Shown: piece after piece, positions 1-64,000 of the stretch
Layout of the letters: each line of letters starts with the position of its first letter
Numbering within the stretch: the stretch's first letter is position 1
DNA from: Gammaproteobacteria bacterium
GTDB lineage: Bacteria; Pseudomonadota; Gammaproteobacteria; JAJPIJ01
Direction: 5' to 3'
Length of the DNA stretch: 64,000 nucleotides
NCBI GenBank assembly: GCA_022071965.1
Contig: JAJVIQ010000003.1
Span: forward strand, 124,001-188,000
Made by a program: the position numbers and the translations under genes
The notes under the pieces: model-generated
Seen by the model: only the letters and a program-made list of their open reading frames with translations
Database searches by the model: none
Told to the model about the DNA's origin: nothing

Positions 1-194
1 TCACCGCCAATCCGAATGTCCGTGGCGCGCCCACCGGTCACACGCTGAACGTGCGCGAGGTGCGGCTGTCCAACGGAGCCGGCTTCGTCGTCGCCATCTG
101 CGGCGACATGATGACCATGCCGGGCCTGCCCAAGATGCCATCCGCGGGGAAGATCGATATCGACGAGAATGGCGTGGTGACCGGCCTGTTCTAG
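1..194 (+). CDS. fhs: Formate--tetrahydrofolate ligase, C-terminal fragment
   Basis: Only the last 63 codons are inside the window; the reading frame begins at base 3 and stops with TAG at 192-194. The fragment carries [16 protein letters not shown] and, near the end, MTMPGLPK followed by a GLF terminus, which is the typical tail of formate-tetrahydrofolate ligase, the ATP-dependent enzyme that charges tetrahydrofolate with formate for one-carbon metabolism in the cytoplasm. A strong intrinsic terminator follows about 45 bases later, so this is probably the last gene of its transcript. Identification rests on remembered family sequence; the rest of the gene lies outside the window. Confidence 0.9.
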
Positions 195-237
195 GCCGCG
201 GGGTCGCGGCTCACGGCCGCGTGCGCCGCCACACGCG

Positions 238-266
238 ACAGGGGGGCGCCACGCCCCCTGTTTTTT
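238..266 (+). terminator. Rho-independent terminator after fhs
   Basis: An 8-bp perfect stem ACAGGGGG (238-245) pairs with CCCCCTGT (254-261) around an 8-base loop and runs directly into six T residues (261-266). This is a textbook intrinsic terminator for the plus strand, placed about 45 bases after the fhs stop codon. Confidence 0.88.
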
Positions 267-652
267 CCCCGTACTGACTGCGGGCGCCCGCCACCCCGGC
301 GCCCGTGCCCGAACGTCCGCCCCTGAGGTGGGGCGCCGGCAGGGTCGTGCGCCGCGATGTTGAAATCCGGGGGCGGATCGTAGGCTGCCCCGGTTGCGGG
401 GCAGGTGCAGCCGCCGGAAGTCGCTGGTCTGCCACGGCCGGCGGCAGCGCATCGTTCGAGCGCGGGAATTGGCTGGGGACCTGCATGCAGACGCGCGAGC
501 CCACGACCATGACAGGCACTCACGCGCGGAAATCATCAACCATGCCGCCGTCATCACTGGCGCGGTCAGGGGGAGTTGCGGCCAGATACAGGCTGGTACG
601 CGCCCGCCCGATCACGCTCGAACTCGGGGAATTCTTCCTTCGCGATATGCCA

Positions 653-683
653 GGGCCCCGCCGGCCAGGATCCGGCGGGGCCC
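653..683 (-). terminator. Strong hairpin downstream of the PEP-CTERM gene
   Basis: A perfect 12-bp stem, GGGCCCCGCCGG at 653-664 with its complement at 672-683, encloses a 7-base loop. It lies 28 bases past the stop codon of the minus-strand gene ending at 711, so it probably ends or stabilises that transcript. There is no T tract after it on either strand, so it may need Rho or may only protect the 3' end. The remaining bases between 267 and 710 show no gene. Confidence 0.55.
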
Positions 684-710
684 GCCTGCATGTACTGCCG
701 CTGCGTCGCG

Positions 711-1490
711 CTACGAACGGGCCGCGGGGCGATGCCCGAGGGCGGCCAGCGTGGCGAGCGCGCTCGCCAGCAGCAGTACGGGCGCCGGCACCGGCACTCC
801 CGAGAGATTCGCAACGACGGCGCCGTTGACGGTGAGATTGTCGATGAGGGTGAATTGCGCGACGTCGTAGGGGATCGTGAAGGTCACGTTGTTGACTTCT
901 CGCGTGAACACCGACGTCGGATCGGCGAAATACAGGCGGAACTCGATAGGATCGCTCACGCCTTCGAACGCGCTTCCGCCGAAGAGGTAGGAAACCGCCT
1001 GCCACGAGCCGCTGTTGATGTTCGCCGTGAGCAAGGGCCCGGAGAGCGCGCCGTTCCCGATCCTGGCCCGCAATTGTATCGTGCTGTTCCCGAGTGGGGT
1101 CGAGACGGAATCGCGCTTGGCGATGAACGACAGCGATGTCAGGGTCGTGGTCGAGGCGAAAGGCGTCAGCGTGAAGGACAGGTAGTCATTCGCCGCATTG
1201 AAGGCATTGTCCGTGACGTCATCGTTGACGAAATAGCTGTACGGCGGGACGCCGGAGAACGGATTGGTGCCATGGGTCAGCGAACCGGTGGCGCCCATGC
1301 CGTGGGCGCTCAACGTGCTCACGGCGACGTTCGCGCCCGAGGGGCTCGAAGTGACGGATGCGGGGGCCGTGAGCGAGTTGAATTCGTATCTGGCGAGCAC
1401 GATCGGGGCCGCGTGCGCCGCCGGGCCGAGGCCCAGGCCGGCGATCAAGGCTACGGCCAGATATCCCGTCCTGCTCGGTCGCAACGCCAT
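711..1490 (-). CDS. PEP-CTERM-like exported protein (variant sorting signal)
   Basis: The 259-residue product has an N-terminal signal peptide (about residues 1-28, ending in PAAHAA) and a C-terminal tripartite tail: VPVPAP, a hydrophobic stretch of about 17 residues, then a basic end with HRPAARS. That layout is the PEP-CTERM sorting signal in its VPxPA variant, recognised by an exosortase in exopolysaccharide-producing Gram-negative bacteria. The middle is rich in Ser, Thr, Asn and beta-forming residues and no enzyme motif is visible. A good ribosome site (AAGGAGGG, 5 bases from the ATG) supports the start. No exosortase gene is in the window. Function is unknown; a surface or matrix role is likely from the family. 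Confidence 0.75.
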   Translation of the reverse strand: MALRPSRTGYLAVALIAGLGLGPAAHAAPIVLARYEFNSLTAPASVTSSPSGANVAVSTLSAHGMGATGSLTHGTNPFSGVPPYSYFVNDDVTDNAFNAANDYLSFTLTPFASTTTLTSLSFIAKRDSVSTPLGNSTIQLRARIGNGALSGPLLTANINSGSWQAVSYLFGGSAFEGVSDPIEFRLYFADPTSVFTREVNNVTFTIPYDVAQFTLIDNLTVNGAVVANLSGVPVPAPVLLLASALATLAALGHRPAARS

Positions 1491-1949
1491 GACTTGCCCT
1501 CCTTACGTACGCCGGTGCAAGGTCGATCCACGACATCTTGCGCTGACCATGCTCGGCCCGCGCCACAACTAGTGCAAACGTTGGTCGCGAACTGTCAGGC
1601 TTTTGACAAGCGCTGCCCCCGCCCGGCGGCAAACCTCCTGCGCGCCACGAATAACAGACTGATTACCAAGCACGAACCAGTCGCGACCACGCGCTCACGG
1701 CGTCGAGTTCGTGGCGCGTACACGCTCGCATGTGATCTGGTTCGCAGGTGGAAGTCGCACTCCGCAGGCACCTGGCCGCCCGTCACGCCGGGGATGGGAT
1801 GTGCGCCAGTACGCAATACAGGGAGAAAAACGCCATACCACGCCGGATCGGGGGCCCGATGTCTTCCGACGCGCGCGGTCGAGGCACGGCGGGCGTAGCG
1901 CGGCTAGCCGGTCGGCATCATAGGTTCGGCTTGCTGCCGCTGCACGACC
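1491..1949. other. Gene-free intergenic region
   Basis: About 460 bases separate the PEP-CTERM gene from the small Fur-controlled gene; both are read leftwards, so this stretch should hold the terminator of the latter and the promoter of the former. Apart from the possible sigma-54 element and the TGTCA/TGACA inverted repeat described separately, I see no convincing gene. Short reading frames exist on both strands but lack ribosome sites and protein-like composition. Confidence 0.6.
1550..1608 (-). promoter_or_regulatory. Possible sigma-54 promoter with upstream inverted repeat
   Basis: On the minus strand TGGCGC (1565-1560) is followed by GAGCA (1554-1550) with exactly ten bases between the GG and the GC, the spacing required by sigma-54. 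The first element matches TGGCAC at five of six bases; the second is weaker. About 28 bases farther upstream sits TGTCA-N6-TGACA (1593-1608), a possible activator site. PEP-CTERM genes are reported to be under RpoN control in some bacteria, which makes this worth noting. In GC-rich DNA a GG-N10-GC match also occurs by chance. Confidence 0.3.
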
Positions 1950-2243
1950 TCATGAACGCCGTGGCCTTGCCCGGAACGGGATGACGGTCCCTCGCCGCAC
2001 GGGGCCTGCCGGTGGATCGACCCGGCCGGAACAGAATCTTGCCATCCACTGCTCCTGCAGCCGGGGCAGGGCCATGCGCAATCGCACCGGCAAATCGACA
2101 TCGCTTCTGCGCAACTGCTCGAGATGGTGCACGACGGCATCGGCGATGGGCGCGCGTCGCTGGATCGCGAACTGCGTCATCAGGAACAGGGTCGCTGCCA
2201 TCAGGATGTCCGGATCCTGCGGGAGCCGCGGTTGGTCGATCAT
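1950..2243 (-). CDS. Small conserved-looking protein under Fur control, unknown function
   Basis: This 97-residue reading frame begins with ATG, preceded by AGGG at good distance. Residues 1-75 look like a compact helical protein (opening MIDQPRLPQDPDILMAATL, then regular Leu/Arg-rich helices); the tail is Arg/Pro-rich and probably disordered. There is no signal peptide or membrane segment and only one Cys. I do not recognise the family. The promoter just upstream carries a near-consensus Fur box inside its spacer, so the gene is expected to be switched on by iron starvation, which is the best clue to its role. It stands alone: no siderophore, haem or iron-storage gene is adjacent. Confidence 0.65.
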   Translation of the reverse strand: MIDQPRLPQDPDILMAATLFLMTQFAIQRRAPIADAVVHHLEQLRRSDVDLPVRLRMALPRLQEQWMARFCSGRVDPPAGPVRRGTVIPFRARPRRS

Positions 2244-2287
2244 GGGGTGCCCTCGTTATGTTTTGCGTCAAAGCCTGCTGTCAGAGC

Positions 2288-2316
2288 AGTGTAATGCGAC
2301 TCATTCTCATCTGCAA
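2288..2316 (-). promoter_or_regulatory. Iron-regulated promoter with Fur box
   Basis: On the minus strand TTGCAG (2316-2311) and TACACT (2293-2288) are separated by exactly 17 bases and serve as -35 and -10. The spacer is filled by a 19-base element (2311-2293) starting GATGAGAATGAG and ending GCATT, which differs at three positions from the classical Fur box AATGAGAATGATTCTCATT. The 97-residue gene starts 45 bases downstream. Binding of Fe-Fur here would block RNA polymerase directly. The position and match quality make this one of the clearest regulatory sites in the window. Confidence 0.7.
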
Positions 2317-2544
2317 CGGCAAGCCGTCGGGCCCCCGGTGGCGGCTCAGGCCGCAGTCTTCCCTGGCCCGTGAGACCGCCTCCCTTTAGTGCGGCGGCAA
2401 CGGTCGCGCGTTGGCTCACCTGACCGCGAGCGGCGCCGCCGGGGTCCGGTCTGCCTTTGATTTTTCCACGGCGAGCACGCACCATGCGTCACAAGATATT
2501 GAACACCCGCCCGACAGGGCGCTGGCACGCGCCGGAGACTGGCC

Positions 2545-3903
2545 TTGACATCCATAGACCTGAATGGCGCTGCGGCGCGCCTCTACGAGCGCGAGATCCG
2601 TCATTACCTGCAGGCACGCCCCCGTTCCGCCGCTCTTGCGGCGCAGGCCCGGGAGCATTTTCTCTACGGCGTGCCCATGCACTGGATGGCGGACTGGCCG
2701 ATGCCGCATCCCCTGTTCATTGCCAGCGCACAGGGCGTGACCGTCAACGACGTGGACGGGCATGGCTACACGGACTTCTGCCTGGGCGACACCGGCGCCA
2801 TGTTCGGCCACGCCCCCGAAGCGGTCGCGGGTGCCATCGCCGAGCAGGCCCGCCGCGGTCTGACGATGATGCTGCCGACACCGGATGCCGTCCCGGTGGG
2901 TGCGGAGCTGGCACGCCGCTTCGGTCTTCGGTACTGGCAGGTCACGGCTACCGCAACCGACGCCAATCGCGCGGTCCTGCGGTGGGCGCGTGCGGTCACC
3001 GGCCGCAAGGTCATATTGGTCTTCCACGGCTGCTATCACGGAACCGTCGACGACACGATGGTGCGGCTCTCCGGAGACCGGACCGTCCCGCGCGCCGGTC
3101 TGCTCGGACAGGCCTACGACCTCGGCGAGTACAGCCGTGTCATCGAATTCAACGACACCGCCGCGCTCGAGCGGGCGCTGGAGGACCGCGAAGTCGCCGC
3201 GGTGCTCGCCGAGCCCGCCATGACCAACTGCGGAATGGTGCTCCCGCAGCCGGGTTATCATGCCGAGCTACGCCAGCTCACGCGCCGATACGGGACTCCG
3301 CTCATCATCGATGAGACCCACACGATCAGCACGGGCCCTGGCGGCTTTACGCGCGCCGCCGGACTCGAGCCGGATTTCCTCGTCCTCGGCAAGCCCATCG
3401 CCGGCGGCCTGCCGTGCGCCGTCTACGGCTGCACGCCGGAAATGGCGGACCGCATGCAGGCCGCGCGCATCTCCGTGCCGCACGGGCACAGCGGCATCGG
3501 GACCACGCTCTCGGCCAATGCGCTCGCGCTGCACGCGATGCGGGCCAATCTCGAGTCGGTGATGACCGAGCAGGCGTATCGACACATGATCCCGCTCGCG
3601 GAGCACCTCGCGGGCGAGCTGCGCGCCGTGTTCGCCGTCGCCGGCGTGCCGTGGTCGGTGACGCAGCTCGGGGCCCGTTGCGAATTCCAGTTCTGCCGAG
3701 CCCTGCCCCGCAACGGCTCGGAGGCCGAGGCGGCGATGAATCCCACGCTCGAATCCGCGATCCACATGTACCTGCTCAACCGAGGCGTTATCATCACGCC
3801 CTTTCACAACATGATGCTGGTGGCGCCCGACACCAGGCCGGCAGACGTGGAAAGGCTGGTCACGGCGCTGCGCGACTGCATACACGAGCTGCGAACGCCA
3901 TGA
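2545..3903 (+). CDS. Class III (glutamate-1-semialdehyde-aminomutase-like) aminotransferase
   Basis: The product (452 residues from a TTG start with GGAG upstream) is a PLP enzyme of the class III aminotransferase fold. Visible landmarks are the GCYHGT loop, IIDETHT with the PLP-contacting Asp256, and LGKPIAGG in which Lys283 should form the Schiff base. The usual SGTEA phosphate-binding segment is replaced by TATATDANRA, so substrate choice may differ from glutamate semialdehyde. The stop codon overlaps the start of the next gene, a glutamine-synthetase-like ligase, which points to one amine-handling pathway, for example gamma-glutamylation and transamination of an amine or diamine. The true substrate cannot be read from the sequence. 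A downstream ATG at residue 46 is too far inside the fold to be the start. Confidence 0.82.
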   Translation: MTSIDLNGAAARLYEREIRHYLQARPRSAALAAQAREHFLYGVPMHWMADWPMPHPLFIASAQGVTVNDVDGHGYTDFCLGDTGAMFGHAPEAVAGAIAEQARRGLTMMLPTPDAVPVGAELARRFGLRYWQVTATATDANRAVLRWARAVTGRKVILVFHGCYHGTVDDTMVRLSGDRTVPRAGLLGQAYDLGEYSRVIEFNDTAALERALEDREVAAVLAEPAMTNCGMVLPQPGYHAELRQLTRRYGTPLIIDETHTISTGPGGFTRAAGLEPDFLVLGKPIAGGLPCAVYGCTPEMADRMQAARISVPHGHSGIGTTLSANALALHAMRANLESVMTEQAYRHMIPLAEHLAGELRAVFAVAGVPWSVTQLGARCEFQFCRALPRNGSEAEAAMNPTLESAIHMYLLNRGVIITPFHNMMLVAPDTRPADVERLVTALRDCIHELRTP

Positions 3904-5288
3904 CCTCCGATCTGTCCACGACCGACGTGCCCGGGCTCGAGTGCCGGGACTTCCTCGATCGGCACCCCGACATCCGTGCCGCCGACATCCTCATCTGCGA
4001 TCCGGGCGGCGTCCTGCGCGGCAAGCGGCTGCGCCGTCACGAGCTGGAGACCATCTATCGCGACGGCCGCATGCTCTCCAGTTCGATCATGAGCCTGTCG
4101 TTCACCGGCGAGGACGTGGTGGAGACCGGGCTGGTCTGGGACGTCGGCGACGCCGACTGCCTGGCTCGGCCCGTTCCCGGGACGCTGGTGCGCGTGCCGT
4201 GGTCGGGGTACCCGCTCGCGCAGCTACTGCTCATGTTCGACGCCGAGGAAGGCATGCCCGCGGCCGTCGCCGATCCTCGCCTCGTCCTGAACCGGGTGGT
4301 CGCCGCCATGCAGGCCGACGGGCTGTTCCCGGACGTCGCGGCCGAACTCGAGTTCTATCTCTTCGACAAGGACAACGGCCCTGACGGCAGGCCGGTGCCG
4401 GCACAGCCGCCGGGCGCCGCCCGCCGAACGCGGCAGACGGATGTCTACAGCGTCGCCGAGCTGGTGGATTTCGCGCCGTTTCTGGAGACGCTGTACGAGT
4501 GCTGCCGGGTCCAGGGCATTCCCGCCGAGACGGCGATCTCGGAATACGCGCCGGGGCAGCTCGAGATCACGCTCACGCATCGCGGCGACGCCTTGCGCGC
4601 CATGGACGAGGCCGTGATGTACAAGCGTGCGGTGAAGGGCGTGGCCGCCGATCTGGACATGCGGGCGAGCTTCATGGCCAAGCCCTTCAGCGAGCACGCG
4701 GGCAGCGGATTTCACTTTCACGCCAGCGTGACCGATCACCAGGGCCGCAACCTGTTCGCCACCGAGGATCCGCTGTCGCATGCTCTTCTGCGCCACGCCG
4801 CCGGCGGCCTGCTGCACACGATGTACGATGCATTCGCGGTCTTCGCCCCCAACGGCAACTCCTATCGCCGCTTCCGCCACAACAGCTACGCGCCGGTGCT
4901 CCCCACGTGGGGCTACAACAACCGCACGGTGTCGGTGCGCATCCCGCGCGGACCCGCGAACTCCTGCCACATCGAGCATCGCGTCAGCGGCGCCGACGCC
5001 AACCCGTACCTGGTTGCGGCGGCAGTGCTTGCGGGCATGCACTACGGCATACGCAACCGAATCGATCCCGGGCCGGCGGTCGCCGGAGACGGATACCTTG
5101 CCGGCGGGGCGCCGCTGCCGACCACCTGGCAGCACGCGCTCGACATCATGGCGAACTCGGAGTTCATCGCCGAATACCTCGGCGAGGGTTTCCGCAAGGT
5201 GTTTGCCGCGATCAAGCGCAAGGAGGCCGGTATCTTCCTCGGCGAGGTCACCGCGCTCGACTACGACTGGTATCTGCGCGACGCGTGA
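3900..5288 (+). CDS. Glutamine-synthetase-family ligase (gamma-glutamyl-amine ligase type)
   Basis: The 462-residue protein has the two glutamine synthetase domains: a beta-grasp N-terminal part (about 1-115) and the catalytic part. Catalytic landmarks are ELEFYLFD, EYAPGQLEITL, the HFH pair in SGFHFHAS, the PNGNSYRR loop and the ADANPYL segment near the end. The length, and the lack of the adenylylation-site tyrosine context of true GlnA, suggest a PuuA-like gamma-glutamyl-amine ligase that uses ATP and glutamate with an amine. Its ATG overlaps the stop of the aminotransferase (ATGA), so the two are translated as a coupled pair. The amine substrate is not determined. No puu or spu transport or oxidase genes are next to it. 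Confidence 0.85.
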   Translation: MTSDLSTTDVPGLECRDFLDRHPDIRAADILICDPGGVLRGKRLRRHELETIYRDGRMLSSSIMSLSFTGEDVVETGLVWDVGDADCLARPVPGTLVRVPWSGYPLAQLLLMFDAEEGMPAAVADPRLVLNRVVAAMQADGLFPDVAAELEFYLFDKDNGPDGRPVPAQPPGAARRTRQTDVYSVAELVDFAPFLETLYECCRVQGIPAETAISEYAPGQLEITLTHRGDALRAMDEAVMYKRAVKGVAADLDMRASFMAKPFSEHAGSGFHFHASVTDHQGRNLFATEDPLSHALLRHAAGGLLHTMYDAFAVFAPNGNSYRRFRHNSYAPVLPTWGYNNRTVSVRIPRGPANSCHIEHRVSGADANPYLVAAAVLAGMHYGIRNRIDPGPAVAGDGYLAGGAPLPTTWQHALDIMANSEFIAEYLGEGFRKVFAAIKRKEAGIFLGEVTALDYDWYLRDA

Positions 5289-5334
5289 TGCACCATCGCC
5301 CTCGCGCGGCAGGCGCGCGCAGGGAATGTCAAGG

Positions 5335-6096
5335 CTATTCGCGCAGGATGCCGCGCCTCTTCAGGACGCGCACGAGCACGGCCGCGGCGAAGAGCACGAG
5401 GACGCCGCCGGGCAGCCAGCCCGCCGCACCCGCGCTCCACGCATAACCATGCGCGATCCGCTCGTAGGCGATCAGCACCAGGCACATGATCATCCAGGTG
5501 CAGGCGCTCGCGCAGTCCTTGATTACCACCCGGCGCCAGTTGAACGCCATGCCCTGCATCGTCGCCCGCAGTCCACGCAGTCGTGGCCACCAGCGGTGCA
5601 CCCGCGCGCAATAGGAGGCGTATTCCTCCCCGAAGCGGGCGAAGAGGAAAGTCTCCTCGGCGGCGACGATCGCGCGATAGGCGGACAGGAAATACAGGCT
5701 GCCGATCAGATACACCCAGGGACTGTTGTGTATGACGAACAGGCCCGCAAGGATGAGCAGATTGCCGTCGTAGAGCGGATTGCGGGCGTGCCCGAAGTAG
5801 CCCTCGGTCACCAGTCGATCGGCATGGACCTTCTTGTTCAGGCCACCGCGCTTGATGTACGCGTAGCCGATGACGGCGGCGCGCAACGCCTGCCCCGCCA
5901 TCGCCACGAGGAACCCTGCCAGGTCGAGCCAGAGGTCGCCGGCGAGGCTGCCGCCGGCCAGGCGCGGCCGGAATCCGAGGAACAGGGCCAGCATCACCAG
6001 CGGGAAGACCCTGTTCCTGTACTTGAACAGCCAGTTCCCGTAATCGACGAACCATGGCCATCGCGAGCCGATGCGCACGGGAGAGACGGTACCCAT
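5335..6096 (-). CDS. Membrane methyltransferase of the PEMT/ICMT family
   Basis: This 253-residue protein has about five to six hydrophobic segments and the signature of the phospholipid / isoprenylcysteine methyltransferase superfamily: LVTEGYFGHARNPLYDGN, followed after a membrane segment by EETFLFARFGEEYASYC. These enzymes use S-adenosylmethionine at the membrane surface; the target (phospholipid, sterol-like compound, heavy metal or protein) cannot be told. The gene starts 31 bases after cmoA on the same strand, so both probably share a transcript. The C-terminal half adds two further hydrophobic stretches beyond the catalytic motif. Confidence 0.72.
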   Translation of the reverse strand: MGTVSPVRIGSRWPWFVDYGNWLFKYRNRVFPLVMLALFLGFRPRLAGGSLAGDLWLDLAGFLVAMAGQALRAAVIGYAYIKRGGLNKKVHADRLVTEGYFGHARNPLYDGNLLILAGLFVIHNSPWVYLIGSLYFLSAYRAIVAAEETFLFARFGEEYASYCARVHRWWPRLRGLRATMQGMAFNWRRVVIKDCASACTWMIMCLVLIAYERIAHGYAWSAGAAGWLPGGVLVLFAAAVLVRVLKRRGILRE

Positions 6097-6127
6097 GTTT
6101 CCTGGCGGGGTTCCGGCCTCGCGGCGC

Positions 6128-6928
6128 CTACTTGACCGCCACGAGCCCGGCGAAGTTGTACCAGCGGAAGAATTCCTCGACGTACTTGAAGCCGACCGAG
6201 CGCAGCATCTCGCGGTTTTCCTCCGGGCGATAGGGGATGAGCACGTTTTCGAGCGCCTCGCGCTTCTGCGCGATCTCGGTCTCGGAATAGCCGTTGCGGC
6301 GTTTCATGTCGTAGTAGTAGCGGATGAACAGACGATTGAGCAGGCTGTCGGATATCGTCTGCTTCTCGACGAGGATGAGGCAGCCCTGGTCCTGCAAGCC
6401 CTCGAATACGTGGCGCACGACCCGCTCCCGGTAAAGCGGTCGGACGAATTGCAGGGTGAGGTTCATGACCACGACCGAGGCGTTCTCGACCACGAGCTCC
6501 TTGTTCAGGTCGGCCAGCCGCAACTCGTAGGACCGGCGCACGCCGTGGGCCTCGATCTTCTCGCGCGCCTTGTCCAGCATGTCGGCCGAGTTGTCCACGC
6601 CCACGAATCGAACGCCCGGGCTTACCACCGGGTCCAGATACATGAGCGTCGTGGCGGTCGAACAACCAAGGTCGTAGAGATCGGTTCCGTCGACGGCAAA
6701 ATCCGCGGCGAGCTCGCCGGTCATTCGCTGCATCTCGTCGTAGAACGGCACCGAACGGCTGACCATGTTGTCGAAGACGGCGGCCGTCGTCTGGTCGAAC
6801 CGGAAATCGGAGGCGCCGGAGACCTCCGCGGAGAACACCTGATCGCGGCCGTCTTCGCGCACTGAGGAGGCCTTCAGTTCCTCGGCCTTCAAAGGCGCCA
6901 CCTTGTTGCTGTCGCGACTGACGCTCAT
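6128..6928 (-). CDS. cmoA: Carboxy-S-adenosyl-L-methionine synthase
   Basis: The 266-residue product matches CmoA along its length: [26 protein letters not shown], the SAM-binding [17 protein letters not shown], and [12 protein letters not shown], which in the family contributes to the prephenate/carboxyl pocket. CmoA makes carboxy-SAM from SAM and prephenate, which CmoB then uses to build the wobble base cmo5U34 in tRNA. The start at 6928 begins MSVSRDSN and leaves an N-terminal extension of about 25 residues compared with the E. coli protein. No cmoB is visible next to it; instead a membrane methyltransferase follows 31 bases downstream. A divergent adenylate cyclase gene begins 226 bases away. 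Confidence 0.88.
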
Positions 6929-7154
6929 GGGGGACCTCGGAATGCCGACCTGATACTCGCTGACACGCGTGCCATGGGCCGGGAAGTCTAACACGCCCTG
7001 CCCGGCCAGGCCGCGACCCGTCCAGGCGGGCCGCACCGGCGAGCGGCCCGGGCGTACGGTGGCACCGCCACTTTCTGCTATCCTAGCCGCTGCTTCGGCA
7101 TCCGGGGGATGCGGCGCAGGAAGCAGCCCTGCGGCACAGCCAAGACGATCGGTC

Positions 7155-8054
7155 ATGACCTCCAAGAACAGCGTACTTGCCGTCCTATTCGCCGACATCA
7201 GCGGCAGCACGCGCATCTTCGAGACGCTGGGGGACGAGGCCGCGCGCCACAAGATCGCCAAGTGCCTGGACCTGCTGGGCGAGGTCGTCGCGGCCCACAA
7301 GGGCACGCTCATCAAGACCATCGGTGATGAGATCATGTGCACCTTTACCGCGGCGGATGAGGCCGCCCTGGCGGCCTGCGAGATGCAGTCTTCCGTCGAG
7401 GAGGCGGCGACGGAATACACCGCCTCCGGCCCGCTGTCGCTGCGGGTGCGCGTGGGCCTGCACTACGGCCCGGTCATGCTCGAGAACGACGACGTCTTCG
7501 GCGACACGGTCAACGTCGCCGCGCGCATGGCCTCGCTGGCCAAGGCCGGGCAGATCATCACCACCCAGCAGACCGTCGACGTCCTTTCCCCGCAGCAACG
7601 CCCCAACGCCCGCCTGGTCGATCGCGCCCCGGTGAAGGGGAAGAAGGACAGCATCGACATTTGCGAGATCCTCTGGCAGCAGGAGGATGTGACGCGGTTC
7701 GCCGCCAGCACCCTGTTGACGAGTCCCGGCGAATCTCAGATGCACCTGGTGTACCGCGACCGGACCGTCTCGGTGAACATGGACCGCAGCTCTGTGGTGC
7801 TGGGGCGCAGCGTCAATGCCGATCTTGCCGTGGAGGAAACGCTGGCCTCGCGCCAGCATGCGAAAATCGAATACCGGCGCGGAAAGTTTTATCTCATCGA
7901 CCAGAGCACCAACGGCACGTATGTGCGCACCGATGACGGCGTGGAGTCCTTCATACGCCGCGAGGAGGCACCCATCGCCGGGTCCGGGGTCATCAGCCTC
8001 GGCAAGCCGTTCAAGCAGAACCCGTCGGAGATCGTGCGCTTCCGCGCCGAGTGA
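7155..8054 (+). CDS. Class III adenylate cyclase fused to an FHA domain
   Basis: The 299-residue soluble protein has a class III cyclase domain (about 5-175) and a forkhead-associated domain (about 205-285). All catalytic positions are present: metal-binding Asp14 (LFADISGST) and Asp58 (KTIGDE), adenine-selecting Lys54 and Asp117 (VFGDTVN), and transition-state Asn120 and Arg124 (NVAARM). It should therefore make cAMP from ATP as a homodimer. The FHA part shows [17 protein letters not shown] and STNGTYV, the usual phosphothreonine-binding pattern. It starts a compact run with a PP2C phosphatase and a Ser/Thr kinase, so kinase phosphorylation may recruit or tune the cyclase. The start was chosen at the ATG directly before the catalytic core. 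Confidence 0.88.
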
Positions 8055-8077
8055 AAGCACCAGGGCCAGGCCGCCAG

Positions 8078-8827
8078 ATGACTACCGACCAGCGTTTCTG
8101 TTGGACGTCCGCCGTGCGCAGCCACGTCGGCATGGTTCGCCGCATCAACGAGGATTCGGTACTCGACAGGAAGGATGCCGGGCTGTGGGTAATCGCCGAC
8201 GGCATGGGCGGGCACGCCGCCGGCGACGTCGCGAGCCAGCTCATCGTCGATGCGCTCAGCCGCGTGGAGCCCGCCGAGGCATTGAGCACCTATGTCGATC
8301 GGCTGGAGGACGCGCTGCTGTCCGTGAATTCACGCCTGGTGACGATGTCGGCGCAGACACAGCAGACCAGCGGCAGCACGGTGGTGGCCATGCTCGCGTT
8401 CCGCAACCTGTGCGTGGTCATGTGGGCCGGCGACAGCCGTTGTTATCGGCTGCGCAAGGGCGAACTGCAGCAGCTCACCAGCGATCATTCGCACATCGAG
8501 ATGTACGTCGAGCAGGGCCTCATCACCCGTGACGAGGCGGCCATGCATCCGGCGGGCAATCTCATCACCCGCGCTGTCGGCGCGGCGCCGGAGTTGTGCC
8601 TGGAGATGGACGTGGCCGAGATGGCGGGCGGTGACCGCTATCTCCTCACCTCGGACGGGCTCGACAAGCACCTGTTGCAGCAGGAGATCGCGCAGGCGCT
8701 GGCCAGCGGCATCCCTGAAGACACAGCGCAGCGGCTCATCGACATGACACTGGCCCGTGGTGCCACCGACAACGTCTCGGTGGCGGTCGTCGACGTCCAG
8801 CGTACGCCCGCACAGACCCGCCACTGA
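8078..8827 (+). CDS. PP2C-family protein serine/threonine phosphatase
   Basis: This 249-residue cytoplasmic protein shows the ordered PP2C motifs: VGMVRRINEDSV, VIADGMGGHAAGD, SGSTVVAML, WAGDSRCY, NLITRAVG, LLTSDGL and ATDNVSVAVV. The aspartates that hold the two metal ions are all present, so it should be an active Mn/Mg-dependent phosphoprotein phosphatase of the bacterial Stp/PrpC type. It lies 23 bases after the cyclase-FHA gene and 30 bases before a Ser/Thr kinase, the classic arrangement of opposing enzymes. A GTG nine codons upstream, overlapping the cyclase stop, is an alternative start; the ATG at 8078 fits the family length better. Confidence 0.9.
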   Translation: MTTDQRFCWTSAVRSHVGMVRRINEDSVLDRKDAGLWVIADGMGGHAAGDVASQLIVDALSRVEPAEALSTYVDRLEDALLSVNSRLVTMSAQTQQTSGSTVVAMLAFRNLCVVMWAGDSRCYRLRKGELQQLTSDHSHIEMYVEQGLITRDEAAMHPAGNLITRAVGAAPELCLEMDVAEMAGGDRYLLTSDGLDKHLLQQEIAQALASGIPEDTAQRLIDMTLARGATDNVSVAVVDVQRTPAQTRH

Positions 8828-8857
8828 ACCGCCTTCCCACGCGCGGAGCCCCCCGAG

Positions 8858-10246
8858 TTGGCCAGCTTCTCCGACGCACTGCAGGCGCTGGCGCAGGGCC
8901 AGCTGAAGGCCGAAGTGCTGCTGACCCACATGGAGAGGGCGCTGACGCGCGATCCGCGGGTGATTGATTCAGTGCTCGCCCACCTGGCCAAGGCCTATGA
9001 ATGCGGCCTCATCGAGGCGCAGACCGCCGCCAAGCTGAAGGCGCACGCACTGCGAACGGTACGCGCACTGCAGGCGCATGGCGGCGAGCCCGCCGGGCAT
9101 TCGATCGTCGACGCCAGCCGTGCGGCCGCCGCCAGCCTCGGAGACGAGAATGCCACGGTGCTGCCGTTCGCCCCTGCCTCCGGGCACGCCGAAATCGGCG
9201 AGATCGACATCGACCTGACACAGATCGCCGCGGACGCGGCCTGCGACGCCGCGTCCGCGCACGCGTCCGTCGCCGTCGGCGCCGTCCTCAAGGAGCGCTT
9301 TCTGCTCGAGGAGATACTGGGCGTGGGCGGCATGGGAACGGTGTACAAGGGCCGCGACCTGCTGAAGGTCGAGGCCCGCGACAAGAACCCCCACGTGGCG
9401 CTGAAGGTGCTGAACGAGGCGTTCAAGAAGCACCCCGATGCGTTCATCGCCCTGCAGCGCGAGGCGAGCCGGCAGCAGAAGCTCGCCCATCCCAACATCG
9501 CGACCGTGTACGATTTCGACCGCAGCGAGGGCACGATCTTCCTGACCATGGAATACCTCGACGGTCAGCCGCTGAACAGCTACCTGCGGCGGCAGGTCCG
9601 GCCGCGTGGCGGTCTGCCGTTCGCGGAGGCCTTCCCGATCATCCGCGGCCTCGGCCAGGCGTTGGCCTATGCCCACGAGCACGATATCGTGCACTCCGAC
9701 TTCAAACCGGCCAATTGCCTTCTCACTACCACGGGCGCCGTCAAGGTGCTGGATTTCGGTATCGCGCGCGTGATCCAGGGTCAGGACGACAGCGAAAGGA
9801 CCCTTTTCGACCCCAGCAGTCTGGGCGCGCTGACGCCCGCGTACGCCAGCCCGGAGATGCTGAGCGGCGAGGAGCCCGACCCCCGCGACGACATCTATGC
9901 ACTCGCGTGCGTGGCCTACGAGTTGCTCTCGGGCAGGCACCCCTACGACCGCAAGTCGGCAATCCATGCACGCGAACACGCGCTCGTGCCGCCGGCCATT
10001 TCCGGCCTGGGTCGCGGCCGGATGCGCGCGCTCAAACGTGCGCTGGCGCTCCGGCGCCCGGAACGCACCCCTACGGTTGCCGCCTTCCTCGACGAACTGC
10101 AGGATTGCCGGCGCATGACGCCGACGGCCTGGTTCGCCATCGGGATCGTCGCGGCCCTGCTCCTGCTCGCGGCTGCCGTGATCGTGCTGCGGCAGGCGCC
10201 AGCCGATGTTGCAGCGCGGCCTGCGGTTCACGGGGCGGCGGGATGA
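8858..10246 (+). CDS. Membrane-anchored serine/threonine protein kinase
   Basis: The product (462 residues, TTG start) has an unassigned helical N-terminal region (about 1-140), a protein kinase domain (about 145-420) and one membrane helix near 430-450 with a short periplasmic tail. Kinase landmarks are the glycine loop GVGGMGTVYKG, ATP-binding Lys183 (VALKVL), catalytic Asp281 in HSDFKPAN, and LDFGIAR. The HRD arginine is replaced by serine, so activation may not need activation-loop phosphorylation; all residues for catalysis remain. It follows the PP2C phosphatase by 30 bases. There are no PASTA repeats, which makes a peptidoglycan sensor of the PknB type unlikely. Confidence 0.86.
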   Translation: MASFSDALQALAQGQLKAEVLLTHMERALTRDPRVIDSVLAHLAKAYECGLIEAQTAAKLKAHALRTVRALQAHGGEPAGHSIVDASRAAAASLGDENATVLPFAPASGHAEIGEIDIDLTQIAADAACDAASAHASVAVGAVLKERFLLEEILGVGGMGTVYKGRDLLKVEARDKNPHVALKVLNEAFKKHPDAFIALQREASRQQKLAHPNIATVYDFDRSEGTIFLTMEYLDGQPLNSYLRRQVRPRGGLPFAEAFPIIRGLGQALAYAHEHDIVHSDFKPANCLLTTTGAVKVLDFGIARVIQGQDDSERTLFDPSSLGALTPAYASPEMLSGEEPDPRDDIYALACVAYELLSGRHPYDRKSAIHAREHALVPPAISGLGRGRMRALKRALALRRPERTPTVAAFLDELQDCRRMTPTAWFAIGIVAALLLLAAAVIVLRQAPADVAARPAVHGAAG

Positions 10247-10378
10247 GCAGTACTTCACTCGGAATCCCCGCGACGCGCACCGGCCACGTGATGCGCGGTG
10301 CCCATTGTTACTGTAAATTGGCAGCGTTATCGCGCATCGCTTTATGACGCACATCACGTGCCCACAAGAAGAATCGCC

Positions 10379-10702
10379 GTGACCAACGAGACGAGCCCGT
10401 CCGCCACCAGCCTGCGCCAACTCTCGCGCGACTTCTCCGACGGCAAGATGACGCTCGCAGAGTACCGCAGCGCCCGGGGACGACTGCTCGACGACATCGC
10501 CAGCGGCGCCACACCGCTGTATCCCTATCAGCCGCCGTTGCCGTCGCTGGCTGCCCAGGTGGCGGCCAGGGCCGAGGCCGACCTGTCCGCAACCGAACCC
10601 ACGCTGCAGCTCAACCGGCCGTCACGGCTGCGCGGAATGTGGGTGGTCATCGTGGTCATCGCCCTGTTCATCTTCGCGGTGCTCGCCGGCATCCTGCGCT
10701 GA
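10379..10702 (+). CDS. Small single-pass membrane protein, unknown
   Basis: A 107-residue protein is read from GTG with AAGAAG eight bases upstream; an upstream GTG at 10298 would add 27 residues but has no ribosome site. Residues 5-45 form a charged segment with FSDGKMTLAEYRSARGRLL, similar in style to short SHOCT-like oligomerisation motifs, and residues 80-105 form one membrane helix ending at the C terminus. The stop codon overlaps the start of the EAL gene (TGATG), tying it to the signalling cassette. I do not recognise the family; a tail-anchored adaptor for the kinase or EAL protein is one possibility. Confidence 0.7.
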   Translation: MTNETSPSATSLRQLSRDFSDGKMTLAEYRSARGRLLDDIASGATPLYPYQPPLPSLAAQVAARAEADLSATEPTLQLNRPSRLRGMWVVIVVIALFIFAVLAGILR

Positions 10703-11355
10703 TGGCCGGCGAAGTGACGGTAGGCCGGCAGCCGATTTTCAACCGCGAGCGCAGGCTGGTCGCCTACGAACTGCTGTTTCGCCAGGACTCCCGCGCCCCG
10801 AGCGCCGATGTCCGTGACGGGGATGTCGCCACCACGCGCGTCATCGAGAACACGCTATACGAGATCGGATTCCGCAACCTCGTCGGCAACAAGCCCGCCT
10901 TCATCAACCTGACGCGCAGCTTCCTGATCAGCGCCACCGAACTTCGGCTGCGCAAGGACGAGGTGGTCCTGGAGATCCTCGAGGACGTCGACGTCGACGA
11001 TGCGCTGCTCAGCCGTCTGCGCGAGCTCTCGGCGGCCGGCTATACCATCGCGCTGGACGATTTCATCTACGACCCCCGCCACGCGCCCCTCATCGAGATC
11101 GCCGACATCGTCAAGGTCGACCTGAGCCTGGTACCCCGCGCCTCGCTCGCCGAACACGTGCAGAACCTGCGCAGCCACAGGGTGAAACTGCTCGCCGAGA
11201 AGATCGAGACACGCGAGCAACTCGAGCACTGCCGGGGGCTAGGCTTCGATCTCTACCAGGGCTACCTGCTCGCCGCGCCGGACATCGTCACCCTCGGTAC
11301 GGCGAGGCCGGAGTTCGGCGGCGAACCCGACCCCGGGGCACGGCGGCGCAGGTAG
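10702..11355 (+). CDS. EAL-domain protein (YuxH-like) lacking the HDOD half
   Basis: The 217-residue product corresponds to the N-terminal EAL half of YuxH/CdgJ-type proteins: VGRQPIFNRERRLVAYELLFR at the start (the EAL motif reads ELL), FINLTRSF, VLEILEDV, ALDDFIYDP, VKVDLS, AEKIET and GFDLYQGYLLA. In these proteins an HDOD domain normally follows; here the chain ends about 20 residues after the EAL fold, in a basic tail. Because the DDF pair is partly kept but other metal ligands are altered as in its relatives, it is more likely a c-di-GMP or protein-binding module than a phosphodiesterase. It is coupled to the preceding membrane protein by a one-base stop/start overlap. Confidence 0.78.
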   Translation: MAGEVTVGRQPIFNRERRLVAYELLFRQDSRAPSADVRDGDVATTRVIENTLYEIGFRNLVGNKPAFINLTRSFLISATELRLRKDEVVLEILEDVDVDDALLSRLRELSAAGYTIALDDFIYDPRHAPLIEIADIVKVDLSLVPRASLAEHVQNLRSHRVKLLAEKIETREQLEHCRGLGFDLYQGYLLAAPDIVTLGTARPEFGGEPDPGARRRR

Positions 11356-11397
11356 AATGCGCCCAGGCGCGATCCGCGCGTGGACGGGGGACAGAGG

Positions 11398-12105
11398 GTG
11401 GGCGCGATCAACATCGACGAAGACGAGGTCGGCAAGTTCGACCGGATCGCCGCCCGCTGGTGGGACACCGACGGCCCGTTCCGGCCGCTGCACGATCTGA
11501 ACCCGGTGCGCCTGGCGTTCATCGAGCGCTGCTCGGCGCTGGCTGGCCGCCACGCCATCGACGTGGGCTGCGGCGGCGGTGTGCTTGCCGAGGCGATGGC
11601 CCGGGCGGGCGCGCGGGTCATCGGGATCGACGCCTCGGCCGCCGCGATCGAGATCGCCAGGCTGCACGCGCAGCAGGCCGGCTTGAGCATCGACTACCGT
11701 TGCGCGAGCGCCGAGCAGGCCGCCGGGAAACTGGCCGGCAGCGGCGATGTCGTAGCCTGCATGGAACTATTGGAACACGTGCCCGATCCGCCGGCGCTGC
11801 TGCGCTCCATCGCGAGCCTGCTCAGGCCCGGCGGCAGCGCGATACTCTCGACCGTCAATCGCACCGCCGTGGCCTATGCGCTCGGGGTGATCGCGGCGGA
11901 ATACCTGTTGCGGATCCTGCCCCGCGGGACGCACGACTATCGCCGCTTCATCCGCCCGTCGGAGCTCGGGCGATGGGCGCGCCAGGCCGGTCTGGAGGTC
12001 GTGGCGGTCAGCGGCATGGCCTACAACCCGCTCACCCGCTCGGCGCGCCTGACGGGGTCGGTGTCCGTCAATTATCTGATGCACTGCCGCCGCCCCATCG
12101 CCTGA
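11398..12105 (+). CDS. ubiG: Bifunctional 2-polyprenyl-6-hydroxyphenol methylase / 3-demethylubiquinol O-methyltransferase
   Basis: The 235-residue protein carries the UbiG pattern: KFDRIAARWWDTDGPFRPLH near the N terminus, the SAM-binding IDVGCGGGVLAEAMA, CMELLEHVPDP, STVNRT and the membrane-contacting ILPRGTHDYRRFI. It performs both O-methylations of ubiquinone biosynthesis at the inner membrane. The GTG start at 11398 has GGGGGA seven bases upstream; another GTG at 11380 is possible. It is followed one base later by a HAD phosphatase, the same order as ubiG-mupP in pseudomonads. A TAGAAT hexamer at 11353-11358 may be its -10 element. Confidence 0.92.
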   Translation: MGAINIDEDEVGKFDRIAARWWDTDGPFRPLHDLNPVRLAFIERCSALAGRHAIDVGCGGGVLAEAMARAGARVIGIDASAAAIEIARLHAQQAGLSIDYRCASAEQAAGKLAGSGDVVACMELLEHVPDPPALLRSIASLLRPGGSAILSTVNRTAVAYALGVIAAEYLLRILPRGTHDYRRFIRPSELGRWARQAGLEVVAVSGMAYNPLTRSARLTGSVSVNYLMHCRRPIA

Positions 12106-12106
12106 C

Positions 12107-12769
12107 ATGCATCGCCGCTACTCGAGCGTGCTGTTCGACCTCGACGGCACGCTGCTCGACACCGCGCCGGACCTCGCCTATGCGCTGAATCGCGTGCGCG
12201 CCGAGGAGGGTCTCGATGCATTGCCCTGCGAGCATGTGCGGCCGCAGGTCTCCAACGGGGCACGCGCGCTGGTGCTGCTCGGCTTCGGCGGCGACGAGCG
12301 CCACCCGCGCTTCGAGGTGCGCCGGCAGCGTCTGCTCGCCGTGTACCGGGACAACCTCTGTCGCGAGACGCGACTCTTCGCGGGCATGGAGCTGGTGCTG
12401 TCCACGATCGAAGGCAGCGGCAGACGCTGGGGCGTGGTCACCAACAAACCCGGCTGGCTGACCGAGCCGCTGTTGGACGCGCTCGGACTGTTCGACCGGG
12501 CCGCGTGCGTCGTCAGCGGCGACACCGTCACGCGCCGCAAGCCGCATCCCGACCCGCTGCTGCACGCGGCGCAGCTTGCAGCCACCGCACCGGCGGATTG
12601 CGTGTACGTCGGGGATGCGCGGTGCGATGCCGAGGCGGCACGTGCCGCGGGCATGGGCATGCTCGCAGCGGCCTTTGGATACATCGATGCCACGGAGGAC
12701 CCCGCCCGGTGGGGCGCCGACGCGGTCATCGTCTCGCCGACGCAGATCCTCGAGTGGATTGAGACCTGA
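12107..12769 (+). CDS. mupP: HAD phosphatase, probably N-acetylmuramic acid 6-phosphate phosphatase
   Basis: The 220-residue protein has the HAD nucleophile motif FDLDGTLLDT (Asp11 and Asp13), the Thr/Lys motifs VVTNKP and KPHPDP, and the final acidic motif VGDARCD. Sequence alone fits phosphoglycolate phosphatases (Gph) and MupP equally; the neighbourhood decides, since in Pseudomonas mupP lies next to ubiG. MupP removes the phosphate from MurNAc 6-phosphate in the peptidoglycan recycling route that bypasses de novo UDP-MurNAc synthesis. No amgK or murU gene is in the window, so the assignment to MupP remains likely rather than certain. The start is one base after the ubiG stop. Confidence 0.78.
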   Translation: MHRRYSSVLFDLDGTLLDTAPDLAYALNRVRAEEGLDALPCEHVRPQVSNGARALVLLGFGGDERHPRFEVRRQRLLAVYRDNLCRETRLFAGMELVLSTIEGSGRRWGVVTNKPGWLTEPLLDALGLFDRAACVVSGDTVTRRKPHPDPLLHAAQLAATAPADCVYVGDARCDAEAARAAGMGMLAAAFGYIDATEDPARWGADAVIVSPTQILEWIET

Positions 12770-12774
12770 ACGCG

Positions 12775-13644
12775 ATGGACGGCGATCTGGCCATCGCCGA
12801 GTGCCGCCAGCGGGTCGCCAGCGCCGGATCCGATCTCTACTACGCCGCACTGTTTCTCACCGGGGAGGAGAAGTCCCGACTGTTCAGCGTGCATGCGCTG
12901 GCGGCAGAGCTGGGCGACATACCGCGCGTGGCTACCGACCCGGGCGTCGCCCGGCTGAAGCTCGCATGGTGGCGCGAGGAGATCGCGCGGCTGGCCGGCG
13001 GCCGACCGCAGCATCCGGTCGCGATCGCGGTTGCCGCGAGCGGCGCGATCGACCGCATCGACGTGACGAGCGTGCTCGCGATGGCAGGCGTCTGCGAGAC
13101 GTGGCTGGATCCTCCGGACCTGCCGGACATGGATGCGGTCCTCGCCGCCCACGCGCGGTTCGAGGGGCTGCTTTGGCGGGAATCGGCGCGAATGCTGGGG
13201 GTCGATGGAACCGAAGCGCTCGCCTGCATCGGCAGGCTGGGCGGCGCCGTCGGCGTCATCCACACGCTGCAAGGACTTGGCGCGACCCGGTCACGCGGTC
13301 TCGCGCGCCTGCCGGAGGACCTGCTGCGGGCGCGGGGGCTGGCCGCCGGGGCGATACGGCGCGGCCAGCACGACGCGGCGATCGCCGCCGTCGCCGCGGA
13401 TATGGCCGGCGCCGTCCGTGCGGCCATGAGCGAAGCGCTCGCCGCGCTCGGGACTCCCCAGCGCGGCCGGCTGCTGCCATTGCTGATCCTGGCGGACGTC
13501 GCCGGGAAGACCCTGGAGGAATTGCAGGCGGAAGGCTTCCGCCTGCTCGAACGGCGCGTGGAACTGACGCCGCTGCGCAAACTGTGGATCGCAGTCGCGA
13601 CGCGGCGCCGGGAGCGGCGCCTGACCCATCGCACCCGGGGCTAA
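12775..13644 (+). CDS. Squalene/phytoene synthase homologue without the metal-binding aspartates (NDUFAF6-like)
   Basis: The 289-residue protein has the fold signature of trans-isoprenyl head-to-head synthases: SRLFSVHALAAEL, LKLAWWREEI, a central GRLGGAVGVIHTLQGL and the LPEDLL segment. Both Asp-rich motifs that hold magnesium in active synthases are gone: the first reads ALAAELGDI and the second LQGLGATRSRG. It is thus unlikely to condense prenyl diphosphates. The same loss is seen in the mitochondrial complex I assembly factor NDUFAF6, and related proteins occur widely in proteobacteria. It begins six bases after mupP and is probably co-transcribed with ubiG-mupP. A prenyl-binding or assembly role is inference. 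Confidence 0.78.
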   Translation: MDGDLAIAECRQRVASAGSDLYYAALFLTGEEKSRLFSVHALAAELGDIPRVATDPGVARLKLAWWREEIARLAGGRPQHPVAIAVAASGAIDRIDVTSVLAMAGVCETWLDPPDLPDMDAVLAAHARFEGLLWRESARMLGVDGTEALACIGRLGGAVGVIHTLQGLGATRSRGLARLPEDLLRARGLAAGAIRRGQHDAAIAAVAADMAGAVRAAMSEALAALGTPQRGRLLPLLILADVAGKTLEELQAEGFRLLERRVELTPLRKLWIAVATRRRERRLTHRTRG

Positions 13645-14246
13645 TGGCCCGGGCCGCGCGCTCCCCCGCGGGGCGAAGTCCGCGGTCCGCCGCGCATGCC
13701 GTCGCCCGCGGCGGCATCCGCGCCCGCCGGCACCGATCGCCCGGGCTGGCGCAGCCGGACGCGCAGTCTGCGAAAGGGCTCGGGCTCGACATTGTCCCGC
13801 AGCAACACGATGTCGTGCCGACGCCCGCTCGCGCTGCGCACGCCGAAGACGGTCAACCACGGCTCGGCCAGGCTCACGTACCACAGCTCCGCGGACTCCT
13901 GTCCGGCCGCGGTCATCACCTCGAAGCGGCCGTCGGTGCGCAACACGAGCTCGTGCACACGGTCGCTGTCGTTGCCGAAGTGACGAGCCAGTCCGGCGGC
14001 GGCGCTGATCATCACGACGATTGCCAGACCCGTGGCCGCCCACCATGGACCGTCCACGAGCAGCACCGCCGCCGCGGCCCCGAGATGGGCCGGGAGCAGT
14101 GCAAACCGCAGGGATCGCGAGCGGCCGACGCGGAGTCTCACGACGCCGGGATGGGAGGGATGGGCATCCTGCACGGGTCCGGTCCATTGCGCAGTTCCGT
14201 CTGCGAGCCCGCAGTCTATCGCGGGCGGCGGTGCGCTATCTACCAA
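13641..14246 (-). CDS. YgfX (CptA)-family membrane protein
   Basis: The core resembles YgfX: a basic segment (VRLRVGRSRSLRF), two close membrane helices with a short turn (about residues 48-85), then a cytoplasmic beta-rich part with SLAEPWLTVFGV and EPFRRLRVRL near the end. In E. coli YgfX is encoded with SdhE and has been described both as a toxin acting on cell division and as an SdhE partner at the membrane. Here it sits instead at the end of the pga operon, its TTG start overlapping the pgaD stop by 11 bases. The first 35 residues have no counterpart, so a GTG at 14174 or 14141 may be the real start. A Pro/Gly/Arg-rich tail is also unusual. It converges with the preceding gene with a 4-base overlap. 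Confidence 0.65.
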   Translation of the reverse strand: MVDSAPPPAIDCGLADGTAQWTGPVQDAHPSHPGVVRLRVGRSRSLRFALLPAHLGAAAAVLLVDGPWWAATGLAIVVMISAAAGLARHFGNDSDRVHELVLRTDGRFEVMTAAGQESAELWYVSLAEPWLTVFGVRSASGRRHDIVLLRDNVEPEPFRRLRVRLRQPGRSVPAGADAAAGDGMRGGPRTSPRGGARGPGH

Positions 14247-14814
14247 TGCCCTGCCGCCAGCGCGCGTAGGAGGCGGAGCTGCCCGGCCCCGGCCCGCGCG
14301 TGAGATTCGGGGCGGCGCCTCTTCGCCGCGGCCACCTGTGCGCGGCGCCCGCGGGCCGCGGCCGACCGCGCAGGACCACCGGACGCATCGCGACGATATT
14401 GCCGTCCTCGTCGTGCGACATCTCGCAGATGCGCAGCGACTGCAGCTGCTCGACCGCCGCGAGATCGACGCGGAAATGCGCCGCCAGCATCGTGCCCGTC
14501 ACCTCCGGGGCGCTGCCGAGACGGCGCGTGCGCCGGAAGCGCAGATAGTTCGTCACCGCCCAGCCGAGGTACACCGCGACCATGACGCCGATCACGATCC
14601 CGTACTGACGCAGGTCGATCGCCAGCTGGCGCAGGCCACCGCGCTCGATGATGTGATGACGGAAGAGGTGCACGCCGGTCAGCCACGCCATCACGCTGAT
14701 GAAGGGGATCCACAGATACAGATAGACCACCCACAGCAGCAGGGTGAGCGAGCCGAACCCGTACTTCTGGGTCATCGACTGCAGATCCGGTCTGTCGATG
14801 ATGAAGCGACTCAC
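14236..14814 (-). CDS. pgaD: Poly-N-acetylglucosamine synthesis protein PgaD
   Basis: The 192-residue protein has two membrane helices (about 20-45 and 70-95) connected by a short segment, the PgaD topology; both helices are flanked by residues typical of the family (FGSLTLLLWVVYLYLW, YLGWAVTNYLRFRR). PgaD binds PgaC and, in E. coli, the pair is activated by c-di-GMP. The start is GTG overlapping the pgaC stop (GTGA). About 50 residues of Arg/Pro/Ala-rich sequence follow the normal end, making it longer than the E. coli protein of about 137 residues. Confidence 0.82.
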   Translation of the reverse strand: MSRFIIDRPDLQSMTQKYGFGSLTLLLWVVYLYLWIPFISVMAWLTGVHLFRHHIIERGGLRQLAIDLRQYGIVIGVMVAVYLGWAVTNYLRFRRTRRLGSAPEVTGTMLAAHFRVDLAAVEQLQSLRICEMSHDEDGNIVAMRPVVLRGRPRPAGAAHRWPRRRGAAPNLTRGPGPGSSASYARWRQGIGR

Positions 14815-16091
14815 CGTGCATGCACCCCGTCGGCCGGTTGCACGCCGCGGTCCGGACTGACCCAGCGCGCGCGCGCCGAACGTCCGCGCATCAACACCCC
14901 GGGCAGGGCGATCACATTGGTGCCGACGTTGAGCAGCCAGTATGCCAGCGGATACCAGATCACCCAGAAGTAGTAGCGGCCGATGCCCCGCTCGTAGCGG
15001 CTGTCGATGACCAGGCTGATCGCGAACTGCAGCAGGCAGGTGACGCCGAGTATGACGCCGGTCCAGCCCGGCAGCAGCGCGGGCACCGCCAGCCCGGCGG
15101 GAAGCGGCGCCACCTGCGCCGCCGCCCACAGGACGAACACCACCATCATCACGTACGCCCACACCACGCTGGTCAGGAATTCCAGATAGATTGGCCAGAT
15201 GCGGCGCTTGCGCCAGTGCAGGATGTCGCGCCAGTACTTGCGCAGCACCTCCACCCCGCCGCGCGCCCAGCGCAGCCGCTGCCGCCACAGGCCCTTGAAC
15301 GTCTCCGGCATGAGGATCCAGCACAGCGCCTTGGGCTCGTAGCGGATGTCCCAGTGATCGAGCTGCAGCTTCCAGCTGACGTCGATGTCCTCGGTCACCA
15401 TGTCCACGCTCCAGTAGTCCACGCGGTGCAGCGCGCTCTTGCGGAACGCCGCCATCACGCCCGAGACGGTGAAGATGCGGCCATAGATGCGCTGCGCGCG
15501 CTTGATGAGGCCGATGATGGAGGAGAACTCGCCAACCTGGATGCGGCCGAGCAGCGTCGAGCGATTGCGAATGCGCGGATTGCCGGTCACCGCGCCGACG
15601 CGCGGATACTGCACGAGGTGCCACAGCATCCAGGTGACGGCATGTCGATCGAGCAGTGCGTCGCCGTCGATGCAGACGAGGAACTCGTTCGGCGAGGCCA
15701 TCGCGGCCATGCGCAGCCCCATCGCCTTGCCCTGGTTGCGCGTGAAGTGCAGCACCCGCAGGCGGGGATGGATCCCTGCCATTCGGTTGAGGATCGCGCC
15801 GGTCTGATCGGTACTGCCGTCGTTGACGGCGATGATCTCGAAATCCGGATAATCGAGTTCCAGCAGCTGCCCGATCGTCTCCTCGAGTTGACGGCCCTCG
15901 TTGTGACAGGGAACGATGACGGACACCGGCGGGTAGTACGGAAGTCCTGGCGGGTCATCCGGGCTGTGGCCGCCGGTGCGCTCCCAGCGGAAGTAGTAAT
16001 ACAGCCCGCCTGCCATCCACAGGTAGGCCATGAACAGGGGGTAGTAGAAGGCAAAGGCCAGCAGGCCGTTCGCCAGCGTATCGAATGCCAC
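14811..16091 (-). CDS. pgaC: Poly-beta-1,6-N-acetyl-D-glucosamine synthase
   Basis: This 426-residue family 2 glycosyltransferase has one N-terminal membrane helix region, the cytoplasmic catalytic domain with VIVPCHNE, VNDGSTD, IDGDAL, the TEDID acid/base motif and the QRLRWARGG motif, then three to four membrane helices. It polymerises UDP-GlcNAc into PGA and pushes the chain across the inner membrane together with PgaD. The GTG start has GGAG eight bases upstream. A gap of 175 bases separates it from pgaB, larger than the other joints in the operon, and this gap contains GC-rich inverted stretches that could tune expression. Confidence 0.93.
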   Translation of the reverse strand: MAFDTLANGLLAFAFYYPLFMAYLWMAGGLYYYFRWERTGGHSPDDPPGLPYYPPVSVIVPCHNEGRQLEETIGQLLELDYPDFEIIAVNDGSTDQTGAILNRMAGIHPRLRVLHFTRNQGKAMGLRMAAMASPNEFLVCIDGDALLDRHAVTWMLWHLVQYPRVGAVTGNPRIRNRSTLLGRIQVGEFSSIIGLIKRAQRIYGRIFTVSGVMAAFRKSALHRVDYWSVDMVTEDIDVSWKLQLDHWDIRYEPKALCWILMPETFKGLWRQRLRWARGGVEVLRKYWRDILHWRKRRIWPIYLEFLTSVVWAYVMMVVFVLWAAAQVAPLPAGLAVPALLPGWTGVILGVTCLLQFAISLVIDSRYERGIGRYYFWVIWYPLAYWLLNVGTNVIALPGVLMRGRSARARWVSPDRGVQPADGVHAR

Positions 16092-16266
16092 GCGGGTCTC
16101 CGTCGGGTCGCCGGAAAATCCAGCCGCCAGATGGAGTTATCGGCGGAACCCGCAACTCCTTTATCGGGCGGGGACCGTCGACCGGGACCCGCCCCGGCGT
16201 GCCTCGCTCCCCGCCGGCGCCCGGGCTGCGCGCGGCGGCCGGCGCGAGGGCGCGGCGCACCCCCGC

Positions 16267-18252
16267 TCAGGGTGTCAGGACGCCGGAATACAGCCGGGAG
16301 AGATCGCGCGTGCCCGGGGGCCGGTGAGGGTAGTCGCTCAGCGACATGGCAGGGAATACCAGGGCCAGGTCGGGATGGCCGCCGATGAAATCGTCGGGAT
16401 AGTAGCCGTAGTGCCGTACCCCGGCGTCGGCGAGCACGCTCATCTGACCGGCCAGTGCCGCCCCGGGAACCGGCGTCCCGGTTCGCCAGTCGCGGCTCTG
16501 CAGCTCGAAGACGGTCTTGGCGCGGGTCGACGGCGCGATGCGGGCGGCCAGGATGCGCAGCCATTCCTCCGCGTCCGGTGCCTCCTCCATGTAGGGCATG
16601 GCCATGAGCGCGACATAGTCGTAGGTGGCCGCGAACTCGTCGGCATCCTGCGCGAACCACGCCTCGCTGTCCGGATCCATGACCACGCTCGCGTAGAGGT
16701 TGCGCGCGGTCTTGATGTCCGGGCGCATGGTGCGCACCGTATTGGTCAGCTCGCGCGTGAAGTCGATGAGGTAGCGGGTCTTCAGGCGCGCCCAGCGCCG
16801 CGCCATGCCGGGATCCGCCCGGATCGCCGCGGTCGGGCCCGGGAGTCTCCAGGCGTCGCGGTACACCCGCAATGCATCGGGGCTCACGTCCTCGTGATCG
16901 CTCAGCAGCGCGTCGTCGTGATACAGCACGCCGTCGAAATGCGCGTGCGCCGCGAGATCCTCGTAGATCTCCCGCACGATGGCGCGCGCACGCACGTTGA
17001 ACGGCGAGAGGCGACGGTAGGCATTGGCGGCGCTCTCATCGCCCGGCTCGCTCTGCACGCGCAGCGATGCCGGCGCCGGCCGCCCGCCGGGGTCGTATGC
17101 CAGGACCGGCATCCAGGCATAGACGCGCACGCCGGCGCGCGTCTTCAGCTGCCACGCGACGCGGTTGAAGAGATCGGCGCGCACCGGCAGGTGCCGATTC
17201 GGAAAATACATTGCGCTGGCGGTGCCGTCGGCGTCCGGGTCGGCGAAGGCCTGCAGGTAGACGGTGTTGATCTGCAGCGACTTGATGCGCTCGAGCAGCA
17301 CGTCTAGGTTGCGGTCCATCTGCGCCGCATCCTCGTCGTAGAGGTAGTCGAGGTCGACGTGGGCGACGCGTATCGGTGTCGTCCCGGGCCGGCGCTGCAG
17401 CATCCATACCAGCGCGGGCAGCGGGGCATTGGCCTCCATCAGATGCCGCGGAACCGAATCGAGCGCCGACAGCGTCGCCACCCCGTCGCGGAGCGTGAGA
17501 CTCAGGCTCATGCCGAGATCGGCAGCCACCTGCACGCCGACGCGCGAGTAGGCCCCGTACGGCCACACCATGACCCGTGGGCGCTTCCCCGTCGCTTCCC
17601 CGATGAACGCCGAATTGCGCTCCAGGTCCGCGCGCAGCCGGGCGCGGTACGCCGCGGCATCCTCGTAGGCCCGGGTCCCCGGGGAATAAATGCGCGTGGC
17701 GGCGGCCGGCTCCTCGTTGCCCTGCGGGTTGCCCTGCACGCCGCGATGCAGGGCGTAGCTGTGGCTCGCGAATTCGACGAGCCCCGAGGCGCTCATCTCG
17801 CGGATCTGCGCCAGTGACAGGAAGCGGCTGCGCGCCGCCTTCTCCGTGCCGTACTCCACCACGCCGCCCGCCGGCACATCGAGCCAGCTGCCGACCAGTG
17901 CCAGCACCGCGGGATAGCCGAATGCCTTCAGCAGCGGGTAGACGCGCGTGAAGAAGCTCACGTAGCCGTCATCGAAGGTCAGCAGCACCGCCTTCGGCGG
18001 GAGCCCCCGCGTGCCCGCGCGCGCCGCGAGGATGTCATCGACACTCACAGGCCGGTAGCCGTGCTCGCGCAGCCACGCGAAGTGCTGCGTGAGGCGCTGA
18101 GTGGAAGTGGCGATCGGATCGATGTCGATGTCATCCTCCACGTCGTCGCGGACGTCGTGATAGCAAAAGACGTCGAAGGTCTGGTTCGGCGGCGCCGCCT
18201 GCGCGGGGGCCACCGACATCCACACTGCGAGAAATGCCAGCAGAACCCGCAT
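16267..18252 (-). CDS. pgaB: Periplasmic PGA N-deacetylase / glycoside-hydrolase-like protein
   Basis: The 661-residue product has a signal peptide (1-20, ending PAQA) and two domains. The N-terminal polysaccharide deacetylase domain (about 25-280) shows FCYHDVRDD, the metal-binding TFDDGY and SHSYALHRG. The C-terminal part (about 300-640) is the PgaB hydrolase-like barrel, with AHVDLDYLYDED, YFPNRHLPVR and GVLYHDDALL. It partially deacetylates PGA so that it can be exported through PgaA. Unlike E. coli PgaB no lipobox Cys follows the signal peptide, so this one is probably soluble in the periplasm. It starts two bases after the pgaA stop. Confidence 0.92.
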   Translation of the reverse strand: MRVLLAFLAVWMSVAPAQAAPPNQTFDVFCYHDVRDDVEDDIDIDPIATSTQRLTQHFAWLREHGYRPVSVDDILAARAGTRGLPPKAVLLTFDDGYVSFFTRVYPLLKAFGYPAVLALVGSWLDVPAGGVVEYGTEKAARSRFLSLAQIREMSASGLVEFASHSYALHRGVQGNPQGNEEPAAATRIYSPGTRAYEDAAAYRARLRADLERNSAFIGEATGKRPRVMVWPYGAYSRVGVQVAADLGMSLSLTLRDGVATLSALDSVPRHLMEANAPLPALVWMLQRRPGTTPIRVAHVDLDYLYDEDAAQMDRNLDVLLERIKSLQINTVYLQAFADPDADGTASAMYFPNRHLPVRADLFNRVAWQLKTRAGVRVYAWMPVLAYDPGGRPAPASLRVQSEPGDESAANAYRRLSPFNVRARAIVREIYEDLAAHAHFDGVLYHDDALLSDHEDVSPDALRVYRDAWRLPGPTAAIRADPGMARRWARLKTRYLIDFTRELTNTVRTMRPDIKTARNLYASVVMDPDSEAWFAQDADEFAATYDYVALMAMPYMEEAPDAEEWLRILAARIAPSTRAKTVFELQSRDWRTGTPVPGAALAGQMSVLADAGVRHYGYYPDDFIGGHPDLALVFPAMSLSDYPHRPPGTRDLSRLYSGVLTP

Positions 18253-18254
18253 GT

Positions 18255-20732
18255 TCAGAACCTCACGTTGATGCCCGCCACGATCGCCGTCTCGTATTCC
18301 GGGTCGCCGTCGAACACGCGCCGTCCGTGCACCACGCCATAGTGCAGGCGGAACGCCTCGGAGAAATCCCAGTCGTGCTGATAGCTCACCCACCAGGTGT
18401 AGTCCGGGCTGTAATTCTCCTCCCAGTAGCCCCCCAGAGACAGGCCCAGACGCTGCGCGAAGCGGCGTTCGTAGCGACGGTAGTTCACCCATTCGTTGTC
18501 GAGCGTGAGGCCCAGGCTGGCGTCGCTCGCGGGGCTGTAGTAGATGACGTCGTCGCGATCGTTGAGCGAGCCGGCGCCCTCGAGAAACGCCGTCATCCTG
18601 TAGTGCGGCACCTGGATGACCCGCCGCTCGAACACCGCGCCCAGTTGATTGCGCTCGTTGCCGTCGTCGAAGTCGAGATAGCCGTAGCCTGCGCGCACGG
18701 CCTGCGACTCGTGCCACCGGTATTGCGCCGACACCCCGACGAAATTGCCGTCGACCCCGGCCCGGATACCGCGCAGCGGCACCTCCGTGGAGCTCAGTTC
18801 GGCCACCCCGCTCACGCTGAGATGGTCGTCGCGATACCAGGTGCCGCGCAAGGTGGCCGCGGGCGCGCTGCTGTCCTCGAATCCGCCGCCCACCTCCGCC
18901 GCCACGAGGTAGTTCGGCTGTGTGTATTCCACGCCGGCGCTCAGGCGATGGTCCGTGCCCGTGCCCTCCTCGAAGTCCGCGGTGGCGAAGTGCTGATGCA
19001 CGTAGGCGCGGGTGTAGTAGTCGATCGGGCGGGAGAACAGGAAGCTGTCGACCTCGATGCTGTCGTTGCCCAGTTCGCTGAACGTGCCATTGTCGGTGTC
19101 CCAGGTATGGCCATAGCGGGTCTCGACGATCAGTTCGCGCCGGCGGTACAGCTCCCAGGTCCGGGCGAAGCGCTGCACCTGCTTGTCCTCGGGAAACTCG
19201 CTCTCGAGCTGCCCCAGTATGCGCTCGGCCTCGGGATAGCGATGGCGATCGAAGAGCGTCGCGCCGTGGCCGATGCGCGCGAGCCGGAAGTCCGGCTCCT
19301 CGGCCAGGATCTGCCCGTACTCGCGCAATGCGCGGCGCGGCCAGCCGCGGCGGCGGTGCACGCTGGCCAGCTCCTGCTTCAGGTCCAGGCTGGCCGGCGC
19401 CAGCGCGTACATGTCGTCGAAGCGCCCGTTGGCCTCGAGGAGGTCGTCGGCGTAGGCGCGCCCCAGCGTTGCCGCCACCTCGGACTCGAACTTGCGGGGA
19501 TTGCTGCGCACCACCTTGCCTTCGGGGTGCCGCCGCCATACCGCCTGCTCCTCCGAGAGCTGATCGATGATGGCATAGGCGTGCCGGAAGTCGTCGACCT
19601 CGGTATAGGCGTAGAACAGGGCCAGCCGGGCATTGTAGCCCTTCGGATCGGTCTCCAGGACCTGCCTGTAGATGTCGATCGCGACCTCGGGCTGCTGCTC
19701 GTAGACGTAGGCGTCTCCGGCCGCCATGAGCGCGTAGTTGGGGATCTCGACGCCGCCGGACTTCAGGCGCTCGTAGATCCCGATCACCTCCTTCATGCGC
19801 ACCCGATCGCGCAACGCCGCCATTCGGTCGCAGGCCAGACGCCGATCGCGGGCAGAGGCGAGATCCAGCTGCTCCCAGGGCCTGCCGTGCAGGTCGTCGA
19901 GGTAGCGCAGCGCGCGATCGGTGTCGTCGAAGCGGCGATGCGGGTCGCGGCTGATCGGCGTGGTGCCGCCCCAGCGCGTCTGGATCGCGGCGCGATCGGC
20001 CTCCACCGCGAAGCGCTCCCCGGCCGCGTACAGCTCCGGCTGCCGCTGCATCAGGTCATACGCCAGGTGCGGGGCGCCCATCTTCGCGAGCGTCAGCACG
20101 CGCCGGCGGGTCGCCTCCCCGTGCGCCGGCTCGCGATCGAGCACTCGCTGGTACCAGTAAAGCGCATCGGCATAGGCGGTCGTCACCTCGTCGACGTAGC
20201 CGCGCGCGAACCATATCTCGAGCGACTGCGGGTGATGCGTCGCGGTCGCCTCGATCTGCCGCAGCGCGGACTCGCGCCGGCCCGACTCGGCCAATGTGCA
20301 GGCCAGCCCGATGCCGGCCTGCAGGTGCGCGGCGTCGCGCGCGAGGATCCCGCGGTAGACGCGTTCCGCCTGCGGATACCTCTTCTGGTTGCGGGACGCC
20401 TTGGCGAGCGTCTCCAGGACCGGGAACGGCGCGGACTTCAGGTCGACCTCGTCGATGAGCGCGATGACATCGGCCTCGCGGCCCGCCCAGCCGAGCACCT
20501 CGATGTAGTCGTGCAGATAGCGGCGTTCCGCCGGGTATTGCTCGCGCAGTTTCGCGAGCGCCGTGAGCGCCTCCACGTATCGGCCGGCGCGCGCCTCGGC
20601 CACGGCCCGCGCCTGCACATCGGCGGGCCGGTCCTCGCCGCGGGCGGCGCCGGGCAGCGATACGCAGAGGCACGCGGCCAGCCACACCCGCGCGACCGCG
20701 CGGCGCCTGCGCCCCCCTGCCTGGTGTCTCAT
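18255..20732 (-). CDS. pgaA: PGA export porin with TPR domain
   Basis: The 825-residue protein has a signal peptide (basic start, then a hydrophobic stretch ending PGAARG), a long helical TPR region (about 35-510, with repeats such as GRYVEALTALAKLREQYP and YPQAERVYRGILARD), and a C-terminal outer-membrane beta-barrel of about 300 residues that ends in NVRF with a terminal aromatic residue. It guides partly deacetylated PGA through the outer membrane. AGGAG eight bases before the ATG at 20732 fixes the start; a longer open frame upstream lacks a signal sequence. It is the first gene of the pga operon. Confidence 0.92.
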   Translation of the reverse strand: MRHQAGGRRRRAVARVWLAACLCVSLPGAARGEDRPADVQARAVAEARAGRYVEALTALAKLREQYPAERRYLHDYIEVLGWAGREADVIALIDEVDLKSAPFPVLETLAKASRNQKRYPQAERVYRGILARDAAHLQAGIGLACTLAESGRRESALRQIEATATHHPQSLEIWFARGYVDEVTTAYADALYWYQRVLDREPAHGEATRRRVLTLAKMGAPHLAYDLMQRQPELYAAGERFAVEADRAAIQTRWGGTTPISRDPHRRFDDTDRALRYLDDLHGRPWEQLDLASARDRRLACDRMAALRDRVRMKEVIGIYERLKSGGVEIPNYALMAAGDAYVYEQQPEVAIDIYRQVLETDPKGYNARLALFYAYTEVDDFRHAYAIIDQLSEEQAVWRRHPEGKVVRSNPRKFESEVAATLGRAYADDLLEANGRFDDMYALAPASLDLKQELASVHRRRGWPRRALREYGQILAEEPDFRLARIGHGATLFDRHRYPEAERILGQLESEFPEDKQVQRFARTWELYRRRELIVETRYGHTWDTDNGTFSELGNDSIEVDSFLFSRPIDYYTRAYVHQHFATADFEEGTGTDHRLSAGVEYTQPNYLVAAEVGGGFEDSSAPAATLRGTWYRDDHLSVSGVAELSSTEVPLRGIRAGVDGNFVGVSAQYRWHESQAVRAGYGYLDFDDGNERNQLGAVFERRVIQVPHYRMTAFLEGAGSLNDRDDVIYYSPASDASLGLTLDNEWVNYRRYERRFAQRLGLSLGGYWEENYSPDYTWWVSYQHDWDFSEAFRLHYGVVHGRRVFDGDPEYETAIVAGINVRF

Positions 20733-21012
20733 ACCGTCGCTCCTGCACGTCCCGCCGCGATTACCGGCCCGCCCCCATCCGCGGCCGATGAAGCCGCTAC
20801 CTGCTGCGCCGCAGCGCCCGCGTTCGGACCCAGGCTCCCTTGTGCCGTTGGTGAGGTCCAAATGCCATGCAAATGCCGTGGCCGGCTGCGCCGGATCGGC
20901 GAGGCCGCGGCCGCACTACCGGGATGCTGCATGCAGGCAGCGTCGCAGACTCTTGAAAGCGGGACGCCTTGTCCATGATACTGCGCCTGCGGAAAACAAA
21001 GGCCCAGCCACC

Positions 21013-21189
21013 GTGTCGAAGCTCGAACAGCAGCGCCCGTCCAAGGCGATCACAACGCAAAGCGAGCTCGATAGGCAAGCCCCGGCGGCGCCGCCGGGCG
21101 CCCGGCGCAAGGAGATCGGCGGCCCGAGAGGGCCGGAGCCGACCCGATACGGGGATTGGGAACGCAACGGCAAGTGCGTGGACTTCTGA
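21013..21189 (+). CDS. Small SDHAF4-like (DUF1674) protein upstream of sdhCDAB
   Basis: The 58-residue frame starts at GTG and ends with GPEPTRYGDWERNGKCVDF, which is the hallmark C terminus of the DUF1674/SDHAF4 family. In eukaryotes SDHAF4 binds flavinylated succinate dehydrogenase flavoprotein and promotes assembly of complex II while limiting oxidant damage. The first 30 residues are charged and probably flexible, as in relatives. The gene points towards sdhC, 282 bases away, so functional linkage is likely. The start is uncertain because the ribosome site (AAAGG, 11 bases away) is weak. The bases from 20733 to 21012 and 21190 to 21471 contain no other gene I can support. Confidence 0.75.
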   Translation: MSKLEQQRPSKAITTQSELDRQAPAAPPGARRKEIGGPRGPEPTRYGDWERNGKCVDF

Positions 21190-21471
21190 CGCATCGCCGA
21201 GTAACAAGCCAAGACGCGGCTTCCGTACGCGGCCGCCTGGGGGACAATCCGGGGTATCGCGCCACCCAGGCCGCGGCCGGGGCCGATCGACCGATCGCGG
21301 GCGCGGGCTGAGAAAGATCATCGTTCTCGCGCCGGCGACGGGCCCGAGTTCCTATGCGTTGTCGTTCGCGCCCCAGCGCGCCTCGAGCACCGCCGGATCC
21401 CGCCATTGCGCGCGCGGGCGCCGCGGCGAGGCGGGATCGATCGGGCACGAACAGGTCTCTGGAGCAGACAC

Positions 21472-21846
21472 ATGAACAAGAGCGCACGACCACTGTCGCC
21501 GCATCTGCAGGTCTACCGGCCGCAGCTCACCTCGGTCCTGTCGATACTTCACCGCGGCACCGGCATCCTGCTCACCCTGGGCACCGTCCTGCTGGTGTGC
21601 TGGCTGGCCGCCCTGGCGGCCGGTCCCGGGGCCTACGCCTCCACCCAGGCCTGGTTCGGGACCTGGTACATGCAGCTTTTCCTGTTCGCGTGGTCGGCCG
21701 CCCTCTTCTTTCACCTCTGCAACGGCATCCGGCATCTGTTCTGGGACGCCGGCATGGGGTACGAGCTGAAGCACACGTACGCATCCGGCTACGCGGTGCT
21801 GATCGCCACCGCGGTCCTCACCCTGGCCACCTGGATCGCGGCCTGA
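21472..21846 (+). CDS. sdhC: Succinate dehydrogenase cytochrome b556 subunit
   Basis: A 124-residue protein with three membrane helices carries the SdhC signature RPLSPHLQVYRP at the N terminus, SILHRGTGI around the quinone site and FHLCNGIRHLFWD, whose second-helix His is the expected haem ligand. It anchors the succinate dehydrogenase complex in the inner membrane and helps bind haem b and ubiquinone. GGAG eight bases before the ATG supports the start. It opens the sdhCDAB operon with only 11 bases before sdhD. Confidence 0.95.
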   Translation: MNKSARPLSPHLQVYRPQLTSVLSILHRGTGILLTLGTVLLVCWLAALAAGPGAYASTQAWFGTWYMQLFLFAWSAALFFHLCNGIRHLFWDAGMGYELKHTYASGYAVLIATAVLTLATWIAA

Positions 21847-21857
21847 AGGAGACCTCG

Positions 21858-22238
21858 ATGAATCTACGCTCCAGTCTGGGCATCGTGCGCGGCCTCGGCT
21901 CCGCGAAGAACGGCACGCATCACTGGTGGATGCAGCGGCTGACGGCGGTGGCCCTCGTGCCGCTCGCGATCTGGCTGGTCTTCGCCATCGTCTGCCTCTC
22001 GGGCGCGGACTACGCCACCGCCGTGCAGTGGTTCAGGTCCCCGGTCAACGCGGCGCTGATGGTGGCCGCCCTGTTCGCCATCTTCTATCACGCGCAGCTC
22101 GGCGTGCAGGTGGTCTTCGAGGACTACATCCATACCGAGTGGGTCAAGGTGACGGCGCAGATCGCCCTGAAGTTCGCCTGCATCCTGCTCGGGCTCGTCG
22201 CCGCCATCGCCGCATTGAAGGTCACGTTCGGAGCTTAG
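21858..22238 (+). CDS. sdhD: Succinate dehydrogenase membrane anchor subunit
   Basis: The 126-residue protein has three membrane helices and the SdhD pattern: GSAKNGTHHWWMQRLTAV at the N terminus, FYHAQLGVQVVFEDY with the haem/quinone-side His and Asp-Tyr region, and a C-terminal helix. Together with SdhC it forms the haem- and quinone-binding anchor. AAGGAG precedes the ATG by seven bases. sdhA begins six bases after its stop codon. Confidence 0.94.
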   Translation: MNLRSSLGIVRGLGSAKNGTHHWWMQRLTAVALVPLAIWLVFAIVCLSGADYATAVQWFRSPVNAALMVAALFAIFYHAQLGVQVVFEDYIHTEWVKVTAQIALKFACILLGLVAAIAALKVTFGA

Positions 22239-22244
22239 GCAAGA

Positions 22245-24032
22245 ATGACTCAGGCTTACAAGGTCGTTGAACACAAGTACGACGTCGTGATCGTCGGCGC
22301 GGGCGGCGCCGGCCTGCGCGCCACTTTCGGCATGGCCGCCAGGGGCCTGAAGACCGCCTGCGTCACCAAGGTGTTTCCGACGCGCTCGCACACCGTGGCC
22401 GCCCAGGGCGGCATGAGCGCCTCCCTGGGCAACATGGGCCCGGACGACTGGCGCTGGCACATGTACGACACCGTCAAGGGTTCCGACTGGCTCGGCGATC
22501 AGGACGCCATCGAATACATGTGCCGCGAGGCCGTGCCCGCGGTGATCGAGCTGGAGCACTACGGCGTGCCGTTCTCGCGCACCGACGACGGCAAGATCTA
22601 CCAGCGTCCCTTCGGCGGCATGACCACCGAGTACGGCAAGGGCATCGCGCAGCGCACCTGCGCCGCCGCCGACCGCACCGGGCACGCGATCCTGCACACC
22701 CTTTACCAGCAGTCCCTGAAGCACGATGCGGAGTTCTTCGTCGAGTACTTCGCCATCGATCTGCTGTTCGAGGACGGCGCCTGCCACGGCGTGGTGGCAT
22801 GGGACCTCGGCGAGGGCACGCTGCACGTGTTCCGTGCCCACCAGACCGTGCTCGCCACCGGCGGCTATGGCCGCGCCTTCTTCAGCGCCACCTCCGCGCA
22901 TACCTGCACCGGCGACGGCAACGCGATGGTCGCGCGCGCGGGTCTGCCGCTGCAGGACCTGGAGTTCATCCAGTTTCACCCCACCGGCATCTACGGTTCG
23001 GGCTGCCTGATGACCGAGGGCTGCCGCGGCGAGGGCGGCTACCTGACCAATGGCAACGGCGAGCGCTTCATGGAGCGTTACGCCCCGAACGCCAAGGACC
23101 TGGCCTCGCGCGACGTCGTCAGCCGCTCGATGACCATGGAGATCCTGCAGGGCCGCGGCGTCGGGCCGGAGAAGGATCACATCCACCTGCACCTCGAGCA
23201 CCTCGGACCCGAGGTGATCAACGAGAGGCTGCCGGGCATCGCCGAGACCGCGAAGATCTTCGCCGGCGTGGACGTCACCAGGCAGCCGGTACCGGTGCTG
23301 CCCACGGCGCACTACAACATGGGCGGCATCCCGACCAATCATCACGGCCAGGCCGTCACGCTCAGGGACGGCAATCCGGATACGCCGGTACCGGGACTCA
23401 TGGCCATCGGCGAGGCCGCGTGCGTGTCGGTGCACGGCGCCAATCGCCTGGGTTCGAACTCGCTGCTCGACATCATCGTCTTCGGCCGCGCCGCGGCCAG
23501 CTGGTGCGGCGACAACGTGCGGAGGAACCAGCCGCACAGGCCGCTGCACGCCGGGACCACCGACCGGATCATCGCCCGCTTCGATCGGCTGCGCCACGCC
23601 GGCGGCTCGCTGCCGACGGCGAAGATCCGCCTGGAGATGCAGCGCGCGATGCAGGCGCACTGCGCGGTGTTCCGCACCGGTCCGCTGATGGAGGAAGGCA
23701 TCGGCAAGCTGCAGAAGGTGTGGGATTCCTTCCGCGACGTGAAGGTGTCCGACCGCTCGCTCATCTGGAATTCCGACCTCGTGGAGACGCTGGAGCTGGA
23801 GAACCTGCTGCAGCAGGCGATGATCAGCATCAAGTCGGCGCTCAACCGCACGGAGAGCCGCGGCGCGCAGGCGCGCGACGACTACCCGGAGCGCGACGAC
23901 GTGAACTGGCTGAAGCACACGATTGCGTGGGTCGACGAGAAGGGCGGCGTGCGGTTCGACTATCGGCCGGTGCACATGTACACGCTCACCAACGAGGTCG
24001 AGGTCGTCGCCCTGAAGAAGCGCACTTATTGA
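22245..24032 (+). CDS. sdhA: Succinate dehydrogenase flavoprotein subunit
   Basis: The 595-residue protein shows the FAD-binding [12 protein letters not shown], the [10 protein letters not shown] motif with His49 for covalent flavin attachment, [11 protein letters not shown] around the substrate pocket, [10 protein letters not shown], and the capping C-terminal domain. It oxidises succinate to fumarate on the cytoplasmic face and passes electrons to SdhB. Flavin attachment is helped by SdhE, encoded at 28651, and possibly by the SDHAF4-like protein at 21013. Length and motifs are standard; no oddities. Confidence 0.97.
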
Positions 24033-24103
24033 AGCCCGGGGGCAGCCGGCTGGCGGCGGCGCCCCGGAGCGGTGAAACACGAATCTGACGAGGACTGGCA
24101 ACG

Positions 24104-24883
24104 ATGGCGGAATTCACGCTACCGAAGAATTCGAAAGTGCAGGCAGGCAAGACGCTGCGCGCGGCCACCGGCGCCCGCCGCTCGCGCGAGTTCCGCCTCT
24201 ATCGCTACGACCCGGACTCCGGGCAGAACCCGCGGCTGGACACCTACGAGATCGATCTGGACAGGTGCGGGCCGATGGTGCTCGACGCGCTGATCTACAT
24301 CAAGAACGAGCTCGACCCGACCGTGACCTTCCGCCGCTCCTGCCGCGAGGGCATCTGCGGCTCCTGCGCCATGAACATCGATGGCACCAACACGCTGGCC
24401 TGCACCAAGGCGATCGAGGACGTCGGTGGGGCGGTGAAGATCTATCCCCTGCCGCACATGCCCGTGGTCAAGGATCTCGTCCCCGATCTCACGCACTTCT
24501 ACGCGCAGTACGCCTCCATCAGGCCCTGGCTGCAGGCGGAGACGGCCGCGCCCGATCGCGAGCGCCTGCAGTCCAAGGAGGACCGGGCCAGGCTCGACGG
24601 GCTGTACGAGTGCATTCTTTGCGCGAGCTGCTCGGCGGCCTGCCCGAGCTACTGGTGGAACGGCGATCGCTACCTGGGGCCCGCGATCCTGCTGCAGGCC
24701 TACCGCTGGATCGTCGACTCGCGCGACGAGAACACCGGCGAGCGCCTGGACATGCTGGAGGATCCGTTCCGCCTGTACCGCTGCCACACGATCATGAACT
24801 GCACCAAGACCTGCCCGAAGGGACTGAACCCCGGCAAGGCGATCGGCGAGATCAAGAAGCTGATGGTCGAGCGGCAGGGCTGA
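24104..24883 (+). CDS. sdhB: Succinate dehydrogenase iron-sulfur subunit
   Basis: The 259-residue protein carries the three cluster-binding regions in order: CREGICGSC with a later NTLAC for the [2Fe-2S] cluster, [12 protein letters not shown] for the [4Fe-4S] cluster, and the last cysteines in [14 protein letters not shown] for the [3Fe-4S] cluster. Electrons move through these from FAD to ubiquinone. It is about 25 residues longer at the N terminus than E. coli SdhB, with an Arg-rich stretch, as in many other proteobacteria. A 71-base gap to sdhA keeps it in the operon. No terminator is obvious in the 245 bases that follow. Confidence 0.96.
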
Positions 24884-25128
24884 GCCGTTTGCGGTCCTCT
24901 CCAGGCGGCACCACCTTTGAGCCGCCCCGGGACGCGCAGGAACCGCCTCAGGCTAACCGCGCCTGTTTCACGTAACCATCGGACTGAGCCCCCCGAGGCT
25001 GGAGTGCCGGCGCCGCGGGTTATAGAAACCTTCACTGTAGTCTCAATCCATCTCGGCAGGACGGACCGCCGAAGTTCCCGCGGCAGACGGGAGCCAGGCC
25101 GCGGACGGCCGCCGGCGCCGCGCGCGGC

Positions 25129-26310
25129 TCAGGACGAGTGTGGCGCGAAACCCAGCAGCCGCCGCAGCAGCAGCGCCATCGCGGCGGTCCACGCGAGGGC
25201 GGCGCCCCACAGGATCACGGCGACCTCGCTCGTCGCGAAGTACGGCGCGGCGAGCCGCAACAAGGCCGAAATGCCGATGAGCACCGCGCCGGCGCCGACG
25301 TCGCCGAACCTCTCCAGCGGGCGGCGCTGCCGCATCATGTGCGTCCGCGCCATCATCGCCAGCGTGAGCGTGCCCAGCGCGCCGATCGTGATTCCATGCA
25401 GGGCCTGGCTCAGGCTCAGCGCGCCGGTGATCTGCGCGAACCCCTTCAATGTCAGCCCGATGATCAGCCAGAGGTAACCCAGCCCGAGGGTCCAGAGCTC
25501 GGGCCGATCGAGCACCGTCCACAGCCGCCAGCGCCAGGCGCGTATCGCCGTGGTCGCGGCGGCGGAGATCGCGAACGCACCGCTCGCCATGGCGGCGCCG
25601 GGAACCAGGTCGCATGCGGCGCCCGCGAGCATGAAGAGGATCACGAGCCGCTCCAGGCGCGGCTGCACACGCGCCTGGAGAACCTCGCCGCGGCGGTAAT
25701 AGTGGCCGGCCACCGCAGGCGAGATCGCACGACCGCCCATCAGCAGCATCAGCAACGCCAGCAGGTCGACCGCGAGCAGGAGCGCCAGGTATTGCGCGCC
25801 GGCCGGCAGGCCGGCGACGCCGGCACGATAGAGAAACGGGCACGCGCAGATCGCAATCAGCAGCGGACCGATGATGCGGTTCTCGATCTTCTTGGCCGCA
25901 CGCATGAACATCGGCGCGCCGCTGTACGCCACCAGCGCGGCGAAGAGCAGATTGGGGATCGCAGCGATCGCGCTCCCCCCGTCGACGAAAAACGGCGCTC
26001 CCCGCGCCGCGAGCCAGCACAGGAACAGCGCCGCATTCAGCGATGGTGACGACCTGGTGATCATGAAGCCGGCGACCACGGCCAAGGCGTACCCGAACAG
26101 CATCTCGTGCGCGTGCGCGTATGCCGTCGCGATCGGCCACCGGGCGCCGGCCGGGGATGTGCGCGCGTAGACCCACAGCAGTATCGCCACGATCGAGAAC
26201 AGCGCCGCCGCGGGGAACAGGACGGTATCCGCGGACACCGTGCGTCTGCGTTGAGGCGAGTGCGACGGTGCGGTCACCGTGCTCGCTGTCGTGGACGACG
26301 GCGCTGGCAT
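25129..26310 (-). CDS. nnrS: NnrS-family haem/copper membrane protein
   Basis: The protein of about 393 residues has around twelve membrane helices and the family motif AHAHEMLFGYALAVVAGFM, where His residues are the likely metal ligands, plus a second conserved LHGITIGALG segment. NnrS proteins are haem- and copper-containing membrane proteins that help bacteria tolerate nitric oxide and accompany denitrification or NO stress. No NO reductase or NnrR-type regulator is next to it. An ATG three codons upstream (26319) overlaps a TACAAT hexamer that could be the promoter -10, so I prefer the ATG at 26310. The gene is divergent from a short-chain dehydrogenase with a 300-base gap. Confidence 0.83.
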   Translation of the reverse strand: MPAPSSTTASTVTAPSHSPQRRRTVSADTVLFPAAALFSIVAILLWVYARTSPAGARWPIATAYAHAHEMLFGYALAVVAGFMITRSSPSLNAALFLCWLAARGAPFFVDGGSAIAAIPNLLFAALVAYSGAPMFMRAAKKIENRIIGPLLIAICACPFLYRAGVAGLPAGAQYLALLLAVDLLALLMLLMGGRAISPAVAGHYYRRGEVLQARVQPRLERLVILFMLAGAACDLVPGAAMASGAFAISAAATTAIRAWRWRLWTVLDRPELWTLGLGYLWLIIGLTLKGFAQITGALSLSQALHGITIGALGTLTLAMMARTHMMRQRRPLERFGDVGAGAVLIGISALLRLAAPYFATSEVAVILWGAALAWTAAMALLLRRLLGFAPHSS

Positions 26311-26610
26311 GGCTGCCATTGTACGCGGCGAGCGACGCACGGGGGGCGCGCGTTGCGTGTGCGGGCAGATCCACTGACACGGCGCGCCTCGCCCACGCGT
26401 ACAATACGATCGACGGCTCGCCTCGCGGGCCTTGGCCCCGCGGGACGCGCCGCCAGCGGTCCGGGTGGTCGCACCCGCCGTGCCCGTGTCACGGGACGAT
26501 CCCTCCGATGTGGGGCCGGGCCCCGGCCTTCCCACCCTACGGTCCTTGCCTCCGGCCGGCAGGCCTTCTATCTTGCATCGGGAGTTCGAAAACGGTGGAG
26601 GGTGGCGACG

Positions 26611-27270
26611 ATGGCAACGGCACTGGTGACGGGCGGCAACAGGGGCATAGGCCTGGAGCTCTGCAGGCAGCTCGGGGAGCGCGGCTATGAGGTCCTCGCG
26701 ACCTGCCGGCGTACCTCGCCCGCGCTCGACGCGCTCGGCGTCACCGTGATCGACGGGGTGGATGTGAGCGACGCCGGATCGGTCGCCACGCTCGCGCGAC
26801 AACTCGCCGGACGCCGCATCGACCTGCTGATCAACAACGCCGGCATACTCTCGGTCGAGTCGATGGCGGATCTGCACTACGAGCGCATCCGCCGGCAGTT
26901 CGAGGTCAACACGCTCGGCCCGCTGCGCGTCACCACGGCGCTGCTGCCAAACCTGCACGAGGGCTCGAAGGTCGCCATCATCACCAGCCGCATGGGCTCC
27001 ATCGGCGACAACGGCAGCGGCGGCTATTACGGCTACCGCATCTCCAAGGCGGGCGTGAACATGGCCGGTGTCAGCCTGGCGCGGGATCTGAAGTCCCGCG
27101 GCATCGGCGTCTTCATCCTGCATCCCGGCATGGTCGCCACCGGGATGACCGACGGCCAGGGCATCCCGCCGGCGGAGTCCGCGGCCATGCTGCTGGCGCG
27201 CATCGAGGAGTTCGGCATGGCGCAGACCGGCACCTTCCACCACGCCAATGGTGAAGCGTTGCCGTGGTGA
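26611..27270 (+). CDS. Short-chain dehydrogenase/reductase
   Basis: The 219-residue protein has the classical SDR landmarks: TGGNRGIGLEL for the dinucleotide, NNAG after the fourth strand, and the catalytic set Ser (ITSRMGS), Tyr-x-x-x-Lys (YGYRISKAG). It resembles small C-factor-like SDRs that act on unknown carbonyl compounds. GGAGG upstream of the ATG supports the start. Its stop overlaps the start of the following secreted protein. Substrate is unknown. The 300 bases upstream hold a TACAAT hexamer (26399-26404) as a possible -10 but no other gene. Confidence 0.85.
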   Translation: MATALVTGGNRGIGLELCRQLGERGYEVLATCRRTSPALDALGVTVIDGVDVSDAGSVATLARQLAGRRIDLLINNAGILSVESMADLHYERIRRQFEVNTLGPLRVTTALLPNLHEGSKVAIITSRMGSIGDNGSGGYYGYRISKAGVNMAGVSLARDLKSRGIGVFILHPGMVATGMTDGQGIPPAESAAMLLARIEEFGMAQTGTFHHANGEALPW

Positions 27271-27680
27271 AATCGCCGCGCGCGTGCCGGCGGCTGCTGG
27301 CGGCGGGTCTGATGGGTGGCGTTGCGCTCGCGGCGAGCGCCGATGGCGAGCCCTCCGCGCCACCGTCGGCCGCGGACTACGAGTACCTGAGGCCCGGGTT
27401 CAAGGCCCTGGAGGTCCTCGAGGATCTGAAGGCCATCCATGACCGGCGCGGTGCGGACTGCATGCGCGCCATCGGGCATGAGCGCTTCTGCAGCTGCCTG
27501 AACAACAGCTTGGCGATGGAGCTGAGTTTTCCCGAGTATATCGTGCTGATCACCAGCCAGGAGGGCGACGCCAACCCCCTGCCGCTGCTGCCCGCAAAGC
27601 GCCGGTACCGCGATGAGGCGGTGCACCTGCGCGATGTCTGCGTCGCGAAGGCCTTCCACGGCCGGGGCGCCGGCCCCTGA
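27264..27680 (+). CDS. Small exported protein, unknown
   Basis: The 138-residue product begins with a signal peptide (basic start, hydrophobic core to about residue 27, ending ASA). The mature part is acidic to neutral and holds four Cys residues, including the close set in HERFCSCLNN, suggesting a disulfide-bonded periplasmic fold. The GTG start overlaps the stop of the short-chain dehydrogenase by seven bases, so translation is coupled. I do not recognise the family. Confidence 0.68.
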   Translation: MVKSPRACRRLLAAGLMGGVALAASADGEPSAPPSAADYEYLRPGFKALEVLEDLKAIHDRRGADCMRAIGHERFCSCLNNSLAMELSFPEYIVLITSQEGDANPLPLLPAKRRYRDEAVHLRDVCVAKAFHGRGAGP

Positions 27681-27718
27681 TCGCACGGCGCGCCGGCCGT
27701 GGAAGGCGCCGCTCAGGG

Positions 27719-28585
27719 CTACGGGCGGCCGGGCCCGCGCCCCTGCAGGACCCGCAGGGCGGCGGCGTGAACCGGGGCGCTGCCCGCGGCGACGATCGCG
27801 CCGCCGTAGTGCGCGGCCCCGCCCGCCCACGAGGTGACGATGCCGCCGGCCGCCTCGATGATCGGGATCAGCGCCTGGATGTCATAGGGCTTGAGGTCCG
27901 ACTCCACCACGAGGTCGACGTAGCCCGACGCCAGCATGCAGTAGCTGTAGCAGTCCCCGCCGTAGCGCGTGAGCTTCACCCGTGCGGCCAGACGCTCGAA
28001 CGCGTCACGCTCGCCCGGCTCCGAGAACATCTCCGGGGCCGTGGTGTAGAGCACCGCCTCGCCGAGGTCCGTGCAGGCGCGCGTGGCGAGCCGGCGCTGC
28101 TCGCCCTCGCGCGTCCAGCGGGCGCCGAGGCGGTTGCCGACGAAGCGCTCGCGCGTATAGGGCTGATCCATCACGCCCAGGATCGGGCGCGCGCCATCGT
28201 AGAGCGCGATGAGCACACCCCAGTGCAGCGCGCCGGTGATGAACGCCCGCGTGCCGTCCAGCGGATCGATGACCCATGTCAGCGCATCGGCGCCGCGCAC
28301 GTGTCCGCCCTCCTCCCCGTAAATGCCATGGTCGGAGTAGGTGCCGCGGATCAGGGCGCGCATGGCCGATTCCGAGCCCAGGTCGGCGGCCGTCACGGGG
28401 TCGTAGGCCTGCGACCCGGCCTTGTTCCGGATCGCGAGCGGCACCCGGAAGTGGGGCAGTACCTCTGCCGCGGCCGCATCCGCCAGCCGGCAGGCGAAAT
28501 CGGTCAGCTCGCGCAGTCCGGCATCGTCCACGGATGCCGGAGGATCCCGATCCAGTGCTGCCGCATCGACCGCGCCCTTGGCCAT
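27719..28585 (-). CDS. hisN: Histidinol-phosphatase of the inositol-monophosphatase family
   Basis: The 288-residue protein contains the metal-binding motifs of the family: GIYGEEGG, WVIDPLDGTRAF and, near the end, SDLKPYDIQALIPI. The wording around these sites fits HisN-type histidinol-phosphatases better than SuhB, but related enzymes hydrolyse inositol phosphate, PAP or fructose bisphosphate, so the substrate is probable only. The ATG at 28585 is preceded by GGAGCGAG, a better ribosome site than the ATG at 28597. It is divergent from sdhE with 65 bases between. Confidence 0.78.
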   Translation of the reverse strand: MAKGAVDAAALDRDPPASVDDAGLRELTDFACRLADAAAAEVLPHFRVPLAIRNKAGSQAYDPVTAADLGSESAMRALIRGTYSDHGIYGEEGGHVRGADALTWVIDPLDGTRAFITGALHWGVLIALYDGARPILGVMDQPYTRERFVGNRLGARWTREGEQRRLATRACTDLGEAVLYTTAPEMFSEPGERDAFERLAARVKLTRYGGDCYSYCMLASGYVDLVVESDLKPYDIQALIPIIEAAGGIVTSWAGGAAHYGGAIVAAGSAPVHAAALRVLQGRGPGRP

Positions 28586-28650
28586 CTCGCTCCACATGCC
28601 GGGATACGTTCCCGGGCCGTAATATAGCTGGCGCGGGTACAATAGGCACG

Positions 28651-28911
28651 ATGATCGACGAGAAACGGATCCGCTGGCGCTGCCGGCGCGGCATGAAGGA
28701 ACTGGACGTGATGCTCGAGCGCTATCTCGCCGCGGGCTACGGCGCGTTGCGCGAGGAGGACAAGGGCGACTTCGCGCGGCTCCTGGACACTCTGGACCCG
28801 GAACTGCTTTCCTGGCTGAGCGGGACCGCGCTGCCCGCCGACCCCCGTCTGCAGTGCATCGTGATGCACATACGCGGCGCCCTCGCCGCGACCGCGGCGC
28901 TCCCGGCATGA
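28651..28911 (+). CDS. sdhE: FAD assembly factor SdhE
   Basis: The 86-residue protein is a full-length SdhE/SDHAF2: RIRWRCRRGMKELDVML contains the RGM(K/R)E-type motif needed for flavinylation, and a small five-helix bundle follows. It binds SdhA and helps attach FAD covalently. It is not with sdhCDAB or with ygfX here but is coupled to ygfZ through an ATGA overlap. A TACAAT hexamer (28638-28643) ends only seven bases before the ATG, so if this is the promoter the transcript would have almost no leader. Confidence 0.93.
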   Translation: MIDEKRIRWRCRRGMKELDVMLERYLAAGYGALREEDKGDFARLLDTLDPELLSWLSGTALPADPRLQCIVMHIRGALAATAALPA

Positions 28912-29945
28912 ATCCAACATGGCAGCTGCTGCTGCGCGACTCCGGCGCGGTAATGGATGCCGGCCGCGTGCGCCATTTCGGAAATGCCGCGCGCGAGCTC
29001 GGCGCGGCGGCGCACGGCGACATCATTTCCGATCTGTCGCACCTGAGCGTCATCGAGGTCGACGGTGAGGACGCCGGCGGGTTCCTCGGCGGCCAGCTCA
29101 CCAGCGATGTGCTGTCGCTGCGCGCGGATCAGAGTTCGCTCAGCGCGTGGTGCACGCCGCAGGGACGGGCGCTGGCGCTCGTCCGCATCTTTCGCGCCGG
29201 GCGCGCCTACCGGATGCTGCTGCCCGCGGAGATGGCCGAGTCCACGGTCAGGCGCATGCGCATGTACGTTCTGCGCTCCCGGGTGACGATCACCGATCAT
29301 GGCGACGCGCTCGCCTGCATCGGCGTGAGCGGCGCCGGCGCCGCCGCCGCGCTGGCCGGGGACCTGCCGCTGCCCGAATTGCCGGAGACGGTGAGCGGCA
29401 GCGATGGCGTGTCGGCGATCCGCCTCCCGGGGGAGTCCCCGCGCCTGATTCTGATTGGCGCTCCCGATGAGCTCGCCCGGCCCTGGCGACGGCTCGCCGC
29501 CGTGGCGCCGCCGGCCGGCACGCCGGCCTGGGATTATCTCGACATCACGGCCGGACTGCCGCAGGTCTTCGGGGCGACACGCGAGAAATTCATCCCGCTG
29601 GCCCTCAACCTCGACGTCCTGGGCGGCATCGGCTTCAGCAAGGGTTGCTACACCGGCCAGGAGATCATCGCGCGCATGCGCTACCGCGGCCGCATCAGGC
29701 AGCGGATGTACATCGGCCGCGCCGACGCCACCGATGCACCGCCGCCCGGCGCGCGGCTGGCGGTGGAGGGAGCGGAGATGACCGCGGGCGAGGTCGTGCA
29801 GGCAGCGCCGCACCCCGAGGACGGGGTGGTGTTCACGGCGGTGACGCAGGTGGAACTCGCCGGGACGGATCGCGTCCATCTCCAGAGCCCCGACGGCCCG
29901 GCGGTGCGCTGGTCGAAGCCACCCTACGAACTGGAACTCCCCTAG
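28908..29945 (+). CDS. ygfZ: Folate-binding iron-sulfur cluster repair protein YgfZ
   Basis: The 345-residue protein has the GcvT-like tetrahydrofolate-binding fold and the diagnostic KGCYTGQEI motif with Cys247. YgfZ uses folate to assist assembly or repair of certain Fe-S enzymes. Its start overlaps the sdhE stop by four bases, and pairing with sdhE fits a shared role in maturing complex II, which needs both FAD and Fe-S clusters. dsbB follows after 16 bases. Confidence 0.9.
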   Translation: MNPTWQLLLRDSGAVMDAGRVRHFGNAARELGAAAHGDIISDLSHLSVIEVDGEDAGGFLGGQLTSDVLSLRADQSSLSAWCTPQGRALALVRIFRAGRAYRMLLPAEMAESTVRRMRMYVLRSRVTITDHGDALACIGVSGAGAAAALAGDLPLPELPETVSGSDGVSAIRLPGESPRLILIGAPDELARPWRRLAAVAPPAGTPAWDYLDITAGLPQVFGATREKFIPLALNLDVLGGIGFSKGCYTGQEIIARMRYRGRIRQRMYIGRADATDAPPPGARLAVEGAEMTAGEVVQAAPHPEDGVVFTAVTQVELAGTDRVHLQSPDGPAVRWSKPPYELELP

Positions 29946-29961
29946 GACAGAGACCCTCGCA

Positions 29962-30465
29962 ATGCTTCAGCCCCGCATGCTGTTGGCCCTGATCTTCGCC
30001 GCCTGTGCAGCCCTCCTCGGCTACGGCTATTACCTGCAGTACGGGCAGGGCCTGGATCCCTGCCCATTGTGCATATTCCAGCGCGTCTGTTACCTCGCCG
30101 CCGGCCCGCTGGCCCTGGCGGGCGCGCTGCACAACCCCGATCGCATCGGCATGCGCATCTACGGTGGACTGACCCTGCTCGCCGCGATCGCCGGTCTGGT
30201 GTTCGCAGGGCGCCAGGTCTGGCTGCAGCATCTGCCCAAGGATCAGGTGCCCGCCTGCGGACCGGGGCTGGAGTACTGGATGAAGACGCTGCCGTTCACC
30301 GAGACGTTCAGGAAGGTGCTGCGCGGCACCGGGGAATGCGCGACCGTGGACTGGACGTTCCTCGGGCTGTCGATCGCGGAGTGGTCGCTCATCTGGTTCG
30401 CGCTGTTCGCGATCGGCTGCCTCGCGATCATCTTCCGTGCCAGGGACAAGGGCTATCGGCTGTGA
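29962..30465 (+). CDS. dsbB: Disulfide bond formation protein B
   Basis: The 167-residue inner-membrane protein has four membrane helices and both periplasmic disulfides of DsbB: CPLC after the first helix, and a second pair formed by VPACGP and GECATVD in the later loop. DsbB reoxidises DsbA and gives the electrons to quinone. Quinone-contacting Arg in FQRVCY is present. It lies 16 bases after ygfZ, probably as the last gene of that unit. Confidence 0.93.
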   Translation: MLQPRMLLALIFAACAALLGYGYYLQYGQGLDPCPLCIFQRVCYLAAGPLALAGALHNPDRIGMRIYGGLTLLAAIAGLVFAGRQVWLQHLPKDQVPACGPGLEYWMKTLPFTETFRKVLRGTGECATVDWTFLGLSIAEWSLIWFALFAIGCLAIIFRARDKGYRL

Positions 30466-30550
30466 CGGTGGCCCGCGCACCGCTGCATCCCTGCCGCGGG
30501 CCGCGGCGGCGCGGCGGGAGTAGCCGTATCTCCCGGTCCGGGTCTGCACT

Positions 30551-30556
30551 TATAAT
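30551..30556 (+). promoter_or_regulatory. TATAAT -10 element before the exported protein gene
   Basis: A perfect TATAAT lies 24 bases before the ATG at 30581, at the right distance for a short leader with the ribosome site GGAGAA. No good -35 is seen at 16-18 bases upstream, as is common for this window. Confidence 0.5.
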
Positions 30557-30580
30557 TCCGACGCCAATGGAGAACAGATC

Positions 30581-31108
30581 ATGAAACCGGGTTTGCGGTG
30601 GTCGTGCATGACGGCCTTGCTCGCGGTCGCGCTGCAGGCGAACGCGCAGGACCTCGACTTCGGAAGTGACCGGCAGACCGTGCATCTGGCCCTCAAGGGC
30701 GTGCGCAGCGTGGCGGTCTCCACGCGCGGCTTCACGCCTGAATTCGACCGTTTCGGCCTTTCCGCCGCGGGCGTACGGGAAGTGGTGGAATCGCGCCTGC
30801 GCGCGCGCGGCATCGGCATACTCACCGAGGAGCAGGCGCTCAGGGACCCGTCGGCGGCCCTGATGGACCTCACGCTACACGCCAACGAACTGGATTTCGG
30901 CATGTATTCCTGCTCGACCAGCCTGCAGTTGCGGCAGAAGATCCCGCTCGGCACGAATTCCTCGTCCTTCATCACCGAGACGGTGTGGTCGCGCGGAACG
31001 AGCGGCTGGAAGACCGACATGGAACTGCGCTTCATCAACGGCGAGGTTGCCTCGCTGGTGGATCAGTTTCTCCTCGAGCACGCCGCCCAGAATCCGGCAA
31101 CGAACTGA
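30581..31108 (+). CDS. Exported protein, unknown
   Basis: The 175-residue product has a signal peptide (1-22, ending ANA) and a mature domain with the pattern VRSVAVSTRGF, RLRARGI and a single Cys in YSCSTSLQL. Alternating beta strands and a C-terminal helix (SLVDQFLLEHA) resemble the lipoprotein-like domains that build small periplasmic folds, but no lipobox is present. GGAGAACAG before the ATG supports the start. It converges with ffh. Function unknown. Confidence 0.75.
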   Translation: MKPGLRWSCMTALLAVALQANAQDLDFGSDRQTVHLALKGVRSVAVSTRGFTPEFDRFGLSAAGVREVVESRLRARGIGILTEEQALRDPSAALMDLTLHANELDFGMYSCSTSLQLRQKIPLGTNSSSFITETVWSRGTSGWKTDMELRFINGEVASLVDQFLLEHAAQNPATN

Positions 31109-31163
31109 GGCGCGGCGCACCCGCCGCCCGGCCCGGGGGGCGCCGCCGCGATTGCGCCCGGGT

Positions 31164-32525
31164 TCAGAAAGGCATGCCGGGCGGCGGATTGCGCTTCATG
31201 TTGCGCATGAGGCCGGCGATGCCGCCCTTCTTGCCCATCTTCTTCATCATCTTCTGCATCTGATCGAACTGGCGCAGCAGGCGATTGACGTCCTGGATCT
31301 CCGTGCCCGACCCCAGGGCGATGCGCCGCTTGCGCGAGGCCTTGACGAGATCGGGGAAACGCCGCTCCTGCGGCGTCATCGAATCGATGATGGCGGTCAT
31401 CTTCTTCATCTGCACGTCCCCGGTCTGCTCCATGGCCTGCCTCGGCAGTTCGGTCATTCCGGGCAGCTTGGCCACCAGCGCGGCCACACCGCCCATCTTG
31501 CGCATCTGCTGCATCTGCTCCCTGAGATCGTTCAGGTCGAAGCCCTTGCCCTTGCGCAGCTTGTCGGCGAACTCCATCGCCTTGTCGCGATCGACGGACT
31601 TCTCCACGTCCTCGATGAGGCCGAGCACGTCACCCATGCCGAGGATGCGCGAGGCCACCCGATCGGGGAAGAACGGCTCCAGCGCACCCGTCTTCTCGCC
31701 CACGCCGAGAAACTTGATGGGCTTGCCGATGACCTGCCGGACCGACAGCGCCACGCCGCCGCGGGCGTCACCGTCGGTCTTGGCGACGATGACGCCGGTG
31801 ACCGGCAACGCCTCGTTGAACGCCCTGGCCGTGTTGACGGCGTCCTGACCCATCATGCTGTCGACCACGAACAGGGTCTCGACGGGATTGACCGCCGCGT
31901 GCAGCGCCCTGATCTCCTCCATCATCTGCGCGTCGACGTGCAGGCGGCCCGCCGTGTCGACGATCAGGACGTCCTTGAACTGGGTGCGGGCATGCTGCAG
32001 GGCGGCGCCGGCGATGTCGGTCGGCTTCTCGCCGGCGTGGCTGGGAAACACGTCCACGCCGATCTCGCGGCCCAGGACGGCGAGCTGCTCGATCGCCGCC
32101 GGCCGGTAGACATCGGCGCTCACCAGCAGCACGCTCTTGCGGTCCTGCTCCTTGAGCCGGCGCGCGAGCTTGGCGGCCGTGGTGGTCTTGCCCGAACCCT
32201 GCAGGCCCGCCATCAGCACCACCGCCGGCGGCGTGGTCCGCAAATCAAGCGCGCTGTTGGCCTCGCCCATGATGCGCGTGAGCTCGTCGCGCACGATCCG
32301 GATGAGGGCCTGACCGGGGGTCAGCGTGGCGAACACCTCCTCGCCGGCGGCGCGCTGGCGTATGTGCTCGATGAACTCCCGAACCACCGGCAGCGCGACG
32401 TCCGCCTCGAGCAGCGCCATGCGCACCTCGCGCAGGGTGTCCTGCATGTTCTCTTCGGTGATGCGGCCCTGGCCACGCAGGTTCTTGACGACCCGATTCA
32501 GTCGTTGCGACAGGCTGTCAAACAT
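31164..32525 (-). CDS. ffh: Signal recognition particle protein Ffh
   Basis: The 453-residue GTPase has the N domain (1-90), the G domain with GLQGSGKTTTAAKL, VDTAGR and TKTDGDARGG-type motifs (here AKTDGDARGG), and the Met-rich M domain (about 300-453) ending in RNPPPGMPF. With 4.5S RNA it binds signal sequences of nascent membrane proteins and delivers them to FtsY. It is divergent from ypjD, the same neighbourhood as in E. coli. No 4.5S RNA gene is seen nearby. Confidence 0.97.
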   Translation of the reverse strand: MFDSLSQRLNRVVKNLRGQGRITEENMQDTLREVRMALLEADVALPVVREFIEHIRQRAAGEEVFATLTPGQALIRIVRDELTRIMGEANSALDLRTTPPAVVLMAGLQGSGKTTTAAKLARRLKEQDRKSVLLVSADVYRPAAIEQLAVLGREIGVDVFPSHAGEKPTDIAGAALQHARTQFKDVLIVDTAGRLHVDAQMMEEIRALHAAVNPVETLFVVDSMMGQDAVNTARAFNEALPVTGVIVAKTDGDARGGVALSVRQVIGKPIKFLGVGEKTGALEPFFPDRVASRILGMGDVLGLIEDVEKSVDRDKAMEFADKLRKGKGFDLNDLREQMQQMRKMGGVAALVAKLPGMTELPRQAMEQTGDVQMKKMTAIIDSMTPQERRFPDLVKASRKRRIALGSGTEIQDVNRLLRQFDQMQKMMKKMGKKGGIAGLMRNMKRNPPPGMPF

Positions 32526-32644
32526 TCGATTCTCCGAAACAACCGGGCTGGAAGCGGGCAATCCTAACGGATAGCCGCCCGGCACGCACCCGTCCGCCGG
32601 CTGCCCGCGCCCGCATGCCCCTCCGCGCGCCGCCGCCACTATGC

Positions 32645-32650
32645 GTACAA
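32645..32650 (+). promoter_or_regulatory. TACAAT -10-like element just before ypjD
   Basis: TACAAT ends eight bases before the ypjD ATG at 32659. If it is the -10, transcription would start almost at the start codon and give a leaderless or near-leaderless mRNA. No good -35 is visible. Confidence 0.35.
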
Positions 32651-32658
32651 TAACGGCC

Positions 32659-33471
32659 ATGAGCCCCACCGTACTGAGCCTCGCCGCCATCGTGCTCTAC
32701 CTGCTCGCCGCCGGCGTGCTGGCCCTCGACGCAAAGGCGGGCGGCGCCGCGCGCCCGACCCTCTCGGGCACGCAGATCATCATCGCCGCGGCGGCCGTGC
32801 TTATCCACGGGATCGTGCTCTATCAGGCGATGCTGACGCCGCAGGGGCTCGACGTCAGCGTCTTCAATACCGCCTCGCTGGTCGGCTGGATGGTCGCCGT
32901 GTTCGCGCTGATCGCCAATCTCGCCCGGCCCCTGCAAATGCTGCTGGTGGGGCTGCTGCCGCTGGCGGCGCTCTCGCTCGCGCTGGAGTGGCTCTTCGGC
33001 CGCGGCCACCCGGTGACCGGGAAGGAGCCCGGGGGCGTGGATCTGCACATCGCGCTGTCGCTGGTGTCCTACAGCCTGCTCATGATCGCCGCCTTCCAGG
33101 CAGTGCTCATCGCCATCGCCGACCGGCAGCTGCGCAGGAAGCGTCCGATCAGGATCATGCGCCTGCTGCCGCCGCTGGCCACCATGGAGGTCCTGCTCTT
33201 CCAGCTGCTCACCATCGGGTTTTTCCTGCTGACGCTGGGCCAGATCAGCGGCTTCATGTTCGTGCACGACCTTTTCGCCCAGCATCTGGTCCACAAGACC
33301 GTGCTGTCCATGCTCGCGTGGCTGGTGTTCGCGGTGCTGCTCTGGGGCCGCTACCTGCGCGGCTGGCGCGGACGGACGGCCGTGCGTTACACCCTGGCGG
33401 GATTCCTGCTGCTTGCTGTCGGATTCTTCGGATCACAAATCGTGCTTCAGCTGATACTGAAGCGCGTTTGA
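32659..33471 (+). CDS. ypjD: YpjD-type inner-membrane protein (cytochrome c assembly family)
   Basis: The 270-residue protein has eight hydrophobic segments and belongs to the CcsA/CcmC-like haem-handling family, shown by the LHIALSLVSYSLLMIAAFQ segment and the HDLFAQHLVHKTVLSMLAW stretch with conserved His residues. The biochemical role of YpjD is not established. Its position between ffh and corB copies the E. coli order. The ATG at 32659 is chosen; an earlier ATG in frame at 32641 lies upstream of the likely -10. Confidence 0.85.
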   Translation: MSPTVLSLAAIVLYLLAAGVLALDAKAGGAARPTLSGTQIIIAAAAVLIHGIVLYQAMLTPQGLDVSVFNTASLVGWMVAVFALIANLARPLQMLLVGLLPLAALSLALEWLFGRGHPVTGKEPGGVDLHIALSLVSYSLLMIAAFQAVLIAIADRQLRRKRPIRIMRLLPPLATMEVLLFQLLTIGFFLLTLGQISGFMFVHDLFAQHLVHKTVLSMLAWLVFAVLLWGRYLRGWRGRTAVRYTLAGFLLLAVGFFGSQIVLQLILKRV

Positions 33472-33546
33472 TGCCGGCGGAGGCAGGCACCCGTCCCCGG
33501 GCGCCAGCCTCCGGAACCTCACAACCCGTGATCATGGAGCCGCCCC

Positions 33547-34869
33547 GTGTATGACATTTCCCTAGGCGCGCTGTTCCTGGCGTTGCTGATCATGCTGCTC
33601 CTGTCGGCGTGCTTCAGCGCCTCGGAGACCGCGATGATGGCGGTAAACCGCTACCGGCTGCGACACCTGGCGGCCAAAAGGCACAAGGGCGCCATACGCA
33701 CCGTCGAACTGCTCGAACGGCCGGACCGGCTCATCGGCCTGCTGCTGGTCGGCAACAACACGGCCAACAACGTGGCCGTCGCCATCGCCACGATCATCGG
33801 TCTGCGACTGATGGGTGACGGCGGCGCCGCCACGGCCACGCTCGTGCTGACCATCGTCATGCTCCTGTTCAGCGAAGTGATGCCCAAGACCCTGGCCGCC
33901 CTGCGGCCGGAGCGCATCGCGATCCCGGCGTCGTTCGTGCTGCGCCCGCTGATGAGGGTCATATATCCCGTGATCGTCTGGCCGCTCAATGCCGCCGCCA
34001 ACTCGATACTGCACCTGGCCGGGGTGTACCCCGAACAGGGCGAGGAGATCGCGCTCAGCCGTGAGGAGTTGCGGACGGTGGTCGCCGAGGCCGGTGCCAT
34101 GATCCCGCGCAAACACCAGCAGATGCTGTTCGCCATCCTCGACCTCGAGAAGGGAACGGTGGAGGACATCATGGTGCCGCGCAACGAGATCACCGGCATC
34201 GATCTGAACGCCGGGATCACCGAGATCATCGAGGAACTGACCACATGCAGGCACACCCGCGTCCCCATCTATCGCGAAAGCATCGATCACATCGTCGGCA
34301 TACTGCACATACGGCGCCTGCCCAGGCTGCTGGCCGATGACCGCCGGCTGACCGTGGAGGAGATCGAGGCCGTGCTCGACGAGCCGTACTATGTCCCCAT
34401 CGGCACCCCGCTGCACACGCAGCTGCTCAATTTCCAGCGCCAGAAAGAGCGTATCGCGCTCATCGTGGACGAATACGGGGACCTGCAGGGACTGGTGACG
34501 CTGGAGGATCTGCTCGAGGAGATCGTCGGGGAGTTCACCACCGACCCGCTGGCCTTCTCGCGCGACATCCATCTGCAGGAGGACGGCAGTTATCTGGTCG
34601 ACGGCTCTGCCACGGTGAGGGAGATCAACCGGGTGGTCAAGTGGAAGCTGCCGACCGATGGGCCCAAGACGCTCAACGGCCTCATCCTCGAGACGCTCGA
34701 AAGCATCCCTCAGCCCGGCACCGGGCTGAGGCTGGGCCCCTATACCATCGAGGTGGTGCAGACCACGGGACAGTCGGTCAAGACGGCGCGCCTCATGGTC
34801 ACGCAGGCCGTCGCCGAGGCAGCCTCACCGGGGTCTACCGGGATACGGGGCTCCGGTCCGGGCGCCTGA
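33547..34869 (+). CDS. corB: CorB/CNNM-family magnesium-cobalt transporter
   Basis: The 440-residue protein has an N-terminal CNNM transmembrane domain (about 1-180, with SACFSASETAMMAVNRYRL and LLLVGNNTANNVA), two CBS domains (about 200-340, with DIMVPRNEI and IVDEYGDLQGLVTLEDLLEEI) and the C-terminal CorC-like domain (about 350-430). It exports or exchanges Mg2+ with ATP-sensing by the CBS pair. GTG start with GGAG upstream. The gene follows ypjD as in E. coli. Confidence 0.9.
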   Translation: MYDISLGALFLALLIMLLLSACFSASETAMMAVNRYRLRHLAAKRHKGAIRTVELLERPDRLIGLLLVGNNTANNVAVAIATIIGLRLMGDGGAATATLVLTIVMLLFSEVMPKTLAALRPERIAIPASFVLRPLMRVIYPVIVWPLNAAANSILHLAGVYPEQGEEIALSREELRTVVAEAGAMIPRKHQQMLFAILDLEKGTVEDIMVPRNEITGIDLNAGITEIIEELTTCRHTRVPIYRESIDHIVGILHIRRLPRLLADDRRLTVEEIEAVLDEPYYVPIGTPLHTQLLNFQRQKERIALIVDEYGDLQGLVTLEDLLEEIVGEFTTDPLAFSRDIHLQEDGSYLVDGSATVREINRVVKWKLPTDGPKTLNGLILETLESIPQPGTGLRLGPYTIEVVQTTGQSVKTARLMVTQAVAEAASPGSTGIRGSGPGA

Positions 34870-34874
34870 GGCCG

Positions 34875-34880
34875 TATAAT
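34875..34880 (+). promoter_or_regulatory. TATAAT -10 element before the PilZ gene
   Basis: A perfect TATAAT lies six bases after the corB stop region and 33 bases before the PilZ ATG at 34914. It suggests the PilZ gene has its own promoter. No convincing -35 is seen. Confidence 0.45.
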
Positions 34881-34913
34881 CGCGCCGGGGCAGCCACGCG
34901 CGCGGGTCATCGC

Positions 34914-35273
34914 ATGAGCACCGGGAACAAGCGGCACTTTCAACGCATACCGCTGCAGGGCGAGGTGACCATCACCGGCGACGGGACGATCGCGCGCGCG
35001 CCCCTGGTCGATCTCTCGCTGAAGGGCGCACTCGCCGTGCGGCCGGCGGGCTGGTCGCCCGTCGTCGGCAGCGATTGCAGGCTCGCCATCCGACTGGAAG
35101 GCGCGGAGACCCCGGTGATCATGGAATGCCGCGTCGCCCATGTCGAGGCGGACCACATCGGCTTCGCCTGCCGCCATATCGACATCGACAGCATCACCTT
35201 CCTCAGGCGCGCGGTGGAACTGAACATCGGCGACCCCGCGTTGCTCGAGCGCGAGCTCTCAGCGCTCGGTTGA
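34914..35273 (+). CDS. Single-domain PilZ c-di-GMP receptor
   Basis: The 119-residue protein is almost entirely a PilZ domain: the N-terminal RxxxR-type arginines in KRHFQRIP and the DLSLKGALA strand (D/NxSxxG) that together wrap c-di-GMP are intact, so ligand binding is expected. The final helix (FLRRAVELNIG) is typical of PilZ proteins of this size. It could connect c-di-GMP levels to PGA synthesis or motility, but no partner gene is adjacent. Confidence 0.88.
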   Translation: MSTGNKRHFQRIPLQGEVTITGDGTIARAPLVDLSLKGALAVRPAGWSPVVGSDCRLAIRLEGAETPVIMECRVAHVEADHIGFACRHIDIDSITFLRRAVELNIGDPALLERELSALG

Positions 35274-35284
35274 GCGCCGCCGTG

Positions 35285-35782
35285 CTACTCCCGCACCCAG
35301 CAGTCCTGCTGCGCGGAGGCGCGCCGCAGGCTGTCGATGTGCATCCGGGTGTCGGCGATCGTCCGGCCTTCCGAGTAGTTGTCGAGCCCGGTGTATCCCC
35401 ATACGTAAAATGCCTCGGGATAGACCAGGCCGAGCAGGCCGAGTGCGGCGTTGCGCGGATCGTCGTAGAAGTCCGGCTTGTAGTTGTAGGTGTACGGCGT
35501 CAGGCGCACGATCTGCTCGTAGATCTGCGCGCAGTCCGAGGTGGCCGGCTCCGGCCACTCGTGATACCGGGGGCCCACCACGAAATCCTGCAGCTTTCGC
35601 GCCTCGTTGCCGATCGCCCGCGCCACCGGATCGCCTGGCTGCGGCGGCTGCGCGTTGACCGGCATCACCGCTGCAATCATCCACGCCAGCAGCACCCTCC
35701 GGCGGGCCGGCGCGGCGACGCGGTCACGCGGCAGCGCGGGGCGCGCCTGCATGACATGATCTCGGGGCGGACGACGCGGCAT
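35285..35782 (-). CDS. Exported protein, unknown
   Basis: The 165-residue product has a long basic N terminus followed by a signal peptide core (LLAWMIAAVMPVNA, cleavage after about residue 44). The mature part holds two Cys residues (SDCAQIY and QDCWVRE) that could form a disulfide, and aromatic-rich segments (YTYNYKPDFYDD). A strong ribosome site, GGGGAG eight bases from the ATG, fixes the start at 35782. No known family is recognised. It converges with the PilZ gene. Confidence 0.7.
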   Translation of the reverse strand: MPRRPPRDHVMQARPALPRDRVAAPARRRVLLAWMIAAVMPVNAQPPQPGDPVARAIGNEARKLQDFVVGPRYHEWPEPATSDCAQIYEQIVRLTPYTYNYKPDFYDDPRNAALGLLGLVYPEAFYVWGYTGLDNYSEGRTIADTRMHIDSLRRASAQQDCWVRE

Positions 35783-35899
35783 CTGAATCTCCCCTGCGGG
35801 TTCCCTGTACGTCCGGGATATCGGCCGCGGCAGGCGGAGCCTTGAGTCATCGGCCCCGGGCGCGCATGCCCAACGCCGTCGGCTGCGGCCCGGGATGAC

Positions 35900-36931
35900 T
35901 CAGCACTGCCGTGGCCCCGCCCGTGCCGGCGTCGAGGCGAGCATGGCCCTGCACTCACCCTCCTCCACGATCAACCGCACGGCCTGCTCGATGGCCTCGG
36001 GGCGATCGAGGTGTATGTGGTGGCCGCTGCCGCCAATGACGAAGTGGTGACTGAGCGGCATGGCGGCAGCCAGGTCGCGCTGCAACTCCGGCCACACGGC
36101 TTCCATGGCATCGCCGCCGGCGCCCTCGGGCCATTCGCGATCCCCGCGCGTGAGCACGACCGCGGGCACGATCGGCATTGCCCCGGCTGCGGCCACCTGC
36201 TCGCCGCTGCGCACGAAGCTGCGGTACTCCAGGCGCAGCGCCCGCAACGTCTTCGGCTGCCGCATCAATGATTCCGCCAACGACCGCCATGGATCGGGGT
36301 AGTGCGCCGGGAGCGCGATGCTCGCGCCCCAACTGCTCCGACGCCGTGTACCCCGGTCGTACCTCTCCTGATAGTCACGCGGGAACCTGCGGTACTGATC
36401 CGGATGCGACGAGTCCACCAGCACCACGCCCGCTACCTCGCGGGGATGCCGCTTGGCGAACAGTTGTGCGACGTAACCGCCGAAGGAATGGCCGACGATG
36501 GCGAAGGGGGGTGCTTCCCCCGCGTGTTGCAGCATCGCCCGCAGCTCCGTGGTGAGCCGATCCACGGTGCGCGGCGCGGGCCCTGGATCACTCCAGCCGT
36601 AGCCGGCGCGATCGTAGCTGCAGACCCTGTATTCGTCCGCGAGCGCCGTCTGCACCGGCCGCCATTCCAGCGACAGGCCACCCAGTCCGGCCTCGAGGAC
36701 AACGGTCGGACTGCCCGCGCCGGTGCAATAGAGGTGCAGCCTGTGGCTGCCCAGATCGATCAGGCGGCCGGGAGGCGGTGGCAGAGAGTCGGGGCCCGCC
36801 TCCAGGGCAGCCTCTGAGGGATCCGTCGGTGGACTCCCCTCCTCGAACCCGGCGCGGGCCGTGCCGGCGTGCAGTACGAGCATCACAACGACCGCCGCCG
36901 TGCGTATCGCGTTCACCGCTGCCCTGGCCAT
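35900..36931 (-). CDS. Exported alpha/beta hydrolase
   Basis: The 343-residue protein has a signal peptide (about 1-27, ending GTARA) and a complete alpha/beta hydrolase fold: VVLEAGLGG, CSYDRAGYGWSDPG, the nucleophile elbow GHSFGG, an acidic residue near VVLTRGDREW and the late His in GGSGHHIHLD. It should hydrolyse an ester, amide or epoxide in the periplasm; the substrate is unknown. A GTG at 36943 is an alternative start. It ends about 115 bases after the upstream start of the exported 165-residue protein. Confidence 0.82.
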   Translation of the reverse strand: MARAAVNAIRTAAVVVMLVLHAGTARAGFEEGSPPTDPSEAALEAGPDSLPPPPGRLIDLGSHRLHLYCTGAGSPTVVLEAGLGGLSLEWRPVQTALADEYRVCSYDRAGYGWSDPGPAPRTVDRLTTELRAMLQHAGEAPPFAIVGHSFGGYVAQLFAKRHPREVAGVVLVDSSHPDQYRRFPRDYQERYDRGTRRRSSWGASIALPAHYPDPWRSLAESLMRQPKTLRALRLEYRSFVRSGEQVAAAGAMPIVPAVVLTRGDREWPEGAGGDAMEAVWPELQRDLAAAMPLSHHFVIGGSGHHIHLDRPEAIEQAVRLIVEEGECRAMLASTPARAGPRQC

Positions 36932-36997
36932 GCCCGCGCTCACGGCCGCCGTCGCACCCGAGTCGGCCTGCGGCGATCCGCGACTGATGTCAGAATA

Positions 36998-37028
36998 TTG
37001 CCGCCGGCAGCCTGAACAAGGCTATAAT
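36998..37028 (+). promoter_or_regulatory. Promoter of the 98-residue protein gene
   Basis: TTGCCG (36998-37003) and a perfect TATAAT (37023-37028) are 19 bases apart. The TATAAT contains the in-frame ATG at 37027, which means the coding sequence must begin at the next ATG, 37060. Confidence 0.5.
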
Positions 37029-37059
37029 GGCCGAAAAATCCGTTCAAAAGCGTGCGAAC

Positions 37060-37356
37060 ATGAGCCAAAGTATCAAGGTCGAGAGCAGCGGCACCGGCGG
37101 TGACCCGCTCGTCTTCACCGTGCAGGTCGAGGATGCGGGGGGACGCACCCGTCACCGTGTCACGCTCAGCGACGGGACGTACAAAAAGCTGACCGGCGGG
37201 CGCTACACCCAGGAGCAGTGCGTCGAGGCGGCCTTCCGGTTCCTGCTCGAGCGCGAATCGCGCAACGAGATCCTTCCCAGCTTCGATCTGAACGTCATTC
37301 ATTTGTATTTCCCTGATTTCGAGGAGGCGCTGCCGCGCTACCTGGTTCAGGGATAG
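37060..37356 (+). CDS. Small conserved-looking cytoplasmic protein, unknown
   Basis: The 98-residue protein is rich in beta strands in its first half (VFTVQVEDAGGRTRHRV) followed by helices with GRYTQEQCVEAAFRFLLERE and a C-terminal EEALPRYL. No signal peptide, membrane helix or catalytic motif is seen. I recall similar unnamed proteins in proteobacteria but cannot name a family. Its last 62 bases overlap the end of the gene on the other strand. The start is set by the promoter position. Confidence 0.7.
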   Translation: MSQSIKVESSGTGGDPLVFTVQVEDAGGRTRHRVTLSDGTYKKLTGGRYTQEQCVEAAFRFLLERESRNEILPSFDLNVIHLYFPDFEEALPRYLVQG

Positions 37357-38683
37357 GCGGGACGGCCGCCGGCGGCGGCTTGGTGGCGCGATAGACGATG
37401 CGCCATATCCGTCCGCTGACCGAATCGGCGACGTACAGCGAGCCGTCGGGTCCCTCGGCCAGCGCGGTTGGCCGATGTGCGGGCGTTGCCTCCTCCCCCG
37501 GCCGCGCCTTGCCGGCGAATCCGTCGGCGAACACCTCCCACTCATCGCCCACCGTGCCCTTGTCCATCGGCACGAAGACCACCTGGTACCCGCTGCGGCC
37601 GCCGCCCATCCGGTCGTAGGCGCCGTGGAAGGCGATGAACGCACCACCGCGATAGCGGCGGGGAAACTGGCTGCCGCGATAGAACAGCATGTCATTCGGG
37701 CCGTAGTGCGCCGGGAAGACCGCGGCCGGCTCAGGGTAGTCGCCACAGCGACCGACACGCATCCCGTCGCCGCCATACTCCGGCGCCAGGACGCGGCGGC
37801 GTTGTTGCGGATCGTAGTAGCAGTACGGCCAGCTGTAGCGCGCGCCGCGTGTGACGCGGAGCATCTCCTCGCCCGGAAGCTGGCTGCCCTGTTCAGCGGT
37901 GTAGAACTGCGGCCAGAGCTCGCTCAACTGGTCGCGGCCGTGCTGGACGATATACAGCTGCCGCTCCGTGGGCTGCCAGTCCATGGCCAGGGCGTGGCGT
38001 ATGCCGCTCGCATAGTGCTCGCCTTGCGCGAAGGTCTGCCCGGGGACGTCGGCCTGGAACCGCCATATCCCCGCGGACTGCTCGAGCTGCGGGCACGGGT
38101 CCTGCCCCGCGGCGCCGGGACTCCGATCGACCTCCTGGCAGGCGTTGGACGGGGCGCCCACGCTCACGAACATGCCGCCGGCGTCGTCGAACGCCAGCGT
38201 CTTGGAGGCGTGCGGCTCCGCGGCCGGCAGACCTTCGACGATAACCTCCGGGTTTCCGCTCGGCACGAGCGTGCCGTCAATCCGGTAACGAAGGATCGCC
38301 GTGTCCGTGCCGAGGTACAGGTACTCGCCGCGGGCCTCCAGGCCCACTCCGCCCCGGTCGCCGAACTGCTCGATCGTGTCGGCATGACCGTCGCCATCTT
38401 CGTCGCGCAGGGCAACGAGGCCGCCGATGCCCAGGCGACGATTGATCATGGCGCCGTAGACGTTGCCGTTGCCCGCGACCGCCAATCCCCGCAGGTTGGC
38501 GAAATAATCGGCCACCAGGACGGCGCAGAACCCCGGGGGCAGGGTCAGGCCGACATTCGCCGGGTCGCACTGGACCTTCTGCAGCGCCAGTTGTTCCGGC
38601 GAGGGTGGCGGCGCCTTGCGCTGACAGGCGGAGGTCGCCGCCACCGCCGCGAGCAGCAGGCCGCGCGCGGCGGTGCATGCCAT
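37295..38683 (-). CDS. PQQ-type sugar dehydrogenase-like lipoprotein
   Basis: The 462-residue product has a lipoprotein signal (MACTAARGLLLAAVAATSAC with the Cys at residue 20) and a six-bladed propeller of the soluble glucose/sorbosone dehydrogenase type, with LRGLAVAGNGNVY, GYRHALAMDW-like GIRHALAMDWQP, WPYCYYDPQ and AEGPDGSLYVADSVSGRIW. Such proteins oxidise sugars with PQQ in the periplasm, or act as binding propellers. No PQQ synthesis gene is in the window. The C-terminal 30 residues are Pro-rich and overlap antisense with the 98-residue gene. Confidence 0.78.
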   Translation of the reverse strand: MACTAARGLLLAAVAATSACQRKAPPPSPEQLALQKVQCDPANVGLTLPPGFCAVLVADYFANLRGLAVAGNGNVYGAMINRRLGIGGLVALRDEDGDGHADTIEQFGDRGGVGLEARGEYLYLGTDTAILRYRIDGTLVPSGNPEVIVEGLPAAEPHASKTLAFDDAGGMFVSVGAPSNACQEVDRSPGAAGQDPCPQLEQSAGIWRFQADVPGQTFAQGEHYASGIRHALAMDWQPTERQLYIVQHGRDQLSELWPQFYTAEQGSQLPGEEMLRVTRGARYSWPYCYYDPQQRRRVLAPEYGGDGMRVGRCGDYPEPAAVFPAHYGPNDMLFYRGSQFPRRYRGGAFIAFHGAYDRMGGGRSGYQVVFVPMDKGTVGDEWEVFADGFAGKARPGEEATPAHRPTALAEGPDGSLYVADSVSGRIWRIVYRATKPPPAAVPPIPEPGSAAAPPRNQGNTNE

Positions 38684-38925
38684 CCTCCGGGATCGGCGGC
38701 CGCCGTTACCGGCCTTCGCACCCCGCGGCGACGCGCCTCCCGGCAGGACACTTGCATGCTCGCCCATCATCATCACGCGGCCGACGGTACCGGACACTCG
38801 AAAGGGACCTTCAGGATATCAGCGAGTTCGACCGCTGCAACCCCGCCGGCGGAGGGCTGAACCGCGCCGCCTGTGACGGGTCCTACAAGAACAGTTGCCC
38901 TGCATTTACGCTAGAATACGAGCCC

Positions 38926-41097
38926 ATGAACCTCATAGCCGGACGTCATCATCAGGACGCGCCACCGCACAAATCCCGCGCCGGACGGGGCATGCTTGCC
39001 CTCCTCGGCGCCGCCACTCTCTACCTCTTTTTCGGCGCCGCTGCGGCGACAATGTCGCCGAGGGTGGAGCGCAGCGCATTGGTGCCGTCGGAGGCGCACG
39101 CGCGCGCCACGGAGCTGGTTCTGCACTTCATCGCCAATTATCACTACCGCAAGGTGGCGCTGGACGACGCCCTGTCGGTGCAGATACTCGAGCGCTACCT
39201 CGAGACGCTCGATCCGAACCGCAATTACTTCACGAGCGCGGACCTGGCGGAATTCCGCAAACGGGAAACGCAGTTCGACGATCTGCTCGAGGCGGGCCGG
39301 CTGCAGCCCGCGTTCGACATCTTCCTCACCCTCCGCGACCGCGTCGACGCACGCTCGCGATTCGCGCGCGCCGTGCTCGCCGGGCCGCTCGATTTCGGCG
39401 TCAAGGAGGAGTTCAATTTCGATCGCGCCAAGGCCCCCTGGGCCTCGGAGGCCGAGCTCGACGATTTCTGGCGCAAGCGGGTCAAGAACGACTATCTCAG
39501 CCTGAAGCTTGCCGGCAAGGCGGACGCGGAGATCCGCGACACGCTGGACAAGCGCTACGAGGACCTGGCGCGGCGCACCGATCAGCTCAAGGCCGACGAC
39601 GTCTTCGAGCTGTTCATCAATGCGTACCTGGCCTCCGTGGAGCCGCACACCTCCTACTTCTCGCCGCGGACCTCGGAGAATTTCCGGATACGCATGAGCC
39701 TCTCGCTCGAGGGCATCGGCGCGATCCTGCAATCGGACAACGAGTACACGCTGGTGAGGCAGGTCCTCAAAGGCGGCCCCGCCGACAAGAGCGGCGTGCT
39801 GCACGAGGACGACCGCATCATCGCCGTCGGGCAGGGCCTGAACGAACCGTTCGTGGACGTCATCGGCTGGCGCATCGACGACGTGGTGGATCTGATCCGC
39901 GGCAAGAAGGACTCGATCGTGCGCCTGCAGGTGCTCCCGAAGGGCATGCCCGCCAGCGCCAAGCCGAAGATCGTCACGCTCACCCGCAGCAGGATCGAGC
40001 TGGAGGACGAGGCGGCGAAGCAGTCGGTCATCGAGATCCCGAAGGGCGATAAGACGGTCAAGGTCGGCGTCATCAACCTGCCGACCTTCTACCAGGACTT
40101 CGAGGCCAGGGCCCGTGGCGACGAGGACTATCGCAGCACCACGCGCGACGTACGGCGCCTCATAGGCGACCTCGAAGGCAAGGGCGTGGAAGGGATCATC
40201 ATCGACCTGCGCGGCAACGGCGGCGGCTCGCTGACCGAGGCCACCGAGCTGACCGGCCTTTTCATCACCACCGGTCCGGTCGTGCAGGTGCGCAACTCCG
40301 ATGGAACGGTGCATATCGAGAGAGACACGGACCCGGAGGTCGCCTACGCGGGCCCGCTGGCCGTCCTCGTGGATCGCAACAGCGCCTCGGCGTCGGAGAT
40401 CTTCGCCGGCGCCATCCAGGACTACCGCCGTGGAGTCATCATCGGTGAGCCGACCTTCGGCAAGGGCACGGTGCAGAATCTCATCGATCTCGGCGAATAC
40501 GACAACGACAACGACGCGCAGCTCGGCCAGCTCAAGGCCACGATCGCGCAATTCTTCCGTGTGGCCGGCGACAGCACGCAACACCGCGGCGTGGTGCCGG
40601 ACATCACCTTCCCGACCGCCATGGGGGCCGATGACGAGGGGGAGCGCGCGCTGCCGAACGCGCTGCCCTGGGCGCGGATCGAAGCGGCGAACTACTCGCC
40701 GGCGCAGGCGCCGGTGGCGGAGTTCGCCAGGGCACGCTCCTTGCATCAGCAAAGACTCCAGAGCGACCGCGGCTTCCAGGTGCTGCTCGAGGAAGAGCGC
40801 GCCGTGCGCGAGGCGAGAGAGAAGACGACGCTGTCACTGCTGGAAAGCGTGCGCAAGCAGGAGCAGGCGCAGGCGGAGCGGGAGCAGAAGGCGCGCGAAG
40901 AGCGGTTCCGGGCGGCCACCGGCCAGGCGCCGCCCAAGGGCGAAGACTCCGAGGATGAACTGGGCGAGAAGAAACCCGACAACGCCACCGACCTCGTGCT
41001 CCAGGAGTCCGCGCGCATCCTCGACGATCTGGTCGTCCCCGGCACGATCGCCCAGCAGGCCAGCACCGCAGCGGGTCCCGCGCTGCCGGCGGAGTAA
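38926..41097 (+). CDS. prc: Carboxy-terminal processing protease Prc (Tsp)
   Basis: The 723-residue periplasmic protease has a signal/anchor region (about 20-45), a long N-terminal helical domain, a PDZ domain (about 250-340) and the S41 catalytic domain. The catalytic set matches E. coli Tsp in spacing: Ser488 (RNSASASE), Asp499 and Lys513 (GEPTFGKGTVQ). A charged helical C-terminal domain with repeated Glu/Lys/Arg follows. Prc trims lipoproteins and peptidoglycan hydrolases and removes ssrA-tagged proteins. A divergent promoter region of 242 bases separates it from the lipoprotein gene. Confidence 0.95.
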   Translation: MNLIAGRHHQDAPPHKSRAGRGMLALLGAATLYLFFGAAAATMSPRVERSALVPSEAHARATELVLHFIANYHYRKVALDDALSVQILERYLETLDPNRNYFTSADLAEFRKRETQFDDLLEAGRLQPAFDIFLTLRDRVDARSRFARAVLAGPLDFGVKEEFNFDRAKAPWASEAELDDFWRKRVKNDYLSLKLAGKADAEIRDTLDKRYEDLARRTDQLKADDVFELFINAYLASVEPHTSYFSPRTSENFRIRMSLSLEGIGAILQSDNEYTLVRQVLKGGPADKSGVLHEDDRIIAVGQGLNEPFVDVIGWRIDDVVDLIRGKKDSIVRLQVLPKGMPASAKPKIVTLTRSRIELEDEAAKQSVIEIPKGDKTVKVGVINLPTFYQDFEARARGDEDYRSTTRDVRRLIGDLEGKGVEGIIIDLRGNGGGSLTEATELTGLFITTGPVVQVRNSDGTVHIERDTDPEVAYAGPLAVLVDRNSASASEIFAGAIQDYRRGVIIGEPTFGKGTVQNLIDLGEYDNDNDAQLGQLKATIAQFFRVAGDSTQHRGVVPDITFPTAMGADDEGERALPNALPWARIEAANYSPAQAPVAEFARARSLHQQRLQSDRGFQVLLEEERAVREAREKTTLSLLESVRKQEQAQAEREQKAREERFRAATGQAPPKGEDSEDELGEKKPDNATDLVLQESARILDDLVVPGTIAQQASTAAGPALPAE

Positions 41098-41162
41098 TCG
41101 GCCCGCGGCACCCGCTTGGTCGTCGATCACCGCGCCGGCGCGGGTGGGCGGCGGGGCGCGGC

Positions 41163-42296
41163 GTGAAAGCGCAACTGCATCTGCAGTTCTCCTCCATCAA
41201 CGCGGGGAACGGCCTGTCCGAACCGGCGCCCCCAGGTGTACGCCTGGATAAGCTGATCAGCGCGGCACGGCATAACGAGGCCGCGTGGCGGCGGTTCCGC
41301 GCCCTCGAGCTGGCGCTGATGTCCGCAGACGGACTGGACGAGCTGCTGGATCTTCTGCTGGTGCAGGCACCCGTGGACATGGATTGGGATGCCGTCGATC
41401 TGCACCTGCTCGATGGCGACCACGAGGTGCGACGACTGCTGCACACCCGCGATCAGTCCGACGGCACGGCCGGCGTTCGGGTGCGCTGGCTGCGTGATGT
41501 CTCGCGGTGCGCTGCCGCGTCCGCCGCGCGCGGACCCCTGCCCAGGCTGGGACTATACCAGCCGGAACGCCACGAGGAGCTCTTCGCGCATCTCGCGGCG
41601 CCGCCGGCGAGCGTCGCGCTGCTGCCGCTGTCGCGCGGACGGCGCGGGCTCGGCACCTACGCCATCGGCAGCCGCGATCCCGATCGCTTTCATCACTCGC
41701 TTGCCACCGATTTCCTGCAGCACCTCGCCGCGGTCATCTCCGTCTGCGTGGAGACCGCCATCAATCGCGAACAGCTGCGGCACCTGGGCCTCACGGATGC
41801 CCTGACTGCCGTCGGCAACCGGCGCTACTTCGATCAGCGCCTCAATGAGGAGATGATGCGCGCACAGCGCGCGCGCGCATCGCTGGGCTGCCTGTTCGTG
41901 GACGTCGATCACTTCAAGGGGATCAACGATCGCTACGGTCACGCCGTCGGCGACGAGGTCCTGCAGACCATCGCGCAGCGGATCCGGTCGCAGCTGCGCG
42001 GGGCGGACGTCGTCGCGCGCTACGGCGGCGAGGAGTTCTCCGTGCTCCTGCCGCAGGCCGATCTCGCGCGCGCCGCCGATGTCGCCGAGCGCATACGCCG
42101 GGCGATCGCCGAGGCACCGATCGCGATCAGCGGTTCGATCGACCTGCTCGCCGTCACCGCCTCGATCGGGGTGGCGACCTGCATCGGGATCGATGGCGAC
42201 GCCGAAGGCCACGCGCGCCGGCTGCTGAGCGCGGCCGACACGGCGCTCTATCGGGCCAAGCAGCAGGGCCGCAATCGCGTCGAGCGGGCCAGGTAG
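41163..42296 (+). CDS. Diguanylate cyclase with a DUF484/GAF-like sensor
   Basis: The 377-residue soluble protein has an N-terminal DUF484-like sensory region (about 30-200, with ASVALLPLSRGRRGLG) and a GGDEF domain. The active site reads GGEEF (288-292), normal for active enzymes, and an inhibitory-site RxxD (RGAD) lies five residues before it, so product feedback is expected. FVDVDHFKGINDRYGH shows the metal/nucleotide residues. It probably makes c-di-GMP in response to an unknown cytoplasmic signal. GTG start; convergent with the aldo/keto reductase. Confidence 0.9.
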   Translation: MKAQLHLQFSSINAGNGLSEPAPPGVRLDKLISAARHNEAAWRRFRALELALMSADGLDELLDLLLVQAPVDMDWDAVDLHLLDGDHEVRRLLHTRDQSDGTAGVRVRWLRDVSRCAAASAARGPLPRLGLYQPERHEELFAHLAAPPASVALLPLSRGRRGLGTYAIGSRDPDRFHHSLATDFLQHLAAVISVCVETAINREQLRHLGLTDALTAVGNRRYFDQRLNEEMMRAQRARASLGCLFVDVDHFKGINDRYGHAVGDEVLQTIAQRIRSQLRGADVVARYGGEEFSVLLPQADLARAADVAERIRRAIAEAPIAISGSIDLLAVTASIGVATCIGIDGDAEGHARRLLSAADTALYRAKQQGRNRVERAR

Positions 42297-42314
42297 GGCG
42301 GCGGAAAACTCGCC

Positions 42315-43208
42315 TCAGCGTCGCGCCATCGCATCGAGACGCGCCAGATCCCCGCTGTCGAGCCGGATGCGGGTCGCCGCAAGGCTGTCGCAGATGCTCT
42401 GCACCCTGCTCGCCCCCGGTATGGGAAGGACGTGCTCGCCCTGTGCCAGCAGCCAGGCGAGCGCGATGCCGTACGGTGTACAGCCGTGCCTCGCGGCCAG
42501 CTCCTGCAACAAGGGCTGACGCGCCAGTTCGACGTGGCCGTGGTGGCCGCCCACGGGACTGTACGCGATGTAGGTGACGCCGAGCCGGCCGCAGAGCTCG
42601 ACGAAGCCGGAAGCGAGATCGCGCGCCGCCAGCAGATGGCAGCGGTTCTGCACCGAGACGATCTCGACGCGTTGCATCGCCGTCTGCAGCTGTCCGGCGT
42701 CGACGTTCGACAGGCCGATGCAACGGATCTTGCCTTCCTCGCGCAGCCGCGCCATCTCGCCCAGGGTGTCGGTGAACGGCACCTTCGGGTCCACCGCGTG
42801 CAGCTGATACAGATCGATGCAGGCCACGCCCAGATCCTCGAGGCTTTTCTCGCATGAGGCGCGGATAAATTCCGGCCGGCCATCCGTCTCCCAGCGCCCC
42901 TGGGGGCGCGTCAGGCCACCCTTGGTCGCGATCAACATCCTGTCGCGGATGCCGAGACGCCGCACACAGTCGCGGATCAGCCGTTCGTTGTGGCCGATCT
43001 CGCTGTTGTCGAGGCAATAGGCGTTGGCGGTGTCTATGAGCGTGCCCCCGCCTTCGGCGAAGGCACGGATCACCTCGCAGGCCTGCCCGGGGCCAGGGCG
43101 TCCTTCCAGCGACAGCGGCATCGCGCCGAGACCGATCGGATGCACGGTCGTGCCGGTGCGCCCGAGCCGGCGGCGCGCGGGGCTAGGCCTGTTGTCGTCT
43201 CCGGTCAT
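42315..43208 (-). CDS. Aldo/keto reductase
   Basis: The 297-residue NADPH-dependent TIM-barrel enzyme has the catalytic tetrad: Asp and Tyr in IDTANAYCLD, Lys in LIATKGG and His in LYQLHAVD, plus the nucleotide-binding SNVDAGQL and the late PIPGASR. Substrate unknown. It starts inside the last codons of avtA (26-base overlap), with GGGAG nine bases upstream of the chosen ATG, so it is translated together with avtA and the NYN gene. Confidence 0.87.
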   Translation of the reverse strand: MTGDDNRPSPARRRLGRTGTTVHPIGLGAMPLSLEGRPGPGQACEVIRAFAEGGGTLIDTANAYCLDNSEIGHNERLIRDCVRRLGIRDRMLIATKGGLTRPQGRWETDGRPEFIRASCEKSLEDLGVACIDLYQLHAVDPKVPFTDTLGEMARLREEGKIRCIGLSNVDAGQLQTAMQRVEIVSVQNRCHLLAARDLASGFVELCGRLGVTYIAYSPVGGHHGHVELARQPLLQELAARHGCTPYGIALAWLLAQGEHVLPIPGASRVQSICDSLAATRIRLDSGDLARLDAMARR

Positions 43209-44469
43209 GGGCATCGGCTCCCGAACAGATGGCGCGGACCTCATCGGCGATGATGGCCAGCCCGCGGCGCACGACGTCATCCTCGGGCGTGTAGCTCACG
43301 CGTATGCACTCGTGCCGGTGGGGCCATGCCTCGCGCAGACCGGGGAAGAAATGGTGCCCGGGCAGCACCACGACTCCCCGCGCCTTCAGCCGCTGATACA
43401 GCTCGGCGCTGGTGATCGGCAAATCCTCGAACCAGAGCCAGAGGAAGAAGGCGCCCTCGGGCCTGTGCACGCGGTAGCTGCAACCGGCAAAGAACTCCTC
43501 CACCCATCGCAGCGCGCGCCCGGCCTTGGCGCTGTAATAGGGATTGACCAGGTCGCGGCTGACGCGGAGTATTTCGCCGCTCTCGACCATCTGCCGCGCG
43601 AGCGCCGGCCCGACGCTGCCGGTCGACAGGTGCAGGATGGCGTTCATGCCGGTGAGCGCGTCGACCACCGGCTCGGCCGCGATCACCACGCCGGTGCGCA
43701 CGCCCGGCAGCCCGATCTTGGAGAGGCTCAGGCAGAGCACGACGTGCTCGTTCCACACCGGGCGCGCGGCGGTGAAGATGATGTCCGGGAATGGCGTGCC
43801 GTAGGCGCCGTCGATGATGAGCGGCACGTCCGCGCCGCGCGCGAGCGCGACCAGCGCGTCGATCTCCCCGTCGGTCAGCACGTTTCCGGTCGGATTGGTG
43901 GGTCGCGACACGCACATCGCGCCGATGTCGGGCTCCACACACAGACCCTTGAAGTCGACGTGGTACTTGAACTGGCCCCGGTCGAGCAGTTCGATCGCCG
44001 GGCGCCGCGCCACGAACATCCCGCCACTGAGACCCACGTCGGCATAGCCGATGTACTCGGGCGTCACCGGCAGCAGGATGTGCTGCACGGTGCCGTCAGC
44101 GCACGGCCCGGCGAACAAGTTGAACAACAAGAAGAAGGCGGACTGGCTGCCGTGGGTCAGCGCGACATTGCGCTGCGTGAGGCCCCAGCCGTATTCGCGA
44201 TTGAGCATCGCGACCAGCGCCGCGACGAACTCACGCTGCCCCTGCGGCGCGTCGTAGTTCCCGACCGTCTGGGCGAACAGGCGCGCATCCGAGGCGATCT
44301 GCAAGGCGCGTTGGCGAAACAACTCCTGCACCGCCGGGATGTGGCTGGGGTTGCCGCCGCCCAGCATCAGCACGTCGAGCGAGCCGTCGAGTGCGGAGCC
44401 GAGGTCCTCCATCAACTGCCGGGTGCCGGAACTGCCGCCGTAGCGGCGGCCGAAGTCCGTCAGCCTCAT
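43183..44469 (-). CDS. avtA: Valine--pyruvate aminotransferase AvtA
   Basis: The 428-residue fold-type I aminotransferase has the AvtA signature: GGSSGTRQLMEDLG at the start, VLMLGGGNPSHIPAVQ, RPTNPTGNVLTD, and LSLSKIGLPGVRTG with PLP-binding Lys251. It interconverts valine/pyruvate and 2-ketoisovalerate/alanine. Its ATG overlaps the stop of the NYN gene (ATGA). The pairing with an RNA-binding-type protein is unexpected and is noted separately. Confidence 0.9.
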   Translation of the reverse strand: MRLTDFGRRYGGSSGTRQLMEDLGSALDGSLDVLMLGGGNPSHIPAVQELFRQRALQIASDARLFAQTVGNYDAPQGQREFVAALVAMLNREYGWGLTQRNVALTHGSQSAFFLLFNLFAGPCADGTVQHILLPVTPEYIGYADVGLSGGMFVARRPAIELLDRGQFKYHVDFKGLCVEPDIGAMCVSRPTNPTGNVLTDGEIDALVALARGADVPLIIDGAYGTPFPDIIFTAARPVWNEHVVLCLSLSKIGLPGVRTGVVIAAEPVVDALTGMNAILHLSTGSVGPALARQMVESGEILRVSRDLVNPYYSAKAGRALRWVEEFFAGCSYRVHRPEGAFFLWLWFEDLPITSAELYQRLKARGVVVLPGHHFFPGLREAWPHRHECIRVSYTPEDDVVRRGLAIIADEVRAICSGADAHDRRRQQA

Positions 44470-45341
44470 GCCTCGGCCTCCCCCGGCGGCTGGAGGCGGG
44501 TGATGATGTAACCCCCGGATTTCTCGTCGCGCTCCAGCGCGACCAGCCGCCGCTGCTGCGCCTCTTCCAGCAGTTCGCTGAAGGTGGAGAAGCCGTAGTA
44601 GGACTCTTTGAAACCGGGCTTGCGACGCTTCAGGGCCTGCTTGACCATCGAGCCCCAGAGCTTCTCGTCGAGGCTGCGCTCGCCCATGATTGCCTCGACG
44701 GTCTCCATGACCAGGTCGATGGCCTGCTGTTTCCTGTCTTCCTCCTTGAAATCCGCCTGGGCCTCGGCACCTTGAGCCTCGTCGCTGGCGGCGGGTTTCT
44801 CCCGGCGCCGCCGCGTGCCGCCGCCGCTGCGTCCGCCGCCGCGGCTGCTGCGCCGACGTTGCTCGCGCACCAGGTCGTCGTAAAAGATGAATTCGTCGCA
44901 GTTGGAGATCAGCAGGTCGGAGGTGGAATTCTTCACCCCCACCGCGATGACGGTCTTGTTGTTCTCGCGCAGCTTGGACACCAAGGGGGAGAAGTCGGAG
45001 TCGCCGCTGATGAGCACGAAGGTGTCGACGTGCAGCTTGGTGTAGCACAGGTCGAGCGCATCGACGACCATGCGGATGTCGGCGGAGTTCTTGCCCGACT
45101 GTCGGACATGGGGAATGTCGATGAGCTCGAAGGAGGCCTCGTGCATCGGCTGTTTGTACTCCTTGTACCGCTCCCAGTCGCAATAGGCCTTCTTGACGAT
45201 GATGCTGCCCTTCAGCAACAGGTGCTCGATGAGACGCTTGATGTCGAATTTCTCGTACTTGGCATCGCGGCAGCCGAGCGCGATATTCTCGAAATCGCAG
45301 AACACGGCCATGTTCTGGGTCTGTGAAGGATCGATGGTCAC
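44466..45341 (-). CDS. NYN ribonuclease-like protein with C-terminal LOTUS (OST-HTH) domain
   Basis: The 291-residue protein has an N-terminal NYN/PIN-like domain (about 10-150: FCDFENIALG, the acidic NSADIRMVVDALDL, ISGDSDFSPLV), a Gly/Arg-rich linker with RRRSSRGGGRSGGG, and a C-terminal LOTUS domain (about 210-285, with SLDEKLWGSMVKQAL and YYGFSTFSELLEEA). NYN proteins of the LabA type bind or cut RNA, and LOTUS domains bind RNA, including G-quadruplexes. All NYN acidic residues that would hold a metal appear to be kept. A strong ribosome site (GGGGAG) precedes the GTG. It heads the avtA / aldo-keto-reductase unit. Confidence 0.85.
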   Translation of the reverse strand: MTIDPSQTQNMAVFCDFENIALGCRDAKYEKFDIKRLIEHLLLKGSIIVKKAYCDWERYKEYKQPMHEASFELIDIPHVRQSGKNSADIRMVVDALDLCYTKLHVDTFVLISGDSDFSPLVSKLRENNKTVIAVGVKNSTSDLLISNCDEFIFYDDLVREQRRRSSRGGGRSGGGTRRRREKPAASDEAQGAEAQADFKEEDRKQQAIDLVMETVEAIMGERSLDEKLWGSMVKQALKRRKPGFKESYYGFSTFSELLEEAQQRRLVALERDEKSGGYIITRLQPPGEAEA

Positions 45342-45404
45342 GCGGTGCTCCCCTGATGCCCCATGGATGATATGCTTTATCGCTGAATCGGAGAAATTTG
45401 GCAA

Positions 45405-45734
45405 ATGCACGCAATATTGGCGTTTTTGCGGTACCTCGGCGTCCTGCGGGCGCTGCTGCTCCTCGTGACCCTGATGGTCATCGCCTGTGCCCCGTTCGCG
45501 GACGGGCGGGTCCAGGCCGGCTGGATGCTGGGACCCTCCGTCATCGCGCCGACCCTCATGGCGATGCTCGCCTTCTCGCTGCCGCTGGACATCACCATGA
45601 CGCGAGTTTTCATGCTCGACCGCCCGGCGCCGGAGCGGCGGCGCTACCGCCGGATCCTCTGGCTGGAGACCGCCCTGCTCCTGGTCATGCTGGCGGCGTG
45701 GGCGCCGTTCATCCTGCGCATCATGGGCCGGTAG
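45405..45734 (+). CDS. Small membrane protein, unknown
   Basis: The 109-residue protein has three membrane helices (about 8-30, 42-64 and 84-105) separated by short loops; the second loop is Arg-rich (RPAPERRRYRRI). GGAG precedes the ATG. It is divergent from the NYN gene with 63 bases between them and precedes the M16 protease by about 95 bases. No family is recognised. Confidence 0.68.
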   Translation: MHAILAFLRYLGVLRALLLLVTLMVIACAPFADGRVQAGWMLGPSVIAPTLMAMLAFSLPLDITMTRVFMLDRPAPERRRYRRILWLETALLLVMLAAWAPFILRIMGR

Positions 45735-45830
45735 GTGATCCCGCACCCCGGGCCGGCGTCCGGCGGGCTGGCCCCCCCGCCCGGGCGCGACACCAACCCT
45801 GAGTACCGGTGCCGGCGTCCGGCCCGGGAA

Positions 45831-48785
45831 ATGCAGCACCACGGCGCAATGCCGGTCCGCCTCTTCAGACGTTCGCTGCTGCCTGCCACCCTCTGGGCGC
45901 TTTTGGCGCTCGCCTGCGCGCTGCCGGCGGCTGCTGTCGAGGTGGTCAAATCGCCTGGCGACACGCGCGAGTTCGAGTACCTGCAACTGAACAACGGCAT
46001 GAAGGTGCTGCTGGTGTCCGATCCGGAGGCCGACAAGGCCGCCGCCGCCCTGAGCGTGGGCGTCGGCAGCGCCGGCGACCCGCCCGAACGCCAGGGGCTG
46101 GCCCACTTCCTCGAGCACATGCTGTTCCTGGGTACGGCGAAGTATCCGAAGCCCGGCGAGTACGACGAATTCATGCACGCCCACGGCGGCACGGAGAACG
46201 CCTACACGGCCTTCGAGAACACCAATTACCACTTCAGCATCGACAAGGACTATCTCGAGGGCGGCGTCGATCGGTTCGCGCAGTTCTTCGTTGCGCCGCT
46301 GTTCACCGCGGATTACGTGCAGCGCGAGAAGAACGCGGTGAATTCCGAGTACAAGGCCCGCATCAAGGACGACGATCGGCGGCTGTATTCGGCCCTGCAG
46401 CAGGTGGTCAATCCGCGGCATCCGTTTTCGAAGTTCGCCGTCGGCAGCCTCGAGACGCTCTCGGACCGCGACGGCAGCGGCATACGCGACGAACTCATGG
46501 ATTTTTACCGGCGGCACTATTCCGCCGACCTCATGACCCTGGCCGTGCTGGGCAAGGAACCGCTTCCCCGGCTCGAGGAGTGGGTCAGGTCGCGATTCGA
46601 CAAGATCGAGAACCGCTCGGTCACCCGGCCCGCCATCGACGCGCCGCTGTTCGAGCCCGGGCGACTGCCGCTGCGGCTCGACGTGGAGCCGCTGCGCGAG
46701 GAGCGTCAGCTGCAGCTGTATTTTCCAATCCCGCCAGTCGCACCGTACTACCGGCAGAAGCCGATCGACTACATCGCCAATCTGCTCGGGCACGAGGGCG
46801 CGGGCAGCCTGCTCTCCTCGCTGAAGGCCAGGGGCTGGGCCGATCAGCTCGGCGCGGGATTGGGCCGCGACGACAGCGACGGCGCCGCCGTATCGCTCTC
46901 GATCCGGCTGAGCGAGGAAGGGCTCGCGCACGTGAAGGATATCGTCGGGCTCGTCTTCCAGACGCTGCGCCTGATCGAGCGCGACGGCGTGGAGCAATGG
47001 CGCTATGCCGAGCAGGCCCGGCTGGCACAGATCGCATTCCAGTTCGACCAGAAGGATTCCGCGCTGCATTCCGTCATCGATCTCGCCGAGATGCTCGACC
47101 GCGTCGCGCCGGAGGACGTGGTGCAGGCGCATTTCCAGATGGTGGATTTCGACGAGGCCCTGATACGGCGCTATCTCGCCTACCTTCGCCCCGAGAACAT
47201 GCTGATGGTGGTCACCGCCAAGGGCATGAAGACCGACCGGCGGGATCCCTGGTATGACACCGCCTACGCCGTCCGCCCGATTGGGGGCGCCACGCTCGGG
47301 CGCTGGGCGGCGGCCGATATCGACGCCGGCCTCGCGCTGCCGGCTCCGAACCCCTTCATCCCCGAGAACACGGAGCTCAAGACCGCGGACGCCGACGCCA
47401 CCGCCATCCCGGCGCGCATCGATCAGCAGCCGGGCTACGAGTTGTGGTTCAAGCAGGACGAGGCGTTCAAACAGCCGCGCGCCGATTTCTACTTCTCCGT
47501 GCGCACGCCGGCGGCGAATGACAGCGCGGAGCACGCGGTGCTCACCAGTCTGTACACGCAACTGGTGAGCGACGAGCTCAACGAGTTCTCGTATGCCGCG
47601 CAGCTGGCTGGTCTCAGCTACAGCCTCTACCCGCACATACGCGGATTCACCGTGCGCATCAGCGGATATGAAGACAAGCTCGCACTGCTCCTCACCCGCA
47701 TCGTGGAGGCCCTGCGCAACCCGACCCTCACCAGGGAGGCGCTGGAGCGCGAGAGGCAGGTACTGATCCGCGGGCTGGAGAACGTGCGCCACGACAATCC
47801 CTACGAACAGATCCTCTCGGAGATCGCCAAGCTCATCGTGCACCCGAGCTGGACGGAGGAAAAACGGCTGGCGGCCGCGCATCGCGTCCGCCTCGAGGAT
47901 CTCAGGGCCTTCGTATCGCGGTTGCTGCGCGACGTGCAGGTCGTGGCCCTCGCGCACGGCAACCTGCGGCGCGCGGACGCGCGTGCGCTCGGGGACATCG
48001 TCAGGACCGCGCTGGTGGAGCCGGCAACGCCCGTGGAGGTCCCCCCGGGGCAGGTGGTGCAGCTGGACAGCGGCACCGTTTACCGGCGCGAACTCGGGAT
48101 CTCGCACCCGGATTCCGCGGTCGTCGCCTACTTCCAGGGCAAGGATCGCTCGGCCGCGGAGCGGGCGCGCTTCGAATTGCTCGCACAGATCCTCGAGGCG
48201 CCCTTCTACAACGACCTGCGTACCGAGAAGCAGCTTGGTTACGTCGTGAGCGCCGGCAGCCTGCCGCTGCTGGACGTGCCGGGCATCACCTTCCTCATCC
48301 AGTCGCCGACCACTCATCCGGCCGATCTGGAGGCGAACATCTCCCAGTTCCTGGCGAGCTATCGCGGTGCAGTCGCGGCGATGCCCGCGGAGCTGTTCGA
48401 AAGTCATCGCGAGGGCCTGCTCTCGCGCATACTGACGCGCGAGGAGCGGCTGCAGATGCGCACCGATCGCTACTGGAGCGACCTGGATCTGCAGCGTTAC
48501 CGGTTCGATGGCCGGCAACAGCTCGCCGATGCCGTGCGCGCGATCACCCTGGAGGACTTCCGCAAGTTCTACGAGCAGGTCCTCCTGGACGCCGGCCGCA
48601 GAGAGCTGGTGGTGCAGAGCACCGGCAGCGCCCATGAACCGGTGGTGTCCACGCATGAACCGCGGGCCGGCGTGATCATCAGCGACCCGGACGGTTTCGC
48701 CGAGGGCCACGCCCTCGTGCCGGGCTCCGAATCCATGCCCCTCTCCGGGACCACCCTTCCCCCCGGCGCTCACAGCCCGCCCTGA
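45831..48785 (+). CDS. M16 zinc metalloprotease of the pitrilysin (protease III) type
   Basis: The 984-residue protein has a signal peptide (ending near LPAAAVE) and the inverted zinc site HFLEH, with His92, Glu95 and His96; the third ligand Glu173 (NAVNSE) lies exactly 81 residues after His92, as in pitrilysin. The full set of four M16 domains is present by length. The enzyme should cut small peptides in the periplasm. The start is uncertain: ATG at 45831 or 45849 both lack a good ribosome site. It ends 184 bases before the FHA gene. Confidence 0.88.
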   Translation: MQHHGAMPVRLFRRSLLPATLWALLALACALPAAAVEVVKSPGDTREFEYLQLNNGMKVLLVSDPEADKAAAALSVGVGSAGDPPERQGLAHFLEHMLFLGTAKYPKPGEYDEFMHAHGGTENAYTAFENTNYHFSIDKDYLEGGVDRFAQFFVAPLFTADYVQREKNAVNSEYKARIKDDDRRLYSALQQVVNPRHPFSKFAVGSLETLSDRDGSGIRDELMDFYRRHYSADLMTLAVLGKEPLPRLEEWVRSRFDKIENRSVTRPAIDAPLFEPGRLPLRLDVEPLREERQLQLYFPIPPVAPYYRQKPIDYIANLLGHEGAGSLLSSLKARGWADQLGAGLGRDDSDGAAVSLSIRLSEEGLAHVKDIVGLVFQTLRLIERDGVEQWRYAEQARLAQIAFQFDQKDSALHSVIDLAEMLDRVAPEDVVQAHFQMVDFDEALIRRYLAYLRPENMLMVVTAKGMKTDRRDPWYDTAYAVRPIGGATLGRWAAADIDAGLALPAPNPFIPENTELKTADADATAIPARIDQQPGYELWFKQDEAFKQPRADFYFSVRTPAANDSAEHAVLTSLYTQLVSDELNEFSYAAQLAGLSYSLYPHIRGFTVRISGYEDKLALLLTRIVEALRNPTLTREALERERQVLIRGLENVRHDNPYEQILSEIAKLIVHPSWTEEKRLAAAHRVRLEDLRAFVSRLLRDVQVVALAHGNLRRADARALGDIVRTALVEPATPVEVPPGQVVQLDSGTVYRRELGISHPDSAVVAYFQGKDRSAAERARFELLAQILEAPFYNDLRTEKQLGYVVSAGSLPLLDVPGITFLIQSPTTHPADLEANISQFLASYRGAVAAMPAELFESHREGLLSRILTREERLQMRTDRYWSDLDLQRYRFDGRQQLADAVRAITLEDFRKFYEQVLLDAGRRELVVQSTGSAHEPVVSTHEPRAGVIISDPDGFAEGHALVPGSESMPLSGTTLPPGAHSPP

Positions 48786-48969
48786 AGCGCCCCCTCCCAT
48801 CGCGCCCGACCGGGTATCACCCGGCCTCTGATGCTGCCTGCGGCTACCGTATCTCCTCTTGTTTATTGTCCTTGACTTTCATTTAGTTACGGCATAATCT
48901 TAAATTACATTATCATAGGTATAATCTTCTAACCCACTGGTAAGTTGTGGATTTCAAAAGGGGATGCGT
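48786..48969 (+). promoter_or_regulatory. AT-rich promoter region of the FHA gene
   Basis: In this GC-rich window, the stretch 48850-48960 is strikingly AT-rich. It holds TTGACT (48872-48877) with CATAAT (48893-48898) at a 15-base spacing, and a perfect TATAAT (48920-48925). Either could drive the FHA gene starting at 48970, which has AAAAGGGG six bases before its ATG. No specific operator is recognised. Confidence 0.5.
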
Positions 48970-49902
48970 ATGAATACAACCGCCAAATCGAGTCTATTCG
49001 AGGCTGTGAACAAGCCGCTCAAGGGCGCCCTCTCACGGCTGTTCAGCAGGCCCTTCCAGCTTGTTCTGGGCAAGCGCGTCCTGACCTTCAATCACCCGGG
49101 GGACTTCGAGTTCGCAATGAGCGGGCGCGTGGCGGTGTCCCTGGTCAAGGTCGTGGAGATGCTGCACCGGCCGGTGGCCTCCCTCCGGCGTGAGACCGTG
49201 TTCGTCCGCCTGGTCGAGCACAATCTGGTGCGGGCGCTGGAGCGCTGCCGCATGGATCCCGAGAGCATCGCCGAGTCGCTGCGCGACATGGGACTGCGCA
49301 GCTTCAGCACCGACTATCGCTGGCGTGCGATCTTCGAGGCACTGGCGGCGGGCGGACCGGAACTGAACGAGTATCGCCGCGTGGCGGTGATGAAATATCT
49401 TCAGTATCTCGGCGCGCGCCGCGACGCGCTCGGCATCATCCACTTCCACAAGACCGGCAGGGCCATGGAGGAGGAGATCGTCATCGACGCCGGGACGAGC
49501 GGCGAGACGGCCGATCCGGCCGCGCCGGCGCCGGCATGCACCGAGGCCGAGCTTCGTGGATTCCGGCGGTTGCCGCGCGGCCGGCCGGTCATCGTCACGG
49601 TCGGGCCCGGGCAGGAACTGACCCTGGCGCTGGCCGACCACCGGATCCGGCTGGTGGCGGGTGAACAACTCGTGCTCATCGATGCGGAGGGCCGGCAGCA
49701 TGCTCTCGACGCCCGTCGCCAGATGGTTGGACGTGGCCTGGGCAACGACATCACCCTGGAGGGCGACGGCCGCTCGGTGTCTCGCCGCCACCTCGTCATC
49801 GAGCCACTCGAGGACCATCGCGTGCGCCTCGTCGACGTTTCGGCGCAAGGGTCCTACATCCCCGACGGCGTGGCCGCGATCAGCGAGCTGGCGGCGGCCT
49901 GA
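48970..49902 (+). CDS. FHA-domain protein with an unassigned N-terminal region
   Basis: The 310-residue cytoplasmic protein has an N-terminal region (about 1-175) of unknown family, mostly helical and rich in Arg and Leu, then a linker with Pro/Ala, and an FHA domain (about 215-305): MVGRGLGNDITLEG, SVSRRHLVIE and the last strand LVDVSAQGSY. The phosphothreonine-binding Arg, Ser and His are kept. It could read the output of one of the two Ser/Thr kinases in this window. ATG chosen because AAAAGGGG is six bases upstream; another ATG at 48964 is too close to that site. A strong terminator follows. Confidence 0.82.
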   Translation: MNTTAKSSLFEAVNKPLKGALSRLFSRPFQLVLGKRVLTFNHPGDFEFAMSGRVAVSLVKVVEMLHRPVASLRRETVFVRLVEHNLVRALERCRMDPESIAESLRDMGLRSFSTDYRWRAIFEALAAGGPELNEYRRVAVMKYLQYLGARRDALGIIHFHKTGRAMEEEIVIDAGTSGETADPAAPAPACTEAELRGFRRLPRGRPVIVTVGPGQELTLALADHRIRLVAGEQLVLIDAEGRQHALDARRQMVGRGLGNDITLEGDGRSVSRRHLVIEPLEDHRVRLVDVSAQGSYIPDGVAAISELAAA

Positions 49903-49925
49903 GCGTGCAGGACCGCACCAACGAC

Positions 49926-49953
49926 AAGGCCGCCTGAGGGCGGCCTTCGTTTT
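49926..49953 (+). terminator. Rho-independent terminator between the FHA and glycerate kinase genes
   Basis: AAGGCCGCC (49926-49934) pairs perfectly with GGCGGCCTT (49939-49947) around a 4-base loop and is followed by CGTTTT. It lies 23 bases after the FHA stop. The stem lies 20-50 bases beyond the end of the convergent glycerate kinase gene, so it may serve both, although the minus side has no clean T run. Confidence 0.8.
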
Positions 49954-49975
49954 CCGGCGCCGGTGCAGGGCGATC

Positions 49976-51307
49976 TCAGCGGCGCGCCGCCCGCGCGACC
50001 GATGCCGATTTTCGCCTGGTGGACTTGCGTGAGGCCGGCGATGCCGTGCGCGGCCGCGCCTTCGACCGGGCCTTTGCGCGCGGCTTCGCGGCGCCGGCGG
50101 TCGCCTTCTTCCTCGCCTGCTTCCCTGCCGCCTTGCGGGGTCCATCCGCCGCGGCCTCGCGGGCCATGCGCTGGCCGATGGCGATCAGGCGCGCGACCCG
50201 CTCACCAGCATCCTGCAGATACTGGCGGGATTTCCGGATGGCGACATCCAGGTCCATGGCATTCGGTGTCGCGGCCTCCAGACCGTCGATACCGTGCGCG
50301 AAGACACCACCGGCATCGTCCGCCAGACCACCGCCGATGGCGATGACCGGCACCCCGTGGCGGCGCGCCGCCATGGCCACCCCGGAGGGCGTCTTGCCGA
50401 AGGCCGTCTGAAAGTCCACGCGACCTTCGCCCGTGATCGCCAGCGCGGCGCCCTGCATGTGCTTCTCCAGCCGCGTCGCCTCGACCACCAGCTCAACACC
50501 GCGTTTCAGCGTCGCGCCCGTGAAGGCGATGAGGCCCGCGCCCATGCCGCCCGCGGCGCCCGCGCCCGGCCGTTGCGCGACATCGATGCCGAGATCGTGC
50601 CTCAGGATCTCCGCCAGGTGCGCGAGATTCCTGTCCAGCGTCTCGATCATCTCCGGTGTCGCCCCCTTCTGCCTGCCGTAGACGTGCGAGGCGCCTTTCG
50701 GGCCGCACAGCGGATTGGTCACGTCGCACGCGACATGGATGGTGGCCCGCCGGACCTCCGGCCGCAGTCCCGTCATGTCGATGCGCGCGACCCGATCGAG
50801 CATGCCGCCGCCGAGCAGTTCGGTGATCGGGCGGCCGGCGGCATCGATGAAGCGCACCCCCAGTGCCTGCGCCATCCCGGCGCCACAATCGTTGGTCGCC
50901 GATCCGCCTATGCCGATGATGATCTCGCGTGCCCCGCTGCGCAGCGCGTGCAGGAGCATCTCGCCCGTGCCGTAGCTCGTGGTCAGCAGCGGGTTGCGGC
51001 GATCGCGGGGCACCAGCGGCAGGCCCGAGGCCGCCGCCATCTCCATGACCGCGGTGCGGCCGCCGCCGAGCAGCCCGTAGGCTGCCTTGACCTTCTCGCC
51101 CAGCGGCGCGGTGACCATGCACTCGAGGAACTTGCCGCGGGTGGCGTCGACCAGAGACTGCACCGTGCCCTCGCCGCCGTCGGCCATAGGTATCTTCACG
51201 CAGCGGGCCTTCGGCCACACCCTGCGCAGACCTGCCTCGATCTCGGTGGCCACCTCCATCGAGGTCAGGTTTTCCTTGAACGAATCGGGCGCAATGACGA
51301 TCTTCAT
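49976..51307 (-). CDS. glxK: Glycerate 2-kinase with a histone-H1-like basic tail
   Basis: The core (about 1-380) is a type II glycerate kinase: IAPDSFKENLTSMEVA, MADGGEGTV, GGSATNDCGAGMAQALG and GEGRVDFQT. It phosphorylates D-glycerate with ATP. About 55 further residues form a tail of Lys, Arg, Ala, Pro and Ser (roughly 40 percent Lys/Arg, with motifs such as AKARSKARPR), unlike any known glycerate kinase and resembling the tail of histone H1 or of AlgP-type proteins. AAGGAAAC precedes the ATG. The gene is alone; no glyoxylate or serine-cycle genes are adjacent. The symbol rests on family only; garK would be equivalent. Confidence 0.87.
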   Translation of the reverse strand: MKIVIAPDSFKENLTSMEVATEIEAGLRRVWPKARCVKIPMADGGEGTVQSLVDATRGKFLECMVTAPLGEKVKAAYGLLGGGRTAVMEMAAASGLPLVPRDRRNPLLTTSYGTGEMLLHALRSGAREIIIGIGGSATNDCGAGMAQALGVRFIDAAGRPITELLGGGMLDRVARIDMTGLRPEVRRATIHVACDVTNPLCGPKGASHVYGRQKGATPEMIETLDRNLAHLAEILRHDLGIDVAQRPGAGAAGGMGAGLIAFTGATLKRGVELVVEATRLEKHMQGAALAITGEGRVDFQTAFGKTPSGVAMAARRHGVPVIAIGGGLADDAGGVFAHGIDGLEAATPNAMDLDVAIRKSRQYLQDAGERVARLIAIGQRMAREAAADGPRKAAGKQARKKATAGAAKPRAKARSKARPRTASPASRKSTRRKSASVARAARR

Positions 51308-51517
51308 GCACGTTTCCTTCCGGGTGATCGGCCCGCGCGCCTCGGGCTGCCCGGAAGCCGGCCGTGCAGCGTGCGACGGGTGTGGTTCGAAATCGAATGC
51401 CTGCCGGCGCGACCCCGGCGACATCCCGGCCCGGTCCCGCCGGTCACGCGCCACGCGGTCTGTTCGGGATCATACGGCATAACGACCGCCGCGCAGCGGC
51501 GGGGTCGCGCCGGTCTC

Positions 51518-52891
51518 TCACGTCCCTGGCGAGTCCCTTCCGCCCGGACTGCCGCCGGCTTCGTCGACGCGCAGGGCAGGCCCATCCGCCGCCGCGCCCT
51601 TCGAGGCGCTCCAGACCAGGCGGTCGTTGGCGCGCATGATCCGGTTGATGAGAGCCTGCTGGAATGCGCGGTTCAGCCGCATCTGCAGCGGCAGCGAGGC
51701 CCATTCGCTCATCTTCGCCTCGATCTGCAGAACGGTGACCTTGGAGACGGCGGTTACCGTCGCCGTACGTTTCGCACCCGCCTCGGCCAGATAGGCGATC
51801 TCGCCCACGCAATCCCCCTCGTTGACGGCGCCGATGATCTGGTCGCCGCGCATCACCGAGAACTGTCCGTGCACCACCACGAAAAACCCGGGATCGCTCC
51901 TGCCCTCGGTGATCAACACGTGCCCCGGGGGGTGCGTGCGCCATATGCCCACCTTGACGACCTCTCCGATCATCGCCTCGGTGAAGCCCTCGAAGAAGGT
52001 CAGCGACTTGAGGATGCGGACCTTCTCGGGTGTCGTCGGTTCGAGCTCGTCGCCCGCGATCTTCAGGGCATCGAGATCGGCGACGATCTCCGCGGCCGTG
52101 TGGTAGCGGCGGTCGAGCGATTTCTCCAGGCAGCGCTTGACGATCGCCGCCAGGCGTTCGGGTACCTCGGGGCGCAGCTCCCGAATGGGTGTCGGTTCAC
52201 TGTTGAGGACCTGCTGGATCAGCCCCGATATGCCGCGACCTTCGAAGGGCGGCTTGCCCGTGAGCAGCTGGTACATCACCACCCCGAGGGAGAACAGATC
52301 CGACCGTCCGGTGAGCTCTTCGTCGCGCGCCTGCTCCGGCGACATGTACATGGGCGAACCGAACCAGCCGACCACCTGCGTCTGCTCGGCGGACAGGCGG
52401 CGGGCAATGCCGAAATCGCCGACCTTGATGCGGCTGTCCCTGGTGAGCATCAGATTCGTCGGCTTGATGTCGCGGTGAATGATCCCGTGCTTGTGCGCGT
52501 GATCCAGCGCATCGGCCGTCTGGCGGAAATAGCCGACCGCCTTTTCGATGGAGACGAGGTTGTCCTGCTGGCAGAGGGAGCGCAGGGTGGAGGCCCCCTC
52601 GATGTACTCCATGACCATGTAGAAGGAACCGTCGTCCAGCTCGCCGGCGTCGTACACCTTCAGTATGTGCGGGTGATCGAGACTGCCTGCCGTCTGCGCC
52701 TCGTTGAGGAACATCTTCCTTGCCAGCTTGCCGCGCTTGCTGGAGTCGCCGGTGTTGGTCGCGACCTTGATGGCCACGCGCCGGTCGAGGATGGGGTCAC
52801 GCCCGATGTAGACCATCCCCATGGCGCCGCGCCCGGCGATGCCGGTCACCTCGTACTTGCCGATGCGATTGGGTGTGTTCGTGGCATTCAT
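51518..52891 (-). CDS. Serine/threonine protein kinase fused to a cyclic-nucleotide-binding domain
   Basis: The 457-residue soluble protein has a kinase domain (about 12-275) with GRGAMGMVYIG, ATP-binding Lys42, HRDIKPTN with catalytic Asp141, GDFGIAR and SPMYMSPEQ, followed by a CRP-like cyclic-nucleotide domain (about 300-420). The phosphate-binding cassette reads VGEIAYL then KRTATV, with the Glu and Arg needed for cAMP or cGMP binding both present. A Gly/Ala-rich tail follows. There is no membrane helix. It could be switched by cAMP, which the cyclase at 7155 would supply; this link is inference. It shares direction with, and precedes by 210 bases, the glycerate kinase. Confidence 0.9.
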   Translation of the reverse strand: MNATNTPNRIGKYEVTGIAGRGAMGMVYIGRDPILDRRVAIKVATNTGDSSKRGKLARKMFLNEAQTAGSLDHPHILKVYDAGELDDGSFYMVMEYIEGASTLRSLCQQDNLVSIEKAVGYFRQTADALDHAHKHGIIHRDIKPTNLMLTRDSRIKVGDFGIARRLSAEQTQVVGWFGSPMYMSPEQARDEELTGRSDLFSLGVVMYQLLTGKPPFEGRGISGLIQQVLNSEPTPIRELRPEVPERLAAIVKRCLEKSLDRRYHTAAEIVADLDALKIAGDELEPTTPEKVRILKSLTFFEGFTEAMIGEVVKVGIWRTHPPGHVLITEGRSDPGFFVVVHGQFSVMRGDQIIGAVNEGDCVGEIAYLAEAGAKRTATVTAVSKVTVLQIEAKMSEWASLPLQMRLNRAFQQALINRIMRANDRLVWSASKGAAADGPALRVDEAGGSPGGRDSPGT

Positions 52892-52959
52892 TCAGAGGTG
52901 GATAGTAGCAGCCTTCCCGGGGATATGCCTCGTCCTGGCGGTTCGCGGTTCGAGTCTGT

Positions 52960-55900
52960 TCAGACGATCAGCTCCACCGGTGAGACGGCCACGCCCTGAG
53001 CATACTCGATCCCGAGGTCCTTCGCCTTTGCGAGCGCCGCCTTGTTGTCGATGCAGTCGGCGATGGCCGGCATTCCGAAGTAGTGCGCCATCTCCACCGC
53101 CGACTTGACCAGCGCGGCATCGCCCCTGTCGTTGGCAATGTCGCGGGTGGCCATGCGGCCGATGCGAACCAGGTTGACCTTCAGCGCCGCGACGCGGCTG
53201 AAAGATGACGCCTCGCCGCCGAAGTCACCATACAGGAAACGGCAGCCGTACTCGCGCAGGGCGTTGACCAGTTCGGTGATCTCCAGGTTGGCCTCGGCAC
53301 CCGGCGCCTCGGTGATCTCGAAGCAGAAGCGGCCGGGCGGCGCCGCGGTGCTGATGAACTCCTCCCCGATGAACGTGGCGGTGGCGGGGTCGCGCAGCGA
53401 TTCGGCCGTCAGCACGATGACGCACATCCCGCCGGCCGGCAGCCGCTCGGGATTGTCCACGACCCAGCGCATGGCCGCGCGCACGAGCCAGCGGTCGAGG
53501 TCCGTGGCGCGCTGAAGTTGCTCCGCGGCCGCACGCAAGGCGCGGGCGCTGACACGGGTGCCGCCCGGCAGCTGCATGGACGGCACCAGTTCCATGTGGG
53601 TGGGCAGCTGCGAGGAGCCGCCCTGCGACTGTGGCACGATACGCTGCAGCGCCAGGCGGAGGCGATCGTTGTCGAGCGCCACGCGCAGGTGCTCGCCGAG
53701 CCGGCCGGTCACGCGTGATCCCGCGTCGCCCTCCTCGTCCACGTGCACTATGCGTATCGGCGCGCTCCCCGGCGCCTGGGCGAGTGCCAGCGCCGCCTGG
53801 GCAGACTTCAGGATCTGCTCGGCGTTCGCCGGTTCGGTGCTGAACGGGACTAGGCCGGCGCGGGCCTTCGCGCCGCCGCCGGCGACGTCGTCTTCCCCGC
53901 CTTCGAGGAGCTTCAGCACCTTTTCGATGGTGGCGTAGCCGCGGCCCTGGGAGTGGTCGCGCAGCAATACCCCGAAGCGGTTCTCGCCGAGGCGCGCCGC
54001 CTGCGCCTCCGGCGGCAGGTCGACCCTGAATCGCGCGGCGCGCTCGCGCAGCCGCTGCTCGCGCTCGGCCTCGGGCAGCGTCTGCACGGCGGCCGGCTCG
54101 TGCACCTCGACGAACGCGACGACCTGGCTTTCCTTCTCCTGTCTGGCGACCGTCAGTGCCTGGTCGACCTGCTCGGTGAAGGCCTTGTCGTTCAGCAGGT
54201 GCGTGACGACATCGGAATGGACCTGCTGCTCGAGCCGACCGTGCAGGGCCTCCAGCGACTTGACCATCGCGCGCTCGACCGTCGGCAGTGGCACATCCTC
54301 GATCAGCCGCGCCGCGCCGCGACGCAGCTGCATCGCCAACTCCTGCAGCCCGAAGCTGCCCGCCTTCTGGCCGGTCGGATCGGCGAAGACGTAGGATCCG
54401 CCGTCCTCGTCGGCCCATGCCAGGCTCAGCAGGCGCTGCTGAGGACCACTGCCCAGCATGATCTCGTCGCCGACCTTCAGGCGGCGCACACGGTTTATCC
54501 ACGCCATCCAGTCCTCGCCGAGCGTGCTGGTCTGCATCCGCGCCTCGCCGCCCGTGGCCTCCTTGCGTCGGGACTTCATGAACTGCGCCTGCGCCTCCGC
54601 GGCACGCGTGAGATCGGCGAGATTGCGCTGCGCCTCGCGCTCCTGCTCCGCCAGCAGCACCTCCAGGCGCTCGTCGGCCTCGTTGAACACGGCCGGGTTC
54701 TCCGCCGTCTCGTTGACGACCTTGTCGACGATGAAATCCAGCTCGGGCAGGATCGACTCGCCGCCGTCGCCCTTCCTGGCCGAACGCACGCGCGAGAGGT
54801 TGTTCAGCATCCGGCGCGCCGGGTGATCGGTACGCTCGAAAAATTTCTTGTCCGACAGCGCCACCATGTTGACCGGGCGCCGCAGCTTGCGCAGCAGCGG
54901 CTTGACCTCCGGGATGACGCGCGGGTCGCTGCCGATCGCATTGAACAGCTCGAGCACGAGCTCGAGCAGGTCCCAGTCCGCGTCGCGCACGGCCTTCGGG
55001 GCCGGCGCCGCCGGACCCTGCGCCGCCAGCACACCCTCCAGCTGCGAGCGGGAGAAGGTGGAGGCCAGGCTGCCCGCCTCGCCGCCCGTCATCTCCAGCG
55101 CGCGCAGGGCCGAGCCGATCTCCCCGAGCGTGTAATGCGCCAACGATCCGGAGGTCGCGGCGCCGAAACCGTCGACTGTTGCACGTCCCGGCAGGCTGCC
55201 ACGCTGCAGATCGCGTCCCAGACCGAACAACGTGTGCGCGGCCTGGAACGCGTTGACCGGTGCCACCATCAGCGGCGTGCCCGCGGGCAGCGACGCGGCC
55301 AGCTGTTCGATCTGGCTGGCGATGTTCTGCACTGTCGCGCCGAGATGTGGTGCATGGGTGCCGGCGCCGCCGGTTGCCGTGGTGCCGCCGGTCGTTGCCG
55401 GTCCGCCCGTTTCGGGTCGCCGTCGCGGTGCGCTGCTGGTGACGCGCGGGCGCGGCGTCTCGCCGGCCAGCGGCACGCCGCTGTGGGCGAGAAAGGCGTT
55501 GGTATCCTCGTAAAATCGGCGGATCTCCGGCACTGCCAGCTCCTGGTAGGCGTGCAGCGCGGCGCGCAGGACCTCGGCACCCGGATGCGACCTGCGCAGG
55601 TAGTCGCCGAACTGACGCGCGAGGTAGGCAGGTCCGAAGGGGTTGTTGCCCTTGTCGATGCGCGTCCCGTACAGGAAGGACAGCCGCTGGTTCAACTCGT
55701 AGAGGGCGCGCCCCAGCTCGGTCTCGGCGCGATCGACCGCCTCCGACACCGCCAGGAACTGCTCGAATTCGTCGGTCTCCACCAGGGCGAGACCATCGCC
55801 CAGCGCACTCTGTCTGCCCTCGCCGGGGCGCGACGCCGCGGCGACACCGCGCGTGCAGGCGTGGTCGTACTGCTCGAGCAGCGCGGCGCGCAGCTCGTCG

Positions 55901-56538
55901 CGGATCGCGGCCTGCTTCTGCTTGAGCAGCTGGCCAAACTGCCAGATGGCGCGCTGCAGGGCGGCGTCGACCGTATCGCGCGAGACGTTCAGCAGGAACC
56001 CCTCGACGTTGCTGAAATACCGCTCCATCCAGTGGTTGAACCCGCGCTCAAGGCGCCGCCGGATATCCCGAAGCACCGCCATCCGCTCGATCTTGGTCTT
56101 GTCCTGGGCGCGAACGAGGTCGGGCAGCGCTGGCTCTCCGGCCGGGGGCCGGGTCTGCGCGGCCTGGGTGAGCGCGGCGATGGCGAGCGGATCGGGCTGG
56201 ATGAGCTCGGCGCCGACACCGGAGGTCAGCACCCGTACGACCTGCGCCTTCAGCTCGTGGGCGCTGTCGCGGTTGCCGACGGTGACGGTGAAGTGGATGG
56301 CGATGCGCTCGCCCTGAACCAGCGGGCGCTGCGCGACCATCCCGGCGCCGATCTCGCCCTCGAAGGACACGAAGATGCCGTTGCTGCAGAAGTCGCGAAT
56401 CTTGCAGGCGCGCGACTCGAAGCCTTCCCCGGCGATCAGGGCGTCGAGAAACACCGGGTAGCGCGGTGTGCGCCGCTGTTCAGCGGACGGGGGCCTGTCC
56501 CCCGGTCCGGAACCCCCGCTGAACTCGCCATTCGTCAT
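52960..56538 (-). CDS. PilZ-DUF1631 protein with degenerate GGDEF and EAL domains
   Basis: The 1192-residue cytoplasmic protein begins with a PilZ-like domain (about 20-130: RRTPRYPVFLDALI), continues with a long DUF1631 region (about 150-760) broken by a Pro/Gly/Thr-rich linker near 380-420, and ends with a degenerate GGDEF (about 780-930; the active-site loop reads GENRF) and a degenerate EAL domain (about 950-1190). In the EAL part the motif reads ELV, the DDFGTG loop reads GDFGGE and the catalytic Lys region reads VNLVRIG, so it should not be an active phosphodiesterase; it ends in EYAQGVAVSP, as real EAL domains do. It looks like a c-di-GMP-sensing scaffold. It lies 68 bases before the kinase gene on the same strand. 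Confidence 0.86.
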   Translation of the reverse strand: MTNGEFSGGSGPGDRPPSAEQRRTPRYPVFLDALIAGEGFESRACKIRDFCSNGIFVSFEGEIGAGMVAQRPLVQGERIAIHFTVTVGNRDSAHELKAQVVRVLTSGVGAELIQPDPLAIAALTQAAQTRPPAGEPALPDLVRAQDKTKIERMAVLRDIRRRLERGFNHWMERYFSNVEGFLLNVSRDTVDAALQRAIWQFGQLLKQKQAAIRDELRAALLEQYDHACTRGVAAASRPGEGRQSALGDGLALVETDEFEQFLAVSEAVDRAETELGRALYELNQRLSFLYGTRIDKGNNPFGPAYLARQFGDYLRRSHPGAEVLRAALHAYQELAVPEIRRFYEDTNAFLAHSGVPLAGETPRPRVTSSAPRRRPETGGPATTGGTTATGGAGTHAPHLGATVQNIASQIEQLAASLPAGTPLMVAPVNAFQAAHTLFGLGRDLQRGSLPGRATVDGFGAATSGSLAHYTLGEIGSALRALEMTGGEAGSLASTFSRSQLEGVLAAQGPAAPAPKAVRDADWDLLELVLELFNAIGSDPRVIPEVKPLLRKLRRPVNMVALSDKKFFERTDHPARRMLNNLSRVRSARKGDGGESILPELDFIVDKVVNETAENPAVFNEADERLEVLLAEQEREAQRNLADLTRAAEAQAQFMKSRRKEATGGEARMQTSTLGEDWMAWINRVRRLKVGDEIMLGSGPQQRLLSLAWADEDGGSYVFADPTGQKAGSFGLQELAMQLRRGAARLIEDVPLPTVERAMVKSLEALHGRLEQQVHSDVVTHLLNDKAFTEQVDQALTVARQEKESQVVAFVEVHEPAAVQTLPEAEREQRLRERAARFRVDLPPEAQAARLGENRFGVLLRDHSQGRGYATIEKVLKLLEGGEDDVAGGGAKARAGLVPFSTEPANAEQILKSAQAALALAQAPGSAPIRIVHVDEEGDAGSRVTGRLGEHLRVALDNDRLRLALQRIVPQSQGGSSQLPTHMELVPSMQLPGGTRVSARALRAAAEQLQRATDLDRWLVRAAMRWVVDNPERLPAGGMCVIVLTAESLRDPATATFIGEEFISTAAPPGRFCFEITEAPGAEANLEITELVNALREYGCRFLYGDFGGEASSFSRVAALKVNLVRIGRMATRDIANDRGDAALVKSAVEMAHYFGMPAIADCIDNKAALAKAKDLGIEYAQGVAVSPVELIV

Positions 56539-56590
56539 GATAATTGTTGTCAACGCGCGCGGCCGTTGCCGCCAGGGAGGAATAATAGTG

Positions 56591-59500
56591 TCAGCGGGCG
56601 ATCGACGGCAAACCGGCCGCGGCCGCACGCGGCTCCGCCGCCGGCGGCGTTGCGCCCTGCAGCAGGCTCTTCACCATGAGCCGGTGCACCTCGTCCAACT
56701 CCTCCGCGCATTGCATCCTCCGTCCCAGCATCTGCGCAATGACCGTGCCGGCGCCGTACAGCAGCCGATTGGTCGCCACCGCCGGCAGGCGAGCGTCGGG
56801 CGTCATGATGCCCGCGAGGTTGAGCGGATCGACGGCATTCAGCGCTACCCATTCGTCGTGGACATCGGGGGCATCGTGGTCCGGGACGGCTCTGAGCGCC
56901 GTGACGGCATCCGCATGGGCAAACTGCTCGCCCGCCACGCCGGCGACGAAACGCCCGGAACGTATTTCCCCGCGCGCCTCCAGGCGCCTGAGTACCCTCA
57001 ACAGCTCCCACCACGGCGGGGCCCATGGCTCGCGTTCGGTGAGCCGCCGGAAAAGGATCCCGTAACGGTTGAGCAAGGTTCGGGCCGCATGCTCGAACTC
57101 GGCGGGTCCCGGCGGTTCCGCCGTGGCGCACTCGCGGCTGCTCGACCAGCGTCCGCTGCCGCTCGCGCCGTGGCGGGCCGGATGCTTGGCGCGGCGCATC
57201 AGCTGGCGCAGGCCGTCGAAACTGTCGGCAACCACCGCGCCGGCGGTCACCAGCGCCGCCAGGGCGTGACGCAGACCCAGCTCGTCCAGGCCGCTGGCCT
57301 CGCAGATCTCCTCCGTGAAGCTCGGGCCGCGGCTGGCGAGGAACTCGAACACCCGCTGCGCGTCACGCCCCGCGATCGGCGCCGCATCGAGGCGCTGACG
57401 GCTCGCGGCCAGTCGCTGCCAGACAGCCCGATGGCGTCGGGAAACGAACGCGATCGCCGCACCCCGGATCGATCGATATCCGCCCGTGCCGCCCAGGCGC
57501 GCCCAAGTGATGCGTCCGGACAGGCAGAGGCTGTCGAGCATTGCCGGCTCGTAATTGACGATGCGCGCCGGCAGCAATTCCCGCTCCCACGTCGCCGCCG
57601 GGGCGGGGAACCCCTCGAGTTGCTCGAGCACGCGCTGCAGCGAGACATCGCCGAAGAGGCGCTCGGCCGGCAGCACGTGCTGCCAGCGCAGGAGGAAGCG
57701 GATGAACTGCGTCGCGCTGACCGGCTGTACCGCGCGCCGCAGGCGCTGCATCGTGTAGCTGTGGATGCGCGCGAGCAGACGGCGCTCGCACCATTCCGTG
57801 TCCGTCGCCTCGGGTGTGTAGCGGCCGCGCAGCACGAAGCCCTCGCTCTCCAGAGCGAGCATGGCCTGCTCCAGCCGCGACGCCGGGAGCCCGAGCTCGT
57901 CTGCCAGCGCCGCGACCCGCGCCGGGCCGAGCCCCTGCAGCCGGCCGCGCACCAGCTCGAGCAGCGCGTCCTCGCCAGTCCACGGCCGCTGCGACTCCGA
58001 AGGGGCCGCCACCGGCGGCCGCATCCGCAGCGCGCCGTACAGCGCCTGGAACAGGGGCAGGCGTTCCGCCGCCACCCAGAGGCCGCCGCCGCCCGGCGTG
58101 CGGACCCTCGTCGCGCGCCGTGCATCGACCAGCGCCGACAGCCAGCCGCTCCACGCCGCGCCTCTGGCCCCGGCCCCGCCCGGCGCGGATGGCGGCAACC
58201 CGCGGCGCGCCTCTGCCACCGTCAGGTAGCCCAGCCACATCAGGGCGTCGTGCAGCTCATCGGCGTCGGCGGCATCGGGCCAGGCCTCCGCGCGCACGCG
58301 CGCGATCGCCTCGACGTCGAGGCGCCCGAGATCCGAGGCGCTCTCCGGATCCAGCCAGCGCCGGCTGACGACGGCCTGGGTGCGCCGCTCCTCCAGCGGC
58401 GCATCGTCGAGGAAGGCGTAGGGGCGTGCCGTGAGTATCTCGGCGGCCATCGGGGAGGGCTCGGTCAGGTCACGGGCCACGATCCGCCGCTCGCCGGCGC
58501 GTATCGCGCGCAGCAGTTCCTCCAGCGCCTCGATGTCCATGGCCTCGTACAGGCAGTCCGCGATGGTCTGTTTGACCAGCGGGTGATCGGGGATCTCGCG
58601 CCTGCCGCCGACGATGTTCTCGAAGCAGGCGCGCCCGTCCGGGAACACGACCGCCATCAGGTCCTCGGCGCGCATTCGCTGCAGGCGCGGCGGAACCTTC
58701 CTGCCGCCGCTGCAGCGCGGTACCGCCAGCGCGATGCCCGTATTCCAGCGCCAGCGCGCGTTGAACATCGGCGCGTCGAGCAATGCCTGGACGAGCACCT
58801 CGCGCACCGTATCCGGGTGCAGGAAGCGGTAGACGTCCTCGAGCGGGAAGCTGTGGGTCTCGCCCAGCGACAGGACGATCGCGTCCTCGGTGGCCGCCGC
58901 CTGCAGCTCGAAGTTGAACTTGCGGCAGAAACTCTTGCGCAGGGCCAGCCCCCAGGCGCGGTTGAGCCGGCCGCCGAACGGCGAGTGCAGCACCAGCTGC
59001 ATGCCGCCCGCCTCGTCGAAGAACCGCTCGGCCACCAGCGTCTGCTGGGTCGGCAGCACGCCCAGCGCGCGCTTGCCCGCCATCAGATAATCGATGGCCT
59101 GCTCCGCCGCGGCGGACGGCACACCGGGCTTGGCGCCCAGCCAGGCGAGCAGGCGCTCGCGCGCCGGCTGGTCCGCGGCCTCCGCCTGCCCCCACTCACG
59201 CTCGAACTCCATTCGCAGGCGCGATACCGCGTACGACAGCGCATGCGTGCGTGCCGGCGACTCGCCGAGCCAGAACGGGATCGACGGCGGCTGGCCCTGC
59301 GCATCCTCCACCCGCACCGTGCCCGCCTCCACCCTGAGGATGCGCCAGGAGGTATTGCCGAGCTGAAAGACGTCGCCGGCCATGCTCTCGACGGCGAAGT
59401 CCTCGTTGACCGTGCCGACGAAGGTATCGGCCGGCTCCTCGCGCACCTCGTAGTCGGCGTTGTCGGGGATGGCCCCGCCGCAGGTGACCGCCGTCAGCCG

Positions 59501-60955
59501 CGCGCCGCGGCGCGCGCGCAGGCGCCCGTGCACGGCGTCGCGATAGAGATACGCACTGCGCCGCCCGCGCCGCGTGGTGTAGCCTTCCGCCAGCATGCGC
59601 GTGAGCGATCGGAACTTCTCGCCGTCGACGCCGCGATAGGGCCATGCACGTCGCAGCGTGGCGTGCAGATGCGCCTCGTCCCACTCCTCGGCCGCCACCG
59701 CGGCGACGATGTGCTGCGCCAGGACATCGAGCGAACCGGGCGCGATCTCCAGTGCGTCCAGCTCGCCGCGGCGGACCGCATCGAGCAGTGCCACGCATTC
59801 CAGCAGCTCGTCGCGGCTGGTCGGGAACAGGCGTGCCCTGGGCAACGCGCCCACGGCGTGGCCGGCGCGCCCGGCGCGCTGCAGGAAGGCGCTGATGGAA
59901 TGCGGTGAGCCAAGCTGGCAGACCAGGTCGATGTCACCGATGTCGATGCCCAGCTCCAGCGAGGCGGTCGCCACCATCACTTTCAGCTCGCCGCGTTTGA
60001 GCCGCTGCTCGGCCTTTAGCCGGTGCTCGCGCGACAGGGATCCGTGATGGGCGGCGACCTGTCCGGCGCCCAGCCGCTCGCTCAAATGATGGGCGAGACG
60101 CTCGGCGAGGCGGCGCGTATTGACGAACACCAGTGTCGAACGATGCCCCCCCGCGAGTCCGGCGAGCCGATCGTAGACCTCGGCCCAGACCTCCCCTGAC
60201 ATCACGGCCTCCAGCGGCGAGTCGGGCAACGCGAGCTCGAGGTCGCGATCGCGCTGATGCCCCAGGTCGATGATGCGGCAGGGCAACGGTGCGCCGTCGC
60301 GGCCGACACCGGTGAGGAAGCGTGCGGCCTCCTCGATCGGCCGCTGCGTGGCCGACAGTCCGATGCGTGCCGGCGGCCGTTCGCACAGCGCCGCCAGCCG
60401 CTCCAGCGTCAGTGCGAGGTGCGCGCCGCGCTTGCTGCCTGCCATCGCGTGGATCTCATCGACGATGACGGTACGCGTCGTGCGCAGCATGCGACGGCCG
60501 CCGGCGCTGGTCACCAGGATGTACAGCGACTCCGGGGTGGTGACCACGATATGCGGCGGGCGCCGCCGCATCAGGGCGCGGGCGTGGGCCGGGGTGTCGC
60601 CGGTGCGCACCGCCACCCGGACGTCGACATCGGCGATGCCGGACATCAGCAGCTCGTCGCGTATGCCGGCGAGCGGCGCCTGCAGGTTGCGCTCGATGTC
60701 GTTGCTCAGCGCCCGCAGCGGCGAGACGTATACGACATGGGTCTCCTCGGCGAGCGAGCCCTGCACGCCCTCGCGCACGAGTTCGTCGATCGAACACAGG
60801 AACGCCGCCAGCGTCTTGCCGGACCCGGTCGGCGCCGCGATCAACGCATGGCCGCCGGCGGCGATCGCCGGCCAGGCCTGCCGCTGGCATTCCGTGGGTG
60901 CGCCGAACCGGGCGGCGAACCAGCCCGCCACCGCCGGATGAAAGCCTGCATTCAT
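56591..60955 (-). CDS. lhr: Large ATP-dependent helicase Lhr
   Basis: The 1454-residue protein is a full-length Lhr superfamily 2 helicase: Walker A APTGSGKT (Lys47), DEIHAMAGSKRG, GLSATQRP, and the second RecA domain with AHHGSLSREHR, ASLELGIDIGDIDL and QRAGRAGH, followed by the long Lhr C-terminal region with winged-helix and beta-barrel parts. Lhr unwinds DNA or RNA-DNA hybrids in repair. It is read towards the PilZ-DUF1631 gene with a 52-base gap. The ATG at 60955 begins right at the helicase fold. Confidence 0.94.
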   Translation of the reverse strand: MNAGFHPAVAGWFAARFGAPTECQRQAWPAIAAGGHALIAAPTGSGKTLAAFLCSIDELVREGVQGSLAEETHVVYVSPLRALSNDIERNLQAPLAGIRDELLMSGIADVDVRVAVRTGDTPAHARALMRRRPPHIVVTTPESLYILVTSAGGRRMLRTTRTVIVDEIHAMAGSKRGAHLALTLERLAALCERPPARIGLSATQRPIEEAARFLTGVGRDGAPLPCRIIDLGHQRDRDLELALPDSPLEAVMSGEVWAEVYDRLAGLAGGHRSTLVFVNTRRLAERLAHHLSERLGAGQVAAHHGSLSREHRLKAEQRLKRGELKVMVATASLELGIDIGDIDLVCQLGSPHSISAFLQRAGRAGHAVGALPRARLFPTSRDELLECVALLDAVRRGELDALEIAPGSLDVLAQHIVAAVAAEEWDEAHLHATLRRAWPYRGVDGEKFRSLTRMLAEGYTTRRGRRSAYLYRDAVHGRLRARRGARLTAVTCGGAIPDNADYEVREEPADTFVGTVNEDFAVESMAGDVFQLGNTSWRILRVEAGTVRVEDAQGQPPSIPFWLGESPARTHALSYAVSRLRMEFEREWGQAEAADQPARERLLAWLGAKPGVPSAAAEQAIDYLMAGKRALGVLPTQQTLVAERFFDEAGGMQLVLHSPFGGRLNRAWGLALRKSFCRKFNFELQAAATEDAIVLSLGETHSFPLEDVYRFLHPDTVREVLVQALLDAPMFNARWRWNTGIALAVPRCSGGRKVPPRLQRMRAEDLMAVVFPDGRACFENIVGGRREIPDHPLVKQTIADCLYEAMDIEALEELLRAIRAGERRIVARDLTEPSPMAAEILTARPYAFLDDAPLEERRTQAVVSRRWLDPESASDLGRLDVEAIARVRAEAWPDAADADELHDALMWLGYLTVAEARRGLPPSAPGGAGARGAAWSGWLSALVDARRATRVRTPGGGGLWVAAERLPLFQALYGALRMRPPVAAPSESQRPWTGEDALLELVRGRLQGLGPARVAALADELGLPASRLEQAMLALESEGFVLRGRYTPEATDTEWCERRLLARIHSYTMQRLRRAVQPVSATQFIRFLLRWQHVLPAERLFGDVSLQRVLEQLEGFPAPAATWERELLPARIVNYEPAMLDSLCLSGRITWARLGGTGGYRSIRGAAIAFVSRRHRAVWQRLAASRQRLDAAPIAGRDAQRVFEFLASRGPSFTEEICEASGLDELGLRHALAALVTAGAVVADSFDGLRQLMRRAKHPARHGASGSGRWSSSRECATAEPPGPAEFEHAARTLLNRYGILFRRLTEREPWAPPWWELLRVLRRLEARGEIRSGRFVAGVAGEQFAHADAVTALRAVPDHDAPDVHDEWVALNAVDPLNLAGIMTPDARLPAVATNRLLYGAGTVIAQMLGRRMQCAEELDEVHRLMVKSLLQGATPPAAEPRAAAAGLPSIAR

Positions 60956-61076
60956 GACGCTGATACTACATCAGCGGCGGTCCGGCGTGACGACAGCCAG
61001 CCCGTTCGCCCGCAGCGCGCGGCATGCACCCCGGCGGACTGCCGGTGCGCGCCGGATCAGCGACCATGCCTGCGCC

Positions 61077-61795
61077 ATGCTCAAGCCAATGGCGTTGCCG
61101 TTCAGCGGATTGAAACTCGGCAAGCTGCTCGCCACCGGCGGCACGATGCTGCTCCCGATGTTCACGTACGCCTTCATCTTCGGATGGAAGTACGCCGTGG
61201 GCTTCGTGTGCTGCTCATCTTTTTCCACGAGATGGGACATTACATCGCCGCGCGGCGGCGCGGCCTGAACGTGGGGACGCCGACCTTTATCCCGTTCGTA
61301 GGCGCGTGGATACAACTCAAGGACATGCCTCACGATGCCGAGACCGAGGCCTATGTCGGGATCGCCGGACCGGTTGCCGGCACGCTGGTGTCGCTCGCCT
61401 GCTACCATCTCGCCGGCGTCAACCAGAGTCCGCTGCTGCTGGCGCTGGCGTACGCCGGCTTCATGCTGAATCTGTTCAATCTCATCCCGCTCTCGCCCAT
61501 GGATGGCGGCCGGATCACCGGTGTCATCTCCCCGAGGGTGTGGTGGCTGGGGGTGCCGATCCTCGCCGGGCTGTTCGTGATGAATCCGAGCCCCATACTG
61601 ATCCTGATCGCGGGGCTCGCGGTCCCGCATCTCATGGCAGGCCGCAACGCGGCGTCTGCGAACGCGGCCGAGTATTACGACGTGCCGGCCGCCACGCGCT
61701 GGAACTACGCGGCGTGGTACCTCGGCCTGACCGCCTTTCTCGCCATCATGACCCATGAGCTGCACAACGAGTTGATGGCCCTGCGGGCCCCGTAG
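61077..61795 (+). pseudogene. Site-2 protease family gene interrupted by a frameshift
   Basis: Two reading frames together make one site-2 metalloprotease. The first (from ATG 61077) gives the N-terminal membrane segment up to KYAVGFV at about 61208; the second, shifted by one base, continues with LLIFFHEMGHYIAARRRGL (zinc motif HEMGH), GPVAGTLVSL, NLIPLSPMDGGR (the third zinc ligand) and more membrane helices to the stop at 61795. Inserting one base between 61206 and 61211, for instance a C restoring a GTGCTGCTG run, would make a continuous frame of about 240 residues. This is either a true mutation, a sequencing error, or less likely a programmed shift. Confidence 0.75.
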
Positions 61796-62494
61796 TGCAG
61801 TGCCGCGCCCCGCCGCGTCGCCGCCGGCGCGCCACGTGCCGACATCGCAACACGGGCGGGTCAGGCACACCGCTGCCGTCATGAGCCCACTATCGGTACC
61901 GGTGCGTGCGCGTGGCGAGGATGCCCTCCCTCACCCCCATCGGCAGAGCGCGGGCGCGCGAGATCGGCGGCGACGCGCCGTGACACTCCCCATGTCCGTC
62001 CGCCGTGTCCTTGCGGCCGACGGTCGCCGCCGATCTCGCGCGCCCGCGTTTTCGTCCCCGCCCATCCGCCAATTGAAAATGCTCGAACATCAAACGGGAA
62101 GCCACGACGACGCCATGCGATGGCCGCGCTAGCGAGTGCAGAAACGGTGCCACCTGCGACGGCAGGCCAAGCCCTTGTTCCGCGGAATGCCGGCGGGGAG
62201 GGACGCGCCGATGCCATGCGCCGTCGCCACTTCATGGTGCAGGCGCCAAACCATCGCACAGCGGCGGTGCGCGGGCTCCAGCCATCACGCGGCAGCGGAA
62301 GTCGCGCGCTGGCATATCCGGCTGGTGCAAGCGGCAGCGACTCATTCCCGCAGCGGTCAATATCCGCGCGAGTGATGCAGCGGGACGCATTCGATGCCAT
62401 GCGCGCGGCCCGGCCTCGAGTGCCGGTCTATAATGCCCGCACACCCGTGTCCCGATTCCGTGTGGATGCAACAGGGTCGGACTTCGGATCTGAA
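61796..62494. other. Gene-free region with a long inverted repeat
   Basis: About 700 bases contain no gene that I can support. Short frames on both strands have Arg-rich composition typical of non-coding GC-rich DNA. The clear structure is the 26-bp inverted repeat listed separately. A TATAAT hexamer at 62429-62434 is a possible -10 for the ModE-like gene. Confidence 0.6.
61949..62048. repeat. 26-bp perfect inverted repeat with 48-base spacer
   Basis: The arm at 61949-61974, beginning CGCGGGCGCGCGAGATC, is perfectly complementary in reverse to 62023-62048, with 48 bases between. The next outward pair mismatches, so the repeat has sharp ends. As RNA it would fold into a very stable stem. No gene, terminator T tract or transposase is attached. 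It could be a miniature element, a cruciform-forming site or a double-stranded-RNA structure. Confidence 0.85.
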
Positions 62495-62875
62495 ATGAAG
62501 AAGAGAGCGACCGTACCGGCCCAACCGCGACTGCGCGTCCTGCTGGGCGCCAGTATCGCCATCGGTCCCGGGAAGGCGGACCTGCTCGAGGGTATCGCGG
62601 CGACCGGTTCGATATCCGCTGCCGCCCGGCGGCTGGGAATGAGCTATCGCCGCGCCTGGCTGCTGGTCGATGTCATGAACCGATGCTTCCTGACCCCGCT
62701 GGTCACCACGGCGAAGGGCGGGACGAGAGGCGGCGGCGCCGCCCTCACTCCCCTGGGGGAGGAGGTTCTGCGGCGCTACCGTGGGATGGAGGCACGCGCG
62801 GCCCGGGCGATCGCAGGCGATCTTTCCAGGTTTCGCACCCTGTTGCGCAAACGCCCGGCCGCCTCCTTCCCCTAG
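62495..62875 (+). CDS. ModE-like winged-helix regulator without molybdate-binding domain
   Basis: The 126-residue protein is the N-terminal DNA-binding half of ModE: KADLLEGIAATGSISAAARRLGMSYRRAWLLVDVMN is the LysR-type helix-turn-helix seen in ModE (segments shown: GSISAAARRLGMSYRRAW), followed by FLTPLVTTAKGG and GAALTPLGEEVLRRYR. The molybdate-sensing TOBE/MOP domains are absent, as in other single-domain ModE proteins. It lies 241 bases before modA, so control of molybdate uptake is likely. The ATG at 62495 has a weak ribosome site; an upstream frame is open but without protein character. Confidence 0.83.
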   Translation: MKKRATVPAQPRLRVLLGASIAIGPGKADLLEGIAATGSISAAARRLGMSYRRAWLLVDVMNRCFLTPLVTTAKGGTRGGGAALTPLGEEVLRRYRGMEARAARAIAGDLSRFRTLLRKRPAASFP

Positions 62876-63004
62876 CCTTCGACGCCGCCGCCGTCCCGAC
62901 AGCCATCGAGATGCGGTGCGGCGGCACACGCTCGCCGGCATGACGCCGGTCTGTCCGCAACGGGCATAGACCCTCTCCGCCGGGCTCACGGTTCGCGCCT
63001 CATG

Positions 63005-63044
63005 TTGTATCATCGGTCTACGTTATATACGATCGAATACATCG
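63005..63044 (+). promoter_or_regulatory. modA promoter overlapped by a ModE-type operator
   Basis: TTGTAT (63005-63010) and TACGAT (63028-63033) are separated by 17 bases. Overlapping the -10 is CGTTATAT (63021-63028) followed by TACAT (63038-63042), an arrangement very like the E. coli ModE site upstream of modA. Binding there would block the promoter when molybdate is plentiful. modA begins 73 bases downstream. Confidence 0.6.
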
Positions 63045-63116
63045 AAGGCTGTCCCTTCGTGCAGGCGCGCCACACCCCGATCCCCGTTTGAACGCCGGAA
63101 CGCAAGGAAAACGCCA

Positions 63117-63866
63117 ATGACAGTGCGCCGATGGCTATCGATGTTCATGCTGCTGGCATTCGCGCACGGGTCCCGGGCGGACACGCTGGTGTTCGCCGCG
63201 GCCAGTCTCACCAATGTTCTCGACGAGATTGCCGCGAACTACGAATCCCGGACCGGCCGGAAAGTCCTCGCTTCATACGCCGCCAGCTCGGTGCTGGCCA
63301 GGCAGATCGAGGCAGGATCACCGGCGCAGATCTTCATCGCCGCGGACCTGGACTGGATGAGGTATCTGCAACGACGGGATTTGGTGGCCGGCCGGCCGCA
63401 TCTGCTCGCACACAACCGGCTGGTGATAATCGCGCCCATGAACAGTGATGCGACACTGACCATCGGCAAGGACATGAACCTGCTATCGTTGCTGGGCGGC
63501 GAGCGCCTGGCGATCGGCGACCCCGCGGGCGTCCCGGCCGGCCGGTACGCGCGCGCGGCGCTGGAGTATTACGGCCAGTGGGCGTCCATCGCGAAGAAGG
63601 TGATCCCGGTGGAGAACGTTCGCATCGCCCTCATGCTCGTGGAGACGCGCGCCGCGGGCCTGGGCGTGGTCTACGCCACCGATGCGAAGGTGAGCTCGAA
63701 GGTGAAGGTGGTAGGGGTGTTCCCGGATGAGAGCCACCCGCCGATCGTGTATCCCGCGGCGCTCCTCAGGGAAGGGCGCGACGCCGACGCGGAGGCTTTT
63801 TTTGCCTATCTGCAATCCGGATCGGCCGCGGAGGTCCTGAGGCATGCCGGATTCGTGGTGCCGTGA
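63117..63866 (+). CDS. modA: Molybdate ABC transporter substrate-binding protein
   Basis: The 249-residue periplasmic protein has a signal peptide (1-21, ending SRA) and the ModA pattern: LVFAAASLTNVLDEIA, SYAASSVLARQIEAG, PAQIFIAADLDWMRYL, IGDPAGVPAGRYA, and VVYATDAKV. It captures molybdate or tungstate for the ModBC importer. AAGGAAAA eight bases before the ATG supports the start. modB is expected next but the remaining 134 bases show no clear start, so it begins beyond the window or is elsewhere. Confidence 0.94.
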   Translation: MTVRRWLSMFMLLAFAHGSRADTLVFAAASLTNVLDEIAANYESRTGRKVLASYAASSVLARQIEAGSPAQIFIAADLDWMRYLQRRDLVAGRPHLLAHNRLVIIAPMNSDATLTIGKDMNLLSLLGGERLAIGDPAGVPAGRYARAALEYYGQWASIAKKVIPVENVRIALMLVETRAAGLGVVYATDAKVSSKVKVVGVFPDESHPPIVYPAALLREGRDADAEAFFAYLQSGSAAEVLRHAGFVVP

Positions 63867-64000
63867 CCGCAAACCGATGGCGGCGCACATGACGGTGCGG
63901 ACATCGGCGCGATTCAGTGGCGGGCAGAGGCGTCGTATTGACGGCGCACCCGCTCCTTCGGCATGGTTGATCCGCTGCGGGGCGAACCGGGGACAGGAGT

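Follow-up and report, generated by a model that had tools for sequence, protein, structure and literature searches.

The window analysed here (64,000 nucleotides of a gammaproteobacterial contig) encodes a Ser/Thr kinase, K1, that is probably a one-piece kinase controlled by a cyclic mononucleotide (cNMP), which together with a candidate DUF1631 partner would pass the cNMP signal to a c-di-GMP-type hub. What we observed for K1 are its domains, their conservation, the fold similarity of its predicted model and its gene linkage, and from these we infer its ligand, its switching and its substrate or partner. Transcription factors, channels and c-di-GMP enzymes make up most of the known cyclic-nucleotide receptors of bacteria. 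A cNMP-dependent kinase in one piece, if this reading is true, would represent the logic of PKA and PKG reached in bacteria by an independent route, from a PknB-like kinase with the sensor behind it.

Domain architecture of K1

Judged from its translation, which carries VAIK (K42), E64, H139-R140-D141 and D159-F160-G161, K1 is predicted to be a complete PknB-like Ser/Thr kinase (Table 1). The HRD motif is kept in 40/40 kinases fetched from a sample of class genomes (the class sample) and in 80 of the 81 rows of a family alignment (77 from the matches listed and four from the own genome). An earlier sequence-only reading of this DNA had described a soluble Ser/Thr kinase here without giving a strand; that description stands, with the gene on the minus strand and a hydrophobicity maximum of 0.88 (19-residue Kyte-Doolittle mean), which points to a soluble protein. 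The same mean exceeds 1.6 in 3 of the 81 relatives. Both the Pkinase match, which starts at residue 13, and the cNMP_binding match (PF00027, residues 318–392, E 7e-13) lie above the curated Pfam cut-offs, and the cyclic-nucleotide-binding domain (CNBD) is matched solely at the C-terminus. Behind its C-helix, no helix-turn-helix family such as would mark a CRP/FNR factor was found by Pfam at E 0.01; beyond the end of this helix (~435), the AlphaFold2 model has a low-confidence tail without secondary structure. The placing of the domains relative to each other in the model is uncertain (pTM 0.66).

Table 1. Features of the window around K1 and at the distant cyclase cluster.
Feature	Position	Strand	Basis or remark
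Class III nucleotidyl cyclase with FHA	6969..8054	+	PF00211 E 6e-26 and FHA (Pfam)
PP2C phosphatase (8051-8827) and second Ser/Thr kinase (8858-10246)	8051..10246	+	NCBIfam, Pfam
FHA-domain protein	48964..49902		Converges on glycerate kinase gene downstream of K1
K1	51518..52891	-	Single long ORF, 457 aa, ATG at 52891; AlphaFold2 mean pLDDT 87.5, pTM 0.66
K1 PknB-like kinase domain, residues 13-269	52085..52855	-	Pfam PF00069 E 3e-50
K1 CNBD, residues 287-435, including the helix ahead of it and the long C-helix	51587..52033	-	PF00027, CNBD-only model
Phosphate-binding cassette, residues 359-377 (G359 to A377)	51761..51817	-	G363-E364 and R375 present
E364 codon	51800..51802	-	Within K1 cassette
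R375 codon	51767..51769	-	Within K1 cassette
R417 codon, C-helix	51641..51643	-	Candidate base-capping Arg, by spacing to CRP R123 / Bd1971 R108
Gene for PilZ-like N-terminus, DUF1631, degenerate GGDEF and degenerate EAL	52960..56628	-	1222 aa; 68 bases ahead of K1 start

Conservation of the cyclic-nucleotide pocket

Family rows were drawn from a contig scan with a K1-led query, in which the best 80 matches were kept and gave 77 loci (L codes denote kinase loci, G codes genomes). In the resulting 81 rows, G342, G359, C361, G363 and E364 are present throughout, and R375 is kept in 79; the two exceptions (L078, L082) carry an Arg one column earlier. Since G363, E364 and R375 are conserved through the family in this way, a chance origin of the pocket in K1 is excluded, and the claim that the C-terminal domain keeps both the Glu and the Arg of the cassette is borne out. 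Cys361, three residues ahead of the cassette Glu, is also found in 119 of the 127 wider rows with Arg. The K1 cassette has a 2-residue insertion between E364 and R375, shared among the 81 rows listed only with L022, a near-copy, and L055. The L055 kinase (4331-5641) keeps the cassette and has HRY in place of HRD, so that its catalysis is possibly impaired.

Of the 40 class-sample kinases, 39 retain the Glu, L112 having Asp instead, and 31 retain the Arg, so Arg loss does occur, and the kinase motifs of the nine Arg-less members look intact. The Arg state changes five times on the kinase-domain tree; two of these changes are L078 and L082, which leaves three loss events. Kinases of this kind would fit a pocket that is a relic kept for folding only, on a constitutive kinase. 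For K1 we regard this as very improbable, because E364 and R375, and G363 with them, are invariant in all 14 members of the clade to which K1 belongs, and because the CNBD of K1 is under strong purifying selection: compared with the 94% identical relative L022, dN/dS is 0.085 in the CNBD, 0.05 in the kinase domain and 0.75 in the tail. Other invariants of the clade between residues 280 and 430 are L297, G342, G359, W397, A398, Q403, R405 and L414. In five distant clade members that we aligned, the CNBD is just 29–41% identical to that of K1, and the pocket is kept.

A further residue, R417 of the C-helix, tracks R375: of the 127 rows that have R375, 125 carry Arg at this position, as against 7 of 11 rows that lack it (one more R375-less row, a fragment, is left out). 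Less the insertion, E364 and R417 of K1 are 51 residues apart. The corresponding spacing from cassette Glu to cap Arg, in the passages of PMC6717892 that give it, is 51 residues in CRP (72 to 123) and 50 in Bd1971 (58 to 108, with R108 as the cap).

Predicted structure and the identity of the ligand

The CNBD-only model (pLDDT 90.7) ends in a long C-helix, predicted by AlphaFold2 to span 36 residues (400–435), in which Q403, F410, L414 and R417 are near-invariant. This predicted model and its matches to cUMP-, cAMP- and cGMP-bound domains place it in the CNBD fold. By sequence, the best matches among solved structures are the CNBDs of PKG and of PKA regulatory subunits, and PKG I also ranks first in Foldseek. 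The layout had earlier been likened to that of cAMP- or cGMP-dependent protein kinases with the binding domain behind the kinase, and this is a fair description because of these best matches and because the pocket is conserved through the family. The likeness is limited to the CNBD: the nearest solved structure to the kinase domain is PknB (E 1.1e-51), the 20 best solved kinase matches are all bacterial and PKG is next at 1e-32, so that, judged from solved-structure matches alone, K1 is not of the AGC group.

The 50 VIA-align entries listed for the CNBD, many of them cNMP complexes, span Z 15.9–18.9. They include PycTIR with cUMP as the top match listed (Z 18.9, rmsd 5.3, 152 aligned), CAP-cAMP (1g6n; Z 16.9, rmsd 1.9, 125 aligned), PKG I with cGMP (4ku7; Z 16.4, rmsd 2.0, 123 aligned) and CLP (Z 16.5), a CRP-like regulator sensing c-di-GMP. 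Because all of these entries lie within such a narrow range, the fold does not pick the ligand. We think it quite improbable that the ligand is of another kind, either c-di-GMP, to which CLP responds, or a pyrimidine cNMP of the sort bound by PycTIR. The scores of PycTIR and CLP, the PilZ-like, GGDEF and EAL parts of the neighbouring protein and the five kinase genomes without class I or class III cyclases (see below) would all suit such a ligand; however, the fold is non-discriminating, the cassette of K1 is of the canonical 3',5'-cNMP type, and a class III cyclase is found at four kinase loci. A 3',5'-cNMP, most likely cAMP, remains our preferred ligand.

The DUF1631 gene upstream of K1 and the linked clade

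The tightest link of K1, absent from the earlier reading, is the DUF1631-GGDEF-EAL gene just upstream (Table 1). In its product DUF1631, GGDEF and EAL are matched by Pfam; PilZ is unmatched by Pfam in the window protein and is matched in relatives. Among the 77 loci listed, DUF1631 stands beside the kinase only in L022, L023 and L024, which are the three nearest K1. Over 100 loci in total the pair was found in 13, in addition to the window; the automatic count was 12, and L140 was included manually because its DUF1631 gene is broken into two frames. Because loci were chosen as near K1, as best matches or by hand (L139–L141 were fetched because the tree put their kinases near K1, and L142–L161 were hand-picked from class-scan rows), 13/100 should not be read as a population frequency. 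A DUF1631 neighbour is missing at 87 loci, eight of which hold less than 1 kb upstream of the kinase. Weak matches to the DUF1631 profile at 57–125 bits in L025, L038 and L057, together with an additional 184-bit match in L146, were provisionally taken for GGDEF/EAL similarity.

A branch supported at 84 (99 when two further rows are included) separates the 14 DUF1631-linked kinases from the others, and the linkage needs one change on the tree; our trees are quick ones with long branches, and L146 drew an odd-composition warning. In the class sample, the clade falls under six family codes (f1, f29, f67, f71, f92, f134). The DUF1631 gene lies on the same strand, upstream of and near the kinase in 13 of the 14 (L023 is divergent), with gaps of up to ~120 bases, or overlap, where a start could be placed; start codons are unsure, and L142–L144 have no placed start. 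DUF1631 proteins occur in 94 of 274 class genomes, and some long forms are found in genomes without any kinase match listed (e.g., G057), for which reason the kinase probably joined an older DUF1631 family.

Thirteen partner proteins were aligned, with the split L140 omitted. DUF1631 and EAL are matched in 13/13, GGDEF in 12/13 and PilZ in 11/13 (E up to 1). By the usual motif definitions, the PilZ-type signature (RxxxR with [DN]x[SC]xxG) is present in 13/13, and GG[DE]EF is absent from all 13. The EAL catalytic motifs are mostly kept in L023, L024 and L146, and several are lost in the window partner. Given this loss and the missing GG[DE]EF, the partner encoded in the window probably acts as a receptor or scaffold of the c-di-GMP type and not as an enzyme. 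NCBIfam gave a match below cut-off of the DUF1631 part to the 'PacR family', and a literature search for PacR listed nothing clearly relevant; DUF1631 itself is mentioned in three of the papers listed.

Alternatively, the CNBD could bind a cNMP but work in dimerisation or docking, recruiting the kinase to the DUF1631 protein while catalysis itself stays unswitched by the ligand. The long predicted C-helix with its near-invariant residues would suit a dimer helix, and W397 is invariant in the DUF1631-linked clade and present in only 4 of the 81 family rows listed, which are the clade members there. We consider this reading rather unlikely, as docking alone would not require invariant ligand residues E364 and R375, and we favour a kinase that would be switched by its ligand.

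The FHA-domain protein downstream (Table 1) could read phosphothreonine; among the 77 loci listed, it is found in L022 only.

Cyclases and the source of the signal

The sequence-only reading had also pointed to a complete cAMP-producing enzyme 44 kb from the kinase. The gene exists at ~44 kb from K1 and looks complete, and its ORF carries, as read by eye, the residues expected of an adenylyl cyclase. It is, however, not specific to K1: the own genome has five PF00211 matches above cut-off (weakest 32 bits) as well as a class I CyaA, and this cyclase directly precedes a PP2C/kinase cluster, with which it probably belongs. As the specific partner of K1 it was therefore rejected. The cyclase-FHA, PP2C and second Ser/Thr kinase genes in a row (6969-10246) form a phosphorylation cluster in its own right, cyclase included.

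Co-conservation with class III cyclases, which had been suggested as a check, gave no specific signal. CNBD-kinase genomes were defined, by our own reading, as those with a match reaching profile position ≥420, and at least 56 of the 274 genomes in the class sample hold the kinase-CNBD layout. Class III cyclases occur in 49/56 of those listed vs 133/218 others (p 1e-4), but also in 39 of 43 control genomes with a strong match to a kinase without CNBD (p 0.75 vs 49/56), some of which could hold a weaker, unlisted CNBD kinase. With these controls, the excess cannot be ascribed to the CNBD, and we dropped it as evidence for cAMP. The same fault applies to the presence of class III cyclases in 50 of 50 genomes (those of 50 of the 77 loci listed). 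Class I cyclases show no excess (18/56 CNBD-kinase genomes listed vs 64/218 others). CYTH, the class IV cyclase, was found in 6/6 genomes searched, and its presence is uninformative because 11/14 controls have it too.

Five CNBD-kinase genomes are without class I and class III cyclases (all five have CYTH), yet Glu and Arg are intact in the kinases fetched from them. Conversely, eight of the nine Arg-less kinases are in genomes with class III cyclases (G101, G195, G204, G207, G240, G308, G318); the ninth, L102, comes from G116, a genome with a class I cyclase but without class III, and the other kinase fetched from G116 retains its Arg. The state of the pocket thus does not follow the presence of cyclases.

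At some loci a class III cyclase adjoins the CNBD kinase or the DUF1631-kinase pair, and this occurs in three lineages. In L024 and L146 the cyclases are divergent from the DUF1631-kinase pair and have a common C-terminal extension (by eye); in G160 and G277, of the same genus, the cyclase lies behind the kinase in the same orientation; and in G137 (L147) it is divergent from the kinase. The count of 4/100 kinase loci (1.12 Mb) is weak by itself because ~1.5 would be expected by chance, a rough estimate from ~4 class III cyclases per 3 Mb genome. We give more weight to the recurrence of an arrangement, seen in L024 and L146 and again in G160 and G277.

Proposed mechanism and comparison with known systems

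In the mechanism that we propose, a 3',5'-cNMP would bind the C-terminal CNBD, with Glu364 contacting the ribose and Arg375 the phosphate; cGMP or another cNMP could take the place of cAMP. Arg417 of the C-helix would possibly close over the base, and the C-helix (400–435) may in turn shift or dimerise, in the manner of CRP or Bd1971, thereby altering the kinase activity. A PKG-type pseudosubstrate would be no option for K1, which has no N-terminal extension. The first candidate target or partner would be the PilZ-like/DUF1631/GGDEF/EAL protein, and the pair may relay a cyclic-mononucleotide signal to a c-di-GMP-type hub. Because K1 has a cNMP pocket and its gene travels with a c-di-GMP-type gene, it may be a meeting point of two messenger systems. 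A gene neighbour does not prove a substrate. That the two genes are a unit, in which a cNMP-dependent kinase has the DUF1631 protein as its dedicated target and cAMP or a related cNMP leads to phosphorylation of the hub, is a possible extension that we hold tentatively. If true, it would be a bacterial counterpart of PKA and PKG and would assign a function to DUF1631 in proteins of this type. With a DUF1631 protein linked to K1, a possible connection between cNMP and c-di-GMP signalling is directly testable, the family is large, and its natural Arg-losing relatives are ready controls.

K1 shares with PKA and PKG a protein kinase and a CNBD with the canonical cassette. It differs from them in having one CNBD, behind a kinase nearest to bacterial PknB, and in lacking an N-terminal regulatory or pseudosubstrate region; in PKA and PKG the CNBDs and the pseudosubstrate precede the kinase or sit on a separate subunit. 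With PknB-type Hanks kinases it shares the kinase domain, but it has no PASTA or membrane part and uses a cytoplasmic CNBD as its putative sensor. Bd1971 of Bdellovibrio, described in parts of PMC6717892 as a cAMP-gated EAL phosphodiesterase whose CNBD controls a c-di-GMP enzyme, resembles K1 in its cytoplasmic CNBD, its Glu/Arg cassette, the C-helix controlling output and the link between cNMP and c-di-GMP. Its CNBD is, however, N-terminal and fused to EAL, whereas that of K1 is on a separate kinase beside a degenerate-EAL gene. XC_0249 of Xanthomonas, according to PMC3770947, is a cGMP-binding CNBD-GGDEF protein with a linked class III cyclase, XC_0250. The likeness lies in a CNBD protein in c-di-GMP signalling and in a class III cyclase link as at the four kinase loci; the output of XC_0249 is a diguanylate cyclase domain, whereas that of K1 is a kinase.

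The combination of kinase and CNBD is not new to print, since a survey of Planctomycetota names the CNBD, in one of its passages, among Ser/Thr-kinase-associated domains (PMC11032199). Sections of other papers list cNMP_binding among PP2C-associated domains (PMC12088040) or, in a review, name Bd1971 and GAF-based cAMP sensors (PMC8846402). In the portion of PMC1821047 covered by a word search, 'cyclic nucleotide' and 'cNMP' were not found, and among the papers that our literature searches listed there was no characterised bacterial kinase with a CNBD.

Distribution of the family

The own genome holds four kinases of the kinase-CNBD layout; the other three share 43% identity with K1 along most of their sequence, and all keep Glu and Arg. 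The 77 loci listed have titles that are mostly Gammaproteobacteria, with broader Proteobacteria and a few others making up the rest, and outlying titles include Nitrospira, Desulfobacterales and three MAGs titled Klebsiella pneumoniae. The 40 kinases fetched from the class sample are not every one in that sample. Two loci titled Nitrospira or Nitrospirales (L029, L030) have close kinases on one long branch, which may reflect transfer or a mixed bin.

Two further CNBD kinases (L002, L004) lie ~2 kb apart at 62–67 kb of G000:C1; the genes around them, named by eye, resemble those for SCO1, PCuAC and a protein with a CBS domain, and similar neighbours occur in other loci. The neighbours of other kinase subclades were named by eye from the letters, and these names are partly unsure. 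With that proviso, phosphoglucose isomerase-like genes lie near such kinases in 34/77 loci listed and phosphonate-type mutase-like genes in 25/77 (L025, L069, L061, L089 and others), and thiL-, nusB- and rib-like genes lie near kinases in ~15 of the 77 (e.g., L070, L077, L079, L080, L098).
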